From Paenibacillus sp. SYP-B4298 (GTDB lineage Bacteria; Bacillota; Bacilli; Paenibacillales; Paenibacillaceae): a stretch of 64,000 bases of DNA. The translations under genes and the position numbers were made by a program. Shown here piece by piece: positions 1 through 64,000 of this stretch. Position 1 is the stretch's first letter, and every line of letters begins with the position of its first letter. The notes below the pieces were generated by a model. The model saw only the letters and a program-made list of their open reading frames with translations, was not told the origin of the DNA and made no database searches. The DNA lies in assembly GCF_027627475.1 (NCBI RefSeq), contig NZ_CP115484.1, forward strand, positions 6,118,501 through 6,182,500, written 5' to 3'.

Positions 1-1095
1 CAGGACATCCATATCGTGATGACTGACATTCGGATGCCGGGCATGGACGGGCTGGCGCTGGCGGACCAGATTAAGGAGCGGTACAGCCATGTGCAGATCA
101 TTTTCTTGAGCAGCTATGACAATTTCCCGTATGTGAAGGAGGCGCTGCGGCTGGGGGCGATCGACTATCTGCACAAGCCGACGATGGCGGAGGAGGAGAT
201 TGCCGGGGCGCTAACTAAGGCCAAGCTGCTGCTGGAGAAGGACAGTTCCACTCGGAGCAAGCCGGGACTGTCCGAGCAGGAGAAGAATGATCTGCTGCTG
301 TCGCTGCTCGATACGTATACGTTCCCGGACCGTGCGGCTCTGAAGGAGCTGCAGGGGGGCTGGCTGACCGGGCCGCTGTGGGTCTGCCTGTTCCGTGTGC
401 GCGATGATGCGCACCAGGAGCTGACGGCTGCAGAGGCGCATCTGGAGTCAGGTCGTGCCAGCACGGGGGACAATGAAGGCGACCCTCTCAAATTTTTATC
501 CGTGCGCTACGTCATTGATGAGTATGTATCCAGAGATTGGGGGGGCGATGTCTTTCACCGCAATCACCGGGAGATTATATGGCTGGCTCCAGCGACGGAT
601 AAGGCGGGACGGACGGGGGCGAAGGACAGGGGCAAGTACCTGGAACGGCTGCGGCAGAAGGTATTCGACATCTTGAATGAGGTGATCGTGTTCTCGGCAA
701 GCGGCGATTACAAGTCGCTTGAGGACATCCCGGCAGCTTACATGGAGGCCCTGCTGCGCTTCCCGATCAACAAGCAGAGCGACAGTCATCATGTGCGGAT
801 GGTCAAGGAATATATTGATGCGCATCTGGTGGAGGAGCTGTCGCTGCAGAAGGCTTCGGAGATGACCGGAATTACCGCGGGCTATCTGAGCCGAATCTTC
901 CAGCGCGAGATTGGGGAGAGCTTCAGCGAGTATATTATTCGTAACAAAATGACTCATGCCCAAAGGCTGCTGCGCGAGAGCAGCATGAAGGTGTATGAGG
1001 TGGCGGCAGCGGTCGGCTATGCGAATCCGCATTACTTCAGCAAGCTCTTCAAGGAGCGGACAGGGATGACGCCGTTGGAATACCGTAATCGCTAG
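1..1095 (+). CDS. YesN-type response regulator, AraC family (5' truncated)
   Basis: The reading frame is open from the first base, so the gene begins upstream of the window. The visible protein starts inside a receiver domain: the phosphoacceptor Asp lies in the motif VMTDIRMPGMDG (Asp codon 25-27), followed by the conserved switch Lys in YLHKPT. A variable linker of about 150 residues comes next. The C-terminal 100 residues hold two helix-turn-helix units of the AraC type (SLQKASEMTGITAGYLSRIF and VYEVAAAVGYANPHYFSKLF). This is the architecture of Bacillus YesN, the cytoplasmic partner of a YesM-type sensor kinase that usually controls a neighbouring carbohydrate transporter. The kinase and target genes would lie to the left, outside the window. 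An ATG at 19 is internal, not the real start. Confidence 0.9.
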   Translation, partial: QDIHIVMTDIRMPGMDGLALADQIKERYSHVQIIFLSSYDNFPYVKEALRLGAIDYLHKPTMAEEEIAGALTKAKLLLEKDSSTRSKPGLSEQEKNDLLLSLLDTYTFPDRAALKELQGGWLTGPLWVCLFRVRDDAHQELTAAEAHLESGRASTGDNEGDPLKFLSVRYVIDEYVSRDWGGDVFHRNHREIIWLAPATDKAGRTGAKDRGKYLERLRQKVFDILNEVIVFSASGDYKSLEDIPAAYMEALLRFPINKQSDSHHVRMVKEYIDAHLVEELSLQKASEMTGITAGYLSRIFQREIGESFSEYIIRNKMTHAQRLLRESSMKVYEVAAAVGYANPHYFSKLFKERTGMTPLEYRNR

Positions 1096-1193
1096 CTCGG
1101 ATGTGAGGGCTGGGCGGCTGCCCATGCGGAGCGTTGTAGGGGCAGGTATAGAAGCAAGGGGGCAGGGCATGGGGCCCGGCGGCCTCGCCAAGG

Positions 1194-1249
1194 GCGGCCA
1201 AGAGCCTGTGATCAGCGTATGGATGCTGAGATCACAGGCTCTTGGCCGC
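1194..1249. terminator. Bidirectional intrinsic terminator
   Basis: A perfect 20-bp inverted repeat (arms 1194-1213 and 1230-1249) with a 16-nt loop sits between two convergent genes. A long U run is lacking, so termination is inferred from stem strength and position. Confidence 0.7.
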
Positions 1250-1259
1250 TTGCGCATAC

Positions 1260-1688
1260 TTAGGAAGAAATGGAGGATTTGCTGGAAGCATCCGATTTGA
1301 ACAGCAACTGATCCACAGAGAGCAGGCGACTGCCAGTCAGTACTAGCATGACGGACATTGCCAGCAACGCCAGATCAAGCTCATAGCCAGCCATCTCGCC
1401 ATTGCCAGTGAATCCGACTGCCAGCTTGACCTTGAAGATCGCGACGACCATCGTAATTGCCAGCAGCGCTCCGATGGCGCGCGTACCCAGTCCAACTATG
1501 AGCAGCAGTCCGCCCACCAGCTCGACGATCGCGACAATATAGCTCATGAATTGCGGAATGCCCATGCTGTCGAACCACATGCCGACATTGCCGATGCCAC
1601 CTTGAAATTTGTCATAGCCATGAATAGCAAATGTAAGTCCGAGCACAATTCTTGCAATTAGCAATCCGATTTCTGCTGTTCGATTCAT
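1260..1688 (-). CDS. catD: DoxX family membrane protein (CatD-like)
   Basis: A 142-residue protein with four hydrophobic segments and the DoxX N-terminal pattern (LLIARIVLGLTFAIHGYDKFQGG). DoxX proteins are small integral membrane subunits. In Bacillus subtilis CatD (YfiD) is encoded with the dioxygenase CatE and is induced by quinones and catechol. Here the gene lies 40 nt downstream of the CatE-like gene on the same strand, with ribosome binding site AAAGGAG before the ATG. The C-terminus (residues 128-142) is a Ser/Lys-rich tail. The catD name rests on the three-gene context rather than on DoxX alone, because DoxX proteins occur in many settings. Confidence 0.8.
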   Translation of the reverse strand: MNRTAEIGLLIARIVLGLTFAIHGYDKFQGGIGNVGMWFDSMGIPQFMSYIVAIVELVGGLLLIVGLGTRAIGALLAITMVVAIFKVKLAVGFTGNGEMAGYELDLALLAMSVMLVLTGSRLLSVDQLLFKSDASSKSSISS

Positions 1689-1728
1689 TGATCATTCTCC
1701 TTTAATAGTGGTCTTCATGTACATGTTT

Positions 1729-2610
1729 CTACGCTTGGGGTGAACCTGCTGCTGAAGCCAGGCGAAGCTCAATCCCCGAGGGGTCATATACCAGGTAATG
1801 CCCGGCTTCACCTGTGACGGTGATGCCAGCCTGCTTCAGTCGGCCGACGGTCTCCTGTAAGGCAGCGTGGTCAGGCAGCAGGATCGTGTAGTAGGCCAGG
1901 CCAGTTGCATCTGCTGGCGCGATCGGTACGCCCTCTCCGGCCCAGCTATTCAGGCCGATATGGTGATGGTATCCGCCGGTCGCGATGAATAGCGCCCCCA
2001 TCTGCGCTCTGGCATCGGCCGCAATGTCGAACCCGAGCGTATCGACGTAGAAGGCTTTGGATTGCTCCAGGCTGCTGACATGGAGATGAATGTGGCCGAG
2101 CGTCGTGCCATTCGGAAGTCCGTGCCATTCATGCCCCTGTGCAAGCTCCAGCAAGCCATCCCAGTCGATCGGATCGGAGGCCATCTTGATGTTGCCCTGT
2201 GAGTCCAACTGCCACTCGTCGCGCGCACGATCGCGATACAATTCAATGCCATGATTGTCTGGATCATAGATGTACAACGCCTCGCTGACCAGATGATCGG
2301 CTTGACCGATTCGAATACCATGGTCAACAAGGTGGCGAAGCGTGATGCCCAGTGACAGACGGTCAGGGAGCAGTATCGCGAAATGGTACAGCCCTGCTGC
2401 GGCGCGGCGCGGGGTAATGCGGGCGCCCGGCAGCTCCTCCAGAACGATAGCCGCAGTGACACCATCATAGGTCAGGGAAGCTTGTGCGCCATCGGTGTGC
2501 AATACCCTGAACCCAACAATGTCCGTGTAGAAGTCCAGGGAGCGCTGCAAATTGGACACCTTCAGCTTGATCTCTCCGAGCATAATATTGGGGTGCATGT
2601 GTCCCGACAT
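1729..2610 (-). CDS. catE: VOC family ring-cleavage dioxygenase, CatE-like
   Basis: A 293-residue protein with two vicinal-oxygen-chelate modules, the size and layout of Bacillus CatE (catechol 2,3-dioxygenase). The C-terminal module keeps the expected metal ligands: His in LGHIHLHV, His in GGYHHHIGLN, and Glu in YDPSGIELRL. The N-terminal module (KLKVSNLQRSLDFY ... YIYDPDNHGIELYRD) has lost the first His and is likely structural. The reaction expected from the family is Fe(II)-dependent extradiol cleavage of catechols, which detoxifies them. It is first in a two-gene operon with the DoxX gene and is transcribed divergently from an HxlR/DUF24 regulator. The start at 2610 follows GAGGAG at a rather long 11-nt spacing; an ATG 12 nt further in (2598) is an alternative. 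Confidence 0.82.
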   Translation of the reverse strand: MSGHMHPNIMLGEIKLKVSNLQRSLDFYTDIVGFRVLHTDGAQASLTYDGVTAAIVLEELPGARITPRRAAAGLYHFAILLPDRLSLGITLRHLVDHGIRIGQADHLVSEALYIYDPDNHGIELYRDRARDEWQLDSQGNIKMASDPIDWDGLLELAQGHEWHGLPNGTTLGHIHLHVSSLEQSKAFYVDTLGFDIAADARAQMGALFIATGGYHHHIGLNSWAGEGVPIAPADATGLAYYTILLPDHAALQETVGRLKQAGITVTGEAGHYLVYDPSGIELRLASAAGSPQA

Positions 2611-2633
2611 CCTTCATTCAACTCCTCACATAC

Positions 2634-2646
2634 TTACTTTTCGTAA
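2634..2646. promoter_or_regulatory. CatR/YodB-type operator, TTAC-N5-GTAA
   Basis: TTACTTTTCGTAA lies between the catE promoter -10 and the catE start codon. It matches the TTAC-N5-GTAA inverted repeat that I recall for the DUF24 repressor CatR of B. subtilis. Its position near the catE transcription start fits repression. Confidence 0.55.
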
Positions 2647-2649
2647 TGT

Positions 2650-2683
2650 AGTTTAATATATAAAATTAATTACGTCAAGGTAA
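2650..2683 (-). promoter_or_regulatory. catE-catD promoter with second operator-like repeat
   Basis: On the minus strand, TTGACG (2678-2673) and TAAACT (2655-2650) are separated by exactly 17 bp. A second inverted repeat, TTAC-N6-GTAA (2670-2683), covers the -35 hexamer. Two similar repeats therefore bracket the promoter. Confidence 0.6.
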
Positions 2684-2713
2684 CTAGGTGAATATAATTA
2701 ACTTTCTTACTTG

Positions 2714-2731
2714 TATAATGTTTGGTATAAT
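2714..2731 (+). promoter_or_regulatory. catR promoter -10 candidates
   Basis: Two TATAAT hexamers occur at 2714-2719 and 2726-2731. The second is an extended -10 (TGGTATAAT). The -35 region is weak. Either would give a very short leader before the catR start at 2755. Confidence 0.45.
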
Positions 2732-2754
2732 GATGTTAATAAAGAGGTGATAAA

Positions 2755-3084
2755 ATGGAGATTTCAGCGTTGTGTCCGCGACTCGAGAAGGGAATGCAAC
2801 TGATCAGCAAGCGCTGGACCGCGCTAATAATCCATCAGTTGCTGCCAGGACCGCAGCGGTTCTGCGCGATAGAGGGTAATCTGCCGATCAGCGGCAAGCT
2901 ATTATCCGAACGGCTGAAGGAACTGGAGCACGAAGGCATCGTGCACCGGGCTGTCTACCCCGAGACGCCTGTTCGGATTGAATATTCGCTTACGGAAAAG
3001 GGAAGAGCACTGGAGGATGTGGTGCGAGGAATCGAGAAGTGGTCCTACGAATGGATCACGCTTCCTTCAGAAGCGCAGAACTAG
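2755..3084 (+). CDS. catR: HxlR/DUF24 family redox-sensing repressor, CatR-like
   Basis: A 109-residue winged-helix protein of the HxlR (MarR/DUF24) family: KRWTALIIHQLLPGPQRF, ISGKLLSERLKELE recognition helix, and a wing ending in Y-S-L-T-E-K-G. It carries a single N-terminal Cys at position 7 (MEISALC), the position of the quinone- and thiol-sensing Cys described for CatR and YodB of B. subtilis. It is divergent from the catE-catD pair across a 144-bp intergenic region containing TTAC-N5-GTAA-type repeats. The ribosome binding site AGAGGTG lies a few bases before the ATG. The inferred role is repression of catE-catD, relieved when Cys7 reacts with quinones or diamide-like electrophiles. Confidence 0.82.
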   Translation: MEISALCPRLEKGMQLISKRWTALIIHQLLPGPQRFCAIEGNLPISGKLLSERLKELEHEGIVHRAVYPETPVRIEYSLTEKGRALEDVVRGIEKWSYEWITLPSEAQN

Positions 3085-3128
3085 GGCGTGTCTGAACACT
3101 CTGAACCGATCTGATCTGGCCGAATGCT

Positions 3129-3213
3129 CGCTCGGCAAAACACAGACACGCGATGTACGAAAATGGTTCTGCTGCCATTTCGACATCGCGTTTCTGTGTT
3201 TGTCAGGGAGCGG
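3129..3213. repeat. Long imperfect palindrome downstream of catR
   Basis: The arms 3138-3166 and 3175-3201 form a stem of roughly 26 bp with few mismatches around an 8-nt loop. Outer CGCTC/GAGCG pairs extend it to 3129-3213. There is no U tract and no coding potential. It could be a REP or MITE-like element or the catR transcript end. The rest of the 3085-3437 gap shows nothing beyond a TATAAT at 3344. Confidence 0.5.
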
Positions 3214-3343
3214 ATCGCTTATGCTCCCAGGTGACCATAGCGCATCTTGACCCATAGCGTCTGTAATGCGGCGGTTCGTTCCGTGATGGCCTGCATCTTC
3301 ATGGTCATGATGATTCGGATTCCTTTTGGAGGAAAAATTGGGC

Positions 3344-3349
3344 TATAAT
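3344..3349 (+). promoter_or_regulatory. Promoter -10 for the aldo/keto reductase operon
   Basis: TATAAT lies 94 bp before the chosen start codon at 3438. The -35 is poor (a TTTTGG stretch around 3324). The call rests on the perfect -10 and its position. Confidence 0.35.
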
Positions 3350-3437
3350 AAGAATGGCTGACATATTCGCCGGCAGTCGGCGGCGACCGAGGTTAGTGTT
3401 TGGACAGGTATCATCACTTTATCTTTGGGAGGTACAT

Positions 3438-4265
3438 ATGGCACAGCATTTGAAGGATTGTACAGTGTTAAACAATGGGGTAAGCATGCCTTGGCTAGGC
3501 TTGGGCGTGTGGCAGGTCAAGGAGGGAGAAGAGGTAGAAGCCTCTGTCAGACATGCCATACAGACAGGCTATGTCAGCATTGATACGGCTGCCGCTTATG
3601 CCAATGAAGAAGGCGTTGGACGGGCAATCAGGGATTCAGGCGTGCCGCGTGACAGCCTATTCATCACGACGAAGGTGTGGAATGCCCATCAGGGCTATGA
3701 TTCCACGCTGCGGGCCTTTGAGGCTAGCCGCCGCAAGCTGGGTCTGGACATCCTTGACCTCTACTTGATTCATTGGCCGGTGAAGGGCAAATATAAGGAA
3801 ACATGGCGGGCGCTGGAGAAGCTCTATAAGGATGGGGCTGTACGAGCGATTGGGGTCAGCAATTTCCAGGTGCATCATCTGCAGGACCTGCTGGACGGAT
3901 GCGAGGTAGCGCCGATGGTCAATCAGGTGGAATTCCACCCGCTGCTCACGCAGAAGCCGCTGCTCTCCTTCTGCCGTGAGCATCGCATTCAGCTTGAGGC
4001 GTGGAGTCCGCTGATGCAGGGCAATCTGGAGCTTCCACTGCTGGCAGAGCTGAGCGCCAAGTATGGCAAGTCGGCAGCGCAGATCGTGCTCCGTTGGGAC
4101 CTGCAGCATGGTGTTGTGACGATACCGAAGTCAGTTACTTCCCATCGCATTGAAGAAAATGCGAATGTGTTCGATTTTGAGCTGTCCGGGGAGGATATGG
4201 CTCGTCTGGATGCATTGAATCAAGATAAGCGCTTTGGCCCTGATCCTGACAATTTTAATTTTTGA
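3438..4265 (+). CDS. Aldo/keto reductase (AKR5-type, NADPH-dependent)
   Basis: A 275-residue TIM-barrel reductase. It carries the family catalytic tetrad: Asp and Tyr in SIDTAAAYANEEGVG, Lys in FITTKVWN, and His in LYLIHWP. The cofactor loop IPKSVTSHRIEENANVFDF is also present. The nearest known relatives are the Bacillus YvgN/YtbE glyoxal and methylglyoxal reductases, so aldehyde detoxification is the likely role; the true substrate cannot be read from sequence. The frame is open further upstream, but the ATG at 3438 has GGGAGG at good spacing and matches the family N-terminus. The stop overlaps the next gene's start (TGATG), which suggests translational coupling. Confidence 0.9.
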   Translation: MAQHLKDCTVLNNGVSMPWLGLGVWQVKEGEEVEASVRHAIQTGYVSIDTAAAYANEEGVGRAIRDSGVPRDSLFITTKVWNAHQGYDSTLRAFEASRRKLGLDILDLYLIHWPVKGKYKETWRALEKLYKDGAVRAIGVSNFQVHHLQDLLDGCEVAPMVNQVEFHPLLTQKPLLSFCREHRIQLEAWSPLMQGNLELPLLAELSAKYGKSAAQIVLRWDLQHGVVTIPKSVTSHRIEENANVFDFELSGEDMARLDALNQDKRFGPDPDNFNF

Positions 4266-5113
4266 TGGCGAAGACGGCGATCGTTACCGGCGCGAATGCC
4301 GGCATGGGGCTGGCGACATCCATCGGCTTGTTGAAGGAAGGCTGGCATATCATCATGGTATGTCGCAGTGAGGAACGGGGACGCGCGGCGGTCGAACAGG
4401 CGCTCAGAGCGAGCGGCGGACAAGGGACGGCAGAGCTGATGCTGTGCGATCTGGGTTCGCTCGCCAGCATTCGCCGGTTTGCCGCAGAGTTTCTCGCGAC
4501 GGGCAAGCCGCTCGATGTGCTGATCAACAATGCGGGCGTCATCAGCCTGAAGCGTCAGGAGACGGCGGACGGGTTCGAGCTGATGCTCGGGGTCAACCAT
4601 CTGGGACACTTCCTGCTGACTCTGCTGCTGCTGGGTAGGCTGAAGGAAGCGGAGCAAGGCCGCATCGTTATCGTATCCTCCGGCGCCTACAAGGTGGGGC
4701 GGCTCGACTTTGCAGATCTGAACCTGACACGCGGCTTTAATGTTATGCGAGGCTACGGGCAGTCCAAGCTGGCGAACATTCTATTCACGACGGAGCTGGC
4801 GCGCAGGCTGGAGGGCACGAATGTGACCGTCAATTGTCTGCATCCAGGTGCTGTGGCCACCAGCCTTGGCGTCAACCGCAGCACCGGCTTCGGCAAAGGA
4901 ATGTACGCGCTGATGCGCCCCTTCTTCCTGACCGCGGAGGAGGGCTCGCAGACGGCGCTCTATCTGGCTCGGCATCCTGAGGTTGCCAAGGTCAGCGGCG
5001 AATATTATTATAAGCAGCGCCCGCAGCGGCTCAGCTCTAAGGCGGCTGACCGCAAGGCAGCAGAGCAGCTATGGGCGTGGAGTGTGCAGCAGACAGGAGC
5101 GCCGCCGCTCTGA
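4265..5113 (+). CDS. Short-chain dehydrogenase/reductase
   Basis: A 282-residue classical SDR of the retinol-dehydrogenase/WWOX-like subgroup. It has the TGANAGMG cofactor motif at the N-terminus, CDLGSLASIRRFA, INNAGV, the active-site Ser in VSSGAYK, and YGQSKLAN (YxxxK). Its C-terminal half is longer than in FabG-type SDRs, as usual for this group. The ATG at 4265 overlaps the last base of the reductase stop codon, so the two enzymes are made from one transcript. A paired carbonyl reductase function is plausible, but the substrate is unknown. Confidence 0.9.
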   Translation: MAKTAIVTGANAGMGLATSIGLLKEGWHIIMVCRSEERGRAAVEQALRASGGQGTAELMLCDLGSLASIRRFAAEFLATGKPLDVLINNAGVISLKRQETADGFELMLGVNHLGHFLLTLLLLGRLKEAEQGRIVIVSSGAYKVGRLDFADLNLTRGFNVMRGYGQSKLANILFTTELARRLEGTNVTVNCLHPGAVATSLGVNRSTGFGKGMYALMRPFFLTAEEGSQTALYLARHPEVAKVSGEYYYKQRPQRLSSKAADRKAAEQLWAWSVQQTGAPPL

Positions 5114-5185
5114 TGTGATGGGCTCAGGGCAAGAGCAGAGGGAAGATGCTGCTCTTGCTCAGGCGTTGCTGCGATACTGCGGTTC

Positions 5186-5226
5186 TGGCCCGTTGACTCT
5201 CTAGCAGGAGCATCGGGCCATTTCTT
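5186..5226 (+). terminator. Terminator after the AKR-SDR operon
   Basis: Arms TGGCCCG (5186-5192) and CGGGCCA (5214-5220) are followed by TTTCTT. A second GC-rich hairpin (5129-5138 with 5149-5158) lies just upstream. Confidence 0.5.
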
Positions 5227-5260
5227 GTAGAGGAAACGACCAAGCTGTGGCGGCTCAGGG

Positions 5261-5578
5261 TTATGACTCAGTCGGCGCGGCGTCATCCAGGCGAATGTCT
5301 ACATAATGCTCGACAATCGGGAACGGATCGTAGAAGTGATGCAATAGCGCCTTCCATTCCTCATATTGCGGCGACCCGCGAAAGCCGACCGTATGGGCTT
5401 TGATCGATTCCCAGCGCACCAGCAGGATATATTTGTCCTGTTCCTCCACACATTTCTGCAGTTCATGCCCCACATACCCCCGCATGCTGGAGATCAGCCG
5501 CGAAGCCTTGCGAAAGGCACTCTCGAATTCACTGCTTGTACCCGGCTTAATATGCAATATCGCTACTTCCAGTATCAT
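5261..5578 (-). CDS. ABM-domain (antibiotic biosynthesis monooxygenase) family protein
   Basis: A 105-residue single-domain protein with the dimeric alpha/beta-barrel ABM pattern: [19 protein letters not shown] at the N-terminus, [12 protein letters not shown] with [10 protein letters not shown] in the middle, and a C-terminal strand VEHYVDIRL. Members include heme-degrading and quinol or polyketide oxidising enzymes and many proteins of unknown substrate. It has none of the features that would point specifically to IsdG-type heme oxygenases, so only the family is assigned. It is convergent with the SDR gene. Confidence 0.85.
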
Positions 5579-6087
5579 GATTATGATTCCTCCTCAGTAT
5601 GAGCTTCGTTCCTCCCGCTCTGATGTCCGGTGCGTCTATATGGACTCCCAAGCGCCGATTCGTAAGCATGTTCCCAATATATTTGAGATGGCACCATTAT
5701 ACCAGTTCACGGAGAGCTTCATTCAAGATCAGTGAGCAATAAGCATAATTAGCGGTTATGTTTTCGGCTGAAGAGACGGTTGTTGCACGCAAAAACTGTG
5801 AATTTGGGCCTAAATTTGGATGCAAGAAGACTCATTTTTCAGATGGCATGCAGGCTTTTTGTCAATATATAAGAATGTATAAGTGCTGTTGGCCTTATAT
5901 GTGCTTCTATATCTACGCGAAACAAGCTTAGTCCGTCAAGGACGGCGACAGCCGTTTACGCTTGGAAATCTGAGAAGTTATTAGCTTGCTACACAACCAA
6001 AATTGACAACCAGAATTGGCAACCAGAATTGGCGAACAGAACACATAGAAAGAAGACAGACAGGGAAGCTGGGAAGGGGCGGGAAGG
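5579..6087. other. Intergenic region without a recognisable gene
   Basis: About 500 bp of relatively AT-rich sequence with no ORF having a ribosome binding site and family resemblance. The only structure I see is a 13-bp tandem repeat at 5996-6034. Confidence 0.6.
5996..6034. repeat. Three tandem 13-bp repeats
   Basis: The units ACCAAAATTGACA, ACCAGAATTGGCA and ACCAGAATTGGCG lie directly end to end. They end about 50 bp before the DUF4261 start codon. A regulatory role or simple slippage are both possible. Confidence 0.75.
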
Positions 6088-7059
6088 ATGAACGAGCTAG
6101 AAACAGAATACGATGAGGAGACGGTGTTGGAAGAGGTGGAGGAGGACTCCCGCTTCGGCTTTAACCGGGTATATATGATCGAATTGCTGTACAAGGAGCC
6201 TCCGCTCATTGATGATGAGCTTCTCTACCAGAAGATCATTGAACATACAGGAAGAACCGATCGTCCGCTTGAGGAGGAGATGGAGGAGCCCGAAGGACTG
6301 GCAGTCTGGCAGTCTAATCCGGGAGAGGCGGCAGCGCCTGGTATCCGCATGTTCTTTCATCATCACTATATGGTGGAATATGAGGAAGGAGAGCTGCCCG
6401 CGCAGACCTGTGTGCTGCCTTCAGACCAACAACCGGAGATGGAAGCCTTCGAGACGGCGATTCAGCAGAGCTGGCACTGGCCGGATGCCGGGCAGACCGT
6501 GTCGGAGTGTCGCTATTCGCTGCTGCTTAACGATTTTTGCGCATCGGGACTTCCTTATAAGGAACGGCTCCAACTGAACAACAGTGTGCTGCGTGCCTTG
6601 CTGGAGACAGCGCCCTGCGATGCGGTCTATTTCCGTGCGAGCGATAAGCTCGTCGAGCCTTCCGCCTATCTGGCTGCGTTGGAGGAGGGGCAACTGTTAT
6701 ACGGCGCGCTGAATGTGCGGTTCTATAATGTCAATCGGGAGGAGAGCGAACGCAGCGAGATGCTGGTGGATACGTTAGGTCTGGCGGCGCTCGGCATTCC
6801 CGATGTCCAGTGTCACTATTACGATCTGGAGCCGAACGAGATCGCTTCCTTCGTCGGAGACATCGGCTATTATCTGTTCCACAATGGCGATATCATCTCG
6901 GACGGGGAAACGGTTGGACCGACAGAGCATGAGAAATGGTTCTGCGAGCATCAGTATGCCCTGGCGGCTCCGCAGCGGGTGGTGCTCGATCTGAACCCCG
7001 GGCCAGAGCATTATGCCGGTCGACAGCATCATGAGGAGAAAGACGCCGCCGGGCAGTAA
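6088..7059 (+). CDS. DUF4261 domain-containing protein
   Basis: A 323-residue soluble protein with a strongly acidic N-terminus. The second half has the DUF4261 signature: RSEMLVDTLGLAALGIPDVQ, then HYYDLEPNEIASFVGDIGYYLFHNGDII and a closing P-Q-R-V-V-L-D-L segment. DUF4261 proteins are scattered through Firmicutes and other bacteria and have no established biochemical role. The ATG at 6088 follows GGGGCGGGAAGG, a weak but acceptable ribosome binding site. It stands alone between a repeat-containing intergenic region and a convergent AraC regulator, so context does not suggest a function. Confidence 0.8.
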   Translation: MNELETEYDEETVLEEVEEDSRFGFNRVYMIELLYKEPPLIDDELLYQKIIEHTGRTDRPLEEEMEEPEGLAVWQSNPGEAAAPGIRMFFHHHYMVEYEEGELPAQTCVLPSDQQPEMEAFETAIQQSWHWPDAGQTVSECRYSLLLNDFCASGLPYKERLQLNNSVLRALLETAPCDAVYFRASDKLVEPSAYLAALEEGQLLYGALNVRFYNVNREESERSEMLVDTLGLAALGIPDVQCHYYDLEPNEIASFVGDIGYYLFHNGDIISDGETVGPTEHEKWFCEHQYALAAPQRVVLDLNPGPEHYAGRQHHEEKDAAGQ

Positions 7060-7126
7060 CACAGACGATCAACTCGCCCGTGGCGGCGGGCGAATCATAT
7101 CGGCAGCCTCCTGCTTGTCTACACGC

Positions 7127-8017
7127 TCATCCCTTGGGGATGCTGCGGTAGCTGCTAGGGGAGCTGCCGATAATTTTTTTGAACAATCTGGAGAAGTAGT
7201 AGGGGTCGGATATGCCGACGGCAGCGGCAACCTCCTTCACGCTCAGACCGGTGAGATCGAGCAACTGCGAGGCGCGCTGCATCTTCAGGCGCAGAAAATA
7301 TTCGATCGGCGGGAAGCCGGTCTCCTGATTGAACAGATAGGTGACATAAGGCTTGGACAGAACGAGATGACCTGCAAGCTCCGCGAGGGTCAGCGGCTCT
7401 GCCAGCCGCTCGGTCATGTAGCGGAGCGCCTCGCCCAGATACTGCTCCCGCTTTTGCACTTGGGGGGAGTGACCCGCACCGAGTCCAACCGTACTTAGAA
7501 GCGAGCGCATCATCTGCGAGACATGGATATGGACGGGGAGCGAGTAGATACGGTTCTCCAGCAGCTCGCAGCATTGCTCGAACAGCTCAATGGTGCGCGT
7601 GTAGGCACCTAGAGTAAGCTGCACAGCGCCTTGATCCAGCTCATAGCAGCGAATAAGCTCCAGCGCGTCCTTGCCATGCAGATGGAACCAGTAGATGCTC
7701 CACGGATCGCTGTCCGAGGCTCCATAGCGATGTGCGCTGCCTGCCGGAATAATATACAACTGCCGGGGGAGCAGCCCGATTCGCCTGTGCCCCTCGCGCT
7801 CGATCCAGCCTGACCCCTGCGCGCACAAAATGACAATATGAGTATCGCAGCCCTCCGCGCGCTCCCGGTAATGATAACGGGCGTGCGGGAAAAATCCGAT
7901 GTCCTGGACGTAGAGTGTGCTGGTGAGCGGATGCTGCTCCAGTTCCTTGCGCATATAGTCCGGCAGCACGAGCAGGCGCTGCGCGGCGAAGCCATCGGGC
8001 TTTTGAATCTCGTCCAT
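7127..8017 (-). CDS. AraC family transcriptional regulator
   Basis: A 296-residue regulator with an N-terminal cupin-like ligand domain (LPRQLYIIPAGSAHRYGAS ... WSIYWFHLHG) and a C-terminal double HTH (TLAELAGHLVLSKPYVTYLF and SVKEVAAAVGISDPYYFSRLF). This layout is typical of sugar-responsive AraC activators. The frame is open 51 nt further upstream, but the ATG at 8017 has AGGAGG nine bases before it and is preferred. It is divergent from the large DUF5107-TPR gene, which is the obvious target. The inducer is unknown. Confidence 0.88.
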   Translation of the reverse strand: MDEIQKPDGFAAQRLLVLPDYMRKELEQHPLTSTLYVQDIGFFPHARYHYRERAEGCDTHIVILCAQGSGWIEREGHRRIGLLPRQLYIIPAGSAHRYGASDSDPWSIYWFHLHGKDALELIRCYELDQGAVQLTLGAYTRTIELFEQCCELLENRIYSLPVHIHVSQMMRSLLSTVGLGAGHSPQVQKREQYLGEALRYMTERLAEPLTLAELAGHLVLSKPYVTYLFNQETGFPPIEYFLRLKMQRASQLLDLTGLSVKEVAAAVGISDPYYFSRLFKKIIGSSPSSYRSIPKG

Positions 8018-8033
8018 CCCAGGTTGCCTCCTT

Positions 8034-8061
8034 TTGAGCATCATTCGAATAAGAATATAAT
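8034..8061 (+). promoter_or_regulatory. Promoter for the DUF5107-TPR gene
   Basis: TTGAGC (8034-8039), a 16-bp spacer and TATAAT (8056-8061) read toward the gene at 8160. This leaves a leader of roughly 95 nt. Confidence 0.5.
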
Positions 8062-8159
8062 CCATCATCTGGCGTGTTTCGTCAATTGGCAGCCGCCGCT
8101 CGGCGCGGTAAAGTTAGAGCATCAAGCAAGGCGCCGAGCGCCGTAGGGAGGAACTGACG

Positions 8160-11100
8160 ATGGAAGCAGGCAAGGCGGCTGTTCAACTGCGGGAGGAGGT
8201 TGTCTCCATCCCCACGTATGGGGTGGGGAAACCGGATAAAAACCCGATGTTTCTGGAGAAGCGCGTCTATCAGGGCAGCTCGGGCAGAGTATACCCGCAT
8301 CCGGTTATCGACAAGATCGAGGATGAGAAGAGGCCGAAGGAATATCGGCTGGTGATTCTGGAAAATGAGTATGTGCGCATCGAGATCATGCCAGAGCTGG
8401 GCGGGCGTGTGTACCGTGCGCTGGATAAGACGAATCAGTATGATTTCGTCTATTATAACCGTGTCATCAAGCCAGCGCTAGTCGGGCTGGCCGGACCCTG
8501 GATCTCGGGCGGCATCGAGTTCAATTGGCCGCAGCATCACCGTCCGAATACGTTCGGCCCTGTCGAGTATGAGCTGCAGTCGCATGCTGATGGCAGCGCT
8601 ACCGTATGGGTGAGCGAGATCGACCGCATGTACGGGACGAAGGTGACGGCTGGATTCACATTGCATCCGGGCAAGGCTTATCTGGAAATCCATGCACAGT
8701 TGTACAACCGCACGCCGCAGGCGCAAACGTTCCTGTGGTGGGCCAATCCGGCGGTAGCGGTCAATGACGATACGCAGTCGGTATTCCCGCCGGATGTGAA
8801 CGCCGTCTTCGACCACGGCAAGCGCGATGTGTCCCGCTTCCCGATCGCGACAGGCACCTACTATAAGATGGATTATTCCGCTGGCGTCGATATTTCCCGT
8901 TATAAGAATATTCCTGTCCCGACCTCCTACATGGCTTACAAGTCGGACTATAACTTTGTCGGTGGTTATGATCATGGCGTGCAGGCCGGACTGCTGCACG
9001 TAGCCAATCATCATATCTCCCCAGGCAAGAAGCAATGGACATGGGGCAATGGAGAGTTCGGCCAGGCTTGGGATCGCCAGCTAACAGATGAGGACGGGCC
9101 GTATATAGAGCTGATGACCGGAGTCTTCACGGATAACCAGCCGGACTTCACGTGGCTGCAGCCGTATGAGGAGAAGCAATTCACCCAATATTTCATGCCT
9201 TACAAAAATATTGGCGTCGTCAAAAATGCCTCCATTGATGCTGCGATCAACCTGGAGGTGGAGGCCGGGAGCGCTATCGTACAGGTGTACGCTACGGCTG
9301 TATTTGAAGAAGTGGTAGTGGAGCTGCGGGGGAGCGAGCGTACCTATCTGCGCGAGACGGTGCGGCTATCCCCAAGCTCCACCTACAGATCCGCTATTGG
9401 GCTGGATGCCAGTGAGCAGGAGCATCAGCTTCGGGTTACTGTGCATGCGGCGGATGGCCGGCTGCTGGTAGCCTATCAGCCGAAGCGACCGGAGATTGAG
9501 CAGGTGCCGGACGCTGCCAAGCCGCTGAAAGCGCCGGAGAAGCTGCAGACGAACGAGCAGCTATACTTGGCGGGGCTGCATCTGGAGCAGTATCGCCATG
9601 CGACCTTCGAGCCGGAGGCTTATTATCTGGAGGGATTGCGGCGTGATCCGGGCGATATTCGCATCAACGTCGCCTATGGTACGCTGCTTGCGCGCCGCGG
9701 GCTATGGGTGGAGAGCGAGCACCACTTCCGCGCAGCAATCCGTTCGCTGACCTGGCGCAACCCGAATCCATATGACAGCGAAGCGTATTACCAGCTTGGG
9801 CTGTCATTGAAGCTGCAGGGGCGGCTGGAGGAAGCTTATGCGGCGCTGTACAAGGCTGTCTGGTCTGTCGCCTGGCAGGATAGCGGCTACTTCACATTGG
9901 CGCAGATCGCGTGCGCCAAGGGCAGCTATGTGGAGGCGCTCGAGCTGGTGGAGCGATCGCTCGTGCGCAATGCGCATAATTACAAGGCGCGCCATCTGAA
10001 GGGCGCATTGCTGCGCAAGCTGGGTCGCCTTGCCGCGGCGCTGGAGTGGGCGGAGGAGACGCGGCGGCTGGACATCGCAGACTTCGGCGCTGCGAATGAG
10101 TATGCGCTGGCACTGGAGGCGCTGGAGCGGAGCGAAGAGGCTGCTGCGGCGCGGGAACGGCTTGAACGGCTGATGCGTCGGGATGCGCATAATGTGATGA
10201 GCCTTGCGGCGGACTATGCGGGCAGCGGCCTGACTGGTGAGGCCCGGCAGGTGCTGGAGCATTATATCGCCAGCGGCGTCTCCTATCCGATGCTGCACTA
10301 TGCGCTGGCCTGGATGGAGGAACAGGATGGCGACGCGGCTGCTGCGGCGGCTAGCCGCCAGGCCGGGCATGACGCTGCACCGGACTACTGCTTCCCGAAC
10401 AGCCTGTTCGAGCTGCAGGTGCTGGAGTCGGCTGTAGCGGCTGCGCCAGAGGACGACCGCGCGCGTTACTATCTCGGCAACCTGCTGTATGACAAGAAGC
10501 GCACTGCGGAGGCCGTGGCGCAGTGGGAGGCTTCACGCAGCCTGAATAGCAGCTTTCCGACGGTGCACCGCAATCTGGCGCTGGCCTACTATAACAAGCA
10601 AGGTCAGCCGCAGGCTGCGCGGGAAGCGCTGGAGCAAGCCTTCGCATGTGCGCCAGACGATGCGCGGGTGCTGTTCGAGCTGGATCAGCTCTATAAGAAG
10701 CTCGGTCATCCTGTGCAGGAGCGCTTGGAGCGGCTGGAGCAGCATAAGGAATTGGTCGAGCAGCGCGACGATCTGTATATCGAGTACGTGACGCTGCTGA
10801 ATACGCTGCAGCGCTACGAGGAGGCTGCTGCGGCCTTGTCTGCCCGCAATTTCCACCCGTGGGAGGGCGGTGAGGGCAAGTCCACCGGACAATATGTGCT
10901 CGCTCATGTAGAGCTGGGCAAGCGCAGTCTGGCTGCCGGCGATTACGACCGTGCGCAGGAGCTGCTTGCGGCAGCCACCGTCTACCCTCATTCGCTCGGC
11001 GAGGGCAAGCTGGCGGGCGCTCAGGAGAATAACATCTATTATTACCTGGGCTGCGTCCTAGCAGCTCAAGGGCGGCATGAGGAGGCGGAGCAAGCCTTCG

Positions 11101-11477
11101 CTCAGGCTGCGGTTGGCCTGGATGAGCCGGCGAGTGCGATGTACTATAATGATCAGCCGCCGGAAATGATCTATTATCAGGGGCTGGCCTGGCTCAAGCT
11201 GGGCAATGAGAAGGAGGCGAAGCGGCGGTTCAACAAGCTGATTGATTATGCGGAGAGGCATGTGTTCGATGAGGTGAGCATGGACTATTTTGCCGTCTCG
11301 CTGCCGGATTTCCTCGTCTTCGAGGAGGATCTGAATCGCAAGAACCGTATTCATTGCCGATTTATGCGGGGGCTGGGGCTGCTCGGACTACAGCGCAATG
11401 AGGAAGCCGCCGCGGAGCTGCGCGCTGTGCTTGAGCTAGAGCCAGGGCATCAAGGGGCACTCTTGCATATGCCATAG
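8160..11477 (+). CDS. DUF5107 domain protein with tetratricopeptide repeats
   Basis: A 1105-residue protein without signal peptide or membrane segments. Residues of about 45-370 form a DUF5107 domain. It begins VRIEIMPELGGRVYRALDK and contains GGIEFNWPQHHRPNTFGP, many aromatic and His residues, and FLWWANPAV. This part resembles the beta-sandwich of galactose-mutarotase-like carbohydrate enzymes. From about residue 460 to the end come repeated 34-residue TPR-like units (for example EAYYQLGLSLKLQGRLEEAYAALYKAV). The ATG at 8160 has GGGAGGA at ideal spacing. Divergence from an AraC regulator suggests carbohydrate-induced expression. A cytoplasmic glycoside-processing role is inferred; no catalytic residues can be assigned. 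Confidence 0.85.
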   Translation: MEAGKAAVQLREEVVSIPTYGVGKPDKNPMFLEKRVYQGSSGRVYPHPVIDKIEDEKRPKEYRLVILENEYVRIEIMPELGGRVYRALDKTNQYDFVYYNRVIKPALVGLAGPWISGGIEFNWPQHHRPNTFGPVEYELQSHADGSATVWVSEIDRMYGTKVTAGFTLHPGKAYLEIHAQLYNRTPQAQTFLWWANPAVAVNDDTQSVFPPDVNAVFDHGKRDVSRFPIATGTYYKMDYSAGVDISRYKNIPVPTSYMAYKSDYNFVGGYDHGVQAGLLHVANHHISPGKKQWTWGNGEFGQAWDRQLTDEDGPYIELMTGVFTDNQPDFTWLQPYEEKQFTQYFMPYKNIGVVKNASIDAAINLEVEAGSAIVQVYATAVFEEVVVELRGSERTYLRETVRLSPSSTYRSAIGLDASEQEHQLRVTVHAADGRLLVAYQPKRPEIEQVPDAAKPLKAPEKLQTNEQLYLAGLHLEQYRHATFEPEAYYLEGLRRDPGDIRINVAYGTLLARRGLWVESEHHFRAAIRSLTWRNPNPYDSEAYYQLGLSLKLQGRLEEAYAALYKAVWSVAWQDSGYFTLAQIACAKGSYVEALELVERSLVRNAHNYKARHLKGALLRKLGRLAAALEWAEETRRLDIADFGAANEYALALEALERSEEAAAARERLERLMRRDAHNVMSLAADYAGSGLTGEARQVLEHYIASGVSYPMLHYALAWMEEQDGDAAAAAASRQAGHDAAPDYCFPNSLFELQVLESAVAAAPEDDRARYYLGNLLYDKKRTAEAVAQWEASRSLNSSFPTVHRNLALAYYNKQGQPQAAREALEQAFACAPDDARVLFELDQLYKKLGHPVQERLERLEQHKELVEQRDDLYIEYVTLLNTLQRYEEAAAALSARNFHPWEGGEGKSTGQYVLAHVELGKRSLAAGDYDRAQELLAAATVYPHSLGEGKLAGAQENNIYYYLGCVLAAQGRHEEAEQAFAQAAVGLDEPASAMYYNDQPPEMIYYQGLAWLKLGNEKEAKRRFNKLIDYAERHVFDEVSMDYFAVSLPDFLVFEEDLNRKNRIHCRFMRGLGLLGLQRNEEAAAELRAVLELEPGHQGALLHMP

Positions 11478-11494
11478 GATAAAGCAGGAAGCGC

Positions 11495-11535
11495 GAGGCC
11501 GGGGCCGGGGATAACCCGGCCTCTACTTCTTTTTG
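11495..11535 (+). terminator. Terminator after DUF5107-TPR gene
   Basis: Arms GAGGCCGGG (11495-11503) and CCCGGCCTC (11515-11523) are followed by a T-rich stretch (TACTTCTTTTT). Confidence 0.8.
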
Positions 11536-11579
11536 GAGGGAGGAGTGGGAGAGGTTTTTATTTGGCTGGGTACATTTGG

Positions 11580-11585
11580 TATAAT
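11580..11585 (+). promoter_or_regulatory. Extended -10 promoter for SDR gene
   Basis: TGGTATAAT is an extended -10 element, with a poor -35 (TTTATT at 11557, 17-bp spacing). It lies about 60 bp before the start at 11643. Confidence 0.5.
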
Positions 11586-11642
11586 GGGAGGAGCGGCAGG
11601 CATAGGCTGGCAGCTATTATCCAGGCAGGGGAGAGAGCGAGA

Positions 11643-12362
11643 ATGGAATTGAAGAACAAGACCGCCGTCATTACCGGCGCAGGCAAAGGAATCGGCAAGG
11701 CAACGGCAGAGGCACTGGCGCGGGAGGGCGTTCATCTCGGGCTGATCTCCCGTACAGGCAGCGACCTGGAGTCGCTGAGCGCAGAGTTGGCAGCTACATA
11801 TGGAATTAAGGTGTACACGGCTGTTGTCGATGTATCGCGCAAGAGCGAGGTCGACGCAGCAGTGTCTCGCCTGGCGGAAGAGCTGGGCGCGATCGATATT
11901 TTATTGAATAATGCGGGAATCGGACAATTCGGAACGCTGCTCGATATGGAGCCGGAGGTATGGGAGGGCATCATCCAGACGAACCTGATGGGAACCTACT
12001 ATGTAACCCGCGCAGCGCTTCCGACGATGCTGAAGCAGGACAGCGGGACGATCATCAACATCGCATCGACGGCCGGTGAACGGGGATTTGCTACGGGCTC
12101 GGCGTATTGCGCGTCCAAATTTGCCGTGATGGGGCTGACGGAAGCGTTAATGCAAGAGGTGCGTAAATCCAATATTCGCGTGACGGCGCTAACGCCGAGC
12201 ACAGTGAATACGCCGCTCGCTGTCAGTGCCGGGCTGAAGATCGGGGATGAAGACCGGATGATGCAGGCAGAGGATGTGGCGGAGCTGATCCTGGCGACGG
12301 TGAAGCTGCCGCAGCGCGTGATGATCAAATCAGCAGGCATCTGGACGACCAATCCGCAATAG
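11643..12362 (+). CDS. SDR family oxidoreductase, FabG/YqjQ-like 3-ketoacyl reductase type
   Basis: A 239-residue classical SDR: TGAGKGIG cofactor loop, VDVSRKSEVDAAV, LLNNAGIG, catalytic Ser in NIASTAGERG, and YCASKFAVMG (YxxxK). Its length and motifs fit the FabG-like oxidoreductases annotated as 3-ketoacyl-(ACP) reductases in Bacilli. It is not within a fatty acid gene cluster, so the substrate is open. The ATG at 11643 (GGGGAG upstream, MELKNKTAVIT) is preferred to the frame's earlier TTG at 11562. It is a single-gene unit with its own promoter, ending at a strong convergent hairpin. Confidence 0.88.
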   Translation: MELKNKTAVITGAGKGIGKATAEALAREGVHLGLISRTGSDLESLSAELAATYGIKVYTAVVDVSRKSEVDAAVSRLAEELGAIDILLNNAGIGQFGTLLDMEPEVWEGIIQTNLMGTYYVTRAALPTMLKQDSGTIINIASTAGERGFATGSAYCASKFAVMGLTEALMQEVRKSNIRVTALTPSTVNTPLAVSAGLKIGDEDRMMQAEDVAELILATVKLPQRVMIKSAGIWTTNPQ

Positions 12363-12410
12363 GCCATCGACACGAATTCACTTCGATTAACATTAACAGA
12401 GCAAGCGATA

Positions 12411-12453
12411 ACCAAAGAGCAGTCTTCCTGGCTTCAGGAGGACTGCTCTTGGT
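12411..12453. terminator. Convergent terminator overlapping the 3' end of the ATPase gene
   Basis: A stem of about 18 bp (left arm 12412-12430, right arm 12435-12453) with a short loop. Its right arm encodes the last residues of the minus-strand protein (KHQEQSS), so the same bases serve as coding sequence and as hairpin. Confidence 0.7.
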
Positions 12454-14695
12454 GCTTGTTCTCAGAGAATGAATCGGATGAGATCAGATAAGCAAGATGT
12501 GTCAGCGCTAGCTGCGATTGGCGGTAAAAGGTCGTTCTGCTCATATGGAAGGCCTCGGCCAGTTGATTTTTATTGCGCTGTTTATAGAGGTAGGTCTCCC
12601 GCAGGATGCGCTGCTGCAGCGCCGTGAGCGGAGAGGTGGCGGGAGTGGCGTGCAGCGCTTCATTGATTCGTGCATGGATATGGATACCGCGCTGTTGAAG
12701 CACTCTGACGGCAGGAAGAGCATGAAGCTGCTCAGGCCGATACAAGAGCTCCAGCACGCGCTTCATCTCCAGCCGCGAAATGCCCGGTGCGGGCGGTGCG
12801 CCCCCGTCTCCATATGCGTTCGGTGTGGCTGCCACGGATGGGGTGGGGTCAACTGCGCTTGATGGGGCTGCGTTCGCTGCGGCCTGCACTTCATATGCGG
12901 CGGAGACGGTCGGTGTCGTCTCAGCCGTCTCCGCTGCCGCCCTCGCCTCAGGCTTTGACGGCAATGCCGATGCTTGGGACTGCCCTGTCTGCCGAATGAT
13001 CGTTTGAATCCATTCCGGGAAGGCGATCTGCCGGAAATCGATCTCCCAGCGTGTTAATTCGCCATGCTCGGCCGAACAGGCTGGGAGGGTACCCTGTGAA
13101 TGCAGTCCAAGTATCGGAAACAGTGCATTGAGCTGAGGATCGCCCGTCACCATCATTCCTCGCACCCCTAAGGTCATCGAGATGAGCCAGTGCTGAAGCA
13201 GCAGCGCCCCCAGCTCTTCCGGGGCATACAAGGGCTGCTGGACATCGACCGCAGCTAACAGGATAAAGACGGAGTCCGCCGCTTCTGGCGGTGTCTCGCG
13301 CAGTTCAGGCAGCTCATTGTCAAGCACAGGGAGAAGCGCTGGCACATACTGCTGCAGCAGCGGGAGCGTCTGCTGATGCAGCCACAATCCGGCACAGAAG
13401 GCAAGCGGGGCGCCATCTTCATCGCGGACGATGAAGATGCCTGTTGGACAATGGGAGGCAATATCGTCCAGTAACGCATAATAAGCATCCGGCTGGACGA
13501 GCTCAGATTGCCAGTTGGAGCCCTGGATGGATTCGGACAGCAATTGCTGGAGAACGGGCAGATCCTCAGGCCGATACGGCTGCTGCTCTCCAGACAGCAG
13601 CCGTGTAGAGAAGTCGGCATAAGCATGAGCAGTCGGGAGGAATTCTCTATACAGCTCCAGCACATGCGCGGCAATACGCATCTGCCAGCGCTTGTCCGCG
13701 CCATGGAATTCATCTATAAGCCATTCCAGGGCACGTTGGCGCAATATTTGGAATTGCAGTGGATGCCGCTGTGCCCAGTCCTCGCGCAGCAGATGGGCCA
13801 CGACATGATGCAGGGCGAGGCCGTGCGCAGTGGTGCGAACGAAGGATAGCTGGGCTAGCGCATGATACGCGGATAGCAGAACAGGCTGTTCCATCATATA
13901 AGTCAGACTGCCTTGATCGGCAGCCGGAAGCAAAGACAGCATCGTCAAGGCCTGATATAGCTCTGGGGATGCCGCTTCCTGGAGAAAATCCGCACTCAGT
14001 ATAGCAGGAATATTCAGATTCAGCGTCCGCTGCGAATGACCCGCCTGCTCCTGCAGCAGGTCGACCGTCAATGCGAGCAATAGTGGATGGCCCTCGGTCT
14101 GTCTGGCGATTCTCTGTTGTATGTCGGGTGACAGACCACATCCTTGCACATATCGGCTCACCTCGGCACGGTTGAATAGCCGCAAGGGACAAGAGACGAT
14201 GCGGGGGCTCCAATACGGGTTAGTGAGCCACTTGGTCGGCAGACCTCCTCGCGAGGCGAAGACGAACAGCACGTTGGCAGAGGCAAGCTGCGGCAGAAAG
14301 GTGGCAAGCAGCCAGCCCTGAACGGCAGCCAAACTCTCGCAATGATCGATGAGCAGCACCGTCTTCTGCCTGGACAGCTCCGACACAATATAGGCGAGCT
14401 GAGAATCCTCCTCAGCTCGCAGGCGATTATATTCACTGGCCAGTCCCAGCTCCAGCGCAGATAGAAAAGCGCTCGAGCTAGACAGCTCGCTCTGTCCGTC
14501 CAGCCATAAGGTAAGCAGGGAAGCACGCTGAGCAGTGCCCGCCATCTCGGTGAGCAGAGTGGTTTTGCCAATGCCTCCGATTCCGTGAATCGACAGGATG
14601 AGCGTGGAGGCCGCCTGGTCATTCAGCCAGCCGTTAAAGTGCTCCATTTCTCGCGAATGTTCTATTATCGGTCGTGTTATCGGTTGTGGTTGCAT
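12434..14695 (-). CDS. STAND-type ATPase regulator with C-terminal HTH
   Basis: A 753-residue protein. Residues 1-300 are a STAND/NACHT-like NTPase: Walker A GIGGIGKTT (38-46), Walker B TVLLIDHCESL, sensor-like FVFASRGG, and GHPLLLALTVDLL (the GxP motif of STAND ATPases). A helical winged-helix-like region follows. About residues 430-590 resemble a degenerate acetyltransferase-like fold (GIFIVRDEDGAPLAFCAG), a tentative reading. A low-complexity Ala/Pro/Thr linker precedes a C-terminal HTH (NKNQLAEAFHMSRTTFYRQ). The frame begins with a TTG at 14743, but the ATG at 14695 with AGAGGAAAG upstream is preferred. It is divergent from an SLH surface protein. It probably acts as a signal-gated transcription factor, like MalT or AfsR in concept; signal and targets are unknown. 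Confidence 0.7.
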   Translation of the reverse strand: MQPQPITRPIIEHSREMEHFNGWLNDQAASTLILSIHGIGGIGKTTLLTEMAGTAQRASLLTLWLDGQSELSSSSAFLSALELGLASEYNRLRAEEDSQLAYIVSELSRQKTVLLIDHCESLAAVQGWLLATFLPQLASANVLFVFASRGGLPTKWLTNPYWSPRIVSCPLRLFNRAEVSRYVQGCGLSPDIQQRIARQTEGHPLLLALTVDLLQEQAGHSQRTLNLNIPAILSADFLQEAASPELYQALTMLSLLPAADQGSLTYMMEQPVLLSAYHALAQLSFVRTTAHGLALHHVVAHLLREDWAQRHPLQFQILRQRALEWLIDEFHGADKRWQMRIAAHVLELYREFLPTAHAYADFSTRLLSGEQQPYRPEDLPVLQQLLSESIQGSNWQSELVQPDAYYALLDDIASHCPTGIFIVRDEDGAPLAFCAGLWLHQQTLPLLQQYVPALLPVLDNELPELRETPPEAADSVFILLAAVDVQQPLYAPEELGALLLQHWLISMTLGVRGMMVTGDPQLNALFPILGLHSQGTLPACSAEHGELTRWEIDFRQIAFPEWIQTIIRQTGQSQASALPSKPEARAAAETAETTPTVSAAYEVQAAANAAPSSAVDPTPSVAATPNAYGDGGAPPAPGISRLEMKRVLELLYRPEQLHALPAVRVLQQRGIHIHARINEALHATPATSPLTALQQRILRETYLYKQRNKNQLAEAFHMSRTTFYRQSQLALTHLAYLISSDSFSENKHQEQSS

Positions 14696-14822
14696 GCTGT
14701 CCGCTACTTTCCTCTTAAATTTTGGGGATGAAGAATGAAACAAAGATGAAACATCCCGATGCTACCGTTACTTTATACTATAATTATAATCATTTTATAA
14801 CCAGTAGGGTAAAGGAGCAGGT

Positions 14823-17800
14823 ATGCATTTATTGAGACGTATTTTTCGGATCACCTTGTGTTGTCTGCTAGGGACGATGCTCGTACCGCAGGGCGGCTGG
14901 GTTGCGATGACGTATGCGGAGGAGGCCGCTGTGCCTGCCGAGCGTGATGGCTGGGTAATTGTAAGTACGGAGCAGCAGCTCGACTATATGAACATGCATC
15001 AGGAGCAGTACCTGGATGCCAACATTCGCTTGGTGAAGAACCTTGATCTGACAGGGCACCGCTGGCTTCCATTTGGAGGCAATGAATATGCAGCCTACAG
15101 CGGAATATTTGATGGTCGAGGCCATACCATTACAGGGATCGTCATCAGCGGCGAACGGGAGCACGCAGGCTTTTTCGGGAAGGTGTCTGGTGAAATTCGA
15201 AATGTAGGCGTAGTGGTGGACATTCAGGGCGGGAGGTATACGGGGGGCTTGGTCGCCTTGCTCGATGGCGGAACAATTGACCGCTCGTTCTCGCAAGGCA
15301 GAGTTCAAGGTGGAAATGGAGGCAATGTCTCCTGCACCGGAGGACTGGCAGGTGTGTCGAATCATTCCTCCATTACACGATCCTTTTCTACAGCAGAGGT
15401 TCAAAGCGGCACAGCCGACAACATCTATGCGGGGGGCTTGAGCGGTGCGCAGGGCGAGGGTTTCATTCGGCATTCGTATGCGACAGGGTATGTGCACAGC
15501 CCCGTTACCGACAATGGCTATGTATTTCTGGGCGGTCTGGTAGGGCATATGGTATACGGAACGCTCGAATTCAGCTATGCATCTGGAAAGGTGGGGCACA
15601 CCCTGCTTACAACGGCCACGATGGGCGGGTTTTTGGGCGTGATGTTTTTTAGCGGGAGTGTAAATCATGCCTACTTTAATCTGGATGCGAATGAACGGCT
15701 GCTGGGGGTGGGGGGAGATGCCAGCGGCACGGATCAGAAAGCTCTCGGCTTGTCCGCAGCAGCGATGCGTGAGGCGCTGTCCTTTGAGGGTTGGGATTTC
15801 GATGAGCTCTGGACGATAGATGGGCAAGTGAATGACGGCTATCCTTATTTGCGTCCAGCCATCTTGACGGAGGAGCTGCCTCAGGGAAGAGTTGGCATGC
15901 GGTATGAGGCAAATGCAGACGGGGTTGACGGTGCATCAGGAGGATTGAGCTGGCAGGCAAGCGGGCTGCCGGGAGGGTTGGAGATGGATGGCATGGGGCG
16001 GATCACAGGCCTTCCAGAGGAAAGCGGAGCTTTCTCCGTGGTGCTGACGGCAACCGATCGGGCACTTCGCAGCACGAGCGCGACCTTGCAGCTTGTCGTC
16101 GTCGAGCCGGCTCCTCCCATCCATGGATTTGCGGTGCATCCGGGAGTAGCGTTAGGTTCGACATCGGTGTCGGCAGAGCCGCAGCAAGCAGGGACTCGTT
16201 TTGCCTATCGGCTCGAACGGACTGAGGCGGAACGGCCAATGCGGGGAGAAGCGCTGCCTGAAGGAACCGCTTGGTATACCCCGGGTGGCGGAGCGGAGGC
16301 TGATATTACCGATGTTCGTGCAGGGGAGTATCTCATTTTGTATGAGACGGACGGTGACGGCCTTATTCAGAGGTGGAGCAGCCTACTACTGGAAGCCACG
16401 CATATACGGCAAGCTGTGCCCGTCTTGGGGGTCCGAATTTCGGAGGAGAGGCTTGTGCTGAAGGAGCATGGGCAGGGACGACAGTTGACAGCCATTGTAG
16501 AGCCCGATGATGCGACGAATTCCAGTGTAGCTTGGCAATCGAGTCATCCCGATGTGGCGCAAATCGGTGAGACAGGATGGGTGAAGCCAGGAACGCCAGG
16601 TACGGCCTCGATTCAAGTGGCGACAGTGGATGGCGGCTATACGGCTACCGTGCTGGTGACGGTTCAGCCAGATACGGCGGAGCTGACGGCGTTAATTACG
16701 CAGGCAGAGGACAGTTTGTCATTAACCGAGGAAGGGAACAGCCCGGGGCAGTATCCGACGAGCGCGCGAGTGAAGCTGGGTGAGGCTATAGCTGCGGCCA
16801 AAGTGGTCGCCGGGTATGAGCGGGCGACGAAGGATGAAGTAGCGGAAGCGGTTCGCGAGCTGAACGCGGCGTTGACGTTATATCGTTCGTCTGAGGTGCC
16901 GGTGCCAGATGCCCCAGTCTGGACTGCTGGAGAACTGAGCGTCATGGAAGGAACGACGACATCGCTCAAGCTGGCATGGCCTGCGGCACAGGCGGCTGCG
17001 GGTATATCGGGGTACCGAATCTACAAGAATGATGAGACGGTGCCCGTTGCGGTCATCAGCAGCCAAGAGGAGCGCATCTATGTGCTGACGGAATTGTCTG
17101 CAGGCGCTCGTTATACCCTTACGGTAAAAGCCTTCAATGCCGCAGGCGAAGGGACGGGCTTGAGCATAGCGGCGAAAACGGCGGCGGATACGTCGGCGCT
17201 GCTCACTACCATTCAGCAGGCGCTGCTTCGTCTGGACAGTACGGTTGAAGGCGCAAGAGCGGGACAGTTCCCGCCGAGTGCGCGGGAGATGCTAAGACAG
17301 GCGATAGCCGCAGCGCAAGAGAAGACGGACGCTGCGGCAGCCCTTCAAGAAGAGGCAGCCGCAGCGACGGTCAAGCTGGAGCAGGCGATTGCCGCCTATA
17401 ACGAGACGGAGATCAGTCTGGCGCCTCCTGCCCCCTACTATCCTTCGCTAACGGACGGTATGGAGGGGGGCGGCCGCGGCCCTGATGATGGCAAGGAAGC
17501 GGCTGCCGAGCCTGAACCGGAATCAGAACCGGCGCAGGCGGGTGAGCATTCGAATCCGCTTGATGAGGAGCCGCATGTGCAGCAAGGATGGCAGGATGTC
17601 GCGGGACATTGGGCAGAAGATGCGGTTAAGAGGGCGCTGGCGCTGCAACTGGTGAAGGGCTACCCTGACCAAACGTTTCGTCCGAACCGGCCGGTGACCC
17701 GGGCGGAATTCATCGTCATGCTGGCGCGCGCCATGCACCCGCAAGCTAAGGGAGCGGCGCTGTCCTTCTCGGACAAGGAGGCCATTGGAGCATGGACGGA

Positions 17801-18140
17801 AGCTTCTATCGCGCAGGCTCTGGAGTTGGGCTGGATCGACGGATATGCTGATGGAAGCTTTCGTCCCGATCAGCCGATCAGCCGTGCGGAGATGGCTGTA
17901 GTGACCGCCAGGGCGCTAGGTATGCCTGCCAGCTCGCAGGAAGCTTCCACGGGCTTCAAGGATGATGCGCTCCTCCCTCCATGGGCGAAGTCAGCGATCC
18001 GAACGCTGCATGAACATCATATTGTAAGCGGACGTAGTGCCGGGCGCTTCGAGGCGCAGGAAGAGGCGACACGAGCAGAGGCGATAACGGTGCTATTACG
18101 GCTATTGGAGCATGTAGCGAAGGACGAAACGGTGAAGTAA
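14823..18140 (+). CDS. Cell-surface protein with GLUG, Ig-like, FIVAR, FN3 and three SLH domains
   Basis: A 1105-residue secreted protein. The signal peptide (IFRITLCCLLGTMLVPQGG) probably ends near residue 31 (TYA-EEA). Residues 110-285 carry four GLUG-type repeats (GGLVALLDGG, GGLAGVSNHS, GGLSGAQGEG, GGLVGHMVYG). A putative Ig-like (He_PIG) module follows at about 350-430, then a Big_2 domain (540-620), a FIVAR module (620-695), an FN3 domain (700-790) and a second FIVAR module (795-860). A Pro/Glu linker comes before three SLH domains (about 922-970, 981-1030, 1045-1095). The SLH set anchors proteins to pyruvylated secondary cell-wall polymer. The repeats suggest adhesion or polysaccharide binding; no catalytic domain is evident. 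The start has AAAGGAG upstream. Confidence 0.9.
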   Translation: MHLLRRIFRITLCCLLGTMLVPQGGWVAMTYAEEAAVPAERDGWVIVSTEQQLDYMNMHQEQYLDANIRLVKNLDLTGHRWLPFGGNEYAAYSGIFDGRGHTITGIVISGEREHAGFFGKVSGEIRNVGVVVDIQGGRYTGGLVALLDGGTIDRSFSQGRVQGGNGGNVSCTGGLAGVSNHSSITRSFSTAEVQSGTADNIYAGGLSGAQGEGFIRHSYATGYVHSPVTDNGYVFLGGLVGHMVYGTLEFSYASGKVGHTLLTTATMGGFLGVMFFSGSVNHAYFNLDANERLLGVGGDASGTDQKALGLSAAAMREALSFEGWDFDELWTIDGQVNDGYPYLRPAILTEELPQGRVGMRYEANADGVDGASGGLSWQASGLPGGLEMDGMGRITGLPEESGAFSVVLTATDRALRSTSATLQLVVVEPAPPIHGFAVHPGVALGSTSVSAEPQQAGTRFAYRLERTEAERPMRGEALPEGTAWYTPGGGAEADITDVRAGEYLILYETDGDGLIQRWSSLLLEATHIRQAVPVLGVRISEERLVLKEHGQGRQLTAIVEPDDATNSSVAWQSSHPDVAQIGETGWVKPGTPGTASIQVATVDGGYTATVLVTVQPDTAELTALITQAEDSLSLTEEGNSPGQYPTSARVKLGEAIAAAKVVAGYERATKDEVAEAVRELNAALTLYRSSEVPVPDAPVWTAGELSVMEGTTTSLKLAWPAAQAAAGISGYRIYKNDETVPVAVISSQEERIYVLTELSAGARYTLTVKAFNAAGEGTGLSIAAKTAADTSALLTTIQQALLRLDSTVEGARAGQFPPSAREMLRQAIAAAQEKTDAAAALQEEAAAATVKLEQAIAAYNETEISLAPPAPYYPSLTDGMEGGGRGPDDGKEAAAEPEPESEPAQAGEHSNPLDEEPHVQQGWQDVAGHWAEDAVKRALALQLVKGYPDQTFRPNRPVTRAEFIVMLARAMHPQAKGAALSFSDKEAIGAWTEASIAQALELGWIDGYADGSFRPDQPISRAEMAVVTARALGMPASSQEASTGFKDDALLPPWAKSAIRTLHEHHIVSGRSAGRFEAQEEATRAEAITVLLRLLEHVAKDETVK

Positions 18141-18156
18141 CTCACTTTGGGCAAAG

Positions 18157-18206
18157 CGAAGGGGCTGTTCCACAAGTCAGGTATGACTTGCGGCATAGCC
18201 CCTTCG
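18157..18206 (+). terminator. Two-part hairpin after the SLH gene
   Basis: Outer arms CGAAGGGGCT (18157-18166) and AGCCCCTTCG (18197-18206) enclose an inner perfect stem CAAGTCA/TGACTTG (18173-18190). There is no U tract, so it may stabilise or terminate the SLH mRNA. Confidence 0.55.
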
Positions 18207-18397
18207 TGCCTATGCCATGAGGAGGCTCGCACAAGCTGCTGGGGGTCAAAATAAAGACACACAATTGACAAATTGTCAGAAAATTCTTATAATAGATACA
18301 TAGATCACATTCGCAAGGGTGGATCGTGATAGGAATCACAGTATGGAATACATTCTGCGCCCGCTTGCCGGACGCTTCATGTGAGGAGAGGATCACA

Positions 18398-18541
18398 ATG
18401 ACAAGACAATCAAGCGAGAGATGGAATAACTGGAAGGCCCTGATGACCGGTATGGGGTTTGGTGTCTTCGGCATTGTGATGCTGCCCTACCTCATCTATA
18501 AGACGGTGAAGAATGTCAGCGATACCGGCCTGTTCTTCTAA
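18398..18541 (+). CDS. Small single-span membrane protein, unknown function
   Basis: A 47-residue protein. The hydrophilic N-terminus MTRQSSERWNNWK is followed by one transmembrane segment (GFGVFGIVMLPYLIYK) and a short polar tail. The ATG at 18398 follows GAGGAGAGG with optimal spacing. The same frame is open further upstream but without a ribosome binding site. I do not recognise the family. The gene is alone between the SLH gene and a convergent terminator. Confidence 0.6.
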   Translation: MTRQSSERWNNWKALMTGMGFGVFGIVMLPYLIYKTVKNVSDTGLFF

Positions 18542-18590
18542 GCCACATGTAGCTGTATTCTCTAGCTGCGAATGGCAACAATAATAGAGA

Positions 18591-18640
18591 AAGGCTCCGC
18601 CCGAACGGCCTTGCGGCTGACTCAGGCGGAGCCTTTTCTT
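18591..18640. terminator. Bidirectional terminator
   Basis: Arms AAGGCTCCGCC (18591-18601) and GGCGGAGCCTT (18625-18635) are followed by TTCTT. It serves the small membrane protein gene and the convergent alcohol dehydrogenase gene. Confidence 0.85.
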
Positions 18641-18649
18641 AACGAGATA

Positions 18650-19810
18650 TTACAGGGAGGCGCGGTAGATGGCCAGCACGTCCTCGCGCTGCAGCTTCTT
18701 GAAGTGGCCGAACGATCCGAACAGCATCGCCTTATCAGCCATCAGCTCCAGCTTGTCATCGCCGATCTCATAGTCTGCCAGCCGTGACGGGGCACCAATC
18801 GATGTCCAGAAGTCACGCAGTGCCTGAATGCCCTCAAGCGCGGTCTCGCGGTCGCTCTTGCCGGCAGGGTCGATGCCGAACACATTGACAGCGAACTGCT
18901 TGAAGCGTGCTACCCCTTCATCCAGCACATGTTCCATCCAGCTCGGGAACAGAATTGCCAGGCCGCCGCCATGCGGAATATCGTAGACGGCACTGACGGC
19001 ATGCTCTATGTTATGGGTCGCCCAATCGCCGGTGATGCCCATCGACAGCGTGCCGTTCAAAGCCAGCGTGCCTGAATATAGAATGGTCTCGCGATGCTCA
19101 TAGCTCTCCAGGTTGTCCAGCAGCTTCGGTGCGGTCGCAATTACGGTACGCAGGATCGCTTCACTGAAGCCGTCCTGTACGAGAGTATTGCCGGTATGGT
19201 TGAAATATTGCTCGAATACATGCGACATGATGTCGACCATGCCATAGATGGTCTGATCACGCGGTACAGAGAATGTAAAGATCGGATCAAGAATGGAGAA
19301 CTGCGGGAAGACGAGCGCGCTGCCCCAGCCGAGCTTCTCCTGTGTCTCCCAATTGGTAATGACCGAGTTCACATTCATCTCGGAGCCGGTAGCGGCCAGA
19401 GTCAGCACGGTGCCGAGCGGAAGAGCGGCTGTAGCGGACTGCTTGCCGGAGATAACATCCCATACTTCGCCCTCCATCTTGGCAGCGACTGCAATCGCTT
19501 TGACGCAGTCGATGACGCTGCCGCCGCCGACCGCGAGGATGAAGTCGATGTTCTGCTCTTTGCAGATCGCTGCTCCTTTATGTACGGTGGTCAGTCGCGG
19601 GTTGGGCTCGACGCCGCCAAACTCGGCGAGATGGCTGACATGAGGCCGCAGCAGGGAGACGACCTGATCATACAAGCCGTTACGCTTGATGCTGCCGCCG
19701 CCATATACGAGCAGCACGCGGGCTTGTTGCGGGATTTGAGAGGTAAGCTGCGCAAGAGTGCCTTTGCCGAAAATAAGGCGGGTCGGGTTCTGATAAACAA
19801 ATGCTTTCAC
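18650..19810 (-). CDS. Iron-containing alcohol dehydrogenase (butanol dehydrogenase type)
   Basis: A 386-residue group III alcohol dehydrogenase close to Bacillus YugJ/YugK and clostridial BdhA. The Rossmann part includes [18 protein letters not shown] and [17 protein letters not shown]. The iron-binding half keeps the Asp/His ligands in [15 protein letters not shown] and [17 protein letters not shown]. It reduces aldehydes such as butyraldehyde with NAD(P)H. I choose GTG at 19810: the plus-strand bases read as GGAGG seven bases upstream on the minus strand, and the resulting [15 protein letters not shown] start matches the family. The frame continues 93 nt upstream to 19903, but no ATG there has a ribosome binding site. 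Confidence 0.9.
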
Positions 19811-20090
19811 TGCAATTCCTCCACTCATGGTTTGGTAATCGGGATGGCTCCATTGTCTTAAAGGCAGCAGACTGTCCTTATGTTCACACTGTAACCGATA
19901 CAACTAAAAATCTCAACTTTTGCTTGGGTACCTGGGGCACGGATCGGCATGCAAGAGGCGCACACTCGAAAGACACAGGTTTACATTAGCGTAGAGATCA
20001 AGGTATAGTTTATGAAGGAGTGCTGCTTCGCCCATCCAGGCCAGCGGCAGTCATTTTGCTTGATTGGTAAAATTAAAGGAGGAAGCGCGA

Positions 20091-20603
20091 ATTAACATTA
20101 CATTGGATCGTCAATTGCTGCACACATTGAGTGATGAAAGACTGAGCTGGGTTTGTGCCGAGCCTGCTCTGCTGCAGATGAAAGCGCGGGATATGGAGAC
20201 CAAAAGGGCCGTGTTGGACGGGCTAGAGCCTGAGCAGCGGGCCTTGTGCATGTTCTGGGTGTACTATGGTCATGCTGTGAAATCGAGGCTGGAGTTCTAC
20301 TCCTGGACGTCGTACTTGATGGAGGAGCCTGGCTACTGGGAAGGGGTACGCGGCAGCCTGAGCTTCTATGGTGATGAAGACATGCTCGCCATCCTGCAGC
20401 AAACGCGCCACCTGCTGGAGGATCGCCGCGAGCGAGCTTCTGATCCGGGCAGCGCCTGGCTGAGCGAGCTGGGGGATGATTCCGTTCCCGATGAAGCGGC
20501 AGAAGCACTGTACAAGCGATGGTTGGGGGTAGCCCCGCTTAGTCTGCGGCGAATTGCCGATCATATTCGTGCGAACTCCTCTATATATGCAGAGTTTGCC
20601 TAG
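20091..20603 (+). CDS. Unrecognised protein, probable AUU start
   Basis: About 170 residues, soluble and rich in Trp, Tyr and acidic residues (FWVYYGHAVKSRLEFYSW, WLSELGDDSVPDEAAEAL). I do not recognise the family. The start is the odd point. A perfect AAAGGAGG (20075-20082) is followed after eight bases by ATT (20091), in frame with the whole ORF. The upstream TTG (20064) has no ribosome binding site, and the next TTG (20103) lies 20 bases from it. A 27-codon upstream ORF (20012-20095) ends across the ATT and could couple translation. It lies between divergent and convergent genes, so there is no operon partner. Confidence 0.6.
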   Translation: MNITLDRQLLHTLSDERLSWVCAEPALLQMKARDMETKRAVLDGLEPEQRALCMFWVYYGHAVKSRLEFYSWTSYLMEEPGYWEGVRGSLSFYGDEDMLAILQQTRHLLEDRRERASDPGSAWLSELGDDSVPDEAAEALYKRWLGVAPLSLRRIADHIRANSSIYAEFA

Positions 20604-20637
20604 AGTGTTTATTTAAACTCCGGCAGGGGCAAAAGAC

Positions 20638-20674
20638 GCCCCATGCGGCTTGTAGTCTGAAGCTCGCATGGGGC
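20638..20674. terminator. Bidirectional terminator
   Basis: Perfect arms GCCCCATGCG (20638-20647) and CGCATGGGGC (20665-20674) lie between two convergent genes. Confidence 0.75.
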
Positions 20675-20687
20675 TACGTATCGTTAC

Positions 20688-21968
20688 TTATTCAAAGCGG
20701 AATTTGCCGATGCGATTCTGCAGCGCAGCAGTCATGTTGTGCAGCTCCTGGGAGGCGGCGGCAACCTCCTGCACCATGCCGTTCTGCTCCTGTACGGAAG
20801 AGGCGATGCTGCTGAGCTTGGCAGCGTTATCACCCGCAGCATCGGATACCTGCTCCGCCCCGGCTAATATGGCCTTCATCTTGTCCGATTGCTCCTCGAT
20901 CAGGGCAGCTACATTATCTACAGCTTCGACGGTGCGCTGCACGGAATCTGCGATCGCCTGCAACTGACCAATGCCAGTGCGCGTCTTCTCCGCTTCAAGC
21001 TCTGTCGTCTCGGCCTGCTGCTCCATACGGTGAACAGCAACAGAGAGATCCTTCTGAATCTCATCGATCAGGCTGCCAATGTTCTGTACCTCTGTCGTAC
21101 TATGATTCGCCAGCTTGCGAATTTCGATCGCGACAACTTGAAAGCCTTGTCCATGCTCGCCCGCATGTGCGGCCTCGATCGAGGCGTTCAACGCGAGCAG
21201 ATGCGTGCGGGCGGATATATCCTCGACTACATCGATGATTTCTCCGATCTTGTCCGCATGCTCCTCCAGCTTCTTCACAATTCGGGTCGTCTCAGCGCCT
21301 TCCTTGCTCAGCCGATCCATGGTTTCAGATACGGATTGTATCACTTCACTACTGCTGCTCATCGATTCCAGCATGACGCTGGCATCCGATTGGGCTGAGA
21401 CTGTGCGAGTGCGGGCTTCAGCGGACAGGCTGGCAATCTCCTCTATCGTCTTGTACATCGACAGCGACAGCTCAGCCTGAATGTCTGTATTGCGCGAGAT
21501 GGCGTCGACACGTTCTGTAATCTGGGTCAGCAGGCTGGCTGCTTGTTCTGCGGCATGACTCAGCATGCCGACCTCACCGGTAGCATGGGAGGAGTGACTA
21601 TTAATGTCCCGCACGATGCTGCGCAGGCTTGTCAGCATTTCATTGAAGGAGGACGATAACTGCATCAGCTCATCTCGTGATTGCGGGATGTCGACATCTG
21701 CTGTCAGATTGCCTTGCGCGGCGATCTCGGCGGCATGTCGAAGCGCATTCAAAGGTTTGACGAGCATTCTGGCAGTCAGCCAACCGAGCAGTCCGGTCCA
21801 GAACACGCCGGCGGCAAAGGTCAGCAGGGTGAATAGCCAAGAGTTCATGTCGGGCGCAATGTAGTCTTTGAGGAAATAAATAAAAAATGCGCTCGTTCCG
21901 TAGGTAATCGTGGCGACAAGTGCGATTCCTGCCACAATCTTTCTTACCAGACTAAAGGTCACGCTCAT
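20688..21968 (-). CDS. Methyl-accepting chemotaxis protein with minimal extracellular domain
   Basis: A 426-residue chemoreceptor. Two transmembrane helices (about residues 10-32 and 44-68) are separated by only a dozen polar residues, so there is no extracellular ligand domain. A HAMP domain ([25 protein letters not shown]) follows, then a full signalling domain whose tip reads [28 protein letters not shown]. Such receptors usually sense membrane state, energy or a partner protein. The start (21968) has GGGGGCC upstream on the minus strand. It is divergent from the FNT-lactate dehydrogenase operon, which could hint at aerotaxis-like or energy sensing; that is inference only. Confidence 0.9.
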
Positions 21969-22127
21969 TGTTATAAGGCCCCCAAATCAGTTATTGGTTT
22001 TCGGTTAGCCAGTGGTGTATGTGCCACTTCTACTATTGTACACAACAATAGGGATTATTGCCCATATTTATCTGTCAAATCTCCTAAATTATCTCAGGTA
22101 TTTATATCACATGCGCTGTGGAAGCAC

Positions 22128-22171
22128 TGTGAAAATAATCACATCAAATGTTGCAAAAACTATGGTAATAT
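22128..22171 (+). promoter_or_regulatory. FNR/CRP-type site and promoter of the FNT-ldh operon
   Basis: TGTGAAAATAATCACA (22128-22143) is a perfect TGTGA-N6-TCACA site. An extended -10 TGGTAATAT ends at 22171, placing the site centre near -42 from the expected start, the classic class II activator position. No -35 is needed. The rest of the 21969-22286 gap also holds CTATTGT-N5-ACAATAG (22033-22051), near the divergent chemoreceptor start. Confidence 0.6.
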
Positions 22172-22286
22172 AAGTTCAACAGAAGATAGCGCTATGTGGT
22201 CTGGGTTGACCAGGCAGCATGAAATATAGGTTGGCGCCATCATCAGCAAGGAGCCGCATGCTCGAATTGCATAAGGGGTTGATTGT

Positions 22287-23069
22287 ATGGAGACAGAACC
22301 ATTGCGCCAAGTCGAGAAGCTAGCGCTGAAGAAGCTGAAGATTTTCAAGCAGAGCCGGCTCCGCTATCTGTCGCGGTCGATGCTGGCGAGCATGTTTATC
22401 GGTTTTGGCGTGATTGTCGCGTTCAAGACGGGGAACTATTTCTATATGGAGCACTCCCCCTTCACCTATCCGATGGCGGCGCTGACCTTCGGGGCAGCGA
22501 TTATCCTCATATCGTATGGGGGCGGGGATTTATTTACAGGCAATACGTTCTACTACAGCTTTGCCGCGCTGCGCAAGAAGATGCGCTGGCCGGATGTGCT
22601 CAAGCTGTGGGCTACCAGCTATACGGGGAATATATTGGGCGCAGCCGTGTTTGCCCTGCTGATTCTGACGACGGGGCTGTTTAATGAAAGCTCGGTTAAC
22701 GGATTTTTGCTCAGTGTGGTGGAGAAGAAGCTGCATGCGCCTACGATGGAGCTGTTCTTCCGCGCGATCCTCTGTAATTGGCTCGTCTGTCTCGCCTTCT
22801 TCATACCGATGTCCTTCAAGGAGGACGGGGCGAAGATGTTTGCGATGATGCTGTTTGTGTTCTGCTTCTTCATCTCCGGCTATGAACACAGCATCGCCAA
22901 TATGTGTACCTTTGCCATTGCGCTAGTGCTGAACCATCCGGGTACGATTACATGGGGCGGAGTCATACATAATCTGGTCCCTGTAACGATAGGCAATATT
23001 ATTGGCGGCAGCGTGCTGATGTCGGTCATGTATCATTATGTCAATAAACCATTCTATGAGGAGCAATAG
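22287..23069 (+). CDS. Formate/nitrite transporter (FNT) family channel
   Basis: A 260-residue membrane protein with six hydrophobic segments and FNT signatures: the small-residue half-helix loop ILISYGGGDLFTGNTFYYSF, and a second loop in GYEHSIANMCTF carrying the conserved central His. FNT proteins form pentameric channels for formate, nitrite, hydrosulfide or lactate with proton coupling. The next gene, 13 bp downstream, is L-lactate dehydrogenase and both sit behind an FNR-type site, so lactate export is the best guess for the substrate. Formate or nitrite remain possible, because selectivity cannot be read from the motifs visible here. Start ATG with AAGGGG upstream. Confidence 0.88.
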   Translation: METEPLRQVEKLALKKLKIFKQSRLRYLSRSMLASMFIGFGVIVAFKTGNYFYMEHSPFTYPMAALTFGAAIILISYGGGDLFTGNTFYYSFAALRKKMRWPDVLKLWATSYTGNILGAAVFALLILTTGLFNESSVNGFLLSVVEKKLHAPTMELFFRAILCNWLVCLAFFIPMSFKEDGAKMFAMMLFVFCFFISGYEHSIANMCTFAIALVLNHPGTITWGGVIHNLVPVTIGNIIGGSVLMSVMYHYVNKPFYEEQ

Positions 23070-23082
23070 GAGGATTTCCACG

Positions 23083-23997
23083 ATGAAAAAATCGAGAATT
23101 GTTATTATAGGAGCCGGAGCTGTCGGCTCGACAACGGCTTTCACATTGCTGCTGCGCAACCGTGCAGATGAGCTGGTTCTGATCGACGCCGATTCCGACA
23201 AGGCTGCGGGCGATGCGCTCGACATGAACCACGGCCTGCCGTTTATCGGCGGCGGCAAAGTATGGGCGGGCACCTATTCGGATTGCCGTGATGCGGACAT
23301 TATCGTCATTACGGCGGGAGCGGCTCAGCGCAAGGGAGAAACGCGGATCGAGCTGCTCAAGCGCAATGCGTCGATTCTGGAGAGCATCATCTCTCAGGTG
23401 CAGGTGCATGCGACTAATGCGATCCTGCTCCTCGCCTCCAATCCGGTGGATATTATGAGTTATCTGACGTTCAAGCGCATCGGCTGGCCAGTGAATCGGG
23501 TTATCGGCTCGGGCACGCTGCTGGACAGCGGCCGATTCCGCTATCTGATTGGCGAGAAGCTGAGAATCGACCCGCGCAGTGTGCATGCGCACATCGTCGG
23601 CGAGCACGGGGATTCGGAGCTGCCGCTGTGGAGTCTGGCGAATGTCGCTGGCACGGAGCTGAAGCTGAATGCGACGGAGAAGGAAGAAATCTACACCAAC
23701 ACCCGTGACGCGGCCTACCAGATCATTCAAGCGAAGGGTGCCACCTATTACGCCATCGCGCTGGCGCTTGACCGGATCTGTACGGCGATTCTGCGCGATG
23801 AGGGCGCTGTGCTGAATGTATCGACGCTGCTGACTGATTATCACGGCATCTCGGATGTGTACCTGGGCGTGCCATGCATCGTTGACCGTCAAGGCGTGCG
23901 CGAGGTGCTGGACCTGCCGATCTCCGAGGAGGAGAGAGAGCTGCTGCACAAATCGGCTAACAAGCTGAAGGAGCTGAACAGCTCGCTGGGGCTGTAG
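23083..23997 (+). CDS. ldh: L-lactate dehydrogenase
   Basis: A 304-residue NAD-dependent LDH. It has the Rossmann motif GAGAVGST, substrate loop AGAAQRKGETR with Gln (lactate specificity; malate dehydrogenases carry Arg there), GSGTLLDSGRFR with the substrate-binding Arg, and the catalytic His in VGEHGDSE (His175). It converts pyruvate and NADH to L-lactate and NAD in fermentation. The ATG at 23083 follows AGGAGG and lies 13 bp after the FNT gene, giving a two-gene operon. The length is slightly short of the usual 310-320 residues, from a compact C-terminus. Confidence 0.93.
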   Translation: MKKSRIVIIGAGAVGSTTAFTLLLRNRADELVLIDADSDKAAGDALDMNHGLPFIGGGKVWAGTYSDCRDADIIVITAGAAQRKGETRIELLKRNASILESIISQVQVHATNAILLLASNPVDIMSYLTFKRIGWPVNRVIGSGTLLDSGRFRYLIGEKLRIDPRSVHAHIVGEHGDSELPLWSLANVAGTELKLNATEKEEIYTNTRDAAYQIIQAKGATYYAIALALDRICTAILRDEGAVLNVSTLLTDYHGISDVYLGVPCIVDRQGVREVLDLPISEEERELLHKSANKLKELNSSLGL

Positions 23998-24025
23998 GCG
24001 GCAAAGGTTAACTAATATAAGAAAG

Positions 24026-24062
24026 ACGACTTGTCCATGCTAGGCTGGGCAAGTCGTTTTTT
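24026..24062 (+). terminator. Terminator of the FNT-ldh operon
   Basis: Arms ACGACTTGTCC (24026-24036) and GGGCAAGTCGT (24047-24057, one G-U pair) are followed by a run of six T. Confidence 0.92.
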
Positions 24063-24099
24063 CATATATGAGCATATTCACCCAATAAGCCGCTGGAGG

Positions 24100-25704
24100 C
24101 TAGATGGATTTGCGGTATTCCGCTGGCGATGTGCCCATCAGGTTGCGGAACAGTTTAATGAAGTAACTAGGGTTGTCGTAGCCCAATTGATCGGCAATCT
24201 CTATCACCGATAGGTTGGATTGATTCAGTAATTCGCAGGCTCGCTCCATCTTGCAGCGGGTGACATATTCGATAAAGGTTGAGCCCGTATCGAGCTTGAA
24301 TACCCGGCTGAAGTGGGTGGGGTTGAGCCCCACCTTTTTGGCGATGGCATCCATACTGATCTTCTCGCCGAGATGTGTCAGCACATAGCGCTGCGCCTCG
24401 GCTACCTCTTTCCTTATCGAGGGTCTCCACATGGTGTGGACATTCTTGATCTTCTCAAGCAGAAACTTCTCCAGCCATGCCATTAGCTCCTCTAGCGTCT
24501 CCACACTTCGAAGCGTCTGCTGATTGAGCTCGCTGTCGAAGTTGGTTACGAATTGCTGCATGACCGTAAATTTCAGTTCCAGCTCCATGACCATCTTGAG
24601 CATCCAGCTCTTCAGACTCTCGACCGGATACCTGTGTGTCTGCAGCTCCTGGCTCAAGATCGACAGAAACGATGCGACGCGGTCGCAATCTTCCCGCTGG
24701 ATGCTCTCCCGCAGCTCCTGGACGGTGCGAGCGTAGTGGAGGAAGAGATCCTCTGTAGTTGTCGGCAGGCTTACTGCCTTCTGGATCGATGCTTCTCCTC
24801 CATAGAAACGCAAGCTTTGATTGGACAACAAGGCCTGAATTTGTTTTTTGAGCTGCTTCAACTCCTGCTCAGCCTCTCCATAGAAGAAAGTCAGGCTCAC
24901 CTTCAGATGTCGGTATAGGTCAAGCTGCGCCTTCTGGAGCGCCGTTCGGAGCTCTTCATGACGATTGCGGACGAGTGTATAAGGAAAAGGAACCAGCAGG
25001 ACATACCGCCGCTCCGACAAGGAAAACAAGAGGACGTCTTCTACCTTGAGCGCCTCCTGCAGGGCGTTATCGATGACAAACTGCATGTTGGACGAGCTGC
25101 CAAACCGTTGCTCCAGCTCACGGGCGCGATCTGGAAACGCAATGACCGGCATGTAGGGGGTGTCCCTGTGCAGCTTGATGCCCATGCTGTTGGCCTGCTC
25201 GATCCATTCTGCTCCATCCCATAGCGGCTGCTCCAGAAACATCTGCATCCATCGGCTTCGTATGGCCGCATGGTTGCTCTCCACCATTCGCTGCAGGTTG
25301 TGGATCGACTGTCGGCTTTGGCGGGCATTGTCCAGCCGTAGAACCGCTTCTGTCAACACCGCTGTCACCTGCTCCAGCTCCAGACTCTCCTTGAGAATGT
25401 AGTCCGAGACATTTAATTTGACCGCTTGTTGCGCATAATGAAACTCCTCGTGGCAGGAGAGGATGATCGCTTGCAGCTCCGGGTTGGCTTCCTTGGCTTT
25501 CTGGATCAGGGTAAGGCCGTCCATTGCGGGCATGCCTATATCTGTCAACAGGATGTCGGGTTGCTGCGCCTGACAGACCTCCCACGCTTCTTCGCCATCT
25601 GCGCAAGCGGCGATCAATTCAAGATTCAATTGCGTCCAGGGAATGCTGCACTCCAGATATTCCAGGACGGGCAATTGGTCATCCGCCATGACGACTTTAT
25701 ACAT
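24100..25704 (-). CDS. YesN-type response regulator, AraC family
   Basis: A 534-residue regulator. The receiver domain (residues 1-120) has VVMADDQ, phospho-Asp in ILLTDIGMPAMDG and Lys in YILKES. A long central region follows, then a C-terminal AraC double HTH (SMDAIAKKVGLNPTHFSRVF and SVIEIADQLGYDNPSYFIKLF). It pairs with the YesM kinase encoded just upstream; the two frames overlap by 8 bp. The ATG at 25704 has GGAGGAGG five bases before it and gives MYKVVMADDQ, so the seven extra upstream codons of the frame are rejected. The divergent glucuronide importer and beta-glucuronidase genes are its likely targets. Confidence 0.92.
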   Translation of the reverse strand: MYKVVMADDQLPVLEYLECSIPWTQLNLELIAACADGEEAWEVCQAQQPDILLTDIGMPAMDGLTLIQKAKEANPELQAIILSCHEEFHYAQQAVKLNVSDYILKESLELEQVTAVLTEAVLRLDNARQSRQSIHNLQRMVESNHAAIRSRWMQMFLEQPLWDGAEWIEQANSMGIKLHRDTPYMPVIAFPDRARELEQRFGSSSNMQFVIDNALQEALKVEDVLLFSLSERRYVLLVPFPYTLVRNRHEELRTALQKAQLDLYRHLKVSLTFFYGEAEQELKQLKKQIQALLSNQSLRFYGGEASIQKAVSLPTTTEDLFLHYARTVQELRESIQREDCDRVASFLSILSQELQTHRYPVESLKSWMLKMVMELELKFTVMQQFVTNFDSELNQQTLRSVETLEELMAWLEKFLLEKIKNVHTMWRPSIRKEVAEAQRYVLTHLGEKISMDAIAKKVGLNPTHFSRVFKLDTGSTFIEYVTRCKMERACELLNQSNLSVIEIADQLGYDNPSYFIKLFRNLMGTSPAEYRKSI

Positions 25705-27484
25705 GTAAGCCTCCTCCTTCACCACCCGGATGCATCGGGAACACCAGTGTGATGGCGCTCCATTCCGGTTCTATATATTGAATGGACATCTGAAAATCGT
25801 CTCCATAGATCAGCTTCAGCCGCGTGGATACATTGTATAAGCCGATGCCGCTCCCCATGTTGTCGGTCTTGTCTGCACCGTATTCGTGAGGCTGACAAGC
25901 CAGCCGCTGCTCCAGCTCGGCAATCGTCTGACTGGATAGGGGAGCGCCGTTGTTTTTTACAGTCAGGATCAGCTTGTTATCCCTCGTCTTGATCTGGATG
26001 ACGACGCGGCCTCCCTTTCGGGCGAAACCATGCTTGTACGCATTCTCGATGATGGGTTGCAGAATCAGCCTGGGGACGGTCGCATCCAGCAGCTTCGGAT
26101 CAACATCCATCTCGTAAGTAGTGGGGTGCCGCATGGCAAATCGCATCAATTCTATATATTGCTTGGCCGATTCGATCTCCTGACCAAGCGTGACGAACTC
26201 GCCGTGACGGGTGAAGCTGGAGCGCAAGAGAGCGGCTAGCGCGGCGAGCAGCTTCGCATTATCCTCATCCTTCTGGAGCAGCAGGCGCATTCGGATTGAA
26301 GTGAGCACATTGAAGAGGAAATGGGGATGAAGCTGCGCCTGCAGCATGGCAATCTCCGCTCTTCGTTTCAGCTCTTGCTCGGTTCTGAACTCCTGCATCG
26401 TCTGTTCGATACGGTCCAGCATATGGTCGAAGGAACGCCCGAGACTTCCGACTTCGTCATTGCCCCTGATGTTGGAGCGAATGGTCAGATTGCCAGCTTC
26501 GATCTGACGGGCAGCCTTGCCCAGTGTCTGGATCGGCCGGGTGAAGCGGCGAAGCAGATAAGTCAGCGCCATCAGGAAGACGATTGCAAACACACTCTGA
26601 ATGAGCAGTCCTGACCGGGATAAGCCATTAAGTCGCCCGGTCAATTGCTCATAGGGCGCCAGACTTACCAAAGACCAATCGCCGAACGCTAACGGCAAGG
26701 AGATGAATAACTGGTTCGCGTCGCCAACACGAAGAATAGCTGTGGAACGCAAATCTGCGATGGGCAGGATGGATTCAATTGACGAACCGATCTGCTGTGG
26801 ATCACGGTTAGAGAGGATCGTGTGATCCGCTCCAAGCACGAAGACGTCCTCCTCCAGCTCCTGAAAACGATCTCGAATCGCCGCTTCTGTTCTGCTGACG
26901 ATCAAGTATGCGAAGGGTGGCTTGCTGTTGCTCTCCCGCAATGCCCGGGCGGCGATAAACACATACGGCAGATCAGCCCGCTCTGAGGCGAGATAGTTAG
27001 CCTCGCCACCCACAAATAACGTATCGTAGCCTGACAATTGGTCAAGACGCGCGAACCAGTCGCGCGTCTTGAACTCGACTGGATTGAAGTCGTAGAACGA
27101 ATAATCCGAGTATGCTCTGCCATCATTATCAAGCAGCGTAATCCGCAGATCGCGCGTCTCCCCGGCCACTTGCTCCAGTCGGGTTGTCAACTGGCGGCCT
27201 GCCACCGGATTCGTCTTGGCCTCCTCCAGCAGGTTTTTGATCTCGGGGTCAAAATGGACGAAGTTGGCTACGGACACCATCTCCGTCAATATCGCGTCAA
27301 TCTGCGATTGCACCATAAGTAGAGATTGCTTGGCTTTGTCCAGTGTATGTTCACGAATAATCAGCTTCGAATAATGGTTGGTGCTCAAGATCATGCCGAT
27401 TGTCGGCAGCACCAGGCAAGCGATCGAGGTGATGATTAGTTTTTGGCGGAAGGTTAGCCGCTTGAATGGCAGTTCGATACGCAT
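25697..27484 (-). CDS. YesM-type sensor histidine kinase
   Basis: A 595-residue membrane kinase. TM1 is at residues 16-36, then a large extracellular Cache-like sensor domain (to about 290), TM2 (SGLLIQSVFAIVFLMALTYL) and HAMP (RPIQTLGKAARQIEAGNLT). The His_kinase motif LHPHFLFNVLTSIR carries the phosphorylated His, and the ATPase shows IENAYKHGF and GSGIGLYN. It is first in a two-gene operon with the YesN-type regulator. The extracellular domain presumably detects a glucuronide or oligouronide, or its binding protein. The ATG at 27484 has GAGGGAGGAG upstream. Confidence 0.92.
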   Translation of the reverse strand: MRIELPFKRLTFRQKLIITSIACLVLPTIGMILSTNHYSKLIIREHTLDKAKQSLLMVQSQIDAILTEMVSVANFVHFDPEIKNLLEEAKTNPVAGRQLTTRLEQVAGETRDLRITLLDNDGRAYSDYSFYDFNPVEFKTRDWFARLDQLSGYDTLFVGGEANYLASERADLPYVFIAARALRESNSKPPFAYLIVSRTEAAIRDRFQELEEDVFVLGADHTILSNRDPQQIGSSIESILPIADLRSTAILRVGDANQLFISLPLAFGDWSLVSLAPYEQLTGRLNGLSRSGLLIQSVFAIVFLMALTYLLRRFTRPIQTLGKAARQIEAGNLTIRSNIRGNDEVGSLGRSFDHMLDRIEQTMQEFRTEQELKRRAEIAMLQAQLHPHFLFNVLTSIRMRLLLQKDEDNAKLLAALAALLRSSFTRHGEFVTLGQEIESAKQYIELMRFAMRHPTTYEMDVDPKLLDATVPRLILQPIIENAYKHGFARKGGRVVIQIKTRDNKLILTVKNNGAPLSSQTIAELEQRLACQPHEYGADKTDNMGSGIGLYNVSTRLKLIYGDDFQMSIQYIEPEWSAITLVFPMHPGGEGGGLHV

Positions 27485-27544
27485 GCCTTACTCCTCCCTC
27501 GTTTGTTTTTTATTATCGTAAGTCATTTTGAAGCAAGACTCATC

Positions 27545-27575
27545 CAATATTTTTTTCATTTGAGAAAAAATATTG
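27545..27575. repeat. AT-rich inverted repeat in the divergent glucuronide promoter region
   Basis: Arms CAATATTTTTTTC (27545-27557) and GAAAAAATATTG (27564-27575) surround a 6-nt loop, between yesM and the importer genes. It is a candidate regulator-binding site. Confidence 0.5.
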
Positions 27576-27633
27576 TCATGTTTTCTTTTGAAGATAGAAA
27601 AAATCGTTTCATGTATATCGGAAAATTACTTTC

Positions 27634-27639
27634 TATAAT
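27634..27639 (+). promoter_or_regulatory. -10 of the glucuronide operon promoter
   Basis: A perfect TATAAT lies 32 bp before the permease start. No convincing -35 is visible, consistent with a promoter that needs the YesN-type activator. Confidence 0.45.
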
Positions 27640-27670
27640 GAAGATAACAATAAATAAAGAGGTGAGGGAC

Positions 27671-28603
27671 ATGGCGCACGCTTCCTCGCAGGCAGCGCAA
27701 CAGCCGCTTGCAAAAAAACGGCGCAAGCAAGCTCTATATGACACCATAGCCGGCTATCTATTTATCGGGCCGATGTTGATCCTGACAACGATGCTCGTCA
27801 TTATTCCGATTGTGTTGTCCGGGGTCATCAGCTTTTCCGACTGGAATTTCATCGCGGGGCTTGAGAGACTACGGTTCATCGGCTTCGACAACTATGTGAA
27901 GCTGTTTCAGGACGAATCCTTCCATCGTTCGCTGATGAACAACATCATCATGATTGTCACCGTGCCGGTGACGATGTTTCTCGCACTCGTGCTGGCGGTG
28001 CTGATTGACAAGGCGACCTATTTCAAAACATTGTTCAAGGTCATTTACTTCATGCCATTCATCTCGAGCTTTGTCGCGATTGCCTTGCTGTGGCGGGTGC
28101 TCTACCATCCGACGAACGGTCCGATCAATAACTTCCTGCGCGCGATCGGTATCGACAATCCGCCAATGTGGCTGGCAGACCCCAATTATGCGCTCCTGTC
28201 GGTCATGATTATTATGGTGTGGACGTCGCTCGGGTTTAGTCTAGTTATCTATATGGCTGGCTTGCAGGGAATTCCCAAAGATCTGTATGAAGCGGCCGAT
28301 GTCGATGGGGCGTCGCTGCTTCGACAATTTTTTAGCATTACAATTCCAATGCTGACGCCCACAACCTTTTTCTTGCTCATTACTGGTGTCGTCGGCTCGT
28401 TTAAGGTGTTCGATCTGATCATGGTGCTGACCGGCGGCGGACCGGCTGGATCGACCTCCGTTATCGTCTTCTATCTGTACGAGGTTGCATTTATTAATCT
28501 GGAATCTGGCTACGCTTCGGCTATGGGCATCGTCCTGCTGCTTCTCATCTTGCTGTTGACGCTGATTCAGTGGGTCGGGCAGAAGAAGTGGGTCAATTAT
28601 TAA
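27671..28603 (+). CDS. Sugar ABC transporter permease (MalF/UgpA type)
   Basis: A 310-residue permease with six transmembrane helices and the EAA loop (YEAADVDGASLLRQFFSITI) that docks onto the ATPase. The N-terminus (AKKRRKQALYDTIAGYLFIGP) is typical of CUT1 family subunits. The frame runs upstream to 27503, but the ATG at 27671 follows GAGGTGAGG and gives the expected length. It is first gene of permease-permease-binding protein-beta-glucuronidase. No ATP-binding subunit is encoded here, so a shared MsmX-like ATPase elsewhere is expected. Confidence 0.93.
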   Translation: MAHASSQAAQQPLAKKRRKQALYDTIAGYLFIGPMLILTTMLVIIPIVLSGVISFSDWNFIAGLERLRFIGFDNYVKLFQDESFHRSLMNNIIMIVTVPVTMFLALVLAVLIDKATYFKTLFKVIYFMPFISSFVAIALLWRVLYHPTNGPINNFLRAIGIDNPPMWLADPNYALLSVMIIMVWTSLGFSLVIYMAGLQGIPKDLYEAADVDGASLLRQFFSITIPMLTPTTFFLLITGVVGSFKVFDLIMVLTGGGPAGSTSVIVFYLYEVAFINLESGYASAMGIVLLLLILLLTLIQWVGQKKWVNY

Positions 28604-28618
28604 GGGGGGAAGACATAC

Positions 28619-29449
28619 ATGTATGCAATCAGGCCTAGCCGTGTTTTGGTCACATTATTGATGGGAGCGGCGGGCATAGTGTTTATCTTGCCCTTCCTAT
28701 GGATGATATCTGCATCATTCAAGCCCGAGCTGGATGTCATGTCCTATCCGATTCAGTGGATACCCAAGCGCTGGAATGCGGTAGAGAACTATACGCAGGT
28801 ATGGGCGGGGGCGGTTCCATTTGCGCTCTACTATTGGAACAGCATCAAGGTGACGCTGATGTCCACGGCGCTCTCTCTCATCGTATCAGCGATGGCCGCT
28901 TACGGATTCTCCAAGATCGAGTTCAAGGGTCGGGATGCACTATTTCTGCTGGTGCTCTCCACCTTTATGATTCCGACGCAAGCGATTCTCGTGCCGCAGT
29001 TTATCATGTATCGCTGGATGGGATTATTCGATAGCCATCTTGGACTTGTGCTGCTTGCAGCATCGAGTGTTCTTGGTACCTTTTTGCTTCGCCAGTTCTT
29101 CATGGGTGTGCATCAGGAGATCATCGAGTCGGCGCGGATCGACGGTGCAGGGCACGGGATGATCTTTGCACGAATCGCCTTGCCACTGGTGCAGCCGGCG
29201 CTGGCGACCTATATGATCCTACGTTTTATATGGACCTGGAACGATTACCAGAATCCGCTTATTTTCCTTCGTTCTGAATCGTTGTTCACCTTGCAGCTAG
29301 GCATTCGCAGGTTTGCAGATTTCAGCGGGGAATTTTACTCGCTGATGATGGCTGGCGCAGTATCTGCCATCTTGCCATTGTTGATCATCTTCATCGTAGG
29401 CCAGAAGCAAGTTATCGAAGGCGTGGCCTCAGGAAGTGTCAAAGGATAA
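28619..29449 (+). CDS. Sugar ABC transporter permease (MalG/UgpE type)
   Basis: A 276-residue CUT1 permease with six transmembrane segments, LPFLWMISASFKP near the N-terminus and the EAA loop IIESARIDGAGHGMIFARIALP. It starts 15 bp after the first permease with GGGGGAAG as ribosome binding site. The two permeases form the heterodimeric channel of the putative glucuronide importer. Confidence 0.93.
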   Translation: MYAIRPSRVLVTLLMGAAGIVFILPFLWMISASFKPELDVMSYPIQWIPKRWNAVENYTQVWAGAVPFALYYWNSIKVTLMSTALSLIVSAMAAYGFSKIEFKGRDALFLLVLSTFMIPTQAILVPQFIMYRWMGLFDSHLGLVLLAASSVLGTFLLRQFFMGVHQEIIESARIDGAGHGMIFARIALPLVQPALATYMILRFIWTWNDYQNPLIFLRSESLFTLQLGIRRFADFSGEFYSLMMAGAVSAILPLLIIFIVGQKQVIEGVASGSVKG

Positions 29450-29477
29450 ACTATCTAGATCTAGAGGGGGAACTGAT

Positions 29478-30824
29478 ATGATCAGAATCAATCGCAGAAG
29501 CTTGGCCGCGTCGCTCATCATCACAACGATGCTGGTGGCTGGCTGCTCTTCCGGCAACACAGACAGTAAGCCGAGCACGGGTGAGCAAGGCTCGTCCAAC
29601 GAACAGGTGACGATCAAGCTGCACAACTGGTACGCGAAGAAGACGGACAACTGGGATGTCGTCATCGAGGCATTTGAGAAGAAGTACCCGAATATTAAAG
29701 TGGAGTTCAACTCCGCAGAGGATAACAATTCGAACGAGTACTATAAGAAGCTCGATCTGGCAGCAGCCAGCGGGGATGAGCTCGATGTCATCATGTTCAG
29801 TAATATGACGTTCCTGTCGCAGCGCGTCGATCTGGGCATGGTTGAGCCGCTCGATGACTATCTGGCGAAGGATAATATCAACCTCACTGAGGAATATACT
29901 GCGGATACTCGCATTGACGGCAAGGCCTACGGACTGCCGGGCAAATCCTCTCAATCATTTGTCATCTTCAATGAGGAGCATCTGAAAGAGAGCGGTCTGG
30001 AGCTGCCGAAGGATTGGACGTGGGATGAATTCATGGATTATGCCAAGGCGCTTACCAAAACGGAAGGCGGCAAAACCCGCTATGGCACATATTTTCATAG
30101 CTGGCCTGCCTTCGCATACTTCATCCAGAACTTTGGCCGCGCAGAGAACGCGAACCTGACGACCGACGACGGTACAACCGCGAATATCGACAATCCCTAT
30201 GTCCGCAAGACGCTTGAGCTGCGTCTGCGCGGCGAAGCCGAAGGCTCGGCAACGCCATACGCTGAAATAGTCAGTCAGAAGCTTAATTACCGTCCACAGT
30301 ACTTCAACCAGGATACAAGCATGCTGGCGATGGGATCGTTCCTCGTACCGGAGCTGGGCGGCACCGATACCGTGCCTGCTACATTCCGCACCGTGTTTGC
30401 TCCGCTGCCGAAGCTTAACGCAGGGGATGAGATCGCATCGAACGTCGGCAGCGATGTACTGTCCGTGTATAGCAAGTCGAAGCATAAAGACGAAGCGTAT
30501 ACGTTCATCCGTTGGTTCTCGACCGAAGGGATCGTCTTGCAGGGCAAAGCGTTCCCATCCTGGAAGAACGCCGATCTGAACCAAGTCGTTGATGCGATGG
30601 TCGCCGGCACCAAAACACCGGAAATGATCGACAAGGAATCGCTGCTATATGTTCTGAACCATACGAAGGCGAACAGTGCCAAGGTTGCAGTGCCTTACCA
30701 TGCAGAGCTGGAGAAGATCTTCATGGAAGAGTTCGATCGGATGATGCTCTCCGGTCAAGCTCTGGATACGACCGTGCAGAACGCACAGACCTGCATCCAA
30801 AAAGTAATTGATTCCAAATCCTAA
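29478..30824 (+). CDS. Sugar ABC transporter substrate-binding lipoprotein
   Basis: A 448-residue extracellular binding protein of the CUT1 class. The lipoprotein signal ends in LVAGC (Cys23), so it is lipid-anchored to the membrane outer face. A Ser/Gly linker and a solute-binding domain (KLHNWYAKKTDNWDVVIEAF, GKAYGLPGKSSQ) follow. The ATG at 29478 follows AGAGGGGG; the frame upstream is the tail overlap with the permease. It captures the imported sugar. The glucuronide assignment comes only from the next gene, beta-glucuronidase. Confidence 0.92.
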   Translation: MIRINRRSLAASLIITTMLVAGCSSGNTDSKPSTGEQGSSNEQVTIKLHNWYAKKTDNWDVVIEAFEKKYPNIKVEFNSAEDNNSNEYYKKLDLAAASGDELDVIMFSNMTFLSQRVDLGMVEPLDDYLAKDNINLTEEYTADTRIDGKAYGLPGKSSQSFVIFNEEHLKESGLELPKDWTWDEFMDYAKALTKTEGGKTRYGTYFHSWPAFAYFIQNFGRAENANLTTDDGTTANIDNPYVRKTLELRLRGEAEGSATPYAEIVSQKLNYRPQYFNQDTSMLAMGSFLVPELGGTDTVPATFRTVFAPLPKLNAGDEIASNVGSDVLSVYSKSKHKDEAYTFIRWFSTEGIVLQGKAFPSWKNADLNQVVDAMVAGTKTPEMIDKESLLYVLNHTKANSAKVAVPYHAELEKIFMEEFDRMMLSGQALDTTVQNAQTCIQKVIDSKS

Positions 30825-30844
30825 TCTAATCTCCTGGTCTTCTC

Positions 30845-30871
30845 ACATCTGCCGCCCGGCGCGGCAGATGT
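30845..30871 (+). terminator. Intercistronic hairpin between binding protein and uidA
   Basis: Perfect arms ACATCTGCCGC (30845-30855) and GCGGCAGATGT (30861-30871) with a 5-nt loop. It lies inside the operon, so it probably stabilises the binding-protein mRNA or lowers read-through into uidA. Confidence 0.7.
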
Positions 30872-30900
30872 TCCATTATATCTGAAGAGGTGAACTAATC

Positions 30901-32697
30901 ATGTTGTATCCGATCCTAACAGAATCCCGCACGGTCATTGATCTAAACGGGGTGTGGAGCTTCAAGCTTGACTCTGGCGTAGGTCTGTCTAACGAGTGGT
31001 ATCTCGAGAAGCTGACCGATACGCTGCCGATGGCGGTGCCGTCTTCCTTCAACGACGCTGGCGTTACCTCTGACATCCGCAATCATGTCGGCTGGGTATG
31101 GTACGAAAAGGAATTTACGGTACCGGCTCTGCTGCTGCCCGAGCGGATCGTGCTGCGCTTCGGCTCGGCCACGCACCAGGCCAAGGTCTATGTTAACGGC
31201 GAACTGGCCGTCGAGCATACAGGCGGGTTTACGCCGTTCGAGGCGGAGATCAACGCGCTGCTGCGTCCGGGCAGCAACCGGGTGACAGTCGCAGTCAATA
31301 ACATCCTGGATGAAACGACGCTTCCTGTCGGAAAGCTGGTCGAACGGGAAGTGGAGGGTCTGGGCAAGCTGACACGCAATCCGCCGAACTTCGACTTCTT
31401 CAACTATGCCGGTCTGCATCGTCCGGTTAAAATCTATACGACTCCACGCACCTATGTGCAGGACATTACGCTCGTTCCGAGATTGGATGGTCAGGCGGCG
31501 CATGTTGCCTATAGCGTCGACTGTGTCGGCGAAGGCGATGTGACGATTGCCGTCATTGATGAGAGCGGTCGCACCGTCGCCGTAGCGAGCGGCAGCGAGG
31601 GTATGCTGACCATCCCTGATGCCCAGCGCTGGGAGCCTCTACAAGCGTACTTGTACACCTTCCGGGTGGAGCTTAGTGACGGGGCGACGCCAGTGGACGT
31701 CTATGAGCTGCCGCTGGGCATCCGTTCGGTCGAGGTTCGCGGCGGTCAGTTCCTTATTAACGGCAAGCCGTTTTATTTCAAGGGCTTCGGCAAGCATGAG
31801 GATACAGCGATTCACGGCCGGGGCCTGAATGAGCCTGCCAATGTCATGGATTTTCAACTGATGAAATGGATGAACGCCAACTCCTTCCGCACCTCGCATT
31901 ACCCGTATTCAGAGGAGATCATGCGACTGGCGGATCGGGAGGGCTTCGTCGTCATCGATGAGGTTGCTGCCGTCGGCTTACATCTGAATTTTATTGCGAC
32001 CCTTCACGGCAGAGCTACTCGGAAGACCTGGGAGGAGATCCAGACAGCGGACGCCCACCGGACGGCCATCCGTGAGCTGATCGCGCGCGACAAAAATCAT
32101 GCCTGTGTCGTCATGTGGTCGATCGCTAACGAGCCAGCGGCCGATGAGGAGGGGGCAGACCGTTACTTCGAGCCGCTCGTCGAGCTCACCAAGTCGCTGG
32201 ACCCGCAGCATCGCCCGGTCACGATCGTCACCATGGTAGGCAAAGGCCCATCGCATTGCAAGGTGGCCCCGCTTATCGATGTGCTGTGTCTTAACCGATA
32301 CTACGGCTGGTACGTGGAGGCCGGGGAGTGGGAGGTAGCCTCGCTCAAGCTGACGGCAGAGCTGGAGGAATGGCAGCGTCTGTTCCCGGATAAGCCGATA
32401 GCGATGACGGAATACGGAGCGGATACGATTGCTGGCTTCCATGATGTGGACCCGGTCATGTTCACCGAGGAGTATCAGGTGCGTTACCTCGAAGCGAACC
32501 ATCGGAGCTTCGACCGATGCCGCAACTTTGTCGGCGAGCATGTCTGGAACTTCGCGGACTTCAACACGAGCCAGGGTGTCATCCGGGTACAAGGTAATAA
32601 GAAGGGCATCTTCACCCGCGATCGCAAGCCCAAGGCGGCTGCACATGAGCTGCGGAAGCGGTGGGCTGACATTCCTGACTTTAACTACAAATCATAG
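30901..32697 (+). CDS. uidA: Beta-glucuronidase (GH2)
   Basis: A 598-residue GH2 enzyme very like E. coli UidA over its whole length. The general acid/base is Glu411 in WSIANEPA and the nucleophile is Glu504 in MTEYGADT. The glucuronate-recognising N-x-K motif is Asn566-Lys-Lys568, the same numbering I recall for the E. coli enzyme. [12 protein letters not shown] and VWNFADF are also conserved. It hydrolyses beta-D-glucuronides in the cytoplasm. The segment after VGLHLNF, where the active-site loop 1 of gut enzymes lies, is several residues shorter than in E. coli. The start has GAGGTG upstream. It is last gene of the importer operon. Confidence 0.95.
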
Positions 32698-32706
32698 CCC
32701 CTTAGA

Positions 32707-32747
32707 GCAACAGCCCCGCGAGCGTAACGTCTCGATGGGGCTGTTGC
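32707..32747 (+). terminator. Terminator after uidA
   Basis: Perfect 11-bp arms GCAACAGCCCC (32707-32717) and GGGGCTGTTGC (32737-32747). The 3' flank is only weakly T-rich. Confidence 0.7.
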
Positions 32748-32956
32748 GCGTTCGTCTTGGTCATCCAGGCTCGGATCTGTTGCCCGATTATAACCCGGAT
32801 CATATCGTTCTCCAGATTGGCGATCTATACCATGATTCGAGTGTGCTGCGGCATGTCCCATCTATCAGCCGGGACCCTAGGGACATTTCACTATATTTCG
32901 CCTCCATTACTGCCAGCTTTCATCATAATTGTATGTCGAATGCTGCCGCGGCGCGT

Positions 32957-32962
32957 TATAAT
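32957..32962 (+). promoter_or_regulatory. -10 of chemoreceptor promoter
   Basis: TATAAT with TGTCGA at 32934-32939 (17-bp spacing) lies about 70 bp before the chemoreceptor start. The remainder of the 32698-33034 gap beyond the uidA terminator shows no gene. Confidence 0.35.
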
Positions 32963-33034
32963 AGAACGAACGAATCATACGGCATCAGGCGGACAGCATC
33001 ATCTATTAATGATATGAAGCGAGGGCGAGTGGTA

Positions 33035-34756
33035 TTGAAAAGCTTACATTTGCGTATCATGATCGTGTTTTCCTTATTAATTGTACTATCCAGTTCTGTG
33101 ATGGCTTACATCATCTATGCCTCCTCGATGAAGCTGATTACCCAGTCCATCGGAGAACAGGCGCGCAGCATCGCGCAATATGCTGCGGATCAGATTGATT
33201 TGGAGCGGTACCGCGACATTACTCCGAAGACGGGTGAAACACCATATTATACAGAGCTCAGACAACGTTTCAATGAGCTGCGGGAAGCGAATCATCTGAA
33301 ATATCTGTATACGATGGCTGCCAGGGACAACAACGGCCAGCGCGAATACTATTATATTGTTGATGGGATGCCTGTCGGTGCCAAGGGCGACGATGTCTCG
33401 GAGCTGGGCAAGGTCGAGACAGAGGCGATCCCGCTGCTGGAGGAGGCCATTGCCGATCGGCAATCCAAGGTAGGGGAGCTGACCCGCGACGATACCTATG
33501 GAGCTACGGTGAGTGCGTATGTACCGATTGTCGATGCAAACGGGCAGTTGTTAGGCGCGCTAGGCGCGGACTTTGACGCGACCAGCGTCTATGATCTGCT
33601 GGAGAAGAATCGCCGCACGATGCTGCTTGTTGCAAGTGCGATCCTCGTCGTGTCACTGGCGATTATCTATCTGCTATCCAAAATGATCGTCTCTCCGATC
33701 CTGCGGCTGACACGCAGTATGAACACGATCGAGCAGGGCGATCTGACGCCTGTCATCCACGTCAAGGGTAAGGACGAGATCAGCAGGCTCAGCTCGGCCT
33801 TCCGCTCGATGATTCAGGTGCTGCGCTCCATGATTCAATCGATCCATGGCAGCTCCCGGCAACTACGGCAATCGGCAACCTCCATGTCCGCCAGTGCCGA
33901 GACGACGCATGAGGCGAGCGGGAAGATTACTCGACTGCTGCAGGAGGCTGCGGTCAATGCCGAGGCTCAGGCGAAATATAGCAGCGAGACATCACGAGCC
34001 ATCAGCGAGGTAGCGGGCGGAGTCGAGCGGGTCAGCCACACTCTGTCCTTCGTCGCAGAAGCCTCTCAGGAGGCGGCAGAGGTCTCTCAAGCAGGCAATG
34101 GACTCGTGCAGCAGGCGGTGGATAAAATGGAGGAAATCGGACGCTTCTCGCAGATGACGACACATGACATGAATCATCTGGCGGCTCGGTCGGAGGAGGT
34201 AGGCGAGATGGTTGCTGTCATCCGTGACATATCGTCGCAGACCAATCTGCTTGCACTGAACGCGTCGATCGAGGCGGCGCGGGCCGGCGAGCACGGCCGG
34301 GGGTTTACGGTGGTGGCGGAGCAGGTTCGCAAGCTGGCGGAGCAGGCCGATCAATCGGCGGAGCGTATCGGCAGCATGCTTGGATCGATGGTGGACGACA
34401 TCCAGCGGGCAGTGAGCAGTGTCCAGGCGGGAAGCGGCCGGATCGGGGAGGGGCTATCGGCCGTTCAAGCTGCCGGGGAGTCGTTCGCCCGCATACGGCA
34501 CGCCGTGGAGCGTGTTGCCGCGGAGATTCAGGATGTGTCAGCGGTCTCGGAGGAAATCTCCGCCAGCACAGAGGAGGTTGTTGCCTCTGCTGCGGAGATG
34601 GAGGGGCTGTCGCGGCATAATTCAGATCATTTCGGCGGGATCGCCGAGGCGGCCGAGCAGCAGCTTGGCACGGTGGAGCAGATGAAGGAGGCGGCGGTCA
34701 GACTGGAGGAGATGTCAGGCGAGCTTGAACGGCTGGCAGGCCGCTTTCGCATCTGA
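33035..34756 (+). CDS. Methyl-accepting chemotaxis protein with Cache-like sensor
   Basis: About 573 residues. TM1 is near the N-terminus ([20 protein letters not shown]). An extracellular Cache-like domain spans about residues 30-190, with TM2 at [19 protein letters not shown] and HAMP at [22 protein letters not shown]. The signalling domain tip reads [28 protein letters not shown]. The frame is open from 32429 through the uidA 3' end, which is not meaningful. TTG at 33035 has GAGGG nine bases before it, while the ATG at 33014 lacks a ribosome binding site; the start remains uncertain. Its position just after the glucuronide operon may mean a sugar attractant, but it has its own promoter. 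Confidence 0.88.
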
Positions 34757-34773
34757 CCCTGTATGCCTAAGAA

Positions 34774-34824
34774 AGAACCGGGAGGGACAGAGCGGCGAAA
34801 GCCGACACTGCCCCTCCCGGTTCT
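34774..34824. terminator. Bidirectional terminator
   Basis: Perfect 13-bp arms (34774-34786 and 34812-34824) with an inner CGGC-GAAA-GCCG hairpin, between convergent chemoreceptor and HD-GYP genes. Confidence 0.75.
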
Positions 34825-34825
34825 G

Positions 34826-35815
34826 CTACGTGGAGGATGGTTCCATAATGGATAGAAAGGATGCGATGAGCTCAGGGTCGAAGGCTTTACCTCTCTGTTC
34901 GATCAAGTAGGCGAGTGCTTTCTCTCTAGGCCAGATTTCCTTATAGGCTCTGCGGGAGGTGAGAGCGTCATATACATCCACCACGCTTACGATTCGGGCT
35001 TCGAGCGGAATGCTGGTTCCTTTGAGGCCGTGCGGGTAGCCGCTGCCATTCCATTTTTCATGATGATGCAAAATAATGTTACGGGTGACAGCCAATTCAT
35101 TCTTGAAGAAGCTGTCATTCAGCTCGCTATGAATCTTCTCCAAAATATCGACACCGATTAGCGGGTGCATCTCAACAATCTGCCTCTCATAAGAGGTCAG
35201 AGGGCCAGGCTTGTACAAGATTCCTTCCGGGACGCCGGACTTGCCGATGTCATGCATGATGCTGGCATGAATGATGCTCTGCACATAATCATGGTCGAGC
35301 TCCAGGTTCAGGCGGTCGTTATGGGCGTGGACAAGCCGAGTGGTCAGTTGCTGTACCCGTGTCAGATGCTCCTCAATGGCCGGGTCGCGAATCTCGCAGG
35401 AGATCGCCAGCACCTTGAGCAGTACACCCTGAATGCTGCTGCGTCTCTCCTCCCCGACATATATTCCCTCCCGTAGATGCTCCAGCACGCGGAAGACGCC
35501 AATGTAGTACCATTGCCCCTCCGTATAGTAGGGGGTAATAGAGATGGAAGAATGCCATAGCTGGCCATTACTCTTCTTGTTAATAAATACACCTGACCAG
35601 CCTTGCTTCTGATGCAGTGCCTGGCGCATGCTGTCATAGGTGGCGGCTGATGTATACTGTGTCTTGACAATACTGGCTGGGGAGCCAATGATCTGCTCGC
35701 GTCTGAAGCCTGTGATCCGCTCGTAGATCGGATTGACATCCATGATGCGATGACTCTCATCGGTGATCATGACTGCATCTGTCAGTGCAAGAAAGCTCCG
35801 CAATGTTTCATTCAT
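34826..35815 (-). CDS. PAS domain-HD-GYP phosphodiesterase
   Basis: A 329-residue cytoplasmic protein. The N-terminal PAS domain (FLALTDAVMITDESHRIMDV, ERITGFRREQIIG) is followed by an HD-GYP domain. That domain has metal-binding HDIGKSG, the second cluster IILHHHEKWNGSGYPHGLKG, and DVYDALTSRRAYK. HD-GYP enzymes hydrolyse cyclic di-GMP (or cGAMP) and so influence motility and biofilm. The PAS domain would be the sensor. All recognisable active-site residues are kept, so it should be active. ATG at 35815 (GGAGTAGGG upstream) is chosen over the open frame up to 35914. Confidence 0.88.
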   Translation of the reverse strand: MNETLRSFLALTDAVMITDESHRIMDVNPIYERITGFRREQIIGSPASIVKTQYTSAATYDSMRQALHQKQGWSGVFINKKSNGQLWHSSISITPYYTEGQWYYIGVFRVLEHLREGIYVGEERRSSIQGVLLKVLAISCEIRDPAIEEHLTRVQQLTTRLVHAHNDRLNLELDHDYVQSIIHASIMHDIGKSGVPEGILYKPGPLTSYERQIVEMHPLIGVDILEKIHSELNDSFFKNELAVTRNIILHHHEKWNGSGYPHGLKGTSIPLEARIVSVVDVYDALTSRRAYKEIWPREKALAYLIEQRGKAFDPELIASFLSIMEPSST

Positions 35816-36003
35816 AAACCCTACTCCTGCTTGATTATGTAGTCTGAACTTGATTATAGGATAAGGGAGCGCAATCAGCAAGAAGATATGGAAACAAGTA
35901 GTCGGTGGTTTCATGCAGCGGCGGTCAGAGGAGAGGGACGATTACAGCACGGGCACACTTATGTTATGGTTATGATAGTCATGATGGAATGGAGAGATGC
36001 TTC

Positions 36004-36483
36004 ATGTTTAACCGGGAGGCGTATGCCGGATCAAGAGAGGAAAATTACGAGCTGCTGCTGAAGCAGTTGGAATACTTGATGGAGCCGGAGCTGCCGGCTG
36101 TGGCGAATCTGGCGAATGCGGCGGCACTGCTGGCGCAATGCTTGGTAGAGACGAACTGGGTAGGCTTCTATCTGCTGGACAACGGCGAGCTGGTGCTGGG
36201 TCCCTTCCAAGGGCTGCCGGCCTGCACGCGTATTCCGGTGGGGCGGGGGGTATGCGGAGCAGCGGTGGAGCGGGAGGAGGCGGTGCTGGTGGCGGATGTC
36301 CATGAGTTTCCCGGTCATATCGCCTGTGATGGAGCGACGAATGCAGAGGTCGTCATTCCGCTGCGCGCAAAAGGAGAGATCGTCGGCGTACTTGATATTG
36401 ACAGCCCCGTGAAGGGAAGATTCGATGAGACAGATGTTCGGTATCTGATCCGGTTCAACGAGGTGCTGGGTCGCTATCTGTAA
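36004..36483 (+). CDS. msrC: Free methionine-(R)-sulfoxide reductase (GAF type)
   Basis: A 159-residue single GAF-domain enzyme. Three Cys lie at 74, 84 and 108 (ACTRIPVGRGVCG and FPGHIAC), with exactly the spacing of the three catalytic or resolving Cys (84/94/118) of the E. coli enzyme. The motif DVHEFPGHIACD is diagnostic. It reduces free methionine-R-sulfoxide using thioredoxin, protecting the methionine pool from oxidation; the Bacillus homologue is YtsP. ATG at 36004 follows GGAGAG at seven bases, giving the family's usual length. Single gene, divergent from the HD-GYP gene. Confidence 0.92.
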   Translation: MFNREAYAGSREENYELLLKQLEYLMEPELPAVANLANAAALLAQCLVETNWVGFYLLDNGELVLGPFQGLPACTRIPVGRGVCGAAVEREEAVLVADVHEFPGHIACDGATNAEVVIPLRAKGEIVGVLDIDSPVKGRFDETDVRYLIRFNEVLGRYL

Positions 36484-36525
36484 GCAACGATTCTCATCCT
36501 TGCCGTTAATTCGGTGTGGGAGCAG

Positions 36526-37047
36526 CTAAAGTTGGAGTCCCATCGTAACCAGGTCACGCCGTATGCCGTCAAGCTCGGCCACGCCGGGGTAGTACCCCCA
36601 CTGGGTAAAGCCGAACCTGCGCAGCAGCGCCATACTGGGCTCGTTATGAGCGAAGACAAAGCCGAGCACATGATCAATGCCAAGGGAAGGGCATTGGTCC
36701 AGCGCATAGCGCAGCAGCCGGCGTCCAATACCGGCGCCGCGATACGAGGCGGCTACATAGACGCTGAATTCGGCTGTACAGGCGTAGGCCGGGCGGCCAT
36801 AGAAGGCGCTCAGGCTTGCCCAGCCTGCCAGGTCGTGCTCTCGTTCGATGACCCAGATCGGATGCTTGCTCGGCTTGTGTGCGTCGAACCAGTCTTGTCG
36901 GCTCTCCACGGTCACTGGCGCCAGGTCGGCGGTAACCTGCCTGGAGGCTATGGTGGAGTTGTAGATGGCTACAATGGCTGGCAGATCGGAGGGCTGGGCC
37001 AGTCGAATGCGCAATACCCCGTCCTGCTCGGCGGAAGCTTGGTTCAT
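36526..37047 (-). CDS. GNAT N-acetyltransferase, phosphinothricin acetyltransferase-like
   Basis: A 173-residue GNAT enzyme: [19 protein letters not shown] at the N-terminus, acetyl-CoA loop [10 protein letters not shown], and [17 protein letters not shown], the pattern of the Pat/Bar and YwnH subgroup. Members acetylate phosphinothricin or methionine sulfoximine, but many have other amine substrates. Start ATG 37047 has AAAGGAG nine bases upstream. It is convergent with the sulfoxide reductase gene and divergent from copA. A role against methionine sulfoximine-like compounds is an inference from family only. Confidence 0.87.
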
Positions 37048-37139
37048 CGCTTTTCGCTCCTTTTCAGTATGATAATTGGGCAACAGCTACAGAATAACAA
37101 CAGTATACCGAAGAAATGGGGAACGAGAAAGGATATGCC

Positions 37140-37169
37140 TTTACATACATAAGGGGGGTATGGTATTAT
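37140..37169 (+). promoter_or_regulatory. copA promoter with CsoR-like operator
   Basis: TTTACA (37140-37145), an 18-bp spacer and extended -10 TGGTATTAT (to 37169). The spacer contains CATACATAAGGGGGGTATG (37144-37162), an inverted CATAC/GTATG with the G-rich half typical of CsoR copper operators. Overlap with the promoter fits repression relieved by Cu(I). Confidence 0.5.
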
Positions 37170-37191
37170 ATGAGCAACAGAGGTGATAATG

Positions 37192-39426
37192 ATGGAAAAA
37201 GAAGCTTATCGTTCGCATACAAGCGATCAGCAGGAGCAGTTGCAGATTACGGGAATGACCTGTGCTGCCTGTGCAACACGAATTGAGAAGGGCCTGAACC
37301 GGCTGGAGGGGGTGCGGTCGGCAGCGGTCAATCTGACCATGGAGACCGCGCATGTGGATTATGACGGCGATGCGCTGAGCGTAGACGATCTGATCCGCAA
37401 GGTGGAGCAGCTTGGCTATCAGGCAGCAGTGAAGTCCGACAAGCGCGAGGAGGAGGCTGCACGCAAGCGTGAGGAGCTATCGCGCCACAAGCGGCGATTG
37501 CTCGTATCGGCTGTACTGTCATTCCCGCTGCTGTGGGCGATGGTTAGCCATTTCTCATTTACATCCTGGATCTGGATGCCCGATATTCTGATGAATCCAT
37601 GGCTCCAGTTGGTGCTGGCGACTCCGGTTCAATTCGTAATCGGCAGTACCTTCTATATCGGCGCCTACAAGGCGCTGCGTAACGGGAGCGCCAATATGGA
37701 TGTGCTGGTCGCACTCGGCACTTCGGCGGCCTTCTTCTACAGCTTATACCAATCGATCCTCAGCATTGGCAATCCGCATCATCATGCGGAGCTGTATTAC
37801 GAGACCAGCGCCGTGTTGATTACGCTCATCCTGCTCGGCAAGCTGTTCGAGGTGCTGGCGAAGGGTCGTTCCTCCGAAGCAATTCGCCAGTTGATGTCGC
37901 TGCAGGCGAAGACGGCGCTCGTTATTCGAGAGGGACAGGAGCAGCACATTCCCATCGAGGAGGTCATGACTGGGGATAGGCTGATCGTGCGTCCAGGCGA
38001 GAAGATTCCGGTTGACGGCAAGGTCATTGAGGGCAGCTCCACGGTGGATGAATCGATGCTGACCGGAGAGAGTCTGCCCGTGTCCAAGCAGCCGGGAGGG
38101 CAGGTTATCGGCGCTACGCTCAATAAGAATGGACGGCTCGTCATGGAGGCGACGCGCGTCGGCAAGGATACGGCACTTGCGCAGATCATCCGGGTGGTTG
38201 AGGAGGCGCAGGGCTCCAAGGCTCCGATCCAGCGGATTGCCGATGTCATCTCGGGCATTTTTGTCCCGATCGTGGTCGGGATCGCGGTTGTGGTCTTTGC
38301 CCTCTGGTTTTTCTGGGTGGAGCAGGGCAATGTCGCCGGGGCATTGGAGAAGGCGATAGCTGTGCTGGTCATCGCTTGTCCGTGTGCGCTTGGACTGGCG
38401 ACGCCAACGTCTATCATGGCCGGCTCCGGGCGTGCGGCTGAAGCGGGCATTCTGTTCAAGGGAGGCGAGCACCTCGAGGCAGCGCACAAAATTACAGCGG
38501 TTATGCTCGACAAGACCGGTACAGTGACGAAGGGCAAGCCAGAGCTGACAGATGTATGGGCAGCAGCGATGGAGGAAAGCCGCATGCTTCGGCTAGTAGG
38601 CGCGGCCGAGCGTGGTTCGGAGCATCCGCTGGCTGAGGCGATCGTAGCGGGCATTCGCAATCGAGGGCTGGAGCTGCCAGATGCTGCGGAATTCGAGGCG
38701 CTCCCAGGCTATGGAGTCGTGGCTGTAGTAGAGGGCAGTCGTGTAGCTGTCGGTACCCGGCGTCTGATGGAGCAAGAAGGCATCGACATCCAGGGCGCGC
38801 TGGCAAGGATGGAGCTGCTGGAGGCAGAGGGGAAGACGGCGATGCTGGTGGCAGTGGATGGAAGCTATGTCGGCCTGCTGGCTGTGGCGGATACGGTCAA
38901 GCCGACCTCAGCAGAAGCGATTCGCAAGCTGCATGAGGCTGGCCTGGAGGTGTATATGCTGACAGGGGACAACGAACGAACAGCCAGGGCGATTGCCGCC
39001 CAGGTAGGGATTGAGAAGGTCATCGCAGAGGTGCTGCCGGCAAGCAAGGCCGAGGAGGTCAAGCGGCTGCAGGAAGCAGGGTATAAGGTGGCGATGGTTG
39101 GCGATGGCATCAATGACGCCCCGGCGCTTGCGACAGCGGATCTCGGGATTGCCATCGGCACCGGAACCGATGTCGCGATGGAGGCGGCAGATGTTGCGTT
39201 GATGCAAGGTGATCTGAACAGTATCGTTGATGCGCTTGCCTTGAGCAGACGGACGATGGTCAATATTAAGCAGAATCTGTTCTGGGCGCTGGCTTACAAT
39301 GTCATTGGCATTCCAGTTGCCGCTGTCGGCCTGCTGGCTCCGTGGCTTGCAGGCGCGGCGATGGCGCTCAGCTCGGTGTCCGTCGTGCTAAATGCGCTGC
39401 GGCTGCAGCGCGTCAAGCTGCGATAG
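37192..39426 (+). CDS. copA: Copper-exporting P1B-type ATPase
   Basis: A 744-residue copper ATPase. It has one N-terminal heavy-metal-binding domain with GMTCAAC (Cys24/Cys27), then eight transmembrane helices, the actuator TGES loop, the transmembrane metal site CPC (396-398), the phosphorylation site DKTGT (Asp440), SEHPLAEAI and [10 protein letters not shown]. It exports Cu(I) from the cytoplasm. B. subtilis CopA has two metal-binding domains; this one has one, and no copZ chaperone follows. Two ATGs (37189, 37192) lie behind AGAGGTG; the second has better spacing. The operator overlapping the promoter suggests CsoR control. Confidence 0.94.
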
Positions 39427-39442
39427 AGCATATATTCCATAA

Positions 39443-39488
39443 AACAGAAGCCTCCGCATCCACTGAAAGTGAGACGGAGGCTTCTGTT
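39443..39488. terminator. Bidirectional terminator between copA and the PTH2-like gene
   Basis: Perfect 14-bp arms AACAGAAGCCTCCG (39443-39456) and its complement (39475-39488). On the minus strand it is followed by TTTT. Confidence 0.85.
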
Positions 39489-39510
39489 CGGAATAGAGGC
39501 AATACGTCAG

Positions 39511-39873
39511 CTATAGCTCCAGTAGTTCTGCGATATAGGCTGCAGCCTCCGAGTCCTGCATGAGCGGCAAGGCGACGACGGTGAGGGCAGGCTCCTCCTG
39601 CGTGCCCAACTGCCTGTCCCGGACGGATAGAAAGCCTTGCTCTGCCAGCTTCATCAGAGCATCGGCCGGGCAGCGGAGAACAGACTTGGGCTGTCCGTTC
39701 TCCAGCCATGTGCGGAACCGTTCCTGGTTCTGATCCTGATTATTGACCAGATAATGAAGAGTCAGCATCGTGGCTGCATGACCGACCTGCACAGCCGCGA
39801 CGTTAGGCGGCATATTGAGCGCTTCATTGAGTACATAATATTGCGTCCAGTTCATTGCATCGTGTGACGTCAT
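39511..39873 (-). CDS. PTH2-like (peptidyl-tRNA hydrolase 2 fold) protein
   Basis: A 120-residue protein whose spacing recalls Pth2: a first strand TQYYVLNEALNMPPNVAAVQVGHAA, then RTWLENGQPKSVLRC, a helix DALMKLAEQGFL and a closing strand ALTVVALPLM. Pth2 proteins hydrolyse peptidyl-tRNA in archaea and eukaryotes, and related proteins occur in some bacteria with unclear roles. Several usual Pth2 residues are altered here (for example no R-x-D-L after the first strand), so function is doubtful. ATG 39873 follows AAAGGAG; the upstream in-frame extension has no ribosome binding site. About 260 bp without a gene follow upstream, including the 14-bp palindrome GCATATGCATATGC at 40110-40123. Confidence 0.5.
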   Translation of the reverse strand: MTSHDAMNWTQYYVLNEALNMPPNVAAVQVGHAATMLTLHYLVNNQDQNQERFRTWLENGQPKSVLRCPADALMKLAEQGFLSVRDRQLGTQEEPALTVVALPLMQDSEAAAYIAELLEL

Positions 39874-40134
39874 ATTCCAATCTCCTTTGGATTCCTCGGA
39901 TTTGGTCTCCCGGCAGTGGAAGCGCCTCGCGCTATTGCTTCGACATCGATGAGCGGGCAGTGTTCGCCGGCTGTAGAGCAGCCCCGCTACGGTTGCTGGC
40001 TGCTGTGATGATCTCGGACTGCCTGTCAATGCCTACATTCATAAATATCGAATGGCAGCGGGATTTATGACTTCGAATTGAACGAATGCATGTCAGGTCG
40101 CATGTTGCTGCATATGCATATGCTTATGCTATCT

Positions 40135-40845
40135 TCAGCTCATATCTGCTTCCTGTATGTTTCTTAGCGTAAACACAGCAGCCAGGATACCAACAATGGC
40201 TAATCCTAAGGGAAACAGAAAGATCTGGTTTAACGAGAAGCCGTTCGTATTGCCATTCATCAGCCCGCCAATGATGATCGCTGCGACGATCGTTTCGACT
40301 GTGGAATACTTGCGCATGCCGAAGTAGAGTGGAATCATGACGATACAGGCCGCGCACAATGCATTCCATGCCAGCTTTGCCAGCAGTGTCCACACGATGT
40401 CCATGGTTAGCTGCTCCGGGATAAAGTGAAAGTACTGCTCGGCAATGACCAGCAGCGTGCCCATAATCAGGCCGGTCAGCAATATCATATTGAAGGTCCA
40501 CAGGAAGACCAGCAGCAGCTTGGCCGTCATCATGCGGTAGCGGCTGACCGGGTAGGTGAACATCAGCGTCATGCTCTTGTTGCGAAATTCGGCGATGACG
40601 ATGCGAGAGAGCAGGGCTGCGCCGTAGATGGTAAACGTAATATTCGCAAATGTTAATATGATGGAAAAGGCTGTGCTGTAGCCATCAAATTCCGGGAGGG
40701 GCTCCCCCGGGTTGTCGCCGAACAGTTGCCGATCAAAATAAAACAAGGAGAACAAGCCGATCAGCACGATCCAGGCAATCCATACCCCTCGCGAAATAAG
40801 GGGCAGCTTGTGCTTGCGCAGCTCCAACCGCATGAGATGTAGCAT
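40135..40845 (-). CDS. ABC transporter permease (bacitracin/lantibiotic type)
   Basis: A 236-residue membrane protein with six hydrophobic segments, resembling ABC-2 permeases of the BcrB/LanFEG type. It has a short charged N-terminus (LRLELRKHKLPL-like), IVIAEFRNKSMTLMFTYPVSR before TM3, and no extracytoplasmic domain of BceB size. Start ATG lies 3 bp after the ATPase gene's end, with AAGGAGGAG inside the ATPase 3' end. It is last gene of the RR-HK-ATPase-permease cluster. The likely role is export of, or defence against, a peptide antibiotic; the substrate is not visible. Confidence 0.85.
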   Translation of the reverse strand: MLHLMRLELRKHKLPLISRGVWIAWIVLIGLFSLFYFDRQLFGDNPGEPLPEFDGYSTAFSIILTFANITFTIYGAALLSRIVIAEFRNKSMTLMFTYPVSRYRMMTAKLLLVFLWTFNMILLTGLIMGTLLVIAEQYFHFIPEQLTMDIVWTLLAKLAWNALCAACIVMIPLYFGMRKYSTVETIVAAIIIGGLMNGNTNGFSLNQIFLFPLGLAIVGILAAVFTLRNIQEADMS

Positions 40846-40848
40846 CGG

Positions 40849-41760
40849 TTATTCTCCTCCTTGAATCAACTGAACAAAATATTGCTCCAGCGATTGGTTT
40901 TTTCTATGGATGGCGTGGATCGGCACCTCATGCATGATCAGTTGCTTAGACAGCTCAGTTTGTGGAATCATCGTCTCATAGATGCGTATACAGTCAGCGG
41001 TCACCCGGAAATTGAACAGGTTCAGATCATGCTCCAGCACATAGGCTGCCTTGGCCGGATCAGGCGTATGCAGCTCGATATATTCGGTATGCGCGCCGCG
41101 AATCTCGTTCATCGGCACCTCCTTCACCAGCCGCCCCTTATTCATGACACAGATCGTGTCGGCAATCTGCTCGATTTCCCCGAGGATATGCGAGGAGACG
41201 ATAAGCGTCATCCCGTATTCCTTGCATAATCGATACAGCAGCTCTCGCAGCTCACGGATGCCCATCGGGTCCAGTCCGTTAATCGGTTCATCGAGAAATA
41301 GCAGCTCCGGGCGGGTTACGATGGCGCGGGCGATGCCCAGTCTCTGCTTCATGCCGAGCGAAAATTCCTTGACCAGCCGACCCTGAGCATCCTGCAGACG
41401 GACAAGCTCCAACGCCTCGTTGATCGCATTTTTATTGTAGTAGCCCATATACTCGCAATGCAGCTCCAGATTGGCTGTTGCGGTCAGCTTCTCGTAGAAT
41501 ACCGGATATTCGATGATGCTGCCGATACGTTTGAGATATTCGACCGAGCCTGGCTGCAGCCGTTCTCCGAAGAGCTCAATCTCGCCGGCTGTCGGCCTAA
41601 CCAGTGAGGTAAGCATCCGCATCAGCGTCGTCTTGCCAGCGCCGTTAGGTCCCAGCAGGCCGTATATTTCTCCTTGCCGGACACGAATATTCATCTGCGA
41701 TACGATCTCACGCCCCTCCATGACCTTCGTGAGCGCGGAGGTTTTTAGTAGAATGCTCAA
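40849..41760 (-). CDS. ABC transporter ATP-binding protein (bacitracin/lantibiotic type)
   Basis: A 303-residue ATPase: Walker A GPNGAGKTT, Q-loop at EYPVFYEKLTA, signature FSLGMKQRLGIAR (a BcrA-like variant of LSGGQ), Walker B LLFLDEPINGLDP and H-loop SSHIL. The C-terminal 90 residues form the extra domain common in BcrA/NatA-type subunits. The start is TTG at 41760 with GAGGAG nine bases upstream. It has its own promoter 37-42 bp before the start codon, with three direct repeats that look like a response-regulator site. Confidence 0.93.
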   Translation of the reverse strand: MSILLKTSALTKVMEGREIVSQMNIRVRQGEIYGLLGPNGAGKTTLMRMLTSLVRPTAGEIELFGERLQPGSVEYLKRIGSIIEYPVFYEKLTATANLELHCEYMGYYNKNAINEALELVRLQDAQGRLVKEFSLGMKQRLGIARAIVTRPELLFLDEPINGLDPMGIRELRELLYRLCKEYGMTLIVSSHILGEIEQIADTICVMNKGRLVKEVPMNEIRGAHTEYIELHTPDPAKAAYVLEHDLNLFNFRVTADCIRIYETMIPQTELSKQLIMHEVPIHAIHRKNQSLEQYFVQLIQGGE

Positions 41761-41796
41761 TTATGCTTGCTCCTCTCTAATTGTCCTGATGCTTCT

Positions 41797-41849
41797 ATCA
41801 TAAGGGAAGGGCTTTGCTTTACTCTTACACAATTCTTAATTAATTCTTA
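41797..41849 (-). promoter_or_regulatory. Promoter and response-regulator direct repeats for the ABC genes
   Basis: On the minus strand, three head-to-tail 11-bp units, TAAGAATTAAT, TAAGAATTGTG and TAAGAGTAAAG (41849-41817), precede TATGAT (41802-41797). The 11-bp period is what OmpR-family regulators bind. The last unit overlaps the expected -35. Confidence 0.6.
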
Positions 41850-41865
41850 CGGTCCCTATCCCAAG

Positions 41866-42804
41866 TCAGGACGGAACACGCTTCAGCTTCACACGAAAGA
41901 CGGTCTCCTCATAAGGAAGGCTGTGCAGCTCAATCTGCCCCTCCATCATCTCAACGAGCCGTTTGGTGATGGTCAGGCCCAGCCCGCTTCCTTGATAAGC
42001 CATATTGCGTGAATCCTCCAATGTATACATCCTCTCAAATACAAGCTCCTGGTGGGGCTTGGCGATGCCCTTGCCGCGGTCCTTGACCTCAATGAAGACA
42101 TCGTTGCCCTCTGCCCGCAATGCAAGACCTACCATTTTCCCTTCGTACCCATACCGGATGGCATTGGACAGAAGGTTATTCAATATGCGTTCCAGCGCTT
42201 CCTCATTGCCTAGCGCATAGACGGGCAGCTCCGGGAGATCGATCTGCACGTCTAGCTGCTGTGCTGCAAGGGTTTCGTAGAAGGCGAGGATGCTCCGCTC
42301 GCACACGTCATTCATCATCATGCGCGAGAGGGGCAGCTCCTTGTCCGCCGACTCCAGCACAGCCAGGTCGAAAAATCGGTTCATCAGCGCCAGCACCTCC
42401 TGCGCCTTGGCCTGCACCTTGTCCAGCATATAGCGTTGCTCCTCAGGGGGCATCGCTATATGCTGGCGCAAGGTCTCCGTGTACCCGACAACCACCGTCA
42501 GCGGTGTCTTCAAATCATGTGAGATGTTCGACAGCATCCGCTTGATCGCCAACTGGGAACGGGCGTAGTCGGCACGAGTCTCCTCGCTGCGCGCAAGCAG
42601 GTGGTTGATGCTGCCCAGCAGCTTGCGCAGAGCCGGATCAGCCGTGAGCAGTTGCAGCTTCTCTGCGTGCTGTGGGGAGACGGCGAGCTTGTCGAGGCGG
42701 GAAGCCATGATGCGCAGCAAGGAGGCTTGCTTGCGCGCGGCGACGAATTGCATCGCATTGAGCGCAGCCAGCAGCAGGATGGCGGCGAGCAGCGCAGTAA
42801 TCAT
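41866..42804 (-). CDS. Sensor histidine kinase (short sensor, VanS/BcrS-like)
   Basis: A 312-residue kinase. One N-terminal transmembrane segment (ITALLAAILLLAALNAMQF) leaves no extracellular domain. A linker is followed by the phospho-His in NISHDLKTPLTVVVGY, then LNNLLSNAIRYG and GSGLGLTITKRLVE. Kinases with such minimal sensors in this context usually depend on the partner ABC transporter or sense within the membrane. The ATG at 42804 overlaps the regulator stop codon by 4 bp (ATGA). It is the second gene of the regulatory pair; a gap of about 105 bp with the ABC promoter follows. Confidence 0.92.
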   Translation of the reverse strand: MITALLAAILLLAALNAMQFVAARKQASLLRIMASRLDKLAVSPQHAEKLQLLTADPALRKLLGSINHLLARSEETRADYARSQLAIKRMLSNISHDLKTPLTVVVGYTETLRQHIAMPPEEQRYMLDKVQAKAQEVLALMNRFFDLAVLESADKELPLSRMMMNDVCERSILAFYETLAAQQLDVQIDLPELPVYALGNEEALERILNNLLSNAIRYGYEGKMVGLALRAEGNDVFIEVKDRGKGIAKPHQELVFERMYTLEDSRNMAYQGSGLGLTITKRLVEMMEGQIELHSLPYEETVFRVKLKRVPS

Positions 42805-43523
42805 GACTGGAATTCCCCCAGCTTGTAGCCGATTCCCCAAAGCGTGCGGATATATTGGGGATGAGAGGGGTCATCCTCGATCTTCTCCCGCAGGCGCCGC
42901 ATGTGGACATTGATGACATTCTCATCGCCATAGTAGTTGTCTTCCCAGATGCTCTGATAGATCTGTGCTTTGGTGAAGACGCGCTTAGGGTGGCTGGCGA
43001 ACAGCTTCAATAGCTGAAATTCCTTCGCCGTCAGCCTGATTTCCTGCCCATTCTTGGTCACGGTGAAATTCTCCGGATGAATGGCTAATTCATGAATGTG
43101 TATTGTTGCAGGAGCATCAGCGATGGCCGCCTGGCTTGGCCTGGAGTAGCTGGTGGCTCGCCGCAGCGCTGCCTTGACACGGGCGGTCAGCTCGATCATC
43201 GAGAATGGCTTGGCGATATAGTCGTCAGCGCCAAAGCCGAGGCCGAGTGCTTTGTCCACCTCGCTGCCCTTGGCGGACAGGATCAGTACCGGCACGGTGC
43301 TGCGCTCGCGAATGCGCTGCAGCAGCTCCATTCCACCCAGACGGGGTAGCATGATATCGAGCAGCACCAGATCATAAGAGGCGGCGGCGAACAAGGCGGC
43401 TGCTTCAGCCCCGTCCAATGCCTGTGTAATGTGAAATCCTTCATTTGTCAGATAGCGTCTGACCATCTCGCTGATCTCCGCATCATCTTCAACGAGCAGC
43501 AGCCGGGGAGCAGTCTGTTCCAT
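42801..43523 (-). CDS. OmpR family response regulator
   Basis: A 240-residue regulator. The receiver domain has LLLVEDDAE, phospho-Asp in YDLVLLDIMLPRLGG and Lys in YIAKPFSMIEL. A winged-helix DNA-binding domain follows (IRLTAKEFQLLKLFASHPKRVFTKAQIYQSIW, VINVHMRRLREKIEDDP). It partners the kinase overlapping its 3' end. The direct repeats in front of the downstream ABC ATPase gene are its probable site. The ATG at 43523 with GAAGG upstream is preferred; ATGs at 43535 and 43613 are possible. Confidence 0.92.
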   Translation of the reverse strand: MEQTAPRLLLVEDDAEISEMVRRYLTNEGFHITQALDGAEAAALFAAASYDLVLLDIMLPRLGGMELLQRIRERSTVPVLILSAKGSEVDKALGLGFGADDYIAKPFSMIELTARVKAALRRATSYSRPSQAAIADAPATIHIHELAIHPENFTVTKNGQEIRLTAKEFQLLKLFASHPKRVFTKAQIYQSIWEDNYYGDENVINVHMRRLREKIEDDPSHPQYIRTLWGIGYKLGEFQS

Positions 43524-43790
43524 CAGTGCCTTCATCCTTCCAGTTTCGTATGATCTATGACTATTATGGGAGAGCGGGCCCTGTTTGTACATATCTAAGA
43601 AATGATAAGTCATGCTCGTGTAGCCTTATTTTCTTCATGATGGGAGAAACCATTGGGGGCTTGAATTGGAAGTAAAATTGAGCTAGAAGATAAAAAAACA
43701 AGAGAGTATACGGGGAATACCGAGTAAATGCACGAAAATGCGACAAAATCCTATGATATTAGAGCTATTCTAGTAAAATCAAACTACACA

Positions 43791-43813
43791 TATAGGCCTA
43801 TAGAGAGTATACT
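43791..43813 (+). promoter_or_regulatory. Candidate cas5 promoter with palindrome
   Basis: The perfect palindrome TATAGGCCTATA (43791-43802) lies immediately upstream of a -10-like TATACT (43808-43813), where a -35/-10 spacer would be. The region 43614-43886 is clearly more AT-rich than its neighbours and otherwise empty. Confidence 0.4.
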
Positions 43814-43886
43814 AAAAGTGTGTATCCAAATTTGGAAAAGGGAGGGAGATTGATTGCGTTTTGTATAAGTAAAAGGAGGAGAATTG

Positions 43887-44552
43887 ATGGGATATGGAAT
43901 TCGACTGCTCGTCTGGGGAAGCTATGCTTGCTTTGCCCGTCCAGACAAGCAGGATGAGAAAGAGAGCTATGAAGTGATGCCGCCTTGTGCTGCAAGAGGC
44001 GTCTTGGAATCGATTCATTGGAAGCCTGCAATCCGATGGATTGTGGATCGAATTGAAGTGATTAATGAAATTCGCCTGGAGCGTGCAGAGCGACTCGAGC
44101 TAGGGACAGCGGAGGCAGCTACCCAGTTGAAGGAGCCGATGAGCTGCAAGCGTCCATTGCTGGCGCCGGTACTGACCGAGGAACGTGAGAAGACGAGCCT
44201 CCTGCTGCGCGATGTGAAGTATGTGATCCACGCGCACTTCGAGATGACGGCTCGTGCGGGAGAGCATGATCATCCAGAGAAGCACTATAATATCTTTTTG
44301 CGTCGTGCCCGCAAGAAGCAATGCTTCTATCATCCGTATCTGGGAAGCAGGGAGTTCCCGGCTTCTTATGTGTTGCTGGAGGATGATGAGGAGGCTCCGA
44401 TCTCGTACTATAGACGAAAGCCGGAGCAGCATCTGGGCTCCCTGCTATGGGATCTGGATTTCAAGCAGCACATGAAGCCGATGTATTTCCAGGCGGTGCT
44501 GAGGAACGGAGCCATCAACATTCCTGATCTGTTACAGAGAACTAGCAAATAG
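43887..44552 (+). CDS. cas5: Solitary type I-C CRISPR protein Cas5 (Cas5d)
   Basis: A 221-residue intact protein with clear Cas5d similarity throughout. It has YGIRLLVWGSYACFARP, MPPCAARGVLESIHWKPAIR, LLRDVKYVIHAHFEM, EKHYNIFLRRARKKQ, YLGSREFPASYVLLE and PMYFQAVLRNGAINIP. In type I-C systems Cas5d cuts the pre-crRNA repeat hairpin and stays in Cascade. Of the triad described for Bacillus halodurans (Tyr46, Lys116, His117), the Lys-His pair is present (132-133). The Tyr position carries His44, as I recall also for the Desulfovibrio protein. ATG 43887 follows AAGGAGGA. No cas3, cas8c, cas7, cas4, cas1, cas2 or repeat array is nearby: the next genes are an RR/HK-ABC cluster and unrelated small proteins. 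Confidence 0.9.
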   Translation: MGYGIRLLVWGSYACFARPDKQDEKESYEVMPPCAARGVLESIHWKPAIRWIVDRIEVINEIRLERAERLELGTAEAATQLKEPMSCKRPLLAPVLTEEREKTSLLLRDVKYVIHAHFEMTARAGEHDHPEKHYNIFLRRARKKQCFYHPYLGSREFPASYVLLEDDEEAPISYYRRKPEQHLGSLLWDLDFKQHMKPMYFQAVLRNGAINIPDLLQRTSK

Positions 44553-44554
44553 AA

Positions 44555-44605
44555 CCGGCGGCAACACAGCAGGGGCTTGTCCCTTGTCCCTCCGTGTCCC
44601 GCCGG
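44555..44605 (+). terminator. Imperfect GC-rich hairpin after cas5
   Basis: CCGGCGG (44555-44561) can pair with CCGCCGG (44599-44605), extended by ACAC/GTGT with a bulge. It is followed by GGTTT. Weak terminator candidate. Confidence 0.4.
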
Positions 44606-44614
44606 GGTTTATCC

Positions 44615-44641
44615 GTCGCATAAGTCGCATAAGTCGCGTAT
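44615..44641. repeat. Three tandem 9-bp units
   Basis: GTCGCATAA, GTCGCATAA and GTCGCGTAT lie in tandem just before the convergent membrane-protein gene. Confidence 0.6.
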
Positions 44642-44653
44642 AGTTATCGTCCA

Positions 44654-44947
44654 TTAATCGTTGTCCTTCTTCAGCTTCTCGCCAATGAGAGCCAGCAGGC
44701 CGATCATCGGTATCGCCAGCACACTGCCTAATCCGAGCGAGGCGCTGATAATCCCGATGCCCATCCCGCGGAAGCCGCTGATAAACATGCTGACAACGAA
44801 CATCATAATGCTCAGAGAAAGTCCGGCTCCAGCAGGCATAAACAGGCGATACAGCGGATAAGGGGCGAATTTATACATAAAATGGGCAATCGTAAGCCAG
44901 ATGATGGCTGTAATTGCGGATATAATCCAGAAGAACAAGCTGTCCAT
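44654..44947 (-). CDS. Small membrane protein (YesK-like?)
   Basis: A 97-residue protein with three transmembrane segments (LFFWIISAITAIIWLTIAHF, LSLSIMMFVVSMFISGF, LGSVLAIPMIGLLALIG) and a short charged tail EKLKKDND. The general look recalls the YesK-like family of Bacilli, but I am not certain. The start has AAGGGGG upstream. No operon partner is apparent and no function can be assigned. Confidence 0.65.
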   Translation of the reverse strand: MDSLFFWIISAITAIIWLTIAHFMYKFAPYPLYRLFMPAGAGLSLSIMMFVVSMFISGFRGMGIGIISASLGLGSVLAIPMIGLLALIGEKLKKDND

Positions 44948-45081
44948 TACATGACCCCCTTAAGAAGAAATGGTTGGCTGCACGATATTGGAGTGCGAAG
45001 CTGCCTCCAGTATATCATACCTGCCTGGCGGAGTTTGAACTTCAGTCCTGAAACCGATAGAATACTAGATAGGAAAGACAC

Positions 45082-45126
45082 CAGGAAGCCCCAGCTAACG
45101 ATGATTCTATTAGCTGGGGCTTCCTG
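45082..45126 (-). terminator. Strong hairpin downstream of the Gly/Tyr-rich protein gene
   Basis: Perfect 17-bp arms (45082-45098 and 45110-45126) with an 11-nt loop lie 3' of the minus-strand gene ending at 45230. No clear U tract. Confidence 0.75.
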
Positions 45127-45229
45127 CATTGGCAGGTCTTCGCCTGTCCGCCAGCGGGTGCCGCCAGCTCCTGAGCCTTGCAGGCTATACAGCTCGCAAC
45201 GGGTAATGCCGAGCGCAGCAGGGCTAAGG

Positions 45230-45601
45230 CTATACAAGGAGAAACAGAAAGGCGAGCAGCGCCAGATCCAGCCCGATCGGCGGGCCATATCGGCCGGGGT
45301 AGCCATATGGCGGATAGTTATAGCCCGGATAGCCTCCCAACGCCATCGTGCTCGCCTTGGAGGATTTCTGCGGTGTCTTGCGGCCAGGCCTGCGGCGGCG
45401 GGAGCGCAGTCGCGCCCCAGACGTAGGATGAGGCTCCCCATCCCCTGGTGTCTCGTCCTCGGGGCCGTTCAGCACCAGACGACCGCCGCTGCAGGAGTGG
45501 AGCACGCCGATATAGTGATGTCCCTCCTGTGTGATCGCGCAGACGACTCGACCGCGCAGCGGCGCCAATGTTTCTTCATTAAGTGGATAGACTCGTTCCA
45601 T
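45230..45601 (-). CDS. Hypothetical protein with Gly/Tyr/Pro-rich C-terminus
   Basis: A 123-residue protein I do not recognise. The N-terminal 45 residues look like a small beta-barrel (LRGRVVCAITQEGHHYIGVL, GGRLVLNG), of the kind seen in SH3- or Sm-like folds. A basic Arg/Lys stretch follows, then a Gly/Tyr/Pro-rich segment (GGYPGYNYPPYGYPGRYG) and a hydrophobic end (DLALLAFLFLLV). Such composition is common among Bacilli spore-coat or envelope-associated proteins, which is only a suggestion. ATG 45601 follows GGGAGG; a GTG four codons upstream overlaps that site. Confidence 0.55.
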   Translation of the reverse strand: MERVYPLNEETLAPLRGRVVCAITQEGHHYIGVLHSCSGGRLVLNGPEDETPGDGEPHPTSGARLRSRRRRPGRKTPQKSSKASTMALGGYPGYNYPPYGYPGRYGPPIGLDLALLAFLFLLV

Positions 45602-45783
45602 TGATTCAGGCACCTCCCTGAGAATTCTATGAGCAGTCTATGCAGGGCAGGGCAGATGCGTATAGTTATATACCCAGACCGGAGGCAGGTTTTTTGCAAG
45701 CTTCGCCTATTGCTGCCTGTCGGCATCAGGGAGGCCTGTTATGAGCTGCGAGTACAGGGACGACGGGTAAAAGGAGGTCTGCA

Positions 45784-46668
45784 ATGCGACGTTCATTGCT
45801 GGAGGATCAGAGGGCGCAGAGAAGGTCAGGCAGCAAGCTGCTGCTATCGCTGCTCGCTGTGCTGGCGGCGGGAGTGACGCTGGCGGGGGTGCAGGGAATG
45901 ATGAGGCAGGGCGAGGCAGGCTCGCCTCTGCTGCATGATGTGAAGACGGTGTGGCAATGGGTGGTGCCAGAGGCGCAGGGTGGCTCGGGGGATGTGGCCT
46001 GGTCGTTTCGTTGGGATGCCAGGCAGCCAGTTACGGGCGAACAGGCGGAGCGGCTGGCGTTGCTGCTGGATGCGAAGGAGGCAGATGATGCGGAGGGTGG
46101 TTCCAACTTGCAGCGGGTGTGGCGGAGCGACATGCAGCGCGAGGAGGGTACCGGCGGCGGTCGTCTGGCGATCTGGCATCACCTGGATGCGCAGCCGCAG
46201 GAGACGGGCAGCCGGGTAGCCGAAGCGGAGGATGGCAACGGGGAGGAGGTCGTGAGGCAGGCAGCAGAGGATGCCATGCAGCACAGCGAGGAGCCGACAG
46301 GCGGACTGGTTGTCCTGCTGGAGAGCATGGAGGGGGCAGACTATGAGGAGGTTGCGCCTTGGCTTGCCCGAATCGAGCAGTCGCTTGAACATAGCGGATT
46401 GCAAGCTGCGCCCAGCTTCTCCTTTCGCGCGGCGACAGGCCCGGAGGCGGCAGAACGGCTGGCGGAGGCAGCAGGCGCGACGCTGCTGGAGCGCTATAGC
46501 GACCGGAGTACAGTGAGCGATACCTACTACAGCAGCAAGCTAAGGCTGAGTGCGCAGAGCGGGCAGCATAAGGTGAACCTGCAGTTGGCACTGCTCCTGG
46601 GGTCAACGGAAGGCGAGTATCGGCTGACAGGAGGCGTCCCGCTCATTACGGGGGAATACTTGCGATGA
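45784..46668 (+). CDS. ywmB: YwmB-like protein (DUF1779/TATA-box-binding-like fold)
   Basis: A 294-residue protein with an N-terminal membrane anchor (LLLSLLAVLAAGVTLAGVQG) and an extracytoplasmic domain. The C-terminal half matches YwmB: ERYSDRSTVSDTYYSSKL, HKVNLQLALLL and the final PLITGEYLR. YwmB is a conserved Firmicute protein of unknown role with a TATA-box-binding-protein-like fold. The central part is enriched in Glu and Gly and longer than in Bacillus. ATG 45784 has AAGGAGG upstream. It is divergent from the Gly/Tyr-rich protein gene. Confidence 0.75.
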   Translation: MRRSLLEDQRAQRRSGSKLLLSLLAVLAAGVTLAGVQGMMRQGEAGSPLLHDVKTVWQWVVPEAQGGSGDVAWSFRWDARQPVTGEQAERLALLLDAKEADDAEGGSNLQRVWRSDMQREEGTGGGRLAIWHHLDAQPQETGSRVAEAEDGNGEEVVRQAAEDAMQHSEEPTGGLVVLLESMEGADYEEVAPWLARIEQSLEHSGLQAAPSFSFRAATGPEAAERLAEAAGATLLERYSDRSTVSDTYYSSKLRLSAQSGQHKVNLQLALLLGSTEGEYRLTGGVPLITGEYLR

Positions 46669-46850
46669 GCGTGCGGAGATTATTCGTATATCTGCCGCTA
46701 TCTGTCTGCCAACCTTACATGGGCGGATACGATTCCGATTAATAATTGTTGAGGGAATCATTAGTTTTTTTTATAGATCAATGAATAGCGATTCAAGGTC
46801 ATATATGCTACACTACATAACATGTAACCTATAAACTGACATAGGAGAGT

Positions 46851-48416
46851 ATGCTGTACATGACAGATCAACATAAATCGGAAGCGCAAGCTGCTGCGGG
46901 CGCTGTATATTATTTGTTCGGAGCGACTGGAGATCTGGCTCGCCGCAAGCTGTTCCCGGCTCTGTTCAGCCTCTATAAGGAAGGAAAGCTGGCGGAGGAC
47001 TTCGCGGTTGTCGGGCTGGCTCGCCGCGTGCGGACGGACGAGCAGTTCCAGGCCGAGGTCTATGAGTCGATTAAGGAGTTTTGCCGCTACAAATCCGACG
47101 ATGCCGAGCTATGGAATCGGTTCGCTCAGCATTTCGTCTATATGCCGCTTGATATTAACGATGTGGAGAGCTTCCGCGAGTTGAGCCGCCTGACGGAGCG
47201 TCTGGATGAGCGCTTCGGCATTCCGGGCAACCGGCTGTTCTATCTGGCGCTGGCGCCGGAGCTGTTCGGCCCGGTCTCCTTCAATCTGCGCGAGGGCGGC
47301 CTGCTGGAGAGCAGCGGCTGGCACCGCGTCGTCATCGAGAAGCCGTTCGGTTATGATCTGCCATCGGCCCAGAAGCTGAACGAGCAGATTAACCAGGTAT
47401 TCAAGGAGGAGGAAATCTTCCGTATTGACCACTATCTCGGCAAGGAGATGGTGCAGAATATCGAGGTGATCCGCTTCGCGAACGCCTTCTTCGAGCCGCT
47501 CTGGAACAATAAGCATATCGCGAACATTCAGATTACGCTGTCGGAGACTGTCGGTGTTGAGGATCGCGGCGGCTACTACGATAAGTCTGGCGCGCTGCGC
47601 GACATGGGTCAGAACCATATGCTGCAGATGCTGACGATGATCGCGATGGAGCCCCCTAGCCGTCTGCATGGCGAGGATATCCGTGATGAGAAGGTCAAGG
47701 TGCTTCGCTCGCTGCGTCAATATGCAACGCATGGCGATGTACGGGAGAATGTGGTGCGCGGTCAGTATTCTGAAGGTGTGCACAGAGGCAAGTCCTTGCC
47801 TGGTTACCGTCAGGAGGAATCGGTGTCAAGCGATTCCGTGACAGAGACGTATTTTGCTGCCAAGGTGCTCGTCGACAATTTCCGCTGGGCGGGCGTGCCT
47901 TTCTACATCCGTACAGGCAAACGGCTGCCGGTCAAGACGACTGAGGTGGTCATTGAGTTCAAAAATATGCCCGACAATGTTCTGTTTGGCAGCCGTCATA
48001 ACCTGTCTCCGAATCTGCTGGTCATTCGCGTTAATCCGATGGAGGGCATCTACATCAAGATCAATGCGAAGCAGCCCGGCTCGGACTCGCAGATTCAGCC
48101 GGTGGCGATGGAATTCTGCCAGAGCTGTCAGATCGGCATCAATACGCCGGAGGCTTACGAGCGGCTGATCTATGATGCTGCCCGCGGCGACTCCACATAC
48201 TTCACCCGTTGGGACGAGGTGTCCCAGGCATGGGCGTTCGTCGACCAGATTGCTTCGGCATGGCGCGAGGATACATCGGATGTACGGCCATACCCTGCCG
48301 GCTCCTGGGGGCCGACTGAGGCGAATGAGCTGCTCGCTCGCGATGGCTTCCGCTGGTGGCCGGTGAACGGTCAGGAAGAGGATAACGTGATCTGGGTGAG
48401 CAATACCGGGAAATAA
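46851..48416 (+). CDS. zwf: Glucose-6-phosphate 1-dehydrogenase
   Basis: A 521-residue enzyme with the NADP-binding motif FGATGDLARRKLFPALF, VIEKPFGYDL, and the active-site stretch RIDHYLGKEMVQNIEVIRFAN. It oxidises glucose 6-phosphate to 6-phosphogluconolactone and makes NADPH, the first step of the pentose phosphate pathway. The ATG at 46851 is only three bases after AGGAG, and the in-frame ATG at 46860 is twelve bases after it, so the true start is uncertain by three codons. Its own unit ends at a strong hairpin. No gnd gene is adjacent. Confidence 0.95.
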   Translation: MLYMTDQHKSEAQAAAGAVYYLFGATGDLARRKLFPALFSLYKEGKLAEDFAVVGLARRVRTDEQFQAEVYESIKEFCRYKSDDAELWNRFAQHFVYMPLDINDVESFRELSRLTERLDERFGIPGNRLFYLALAPELFGPVSFNLREGGLLESSGWHRVVIEKPFGYDLPSAQKLNEQINQVFKEEEIFRIDHYLGKEMVQNIEVIRFANAFFEPLWNNKHIANIQITLSETVGVEDRGGYYDKSGALRDMGQNHMLQMLTMIAMEPPSRLHGEDIRDEKVKVLRSLRQYATHGDVRENVVRGQYSEGVHRGKSLPGYRQEESVSSDSVTETYFAAKVLVDNFRWAGVPFYIRTGKRLPVKTTEVVIEFKNMPDNVLFGSRHNLSPNLLVIRVNPMEGIYIKINAKQPGSDSQIQPVAMEFCQSCQIGINTPEAYERLIYDAARGDSTYFTRWDEVSQAWAFVDQIASAWREDTSDVRPYPAGSWGPTEANELLARDGFRWWPVNGQEEDNVIWVSNTGK

Positions 48417-48455
48417 CGGTGGCGTAGTAAGCCTGCCGAATTGAATACGATGGCT

Positions 48456-48505
48456 TGCAAGGGCTGGGGAATCTTCAATATTGATGAAGAATCCCCAGCC
48501 TTGCA
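48456..48505 (+). terminator. Terminator after zwf
   Basis: Arms 48456-48470 and 48492-48505 pair over 14 bp with one bulge, around an inner TCTTCA/TGAAGA stem. Then comes GCTTCATTTT. Confidence 0.8.
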
Positions 48506-48519
48506 GCTTCATTTTGCTG

Positions 48520-48525
48520 TATAAT
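48520..48525 (+). promoter_or_regulatory. -10 of the prfC promoter
   Basis: TATAAT lies 42 bp before the prfC start and directly after the zwf terminator. The -35 would fall in the hairpin's right arm and is unclear. Confidence 0.4.
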
Positions 48526-48566
48526 GGGCGTAAGCTTATAATCTATGCAATGAAGGGACGGCAAGG

Positions 48567-50153
48567 ATGAGTACGAAGCTAAAGGATGAGTTAAAGCACG
48601 AGGTGGAGCGGAGAAGAACCTTTGCGATCATCTCCCACCCCGATGCGGGAAAAACGACGCTAACCGAGAAGCTGCTGCTGTTCGGAGGCGCGATCAGGCT
48701 GGCAGGTACGGTCAAGGCGCGCAAGGCGAGCAAGCATGCGACCTCGGACTGGATGGAGATCGAGAAGCAGCGCGGCATCTCGGTCACCTCAAGCGTCATG
48801 CAATTCGATTATATGGGTCACCGCGTCAACATTCTGGATACACCAGGTCACCAGGACTTCAGTGAGGATACCTACCGGACGTTGACGGCTGCGGACAGTG
48901 CGGTCATGCTGATCGACGTAGCCAAAGGGGTGGAGGCGCAGACGATCAAGCTGTTCCAGGTATGCCGCAAGCGGGGCATCCCGATCTTCACCTTCATCAA
49001 CAAGCTGGACCGCGAGGGACGCAGTCCGTTCGAGCTGATGGAGGAGCTGGAGCAGGTGCTGGGCATTCGCTCGGTGCCGATGAACTGGCCGATTGGAATG
49101 GGACGCGAGCTGTGCGGTGTGTATGACCGGATGAATAGCCAGGTGGAGCTGTTCCAGGGCAATGACCATTCCAAAATCGAGGTTCGCAAGGTGGAGGACT
49201 ATAACGATCCGATCATACGCGAGATGGCGGGCGACTTTCTCCATGATCAGTTGGCGGGCGAGCTGGAGCTGCTGGATGTAGCGGGTGACCCGTTCGATTA
49301 TGAGAAGGTGCAGCGCGGCGAGCTGACGCCGATCTTCTTCGGCAGTGCGGTTAACAACTTCGGCGTGCAGACCTTCCTGGAGAACTTCCTGAAGCTGGCT
49401 CCTTCGCCGACACCGCGCCGCAGCATGGAGCGGCTCGTTGAACCGACGGAGGAGAAGTTCTCGGGCTATGTGTTCAAGATTCAGGCGAACATGAATCCGG
49501 CACACCGCGACCGGATCGCCTTCCTGCGCATCTGCTCCGGCCGGTTCGAGCGCGGAATGAGTGTCAAGCATGTGCGTGCCGGCAAGGAGATCAAGCTGGC
49601 GCAGCCGCAGCAATTTCTCGCGCAGGATCGGGACATCGTCGAGTCCGCTTATCCAGGCGACATCATCGGCTTGTTCGACCCCGGCATATTCCGAATCGGC
49701 GATTCGCTGTCGCAGGGCGGCGAGCTGGTGTTTGACGAGCTGCCGACATTCTCTCCAGAGATATTTGCCAAGGTGACGGTCAAGAACGCGCTCAAGCACA
49801 AGCAATATCAAAAGGGCATCGACCAGTTGACCGAGGAGGGCACGATTCAGGTCTTCCATTCAACCAGCGGCTTTGATGAGATCATTCTGGGTGTGGTGGG
49901 ACAACTGCAATTTGAAGTGTTCGAGCATCGGATGAAGGCGGAGTATGGGGTGGACGTTCTGCTGCACCGGATGACATACCAGTTCGCTCGCTGGCTGGTG
50001 GACGACAAGATCGATCCGTCCAAATTCCGCATCAACTCGGTGCTGGTGAAGGACAAGAAGGACAACTACGTAGCATTGTTCGAGAATGAATATGCAATGC
50101 GCACGGCCATGGAGAAAAACCAGACGACGAAGTTTCTGGAGACGGCTCCGTAA
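48567..50153 (+). CDS. prfC: Peptide chain release factor 3
   Basis: A 528-residue translational GTPase: G1 SHPDAGKTT, switch region QRGISVTSSVMQFDY (the RF3 signature), G3 DTPGHQDF, G4 NKLDRE, and domains II and III typical of RF3. It removes RF1 and RF2 from the ribosome after termination. The length matches the E. coli protein (529). B. subtilis 168 lacks a classical prfC, whereas many Paenibacilli have it. ATG 48567 follows GAAGGGACGG, a moderate ribosome binding site. Confidence 0.95.
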   Translation: MSTKLKDELKHEVERRRTFAIISHPDAGKTTLTEKLLLFGGAIRLAGTVKARKASKHATSDWMEIEKQRGISVTSSVMQFDYMGHRVNILDTPGHQDFSEDTYRTLTAADSAVMLIDVAKGVEAQTIKLFQVCRKRGIPIFTFINKLDREGRSPFELMEELEQVLGIRSVPMNWPIGMGRELCGVYDRMNSQVELFQGNDHSKIEVRKVEDYNDPIIREMAGDFLHDQLAGELELLDVAGDPFDYEKVQRGELTPIFFGSAVNNFGVQTFLENFLKLAPSPTPRRSMERLVEPTEEKFSGYVFKIQANMNPAHRDRIAFLRICSGRFERGMSVKHVRAGKEIKLAQPQQFLAQDRDIVESAYPGDIIGLFDPGIFRIGDSLSQGGELVFDELPTFSPEIFAKVTVKNALKHKQYQKGIDQLTEEGTIQVFHSTSGFDEIILGVVGQLQFEVFEHRMKAEYGVDVLLHRMTYQFARWLVDDKIDPSKFRINSVLVKDKKDNYVALFENEYAMRTAMEKNQTTKFLETAP

Positions 50154-50280
50154 GAGCTGTCTCTCCTCACAGGCGGTAGCTGAATGCTGAAAGTGAGCAA
50201 TCTCGGAGGCGGGTGAACGGGCGAAGAGACCTTTGCGTATGGCGGGTGCTCTCGAAGCCCGGATGATAGCTGAGGAACAT

Positions 50281-50330
50281 ACAAGGCTCCTGATGAGCGT
50301 CAGCTTGCGCTGTCTCGTCAGGAGCCTTGT
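50281..50330. terminator. Bidirectional terminator
   Basis: 17-bp arms with one mismatch (50281-50297 and 50314-50330) enclose an inner CAGC/GCTG hairpin, between convergent prfC and TM2-protein genes. Confidence 0.8.
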
Positions 50331-50415
50331 TATGCGAGGATTGTAACACGTCAGCCGCGGCTCCGCCCATGACGGACTTCACCGCGCTGCGAAACGGTCT
50401 ATTGCGGCCTGCAGG

Positions 50416-50784
50416 CTAATGAACAAAGAAAGTGGGCTGCTCCACATAAAAAAGCCGGGATTGATACTGTCTACGTCGCTCCTCATTGAAGGCGCTCACC
50501 CATTGATGCACATAGAAGACATCTCTGATCCACCAGAGAAGGCTGGCAGGCAGGCCGATCAAGCTCATGGAGAGCAGCAATTGCACACAGGCTGATCCGT
50601 AACGCTTCGTATAAAATCGGTGTCCGCCGAATAGGCCGAGAAAATACCAGATGATATAGGCGGCCGCTCGTGTCTTACCCGGCTCACCCGGCGGGTCCTC
50701 AAGGTCGTCCGCATCTCTTGAAGCTACGACGGCATACCAGGGTGTGGAAGGGTAGAGGGCCGACAGTAGCTGCTCCTTGCTCAC
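50416..50784 (-). CDS. TM2 domain-containing protein
   Basis: About 122 residues. A TM2 domain occupies residues 45-95: AAYIIWYFLGLFGGHRFYTKRYG, LLLSMSLIGLPASLLWWIRDVF. Two transmembrane helices are joined by a short turn with the conserved G-x-H-R-F-Y. The domain is widespread and its function is not established. I choose GTG 50784, with AAAAGGAG eight bases upstream. The frame extends to an ATG at 50862, which would add a hydrophobic stretch but has no ribosome binding site. Confidence 0.8.
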   Translation of the reverse strand: MSKEQLLSALYPSTPWYAVVASRDADDLEDPPGEPGKTRAAAYIIWYFLGLFGGHRFYTKRYGSACVQLLLSMSLIGLPASLLWWIRDVFYVHQWVSAFNEERRRQYQSRLFYVEQPTFFVH

Positions 50785-50856
50785 AGGCGCCACTCCTTTT
50801 TGTGCGAAGGTTACCAAGATTATAGAGAAAAATAACAAAAACAACAAGTTCACCAT

Positions 50857-50900
50857 TGACATGTAACGGCTTTCATGTCATAATGTACGCGCGTACATTA
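50857..50900. promoter_or_regulatory. Two adjacent palindromes upstream of the LacI-type gene
   Basis: TGACATG-N10-CATGTCA (50857-50880) is directly followed by the perfect 20-bp palindrome TAATGTACGCGCGTACATTA (50881-50900). The first contains a cre-like core (ATGTAACGGCTTTCA, one mismatch). The second has the central CG of LacI-family operators. Confidence 0.65.
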
Positions 50901-50939
50901 AATTGATGTCTTTCAGCGGCAATACAGTAAATAAGAGTT

Positions 50940-52091
50940 GTGACGGAATTTCGGCTGGAGCAGAGCAGGTCAGGACAGGTGCCCGCTTCGGGGAGCTGGC
51001 ATGAACGGCGGCAGGCCGAGGAATCCACGGCTCAAGAGAAGCAGGCAGGAGGAATTGGTATCGGCAGAAAAGAAGTGGCGAAGCTGGCCGGGGTGTCGGA
51101 GGCAACCGTCTCGCGGGTGCTCAACGGCATTGGTCCGGTTCGCGAGGAGACTAGGCGCAAGGTGCTGGCAGCGGCAGAGCAGCTCAGTTATGTGCCCAAT
51201 ATGCTGGCACAGCAGCTAGCCCGCAGGCGCAGCGGCAATCTGGGTGTGGTGCTTCCGTATGTGCCGAAGGTGCATCTGTTCTCGACCTATTATTTTGCCG
51301 AGATTCTGAGCGGCATTGGAGAGAGCGCGCGGCGCAGAGGATATAATCTGCTCATTATTCCCCTGTCGCAGACTGAAGAGCACCGCTATACGAATCTATA
51401 TCAGATGCAAAAGGTGGATGCCTGCATTATGCTCGGCTCGCAGGATATGGGGAACGAGCGTGCAGCGTTGTCGAGATTGGCTGAGCAGCAGCATCCGTTC
51501 TGCCTCATTAACCAGCGCTTCGAGTCGGAGCCGTTCGTAACGGTGGAGGCTGATCATGTCGAGGGCGGCAGGCTGGCCACCGCTCACCTGCTGGATCAAG
51601 GCTGCCGCAGGCTGGCTTTCCTGAATGGCCCGTTGACGTACTCCAACAGTCGTGATCGGCTAAGCGGGTATCTGCAGGCGTTGGCAGCTCGCGGAGTGGA
51701 GCAGGATGATGCCTGGCTGCTTGGGGGCAACTACAGTCGCAAGAGCGGCTACCAGTATGCAGAGCTGCTGGCGGCGGCGATCCGTGACGGACGCATCGAC
51801 GGCATCGTGGCGGCCAACGACAGGATGGCGCTTGGACTGCTGCAGGGACTGCGGGATCAAGGAATCGAGCCGGGGCGCGATGTAGCGCTGATCGGCTATG
51901 ACGACTCCGAGTCTGCCCGCTTCACGGAGCCGCAGCTATCGTCTGTAGCGGTCCCTTTCTATGAGATGGGGGAGCAGGCCGCAGAATTATTGCTCGCAGG
52001 GTTAAGCGGAGAGAAGGCGCAGGCTGTGCCTTCTAAGCTGGCGGTGCAGCTCGTGGAACGAGCTTCTACACTGCGCTTCAAGGCTGAATAG
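50940..52091 (+). CDS. LacI family transcriptional regulator
   Basis: A LacI/GalR repressor. The HTH GRKEVAKLAGVSEATVSRVLNG and hinge YVPNMLAQQLARRR are followed by a periplasmic-binding-protein-like effector domain (GNLGVVLPY ... IDGIVAANDRMALGLL, VALIGYDDSESARF). The frame starts at GTG 50940 without a ribosome binding site and gives an unusual 40-residue extension before the HTH. GGAGG at 51048 precedes an in-frame ATC (51060) by seven bases. Starting there gives about 343 residues, the normal family length. The start is unresolved. It precedes a Gfo/Idh-ThuA-Gfo/Idh cluster, its likely target, and may repress itself through the palindromes upstream. Confidence 0.88.
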   Translation: MTEFRLEQSRSGQVPASGSWHERRQAEESTAQEKQAGGIGIGRKEVAKLAGVSEATVSRVLNGIGPVREETRRKVLAAAEQLSYVPNMLAQQLARRRSGNLGVVLPYVPKVHLFSTYYFAEILSGIGESARRRGYNLLIIPLSQTEEHRYTNLYQMQKVDACIMLGSQDMGNERAALSRLAEQQHPFCLINQRFESEPFVTVEADHVEGGRLATAHLLDQGCRRLAFLNGPLTYSNSRDRLSGYLQALAARGVEQDDAWLLGGNYSRKSGYQYAELLAAAIRDGRIDGIVAANDRMALGLLQGLRDQGIEPGRDVALIGYDDSESARFTEPQLSSVAVPFYEMGEQAAELLLAGLSGEKAQAVPSKLAVQLVERASTLRFKAE

Positions 52092-52184
52092 GGAAATCTG
52101 CGATGCTAGCAGAGACGTTGCTGCAGGCTGCGCCATTCACACAATCTGGCATGCGAATTTCATTAACATACCAAGGAGAGGTGT

Positions 52185-53354
52185 ATGATCATGACAAATG
52201 TTCGTGTCGGCATGGTTGGCTATAAATTTATGGGGAAGGCGCATAGCAATGCGTATCGCGCATTGCCGATGTTTCTGCCGGATGTCCCCCACCCGGAGCT
52301 GAAGGCGATCTGTGGCCGCGACCCTCAGGGCGTCGAGCAGGCGCGCGCCCAATTCGGCTGGGAGAGCGCCGTCACTGACTGGCGGGAGCTGGTCGCACGC
52401 GACGACATCGACTTGATCGACATCAATGCGCCCAGCGATGCGCATAAGGAGATTGCGCTGGCGGCAGCGGCTAATGGCAAGCATATCTTCTGCGAGAAGC
52501 CGCTGGCGCTGACGCTGGCAGACTCCAAGGAAATGCATGAAGCAGCGGTCAAGGCGGGTGTGAAGCATATGGTGGGCTTCAACTACCGGTTTGCTCCGGC
52601 GGTACAGCTTGCGAAGAAGCTGGTGAGCGAGGGGCGTATCGGCAAAATCTATCATTATCGCGCCTGGTTTCTGCAGGACTGGATTATTGAGGAGGACTTC
52701 CCGCTCGTCTGGCGTCTGCAGAAGGAGATTGCGGGCTCCGGCTCGCATGGCGATCTCGGCGCTCACTGTATCGACCTTGCCCGCTTCCTGGTAGGTGAAT
52801 TCCAGGAGGTCATCGGCATGAGCGAGACGTTCATCAAGCAGCGGCCGCTGCCGTCGGAGATGACCGGGCTGAGCGCCAAGGGCAGCAAGGATGCGCCGCT
52901 GGGCGAGGTGACGGTTGATGATGCGACCTTGTTCATGACCCGCTTCGAGAATGGTGCGCTCGGCAGCTTCGAGGCGACGCGCTTCGCGGCAGGGCATCGC
53001 TGTACGAATGCGTTCGAGATTAACGGCAGCAAGGGCAGCATCAAGTTTGATTTTGAACGGCTCAATGAACTGCAGGTGTACTTCACCGAGGATGATGCCG
53101 ATGTGCAGGGCTTCCGCCGCGTGCTGGTGACTGACCCGCCGCATGCATATATGGAGGCGTGGTGGCCGCCGGGTCACACGATCGGTTACGAGCACACCTT
53201 TACCCATGAGATGCATGAGATGATGAGTGCCATTGCGGAGGATCGCCAGCCGGTGCCGAACTTTGAGGACGGGGTGAAATGCCAGGAGGTGCTGGAGGCG
53301 GTCGACCGCTCGATCGAGGAACGCAGATGGGTGCAGCTCAAGGAATTGCAATAA
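52185..53354 (+). CDS. Gfo/Idh/MocA family oxidoreductase
   Basis: A 389-residue NAD(P)-dependent sugar or inositol dehydrogenase-type enzyme. The Rossmann N-terminus GMVGYKFMGKAHSNAYRALP is followed by the FCEKPLALT motif with the conserved Lys, then GFNYRFAPAVQLAKKLV, GSGSHGDLGAHCIDLARFL with the likely catalytic His, and a C-terminal substrate domain. Related enzymes oxidise sugars at C-3 or act on myo-inositol and 1,5-anhydrohexoses. The start has AAGGAGAGG upstream; a second ATG lies six bases in. It is first gene of a three-gene cluster. Confidence 0.92.
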   Translation: MIMTNVRVGMVGYKFMGKAHSNAYRALPMFLPDVPHPELKAICGRDPQGVEQARAQFGWESAVTDWRELVARDDIDLIDINAPSDAHKEIALAAAANGKHIFCEKPLALTLADSKEMHEAAVKAGVKHMVGFNYRFAPAVQLAKKLVSEGRIGKIYHYRAWFLQDWIIEEDFPLVWRLQKEIAGSGSHGDLGAHCIDLARFLVGEFQEVIGMSETFIKQRPLPSEMTGLSAKGSKDAPLGEVTVDDATLFMTRFENGALGSFEATRFAAGHRCTNAFEINGSKGSIKFDFERLNELQVYFTEDDADVQGFRRVLVTDPPHAYMEAWWPPGHTIGYEHTFTHEMHEMMSAIAEDRQPVPNFEDGVKCQEVLEAVDRSIEERRWVQLKELQ

Positions 53355-53385
53355 CTACTATATAACGGAGGGTAGGGACAGCCAG

Positions 53386-54111
53386 ATGAGAAAAGCGTTG
53401 ATTGTGTGGGGCGGCTGGCTTGGGCATGAGCCGCAGCAGGTGGCGGATATTTTCGCAGAGGTGCTGAAGCAGGAGAATTTCGAGGTGGAAATATCGGATA
53501 CGCTGCAGGCTTTCGCTGATGCCGAGAAGCTGAAGGGGCTGGATCTGATCATCCCGCTCTGGACGATGGGCAAGATCGAGCAGGAGCTTGTGAACAATGT
53601 ATCGGCGGCTGTGCAGAGCGGTGTTGGTCTGGCAGGCTGCCATGGCGGCATGTGCGATGCGTTCCGCGAAAATGTCGACTGGCAGTTCATGACCGGCGGC
53701 AATTGGGTGGCGCATCCGGGGAATGATGGGGTGGAGTACGTCGTCAATATCAAGCAAAGCTCCAGTCCGCTAGTGGATGGCATGCAGGATTTTACAGTCA
53801 AGACCGAGCAATATTATCTGCATGTTGATCCGGCGGTTGAGGTGCTTGCTACGACTCGCTTCCCGCTGGTCGATGGGCCGCATGTACTGAACAAGGCTGT
53901 CGATATGCCGGTTGCCTGGACGAAGCGTTGGGGCGTGGGCCGTGTATACTACAATTCGCTCGGACATGTCGCCAATATTATCGCTATGTCGGAAGTGAAA
54001 GAAATGATGCGCAGAGGGTTTCTGTGGGCAGCGGAGGGCAAGGAGCTCGCGGCACGCGCAGGAGCGTCAGCAGAAGCAGCATATACAGGGATGGCGGATA
54101 ACCAGTTGTAA
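53386..54111 (+). CDS. ThuA domain protein
   Basis: A 241-residue protein with a glutamine-amidotransferase-like alpha/beta fold of the ThuA family: ALIVWGGWLGHEPQQV, GLAGCHGGMCDAFR, ADTEQYY-like KTEQYYLHVDP, and AWTKRWGVGRVYYNSLGH. ThuA in rhizobia acts in trehalose and disaccharide use together with the dehydrogenase ThuB. The sandwich between two Gfo/Idh dehydrogenases fits a 3-ketosugar pathway. Spacing to the neighbours is 31 and 18 bp. The exact reaction is not settled. Confidence 0.88.
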   Translation: MRKALIVWGGWLGHEPQQVADIFAEVLKQENFEVEISDTLQAFADAEKLKGLDLIIPLWTMGKIEQELVNNVSAAVQSGVGLAGCHGGMCDAFRENVDWQFMTGGNWVAHPGNDGVEYVVNIKQSSSPLVDGMQDFTVKTEQYYLHVDPAVEVLATTRFPLVDGPHVLNKAVDMPVAWTKRWGVGRVYYNSLGHVANIIAMSEVKEMMRRGFLWAAEGKELAARAGASAEAAYTGMADNQL

Positions 54112-54129
54112 GAAGGGACGATAGTAATC

Positions 54130-55218
54130 ATGAACAAGATGAAGGTAGGCATCATCGGTTGCGGCAACATAAGCAAGATTTATTTCACGAATCTGCAAAA
54201 GTATGAGGAAGTTGAAGTCTATGCCTGCGCTGATCTGGATGTCAGCCGCGCAGAGGCGCGCGCCGCTGAATTCGGTGTGGGCAAGGCCTACTCTGTAGAT
54301 GAGCTGATCGCCGATCCCGCTGTCGAGATTGTGGTCAATCTCACGATTCCGCAGGCGCATGCGGAGGTCTCGATCCGGGCTCTGGAGGCCGGCAAGCATG
54401 TCTATGTCGAGAAGCCGCTCGCTGTGACGCGTGAGGAAGCGAAGGCGATGCTGGATACGGCGAGCCGCAAGGGACTCCGGTTGGCAAGCGCGCCGGAGAC
54501 CTTCCTGGGCGGCGGCATTCAGACCTGCCGCAAGCTGGTGGATGATGGAGCGATCGGAACACCGATCTCCATCTCCGGCTTTATGATCTGCGGCGGACAC
54601 GAGAGCTGGCATCCTGACCCGGCGTTCTATTACAAGCGCGGCGGCGGGCCGATGTTCGACATGGGGCCGTATTACTTGACCGCCTTCGTCAATCTGCTGG
54701 GCCCGATGCGTCGCGTGACGGGTTCGGCTGTCATCTCGTACCCGGAACGCACGATTATGAGCGAGCCCAAGCGCGGTGAGGTGGTTCAGGTGGAGACGCC
54801 GACGCATATCGCGGGCGTCATCGATTTTGTAAGCGGCGCGGTTGGCACACTCATTACAAGCTTTGATGCGAAGGCGGGCTCGTCGCTCCCGAGCATCGAG
54901 CTGCATGGCAGTGCAGGCACGCTGTTGATCCCGGACCCGAACCTCTTCGGCGGCGAGGTCAAGCTGCGCCGTGCCGGCAGTTGGGAATGGGAGAAGATCG
55001 AGCTGACGCATAGTTATATCGACAATGATCGCGGCGTCGGCGTTGCGGATATGGCGCGTGCCATTCAGGCAGGGGAGCCGCATCGCGCCAGCGGCGAGCT
55101 GGCCTACCATGTGCTGGAGGCGATGCATGGCTTCCATGATGCGTCCGCGGAAGGGCGGCATTATGAGCTGCAGAGCCGCTGTGAGCGACCGGAGCCTATG
55201 ACTCCTTTGTCTATCTGA
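54130..55218 (+). CDS. Gfo/Idh/MocA family oxidoreductase
   Basis: A 362-residue dehydrogenase with GIIGCGNISKIYFTNLQ, VNLTIPQAHAEVS, YVEKPLAVT, and GPMFDMGPYYLTAFVNLLGP in the region of the catalytic residues. It is only distantly like the first Gfo/Idh enzyme of the cluster, so the two probably carry out different steps. It is last gene of the LacI-controlled cluster, followed by an AT-rich inverted repeat that may double as terminator and PurR site. Confidence 0.92.
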   Translation: MNKMKVGIIGCGNISKIYFTNLQKYEEVEVYACADLDVSRAEARAAEFGVGKAYSVDELIADPAVEIVVNLTIPQAHAEVSIRALEAGKHVYVEKPLAVTREEAKAMLDTASRKGLRLASAPETFLGGGIQTCRKLVDDGAIGTPISISGFMICGGHESWHPDPAFYYKRGGGPMFDMGPYYLTAFVNLLGPMRRVTGSAVISYPERTIMSEPKRGEVVQVETPTHIAGVIDFVSGAVGTLITSFDAKAGSSLPSIELHGSAGTLLIPDPNLFGGEVKLRRAGSWEWEKIELTHSYIDNDRGVGVADMARAIQAGEPHRASGELAYHVLEAMHGFHDASAEGRHYELQSRCERPEPMTPLSI

Positions 55219-55279
55219 TAACTCGGCAATATACAAGCGGTGTGATTTAATCTCCGCCGAATCGGCGGCAATAGCATAA

Positions 55280-55358
55280 AAAGGCGAACTATAAATAACA
55301 AAATTATTTATAACGTTCGCCTTTTGGCGTTGACAAGGCTTGTGAGGATTGATAAACT
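55280..55358 (+). promoter_or_regulatory. PurR-type double PurBox and sigma-A promoter of the pur operon
   Basis: AAAGGCGAACTAT (55280-55292) matches the PurBox AWWWCCGAACWWT at 11 of 13 positions. Its inverted partner (55312-55324) matches at 10 of 13. They are 19 bp apart and end 5 bp before TTGACA (55330-55335), which is 17 bp from TAAACT (55353-55358). The same bases form a hairpin that could end the upstream operon. A second extended -10 (TGCTATAAT, to 55451) lies downstream. Confidence 0.65.
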
Positions 55359-55530
55359 AGAAGAGGTTTAAAACGTTGAATCAGCTTTTACTTTCAAGCA
55401 GTGGAGCTTGCTTGGCAACATTGCAAGAGACAATGGGAATCATGCTATAATAGATGAAGGGGATGGGCTTTCGGTTGCAAGTCGGCCGGGAGTGCAGTTT
55501 TCTGTCCTCCGCTTGTCGAAATTTGAAGTG

Positions 55531-55599
55531 TCTCGTATAAATTTGGGGATACGGCCCGAAAGTTTCTACCCGAAGACCATAAATTTTCGGACTACGAGC
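55531..55599 (+). promoter_or_regulatory. Guanine-class purine riboswitch
   Basis: The P1 stem is CTCGTA (55532-55537) with TACGAG (55593-55598). The core has the conserved J2/3 AAGTTTCTACC, a P2 with loop GATACGG, a P3 with an A-rich loop, and J3/1 GGACTAC. The C in GACTA is the specificity base that pairs with guanine or hypoxanthine; adenine riboswitches have T there. Ligand binding should switch off the pur operon. Confidence 0.9.
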
Positions 55600-55718
55600 A
55601 TCGTATAAGGAATAGGTTGTCCCGCAAGGGGCAGCCTTCTGCTGTCTTTATGGAAAGATAAAACGGCAGCAAGCGGGCAGCCTGCCTGTGCCGCATTCCT
55701 TCACATTGCTTGCTGTCC

Positions 55719-55765
55719 CTCAGCCTGTGCACACGAACATAGCGCATCTGGCTGGGTTTTTGTTG
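55719..55765 (+). terminator. Riboswitch expression-platform terminator
   Basis: CTCAGCC and GGCTGGG flank an inner stem and are followed by TTTTTGTTG, about 85 nt before purE. It starts about 120 nt after the aptamer, with another hairpin in between (CTGCTGTC/GGCAG region, 55640-55675). Confidence 0.75.
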
Positions 55766-55847
55766 TTTATAACCGAAGCGTGGTCGCAGTAAGGTATAGC
55801 CTGCGGAGCCGCGCTTCCAAACTTAGATCAGAAAGTGGGATGGATGC

Positions 55848-56333
55848 ATGTCTGCGAAGGTGGGCGTCATCATGGGCAGCAAGTCGGATTGGGAGACTAT
55901 GAAGCTTGCCTGTGACGTTCTGGACGAGTTGGAGATTCCTTATGAGAAGAAGGTCGTGTCGGCGCATCGAACGCCGGACTTGATGTTTGAATACGCAGAA
56001 ACGGCTGTACAGCGCGGATTGAAGGTGATTATCGCGGGTGCGGGCGGGGCTGCACATCTGCCGGGGATGGTCGCCGCGAAGACGACTTTGCCGGTTATTG
56101 GTGTTCCTGTGAAATCCTCTAACCTTAGCGGCATGGATTCGCTGCTCTCGATCGTGCAGATGCCGGCAGGCATCCCCGTTGCGACGGTAGCGATCGGCAA
56201 TGCGGGCGGCTCCAATGCCGGGCTGCTGGCCGCGCAGATGCTGGGCGCGTTCGACCCGGAGGTGCAGGCGCGCGTGGAGGCTCGCCGCGAGCGGACGAAG
56301 CAGGCGGTTCTGGAAAGCAGTGAGACGCTATGA
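55848..56333 (+). CDS. purE: N5-carboxyaminoimidazole ribonucleotide mutase
   Basis: A 161-residue class I Pur[49 protein letters not shown] and the [19 protein letters not shown] signature. It converts N5-CAIR to CAIR in de novo purine synthesis together with PurK. It is first gene of the operon, behind the riboswitch leader. Its stop overlaps the purK start by 4 bp. Confidence 0.97.
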
Positions 56334-57505
56334 GCAGTCTGGAAGCGAGCAAGACCCCGCGCGTCATTCGCCCGGGCGCGACGATCGGTATCCTGGGGGG
56401 CGGGCAGCTCGGTCGCATGATGGCGCTGTCCGGCAGCAACATGGGCTATCGCTTTGTGGCGCTTGATCCGGCGCAGGATGCGCCATGCGGACAAGTAGCC
56501 GGTCAGATCGTGGCGGCATATGATGACCGCGAGGCAGCCAGGGAGCTGGCGCGCCGCTCGGATGTCATTACGTATGAATTCGAGAATGTCGACTCCGGCG
56601 TAGCGGCGATGCTGATGGAGGAATCCTATGTGCCGCAGGGCAGCGAGCTGCTCTATACGACCCAGCATCGCCTGCGCGAGAAGCGCGCTATCGAGGCGGC
56701 AGGTGTGAAGGTTGCGCCTTATGCCGAGATTGGCAGCGAGCAGGAGCTGCGCGAGGCGGTCATAAGGCTGGGGCTGCCGAGTGTGCTCAAGACGGCGACG
56801 GGCGGCTATGACGGCAAGGGTCAGTGGGTGCTGCGCTCCGAGGCGGACATTGCTCCTGCCTACGCCGAGCTGAGCCGTGCTGGCGTGGAGCTGGTGCTGG
56901 AGCAGTTCATCCGCTTCGACAAGGAGCTGTCGGTCATCGCGGCTCGCAGCCCGCTGGGCGAGATTCGCACCTTCCCGGTAGCCGAGAATATTCATGTCGA
57001 CAATATATTGCATCTGTCGATCGTCCCGGCTCGCATCTCGCAGCAGGTGGAGGAGCAGGCTCGTGAGCTGGCGGTGAAGATAGCCAACGGATTGAATGCG
57101 GTGGGCCTGATCGCAGTCGAGATGTTCCTCACCGCAGACGGCGAGCTGTATGTGAATGAATTGGCGCCGCGTCCGCATAATAGCGGTCACTATACGATGG
57201 AGGCATGCCGCACGTCGCAATTCGAGCAGCATGTGCGCGCGGTGTGCAGTCTGCCGCTCGGCGATACGTCGCTGATGACGCCAGTGGTTATGGTGAATGT
57301 GCTGGGCGAGCATGTTGCGCCTGTGCTGGAGCGGTTCGCTGTGGCGGACGAGGCGGCGGCGCGGCTGGGTGTCGTGCCGAAGCTTCATCTGTATGGCAAG
57401 AGCGAGGCGAAGGTCAAGCGCAAGATGGGACATATCAATGTGCTGGCGGATGATGTGGACGCTGCGCTGGCCTGGATCGATGAAACGAATATATGGGGGG
57501 CTTGA
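56330..57505 (+). CDS. purK: 5-(carboxyamino)imidazole ribonucleotide synthase
   Basis: A 391-residue ATP-grasp enzyme: [18 protein letters not shown] at the N-terminus, [13 protein letters not shown] nucleotide loop, [26 protein letters not shown] metal/ATP site. It carboxylates AIR with ATP and bicarbonate to N5-CAIR. ATGA overlap with purE and 6 bp to purB indicate tight coupling. Confidence 0.97.
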
Positions 57506-57511
57506 TATAGG

Positions 57512-58807
57512 ATGTTGGAACGGTACAGCAGACCAGAGATGAGAGCAATCTGGACAGAGGAGAACAAATTCAAGGCATGGCTTGAGGTGGAGCTGTGCGC
57601 TTGTGAGGCTTGGGTAGAGCTGGGCGTCATTCCGAAGGAGGATGTGGAGGCGCTGCGCGCCAAAGCAAGCTTCGACATTGACCGCATCTATGAGATCGAG
57701 CAGGAGACGCGCCATGATGTGATTGCCTTCACGCGGGCGGTGTCCGAGACGGTCGGCGCAGAGCGTAAATGGGTTCATTACGGCCTGACCTCCACCGACG
57801 TCGTCGACACGGCGACAGGCTACCTGCTGCGGCAGGCAAATGAGATACTGCTGCGCGACATCGAGCAGTTCATCGAAATCCTGCGTGTGCAGGCGATTGC
57901 CTACAAGGATACGCCGATGATGGGACGCACGCATGGCGTTCATGCCGAGCCGACGACGTTCGGCCTGAAGGTCGCGCTGTGGTATGAGGAAATGAAGCGC
58001 AACCTGGAGCGCTTCCAGCATGCAGCCGACGGCGTGCAGTATGGCAAAATCTCCGGAGCGGTTGGCACCTATGCGAATATTGATCCATTCGTGGAGGAGT
58101 TCGTATGCCGCAAGCTGGGCACGAAGCCGGCGCCGATCTCGACACAGACGCTGCAGCGTGACCGCCATGCCGAATATATGGCGACACTGGCGCTGATCGC
58201 GACCTCCCTGGACAAGTTCGCGACCGAGATTCGCGCGCTGCAAAAGAGCGAGTTCCGCGAGGTGGAGGAGCCGTTCGCCAAGGGACAGAAGGGCTCGTCG
58301 GCGATGCCGCACAAGCGCAACCCGATCGGCTGCGAGAACATCTCCGGCCTGGCGCGCGTCATTCGCGGGCATATGATCTCCGCCTACGAGAATGTGCCGC
58401 TGTGGCATGAGCGCGACATCAGCCATTCCTCGGTAGAGCGTGTTATTCTGCCGGATGCGACGATGCTGCTCAACTATATGCTGAACCGTCTGGGCAACAT
58501 TATCAAGAATCTGACGGTCTTCCCTGAGAATATGAAACGGAACATGCAGCGCACCTATGGGGTGCCGTTCTCCGGCCGTGTTATGACGAAGCTGATCGAC
58601 AAGGGCTTCAGCCGCGAGCAGGCCTATGACACCGTGCAGCCACGCGCTATGCAGGCGTGGGAGGAGCAGCGCCAATTCCGCGACATTATCGAATCGACGC
58701 CGGAAATTACCGGGGTGCTGTCGGCGGAGGAGATCGATGATTGCTTCAACCCGGCCTGGCATCTGAAGCATGTCGATACGATCTTTGCCCGGCTTGGCCT
58801 GAACTAA
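57512..58807 (+). CDS. purB: Adenylosuccinate lyase
   Basis: A 431-residue fumarase-superfamily lyase: [31 protein letters not shown] (catalytic His), and the flexible signature loop [15 protein letters not shown]. It splits SAICAR to AICAR and adenylosuccinate to AMP, each releasing fumarate. The size matches B. subtilis PurB. The ribosome binding site is weak (GGGGGG at 12 bases), which suggests coupling with purK. Confidence 0.97.
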
Positions 58808-58836
58808 GAGAACCAAGAGAGGAGCGTCACCCAACT

Positions 58837-59736
58837 ATGGCAACTAGTGCGATGAATAGCGAAGCGATCTCCACGGCGGAGCCTTATGTCAAGGCCCCGC
58901 TCCTGTACAAGGGCAAGGTGCGCGAGCTGTACGATCTGGGAGAGCATTATCTGATTGTGGTCACCGACCGCATCTCGGCGTTTGACTATGTGCTCGACCC
59001 GGCTGTGCCGAATAAGGGCAATGTGCTGAATCGGCTGAGCGCTTACTGGTTCGAGCAGACGGCAGCCATCCAGCCGAACCATGTCGTTCATACGGATGTG
59101 GACAAGCTGGGTGAGCTGATTACGCAGCCTGACCTGCTGCGTGACCGGATCATGGTGACGCGCAAGGCGGAGCGGATCGACATCGAATGCGTCGTGCGCG
59201 GCTATATCACAGGCGGTGGCTGGAGACAATATGTGCAGACATCTGCGATCAACGGCATTGAGCTGCCACAGGGTCTGCGCAAGAACGAGCGGTTCCCTGA
59301 GCCGATCTTCACGCCTGCTGCGAAGAATGATGTCGGTCATGACGAGGACATCCCCTTCTCCCGCATGCAGGAGCTGGTGGGAGCGGAGCTGGCAGAGGAG
59401 CTGCGTGATCGGAGCATCAAGCTGTACACGTTCGCGCATGAGCGCTGCGCGCAGCAGGGCATTATTCTGGCGGACTGCAAGTTTGAATTCGGCCTGATCG
59501 ACGGCAAGGTCATCTTGATTGATGAAATCTTCACACCGGATTCCTCGCGCTTCTGGGCGCAGGACAAGTATGAGCTGGATACGGAGATTGACAGCATGGA
59601 CAAGGAGCCCGTGCGCACCTACCTGCTGCAATCTGACTGGGATCGCGACAGCAAGCCGGCCCCGCTGCCGGAGCATGTTGTGGCAGAGACCAGCAGCCGT
59701 TATCTGGACATCTACAGCAGGCTGACCGGGAAGTAG
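58837..59736 (+). CDS. purC: SAICAR synthetase (long form)
   Basis: A 299-residue phosphoribosylaminoimidazole-succinocarboxamide synthase: LYKGKVRELYDLGEHYLIVVTDRISAFDYVL, VVRGYITGGGW and DEIFTPDSSRFW. It joins CAIR with aspartate using ATP. The B. subtilis and E. coli enzymes are about 240 residues; this is the longer form seen in yeast Ade1 and some bacteria. The frame is open within purB, but ATG 58837, 30 bp after purB, with GAGGAG twelve bases upstream is chosen. Confidence 0.95.
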   Translation: MATSAMNSEAISTAEPYVKAPLLYKGKVRELYDLGEHYLIVVTDRISAFDYVLDPAVPNKGNVLNRLSAYWFEQTAAIQPNHVVHTDVDKLGELITQPDLLRDRIMVTRKAERIDIECVVRGYITGGGWRQYVQTSAINGIELPQGLRKNERFPEPIFTPAAKNDVGHDEDIPFSRMQELVGAELAEELRDRSIKLYTFAHERCAQQGIILADCKFEFGLIDGKVILIDEIFTPDSSRFWAQDKYELDTEIDSMDKEPVRTYLLQSDWDRDSKPAPLPEHVVAETSSRYLDIYSRLTGK

Positions 59737-59751
59737 TCATCCGATCAGCCC

Positions 59752-59945
59752 GCCTGCTTCAGCAGGCAGGGCGCTGCTGGGAGCAGACAGGCGAGAGCCT
59801 CATCCGTATTGTATATAGCACGATCCTATAATCTCTCACGCGGCGGGGCAGACACGCAATAAGCGGTTGTCCGGCCGAAGGGCGGGGATGGTAGCATAGC
59901 TGCAAGGCATGAGCAAGCACATCATATCGAAGATGAACGTTCATC
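59752..59945 (+). promoter_or_regulatory. purC-purS intercistronic region with hairpin, -10 box and palindrome
   Basis: The 236-bp gap breaks an otherwise compact operon. It holds GCCTGC-TTCA-GCAGGC (59752-59767), a TATAAT (59827-59832) without clear -35, and the perfect 14-bp palindrome GATGAACGTTCATC (59932-59945) close to purS. It may contain an internal promoter or an mRNA processing site. Confidence 0.4.
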
Positions 59946-59972
59946 TCTCATTTCTAGGAGGAGTAACAAGCG

Positions 59973-60215
59973 ATGAAAGCAACCGTATATGTCACAATCA
60001 AGCAAAATGTATTGGACCCACAAGGCAGCGCTGTTCAGGGAGCATTGCATACGATGGGCTTTGCCGAGGTAGGCAAGGTGAGAATCGGCAAGTATTTGGA
60101 ACTGGAGCTGGACACGACAGACCGTTCCGAAGCGGAAGCGCGGATTACCTCGATGTGCGAAAAGCTGCTTGCAAATACGGTAATTGAAGATTACCGCTTT
60201 GAATTGGAGGGTTAA
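59973..60215 (+). CDS. purS: Phosphoribosylformylglycinamidine synthase subunit PurS
   Basis: An 80-residue small subunit: VYVTIKQNVLDPQGSAVQGALHTMGF, RIGKYLELELD and MCEKLLANTVIEDY. It bridges PurL and PurQ in the three-part FGAM synthase of Gram-positives. Ribosome binding site AGGAGGAG; purQ starts 3 bp after the stop. Confidence 0.97.
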   Translation: MKATVYVTIKQNVLDPQGSAVQGALHTMGFAEVGKVRIGKYLELELDTTDRSEAEARITSMCEKLLANTVIEDYRFELEG

Positions 60216-60218
60216 GCA

Positions 60219-60914
60219 ATGAAGTTTGCGGTAATCGTATTTCCGGGCTCGAACTGTGACATCGACTGCTACAAGGCGGTAGAGGAAACAATCGGCCAGA
60301 AGGTGGATTACGTATGGCATACAGCTACGGATCTGTCCGGCTATGATTGCATTCTCGTGCCAGGCGGTTTCTCCTATGGAGACTATCTGCGCTGCGGAGC
60401 GATCGCGCGTTTTGCTCCGGTAATGAATGAGGTGAAGAAGGCAGCAGAGGCAGGCAAATATGTGCTGGGCATTTGCAATGGCTTCCAAATTCTGACCGAG
60501 GCGGGCTTGCTGCCAGGTGCGCTGCTGCGCAACAACGGCATGAAGTTCCGTTGCCACTCCGCACTGCTGGAGGTAGTGAACAGCGATACGGCGTTCACGA
60601 ACCAGTATGAAGCGGGAGAGATCATCGATATTCCAATTGCACACGGTGAAGGGAACTATTACTGTGACGAGGCAACACTGGCTGAGCTGAAGGCGAACAA
60701 CCAGATCGTATTCCGTTACAAGGCGGGCGCCAATCCGAATGGTTCTGTAGAAGATATAGCAGGCGTTAGCAACAAGCAGGGTAATGTAGTGGGCATGATG
60801 CCGCATCCAGAGCGCGCAGTGAACAAGCTGCTGGGCTCCGAGGACGGCAAACGGATGTTTACATCGATTTTGAATGCATGGAGGGAACAGCATGGCGCAG
60901 CAATTAACAGCTAA
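60219..60914 (+). CDS. purQ: Phosphoribosylformylglycinamidine synthase, glutaminase subunit
   Basis: A 231-residue class I glutamine amidotransferase: [28 protein letters not shown], nucleophile Cys in [10 protein letters not shown], and His/Glu in MMPHPERAV. It supplies ammonia to PurL. Its 3' end overlaps the purL start by 23 bp. Confidence 0.97.
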
Positions 60915-63135
60915 GGAACCGACGCCGCAGCAGATTGCCGAGCAGCAAATCTACAAGCAAATGGGCGTTACGGACAAAGAATATGAACTGATCTGCGGCT
61001 TCCTTGGCCGTCAGCCAAACTATACGGAGATTGGCGTATTCAGCGTCATGTGGTCGGAGCACTGCTCCTACAAAAACTCCAAGAACGTGCTGAGACGGTT
61101 CCCGACGACTGGCGAGAAGGTGTTGATGGGACCGGGCGAAGGCGCGGGCATCGTCGACATCGGCGACAATCAGGCGGTTGTATTCAAGATCGAATCCCAT
61201 AACCACCCGTCCGCTATCGAGCCTTACCAAGGCGCTGCGACGGGTGTGGGCGGCATTATTCGCGATATTTTCTCGATGGGCGCGCGTCCTGTAGCACTGT
61301 TGAACAGCTTGCGCTTTGGTCGTCTGCAAAATGAGCGCGTGCGCTACCTGTTCGAGCATGTCGTCAGCGGCATCGCTGGCTATGGCAACTGTATTGGTAT
61401 TCCGACGGTCGCGGGCGAGGTGATGTTCGACGAGAGCTATGAGGGCAACCCGCTCGTCAATGCGATGTGTGTCGGTCTGATCGACCATGACAAGATTCAA
61501 CGCGGTGTCGCCAAGGGCGTAGGCAACCCCGTGTTCTATGTCGGGCCGGCTACGGGCCGCGATGGCATCCATGGCGCGACCTTCGCGTCAGAGGAGCTGA
61601 CAGAGGAATCTGAAGCGAAGCGTCCGGCGGTTCAGGTAGGCGATCCGTTCATGGAGAAGCTCGTTATGGAGGCTTGTCTGGAGCTGATCGATACCGGCAT
61701 CGTGCTTGGTATCCAGGATATGGGCGCAGCGGGTCTGACTTGCTCGAGCGCTGAGATGGCGTCGAAGGCAGGCAACGGCCTGGAGCTGTATCTCGATGAG
61801 GTGCCGCAGCGCGAGCCGGGCATGACCCCTTATGAGATGATGCTGTCCGAGTCGCAGGAGCGGATGCTGTTCGTGGTTGAGCCTAAGGATGAGGCGCAAG
61901 CATGCGAAATCTTCGAGCGTTGGGGTATCATCTGCGCCAAGGTCGGCAAGGTAACGGACGATGGCCGTCTGCGTCTGTTCCACAAGGGCGAGCAAGTGGC
62001 AGATATGCCGGTAACTGCGCTCGTTGACGAGTGTCCGGTATACAACAAGCCGAGCCAGGAGCCTGCATATTATGGTGAGAACGCCACGATCGACACGACG
62101 GCTTATGCAGAGGTTGCGGATCTGACCGATGCGCTGAAGCAGGTACTGGCGTCGCCAACGGTAGCAAGCAAGGAATGGGTTTATAATCAATATGACTATA
62201 TGGTGCGTACCAGCACGGCGGTGCAGCCGGGCTCGGATGCGGCAGTAGTTACGGTGCCAGGTACTCGTAAGGCGCTGGCGATGACGACGGATTGCAACGG
62301 CCGCTATGTATACCTTGATCCTGAGGTGGGCGGACGGATCGCGGTTGCTGAGGCAGCGCGCAATATCGTCTGCTCCGGTGCAGAGCCACTCGCAATTACG
62401 GACAACCTGAACTTCGGCAACCCGGAGAAGCCAGAGGTGTTCTGGCAGATCGAGAAGGCGGTTGACGGTATGGCTGAGGCTTGCCGCGAGCTGAACACGC
62501 CGGTTATCGGCGGAAATGTCAGCTTGTACAATGAGAATGCCAAAGGCGCGATCTACCCGACGCCGGTCGTCGGTATGGTCGGTCTGGTGCATGATGTCGA
62601 TCATATTATGACGCAAAGCTTCAAGTCTGAGGGCGACCGCATCGTACTGCTGGGTACGACCAAGGCTGAGCTGGGTGGAAGCGAGCTGCAATATGTCGTA
62701 CATGGCGTAACCGAGGGACGTCCGCCTGTGCTGGATCTGGCTGAGGAGAAAAAGCTGCTTAGCGCTGTGCTGGGCGCGATTCAAAAGGGCTATGTCGCCT
62801 CGGCGCATGACCTGTCCGAGGGCGGTCTGGCAGCGGCATTGGCCGAATCCTGCATCAGCGGCAAGCTGGGAGCGCAAGTTAATATCGTAAGCGAGCTGCG
62901 CCCTGATCTGGCGCTGTTCAGTGAGAGCCAGTCGCGTATTCTGCTGACGGTGAAGCCCGAGCAGGCAGAAGTGCTGAACAACTGGTTGAATGAGCAAGGC
63001 GTGGTTCATGCCGAGATCGGCGTTGTCGAAGGAAGCGAGCTGAACATTCAAGTGAACGGCCAACCGGCTATCCAAGCGCCGGTTGAACAACTGGAGAAGG
63101 TCTGGAAGGATGCGATTCCATGTCTGATGAAGTAA
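60892..63135 (+). CDS. purL: Phosphoribosylformylglycinamidine synthase, PurL subunit
   Basis: A 747-residue small-type PurL (partner of PurS and PurQ): [53 protein letters not shown] and [14 protein letters not shown]. It converts FGAR to FGAM with ATP and glutamine-derived ammonia. ATG 60892 follows GGAGGG within purQ; the ATG at 60874 in the same frame lacks a site. Confidence 0.97.
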
Positions 63136-64000
63136 TACAGCTTCCAAAGCTGTGGACAGGCGACCATTACAATCAAGGCATCGGCCGGGATGATATATTT
63201 GACAAGCTTCGCGAGGAATGCGGTGTGTTCGGGGTATATGGATACCCCGACGCCTCCGCCTTGGCTTATTACGGACTGCACGCATTGCAGCACCGCGGCG
63301 AGGAGAGCTGCGGTATTGCAACCGTCGATTCCAAGAACAAGGGCTTCCATTACCACCGCGGCATGGGGCTGGTTAAGGAAGTATTCACTCAGACGCAACT
63401 GGACGAGCTGCGCGGAGACCGCGCGATCGGTCATGTTCGGTACTCGACCTCGGGATCGAGCCAACTGGCTAACGCCCAGCCGCTGATCTTCAAGTACCGG
63501 GACGGCGATCTGGCGGTAGCGACCAATGGCAATATCGTCAATGCGCCTGAGATTCGCCGCGAGCTGGAGCTGCAAGGCTCGATCTTCCAGACGACGAGCG
63601 ACACAGAGGTTATTGCGCATTTGATCGCCCGCTCGTCGAAGGACTTCGTCACGGCTGCCAAGGAGGCGCTTCAACGCCTCATCGGAGGCTTTGCGTTCCT
63701 GCTGATGACCAATGACAAGCTGATCGTGGCCTCCGACCCGAACGGGCTGCGTCCGCTCACTATGGGACGGCTCGGAGAAGGCTATGTATTCGCTTCGGAG
63801 ACATGCGCGCTGGAGACAGTTGGCGCGGTCTATGAGCGCGATGTGCAGCCGGGCGAGATGCTGGTGCTGGATCGCTATGGACTGACTGTGGATCGCTATG
63901 CGGCGCTGGAGCGGCGGGCGATCTGCTCGATGGAATATATTTATTTTGCTCGACCAGACTCGGATATTAACGGTATGAACCTGCATTCTGCGCGTAAGCG
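63120..64000 (+). CDS. purF: Amidophosphoribosyltransferase (3' end outside the window)
   Basis: The frame ATG-TCT-GAT-GAA starts at 63120, inside the last 16 bp of purL, with AAGGA upstream, and stays open to the window end (about 293 codons). The sequence reads [34 protein letters not shown], then [43 protein letters not shown] and [19 protein letters not shown]. The catalytic N-terminal Cys is residue 34, exposed by cleavage of a 33-residue propeptide, longer than the 11 residues of B. subtilis. It catalyses the first committed step of purine synthesis. Confidence 0.96.

Follow-up and report, generated by a model that had tools for sequence, protein, structure and literature searches.

The closest described relatives of the protein analyzed here are the Cas5c subunits of type I-C Cascade complexes, such as those of D. 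vulgaris (7kha and 8dej), 3vzi and that of M. succiniciproducens (3kg4). Cas5c combines two jobs, cutting of pre-crRNA and anchoring of Cascade. In PMC3727216, the catalytic positions of Cas5c are given as a Tyr or His on helix 1 and a Lys-His pair on helix 2, and the Cas5c proteins of M. succiniciproducens and X. oryzae, both active as nucleases, are likewise described as having His at the first of these positions. According to PMC7684278, Cas5c and the last Cas7 clamp the 5' handle through conserved contacts. Solitary Cas proteins encoded outside CRISPR loci are easily mistaken for debris, and a limited search of the open-licence literature, with broader searches by title or abstract opening, retrieved no publication about solitary or orphan cas5 genes.

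Here, we describe an orphan cas5c gene, denoted cas5o, of Paenibacillus sp. SYP-B4298. The gene lies in a 64-kb stretch of DNA, hereafter the window, that spans positions 6118501-6182500 of the single 6.26 Mb contig of this genome (G000). The cas5o product shares with the Cas5c of I-C Cascade the fold, the length, the palm motifs and the His44/Lys132/His133 set. Unlike the genes for these subunits, cas5o has no cas3, cas8c or cas7 neighbors and is preceded by a conserved upstream block of its own; its product has lost near-invariant residues of the thumb segment and belongs to a separate clade.

An intact cas5c gene without CRISPR-Cas neighbors

The cas5o open reading frame runs from the ATG at 43887 to the TAG at 44550-44552 and is free of frameshifts. 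Its product scored 106.3 bits against PF09704 (cut-off 23), 153.8 bits against TIGR01876 (cut-off 85; residues 9-214) and 202.6 bits against the PADLOC Cas5c profile, and the Cas5 chain of the D. vulgaris I-C Cascade (7kha_A) matched residues 3-214 with E = 4.3e-60. These matches bear out the end-to-end Cas5d (Cas5c) similarity without a frameshift that a preliminary description of this DNA had noted. With the AlphaFold model (mean pLDDT 82, pTM 0.80; residues 71-101 below 50) as the query, the top Foldseek matches included the I-C Cascade Cas5 chains 8dej_A (E = 2.5e-23), 7kha_A, 8g9s_N and 8g9t_N, and 3kg4 was matched as well (rmsd 1.8). The matches also included 4f3m, recognizable as BhCas5c from PMC3727216, and 3vzh and 4r0j, for which the name Cas5c does not appear in the output. 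Given the full-length score above the TIGR01876 cut-off, the Cas5c fold and the presence of the catalytic positions, the cas5o product is a member of the Cas5c family.

The gene stands alone in its neighborhood, as the preliminary description had stated (Table 1). A tblastn search of the 64-kb window with the seven Cas proteins of the I-C system of the same genome (E ≤ 1e-4) detected Cas5 only and no other Cas protein, and the cas3-cas5-cas8c-cas7 partners are equally absent from the 20-kb orthologous loci of two other species, P. pinihumi (L004) and P. roseus (L005). There is no CRISPR array near cas5o: the window contains one isolated repeat-like match, at 27059, and regularly spaced repeats were not found among the 20 largest of the 59 repeat families at 33887-54552. 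No array was seen beside the orphan in L004 and L005 either. No array-type repeat adjoins cas5o, and an Rfam scan of the window for a substrate RNA yielded only a purine riboswitch (RF00167, 55513-55614, plus strand, 75.3 bits), the sole match above the gathering score.

Table 1. Coordinates of cas5o, its upstream elements and the genes discussed with it (window positions unless a locus is named)
Feature	Position	Strand	Remarks
Orphan cas5c (cas5o)	43887..44552	+	intact ORF, 221 aa plus stop
Conserved upstream block	43773..43845	+	73 bp; alignment of three species
Promoter-like site TACACA - 17 nt - TATACT	43785..43813	+	9/12 matches; consensus match only
Palindrome TATAGGCCTATA	43791..43802	.	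between the two hexamers
Ribosome binding site GGAGG	43875..43879	+	7 nt before the ATG
YesK-like small protein gene	44654..44947	-	PF14150, 28.0 bits (cut-off 25.2); convergent, adjoins cas5o in 3/3 species
Response regulator gene	42801..43613	-	divergent from cas5o; context only
Histidine kinase gene	41866-42840		conserved beside cas5o in P. pinihumi
ABC transporter genes	40135-41760		conserved beside cas5o in P. pinihumi
I-C cas5 of the same genome	L084:12853-13500		intact, in complete operon

The absence of partners is a property of the locus and not of the genome. The preliminary description had proposed a genome-wide search for type I-C genes and arrays, and this search revealed a complete operon, cas3-cas5-cas8c-cas7-cas4-cas1-cas2, about 94 kb upstream of cas5o. 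The operon is flanked by two arrays with different repeats, and further I-C-type arrays are located at about 0.89, 0.97, 1.07, 1.31, 2.95 and 3.27 Mb; the genome carries several repeat variants. The possibility that cas5o is the displaced subunit of an I-C system devoid of cas5, which the same description had raised against its own proposal, was rejected because this operon has an intact cas5 of its own; with a complete effector set present elsewhere, the orphan is surplus to it. The Cas1 encoded in the operon (L084:16982-17806; 274 aa), the sole Cas1 match in the genome, lacks about 60 profile positions (82-140), and adaptation may therefore be disabled. Between the upstream array and cas3 lies a DUF6602 gene (L084:9344-10309). 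By eye, the start of its product looks similar to that of a NucC-like nuclease (264.6 bits) encoded in a III-D operon near 3.29 Mb (L170:6316-16142; contig C1, about 3.285-3.295 Mb) together with Cas10, RAMP proteins, Csx19 and Cas6; the distance from this operon to an I-C-type array is about 16 kb. Another Cas6 match, a partial one (29.1 bits, in a frame of 68 aa), was detected on the same contig at 4204569-4204712 (L172), with no I-C-type array in the surrounding 12 kb.

Orthologs, upstream conservation and phylogeny

A collection of 84,980 species, each represented by a single genome, was scanned for relatives of cas5o, and the best 80 of the 496 related loci were analyzed. At least one cas partner is present in 78 of these, and the two loci without partners are those of P. 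pinihumi and P. roseus, where the orthologs are 73% and 68% identical to cas5o, respectively. Within the family, 32 of 394 genomes contain strong matches, at 35 places; among the 33 places examined (G345 and G368 were left out), cas3 and cas8c adjoin the gene in 31, and the two solitary cases are cas5o itself and its P. pinihumi ortholog (G003). Downstream of the orphan, all three species have first the convergent YesK-like gene and next zwf and prfC. The two-component and ABC transporter genes on the other side are shared by the window genome and P. pinihumi, two of the three species; the response regulator, kinase and transporter genes have no match in the P. roseus stretch. In the zwf-side stretch of the other five members of the genus, zwf was seen, with no orphan or YesK-like match at E = 1e-4, a threshold that a diverged YesK-like gene could escape. 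We found no evidence that the YesK-like gene belongs to the function of cas5o.

The gene shows signs of purifying selection. The dN/dS values for the three species pairs are 0.134, 0.139 and 0.192, which are rough estimates because synonymous sites are near saturation in both pairs that include the window genome (pS 0.63 and 0.66). The corresponding values are 0.017-0.031 for zwf and prfC, 0.109 for the response regulator and 0.192 for the kinase (one pair each), 0.273 for the YesK-like gene (one computable pair), and 0.374, 0.299 and 0.089 for the gene at 45784-46668. Frequent inactivation in close relatives, which the preliminary description had named as evidence against a kept gene, was not observed: both orthologs that were looked at are intact.

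The block upstream of cas5o shares 85% identity with its counterpart in P. pinihumi and likewise with that in P. roseus, and these two counterparts share 96% (63, 63 and 71 of 74 columns), compared to 22-41% in the stretches before it and 44, 45 and 69% in the stretch after it. Its core pattern, with up to three mismatches allowed, occurs once in the source genome, once in P. pinihumi and not at all in the other five genomes of the genus. The possible promoter with a palindrome suggested in the preliminary description falls within this block. Both hexamers of the promoter-like site are identical across the three species, and three such sites were found in the stretch against 1.8 expected from shuffles. 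The palindrome TATAGGCCTATA, located in the spacer of this site, could be an operator; its counterparts in the two relatives, TATAGACCTATA and TATAGACCTATT, are imperfect, so that a perfect palindrome is not conserved. The ribosome binding site that had been called is present, and GGAGGAGA at this site is identical in the three species. The block might be a regulatory site. Folding of the leader RNA yielded no significant structure (z-scores 0.11, -0.30 and -0.38). Within the gene, at window positions 43917-43970 (codons 11-28), 11 of the 12 informative codons are identical in the three species (permutation P = 0.066, not significant), and this run could be an RNA element. Because two related species have retained the gene in the same position and with a comparable promoter, cas5o probably encodes a functional stand-alone protein and not a remnant; selection, intactness and the conserved promoter-like block are thus consistent with the original description of a solitary gene that is apparently kept.

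In a 120-row Cas5 tree, an analysis that the preliminary description had called for, the two solitary relatives and cas5o form one clade, corresponding to a shared chromosomal place (support 100/100, in a bootstrap that was not fully settled). The stem of this clade (0.82) is among the longest inner branches of the tree. Placing the orphans with a 12-row Paenibacillaceae I-C clade (L009, L012, L013 and others) costs 0.9 log units in the AU test (p = 0.48), making this clade a possible source of cas5o. The Cas5c proteins of this clade are 52-55% identical to the cas5o product and are encoded in cas3-cas5-cas8c-cas7 modules, with cas4-cas1-cas2 present in some and absent in others of the stretches examined. 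The I-C Cas5 encoded in the same genome as cas5o belongs to the same family and is 48-52% identical to the orphans; it differs in belonging to a complete operon between two arrays and in its position elsewhere in the tree. Placing the orphans with the 13-row clade of this cas5 costs 28.7 log units (p = 0.080) and was not formally rejected.

Both carrier genomes that could be searched, the source genome and that of P. pinihumi, encode complete I-C effector modules with their own Cas5. In P. pinihumi, there are two such modules, both including a cas5, and the assembly contains no match to Cas1. The two modules (L134 and L136) are located on one contig (G003:C8), and I-C-type repeats are found on other contigs; nearly all of the repeats listed for this species share one stem sequence. 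I-C-type repeats, counted within two mismatches, number 163 in the source genome and 64 in P. pinihumi. The counts for genus members without the orphan are 47 (G001), 0 (G002), 215 (G004), 107 (G005) and 164 (G006). Scattered arrays were considered as a correlate of the orphan and rejected, given that I-C-type repeats are abundant in four of these five genomes; arrays as such, therefore, do not explain cas5o. Among 183 spacers from ten loci of the source genome and P. pinihumi (part of the arrays in the latter), none convincingly matched the cas5o locus, the matching pieces being 11-17 nt long with a best E of 0.008.

Catalytic residues and the thumb segment

Arg37, His44, His117, Lys132, His133, Arg139 and Arg140 are unchanged in all three orphans, which thus possess the catalytic positions of Cas5c, His44, Lys132 and His133. 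The preliminary description was right that the Lys132-His133 pair of the nuclease site is kept. It was also right that His occupies position 44, but the notion that this residue is a special replacement of Tyr was rejected: His is the usual residue, present in 87 of 97 partner-linked Cas5c rows and, according to PMC3727216, in active nucleases.

For the analysis of conservation, five divergent tree rows (203-240 aa) and a spurious frame (L055_8896) were removed and identical rows were merged, leaving 97 canonical partner-linked rows. In these rows, 95 columns are conserved at 85% or more, and 14 of these are changed in all three orphans. The changed columns cluster within residues 59-102 (8 of 12, vs 6 of 83 elsewhere; Fisher p = 9.5e-6, for a boundary picked after the data were seen). 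The clustering persists at the 90% threshold (p = 8.6e-5) and at the 95% threshold (4 of 7 vs 3 of 57; p = 0.0017). Four columns of this segment, 64, 70, 101 and 102 (Phe, Asn, Gln and Arg), are kept in 95, 97, 95 and 97 of the 97 canonical rows, respectively, and are changed in all three orphans; these residues may be needed for Cascade assembly. In the model, residues 59-102 correspond to a hairpin insertion, with strands 63-69 and 102-120 and with low confidence at 71-101. The segment fits both the hairpin containing inserted helices that PMC3727216 describes in some Cas5c proteins and the thumb of Cascade Cas5c as described in PMC7684278.

Divergence alone is no proof of exit from Cascade because some canonical proteins have likewise changed at numerous near-invariant positions. 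Of the 64 columns with 95% conservation, 14, 10 and 10 show departures in the three orphans, and 15 and 9 in the partner-linked canonical rows L091 and L134. Within residues 59-102, L091 and L134 account for two departures and one, respectively, compared to four, five and five in the orphans.

Possible functions of cas5o and related genes in phage and plasmid records

Taken together, the selection on cas5o, its synteny, the conservation upstream and the changes specific to one segment argue that this crRNA-processing nuclease has been kept for a function separate from Cascade. We propose that cas5o is a vertically kept, stand-alone Cas5c, with a conserved promoter of its own that probably drives its transcription. 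The protein retains the palm fold of Cas5c and the site for metal-independent RNase action (His44, Lys132 and His133), and has lost hairpin or thumb residues that are near-invariant in the Cas5c of complete systems. Most likely, it has ceased to form the foot of a Cascade. It would act in trans, as a free endonuclease or binder of hairpin RNA, on type I-C repeat hairpins in the pre-crRNA of scattered arrays or in solitary repeat-like RNAs, and the crRNA pool might thereby be tuned. To this reading, a separately regulated Cas5c outside Cascade assembly that cuts or binds repeat-like RNA hairpins in trans, we assign a tentative probability of about 0.42. Repeat hairpins are the most likely substrate; they are abundant in both searched carriers, yet common in most relatives without the orphan. 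If this reading holds, cas5o would be a natural separation of the two Cas5c jobs.

Action in trans on an array and cutting of a cellular RNA hairpin were the two roles suggested in the preliminary description. The strongest competing reading, which is also the more novel one, is that cas5o has left CRISPR immunity altogether and, in one lineage of Paenibacillaceae, operates beside the CRISPR systems as a domesticated, independently regulated hairpin endoribonuclease recruited to a cellular RNA hairpin outside CRISPR, such as its own leader or an mRNA, and regulating host genes. The conserved block with its promoter-like site, the synteny with housekeeping genes, the long stem branch followed by constraint and the combination of an altered thumb segment with an intact active site would all fit, and the identical-codon run at the start of the gene (11 of 12, not significant at P = 0.066) could be an RNA element of this kind. 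We nevertheless consider domestication rather doubtful, given that the leader lacks significant RNA structure, no candidate target RNA was identified and both searched carriers also have I-C-type repeats. Should it prove correct, cas5o would possibly be a Cas-derived RNase in host gene regulation. It is unlikely that cas5o is instead a spare subunit, an alternative to the resident Cas5 that would take its place in the I-C Cascade when array families with other repeats are processed. The several repeat variants in a genome whose complete I-C operon has one cas5, along with the conserved palm and catalytic residues, are compatible with such an exchange; however, none of the three orphans retains Asn70, Gln101 or Arg102, the Cas5 of the I-C operon in the same genome is just 48-52% identical, and P. 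pinihumi has the orphan even though its listed repeats are almost uniform in the stem.

PMC10651486 describes RNA anti-CRISPRs (Racrs) that mimic repeats, including one for type I-C that protects a phage. A free Cas5c could, then, bind or cut solitary phage repeat RNAs and so spare Cascade, and a protein unable to join Cascade would be suited to act as a decoy; we regard such a guard as quite improbable. Least probable of all is that cas5o survives as the remnant of a vanished I-C locus or as a fossil under no selection. The partners are indeed absent beside cas5o, and the internal gap in cas1 of the source genome and the lack of a cas1 match in P. pinihumi suggest that CRISPR loci may decay in this group. 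Three intact copies, dN/dS of 0.13-0.19 and an upstream block that is conserved despite near-saturated synonymous sites speak against decay, which we reject as very unlikely. Our preferred reading remains a stand-alone Cas5c acting on repeat-like hairpins.

Cas5c-like genes were also matched in phage and plasmid records. Among phages, there is one unannotated 9-kb record labeled as a bacteriophage (MT836695.1:3575-4216), with 41.9% identity. Matches were found in 53 plasmid records; the 20 listed are 34-49% identical, 17 of them annotated as I-C Cas5 and three without annotation. Two loci were identified in IMG/VR. In one (L168), cas8c and cas7 lie beside cas5; in the other (L169:6001-6639; about 42-43% identity), no I-C cas3 match was found in the 6 kb before the Cas5c-like gene, and the contig ends 545 bases after it. 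A separate observation concerns the gap between cas3 and cas5 in I-C modules. In four of eight loci (L009:9538, L011:9654, L012:9487 and L013:9457), this gap contains a single repeat-like element, GTGGATTGAAA (within two changes), which in L009, L012 and L013 is followed by a similar tract ending in TCTTNTNAAAATGACACTT. This element and tract could be a CreR/CreA-like guide.
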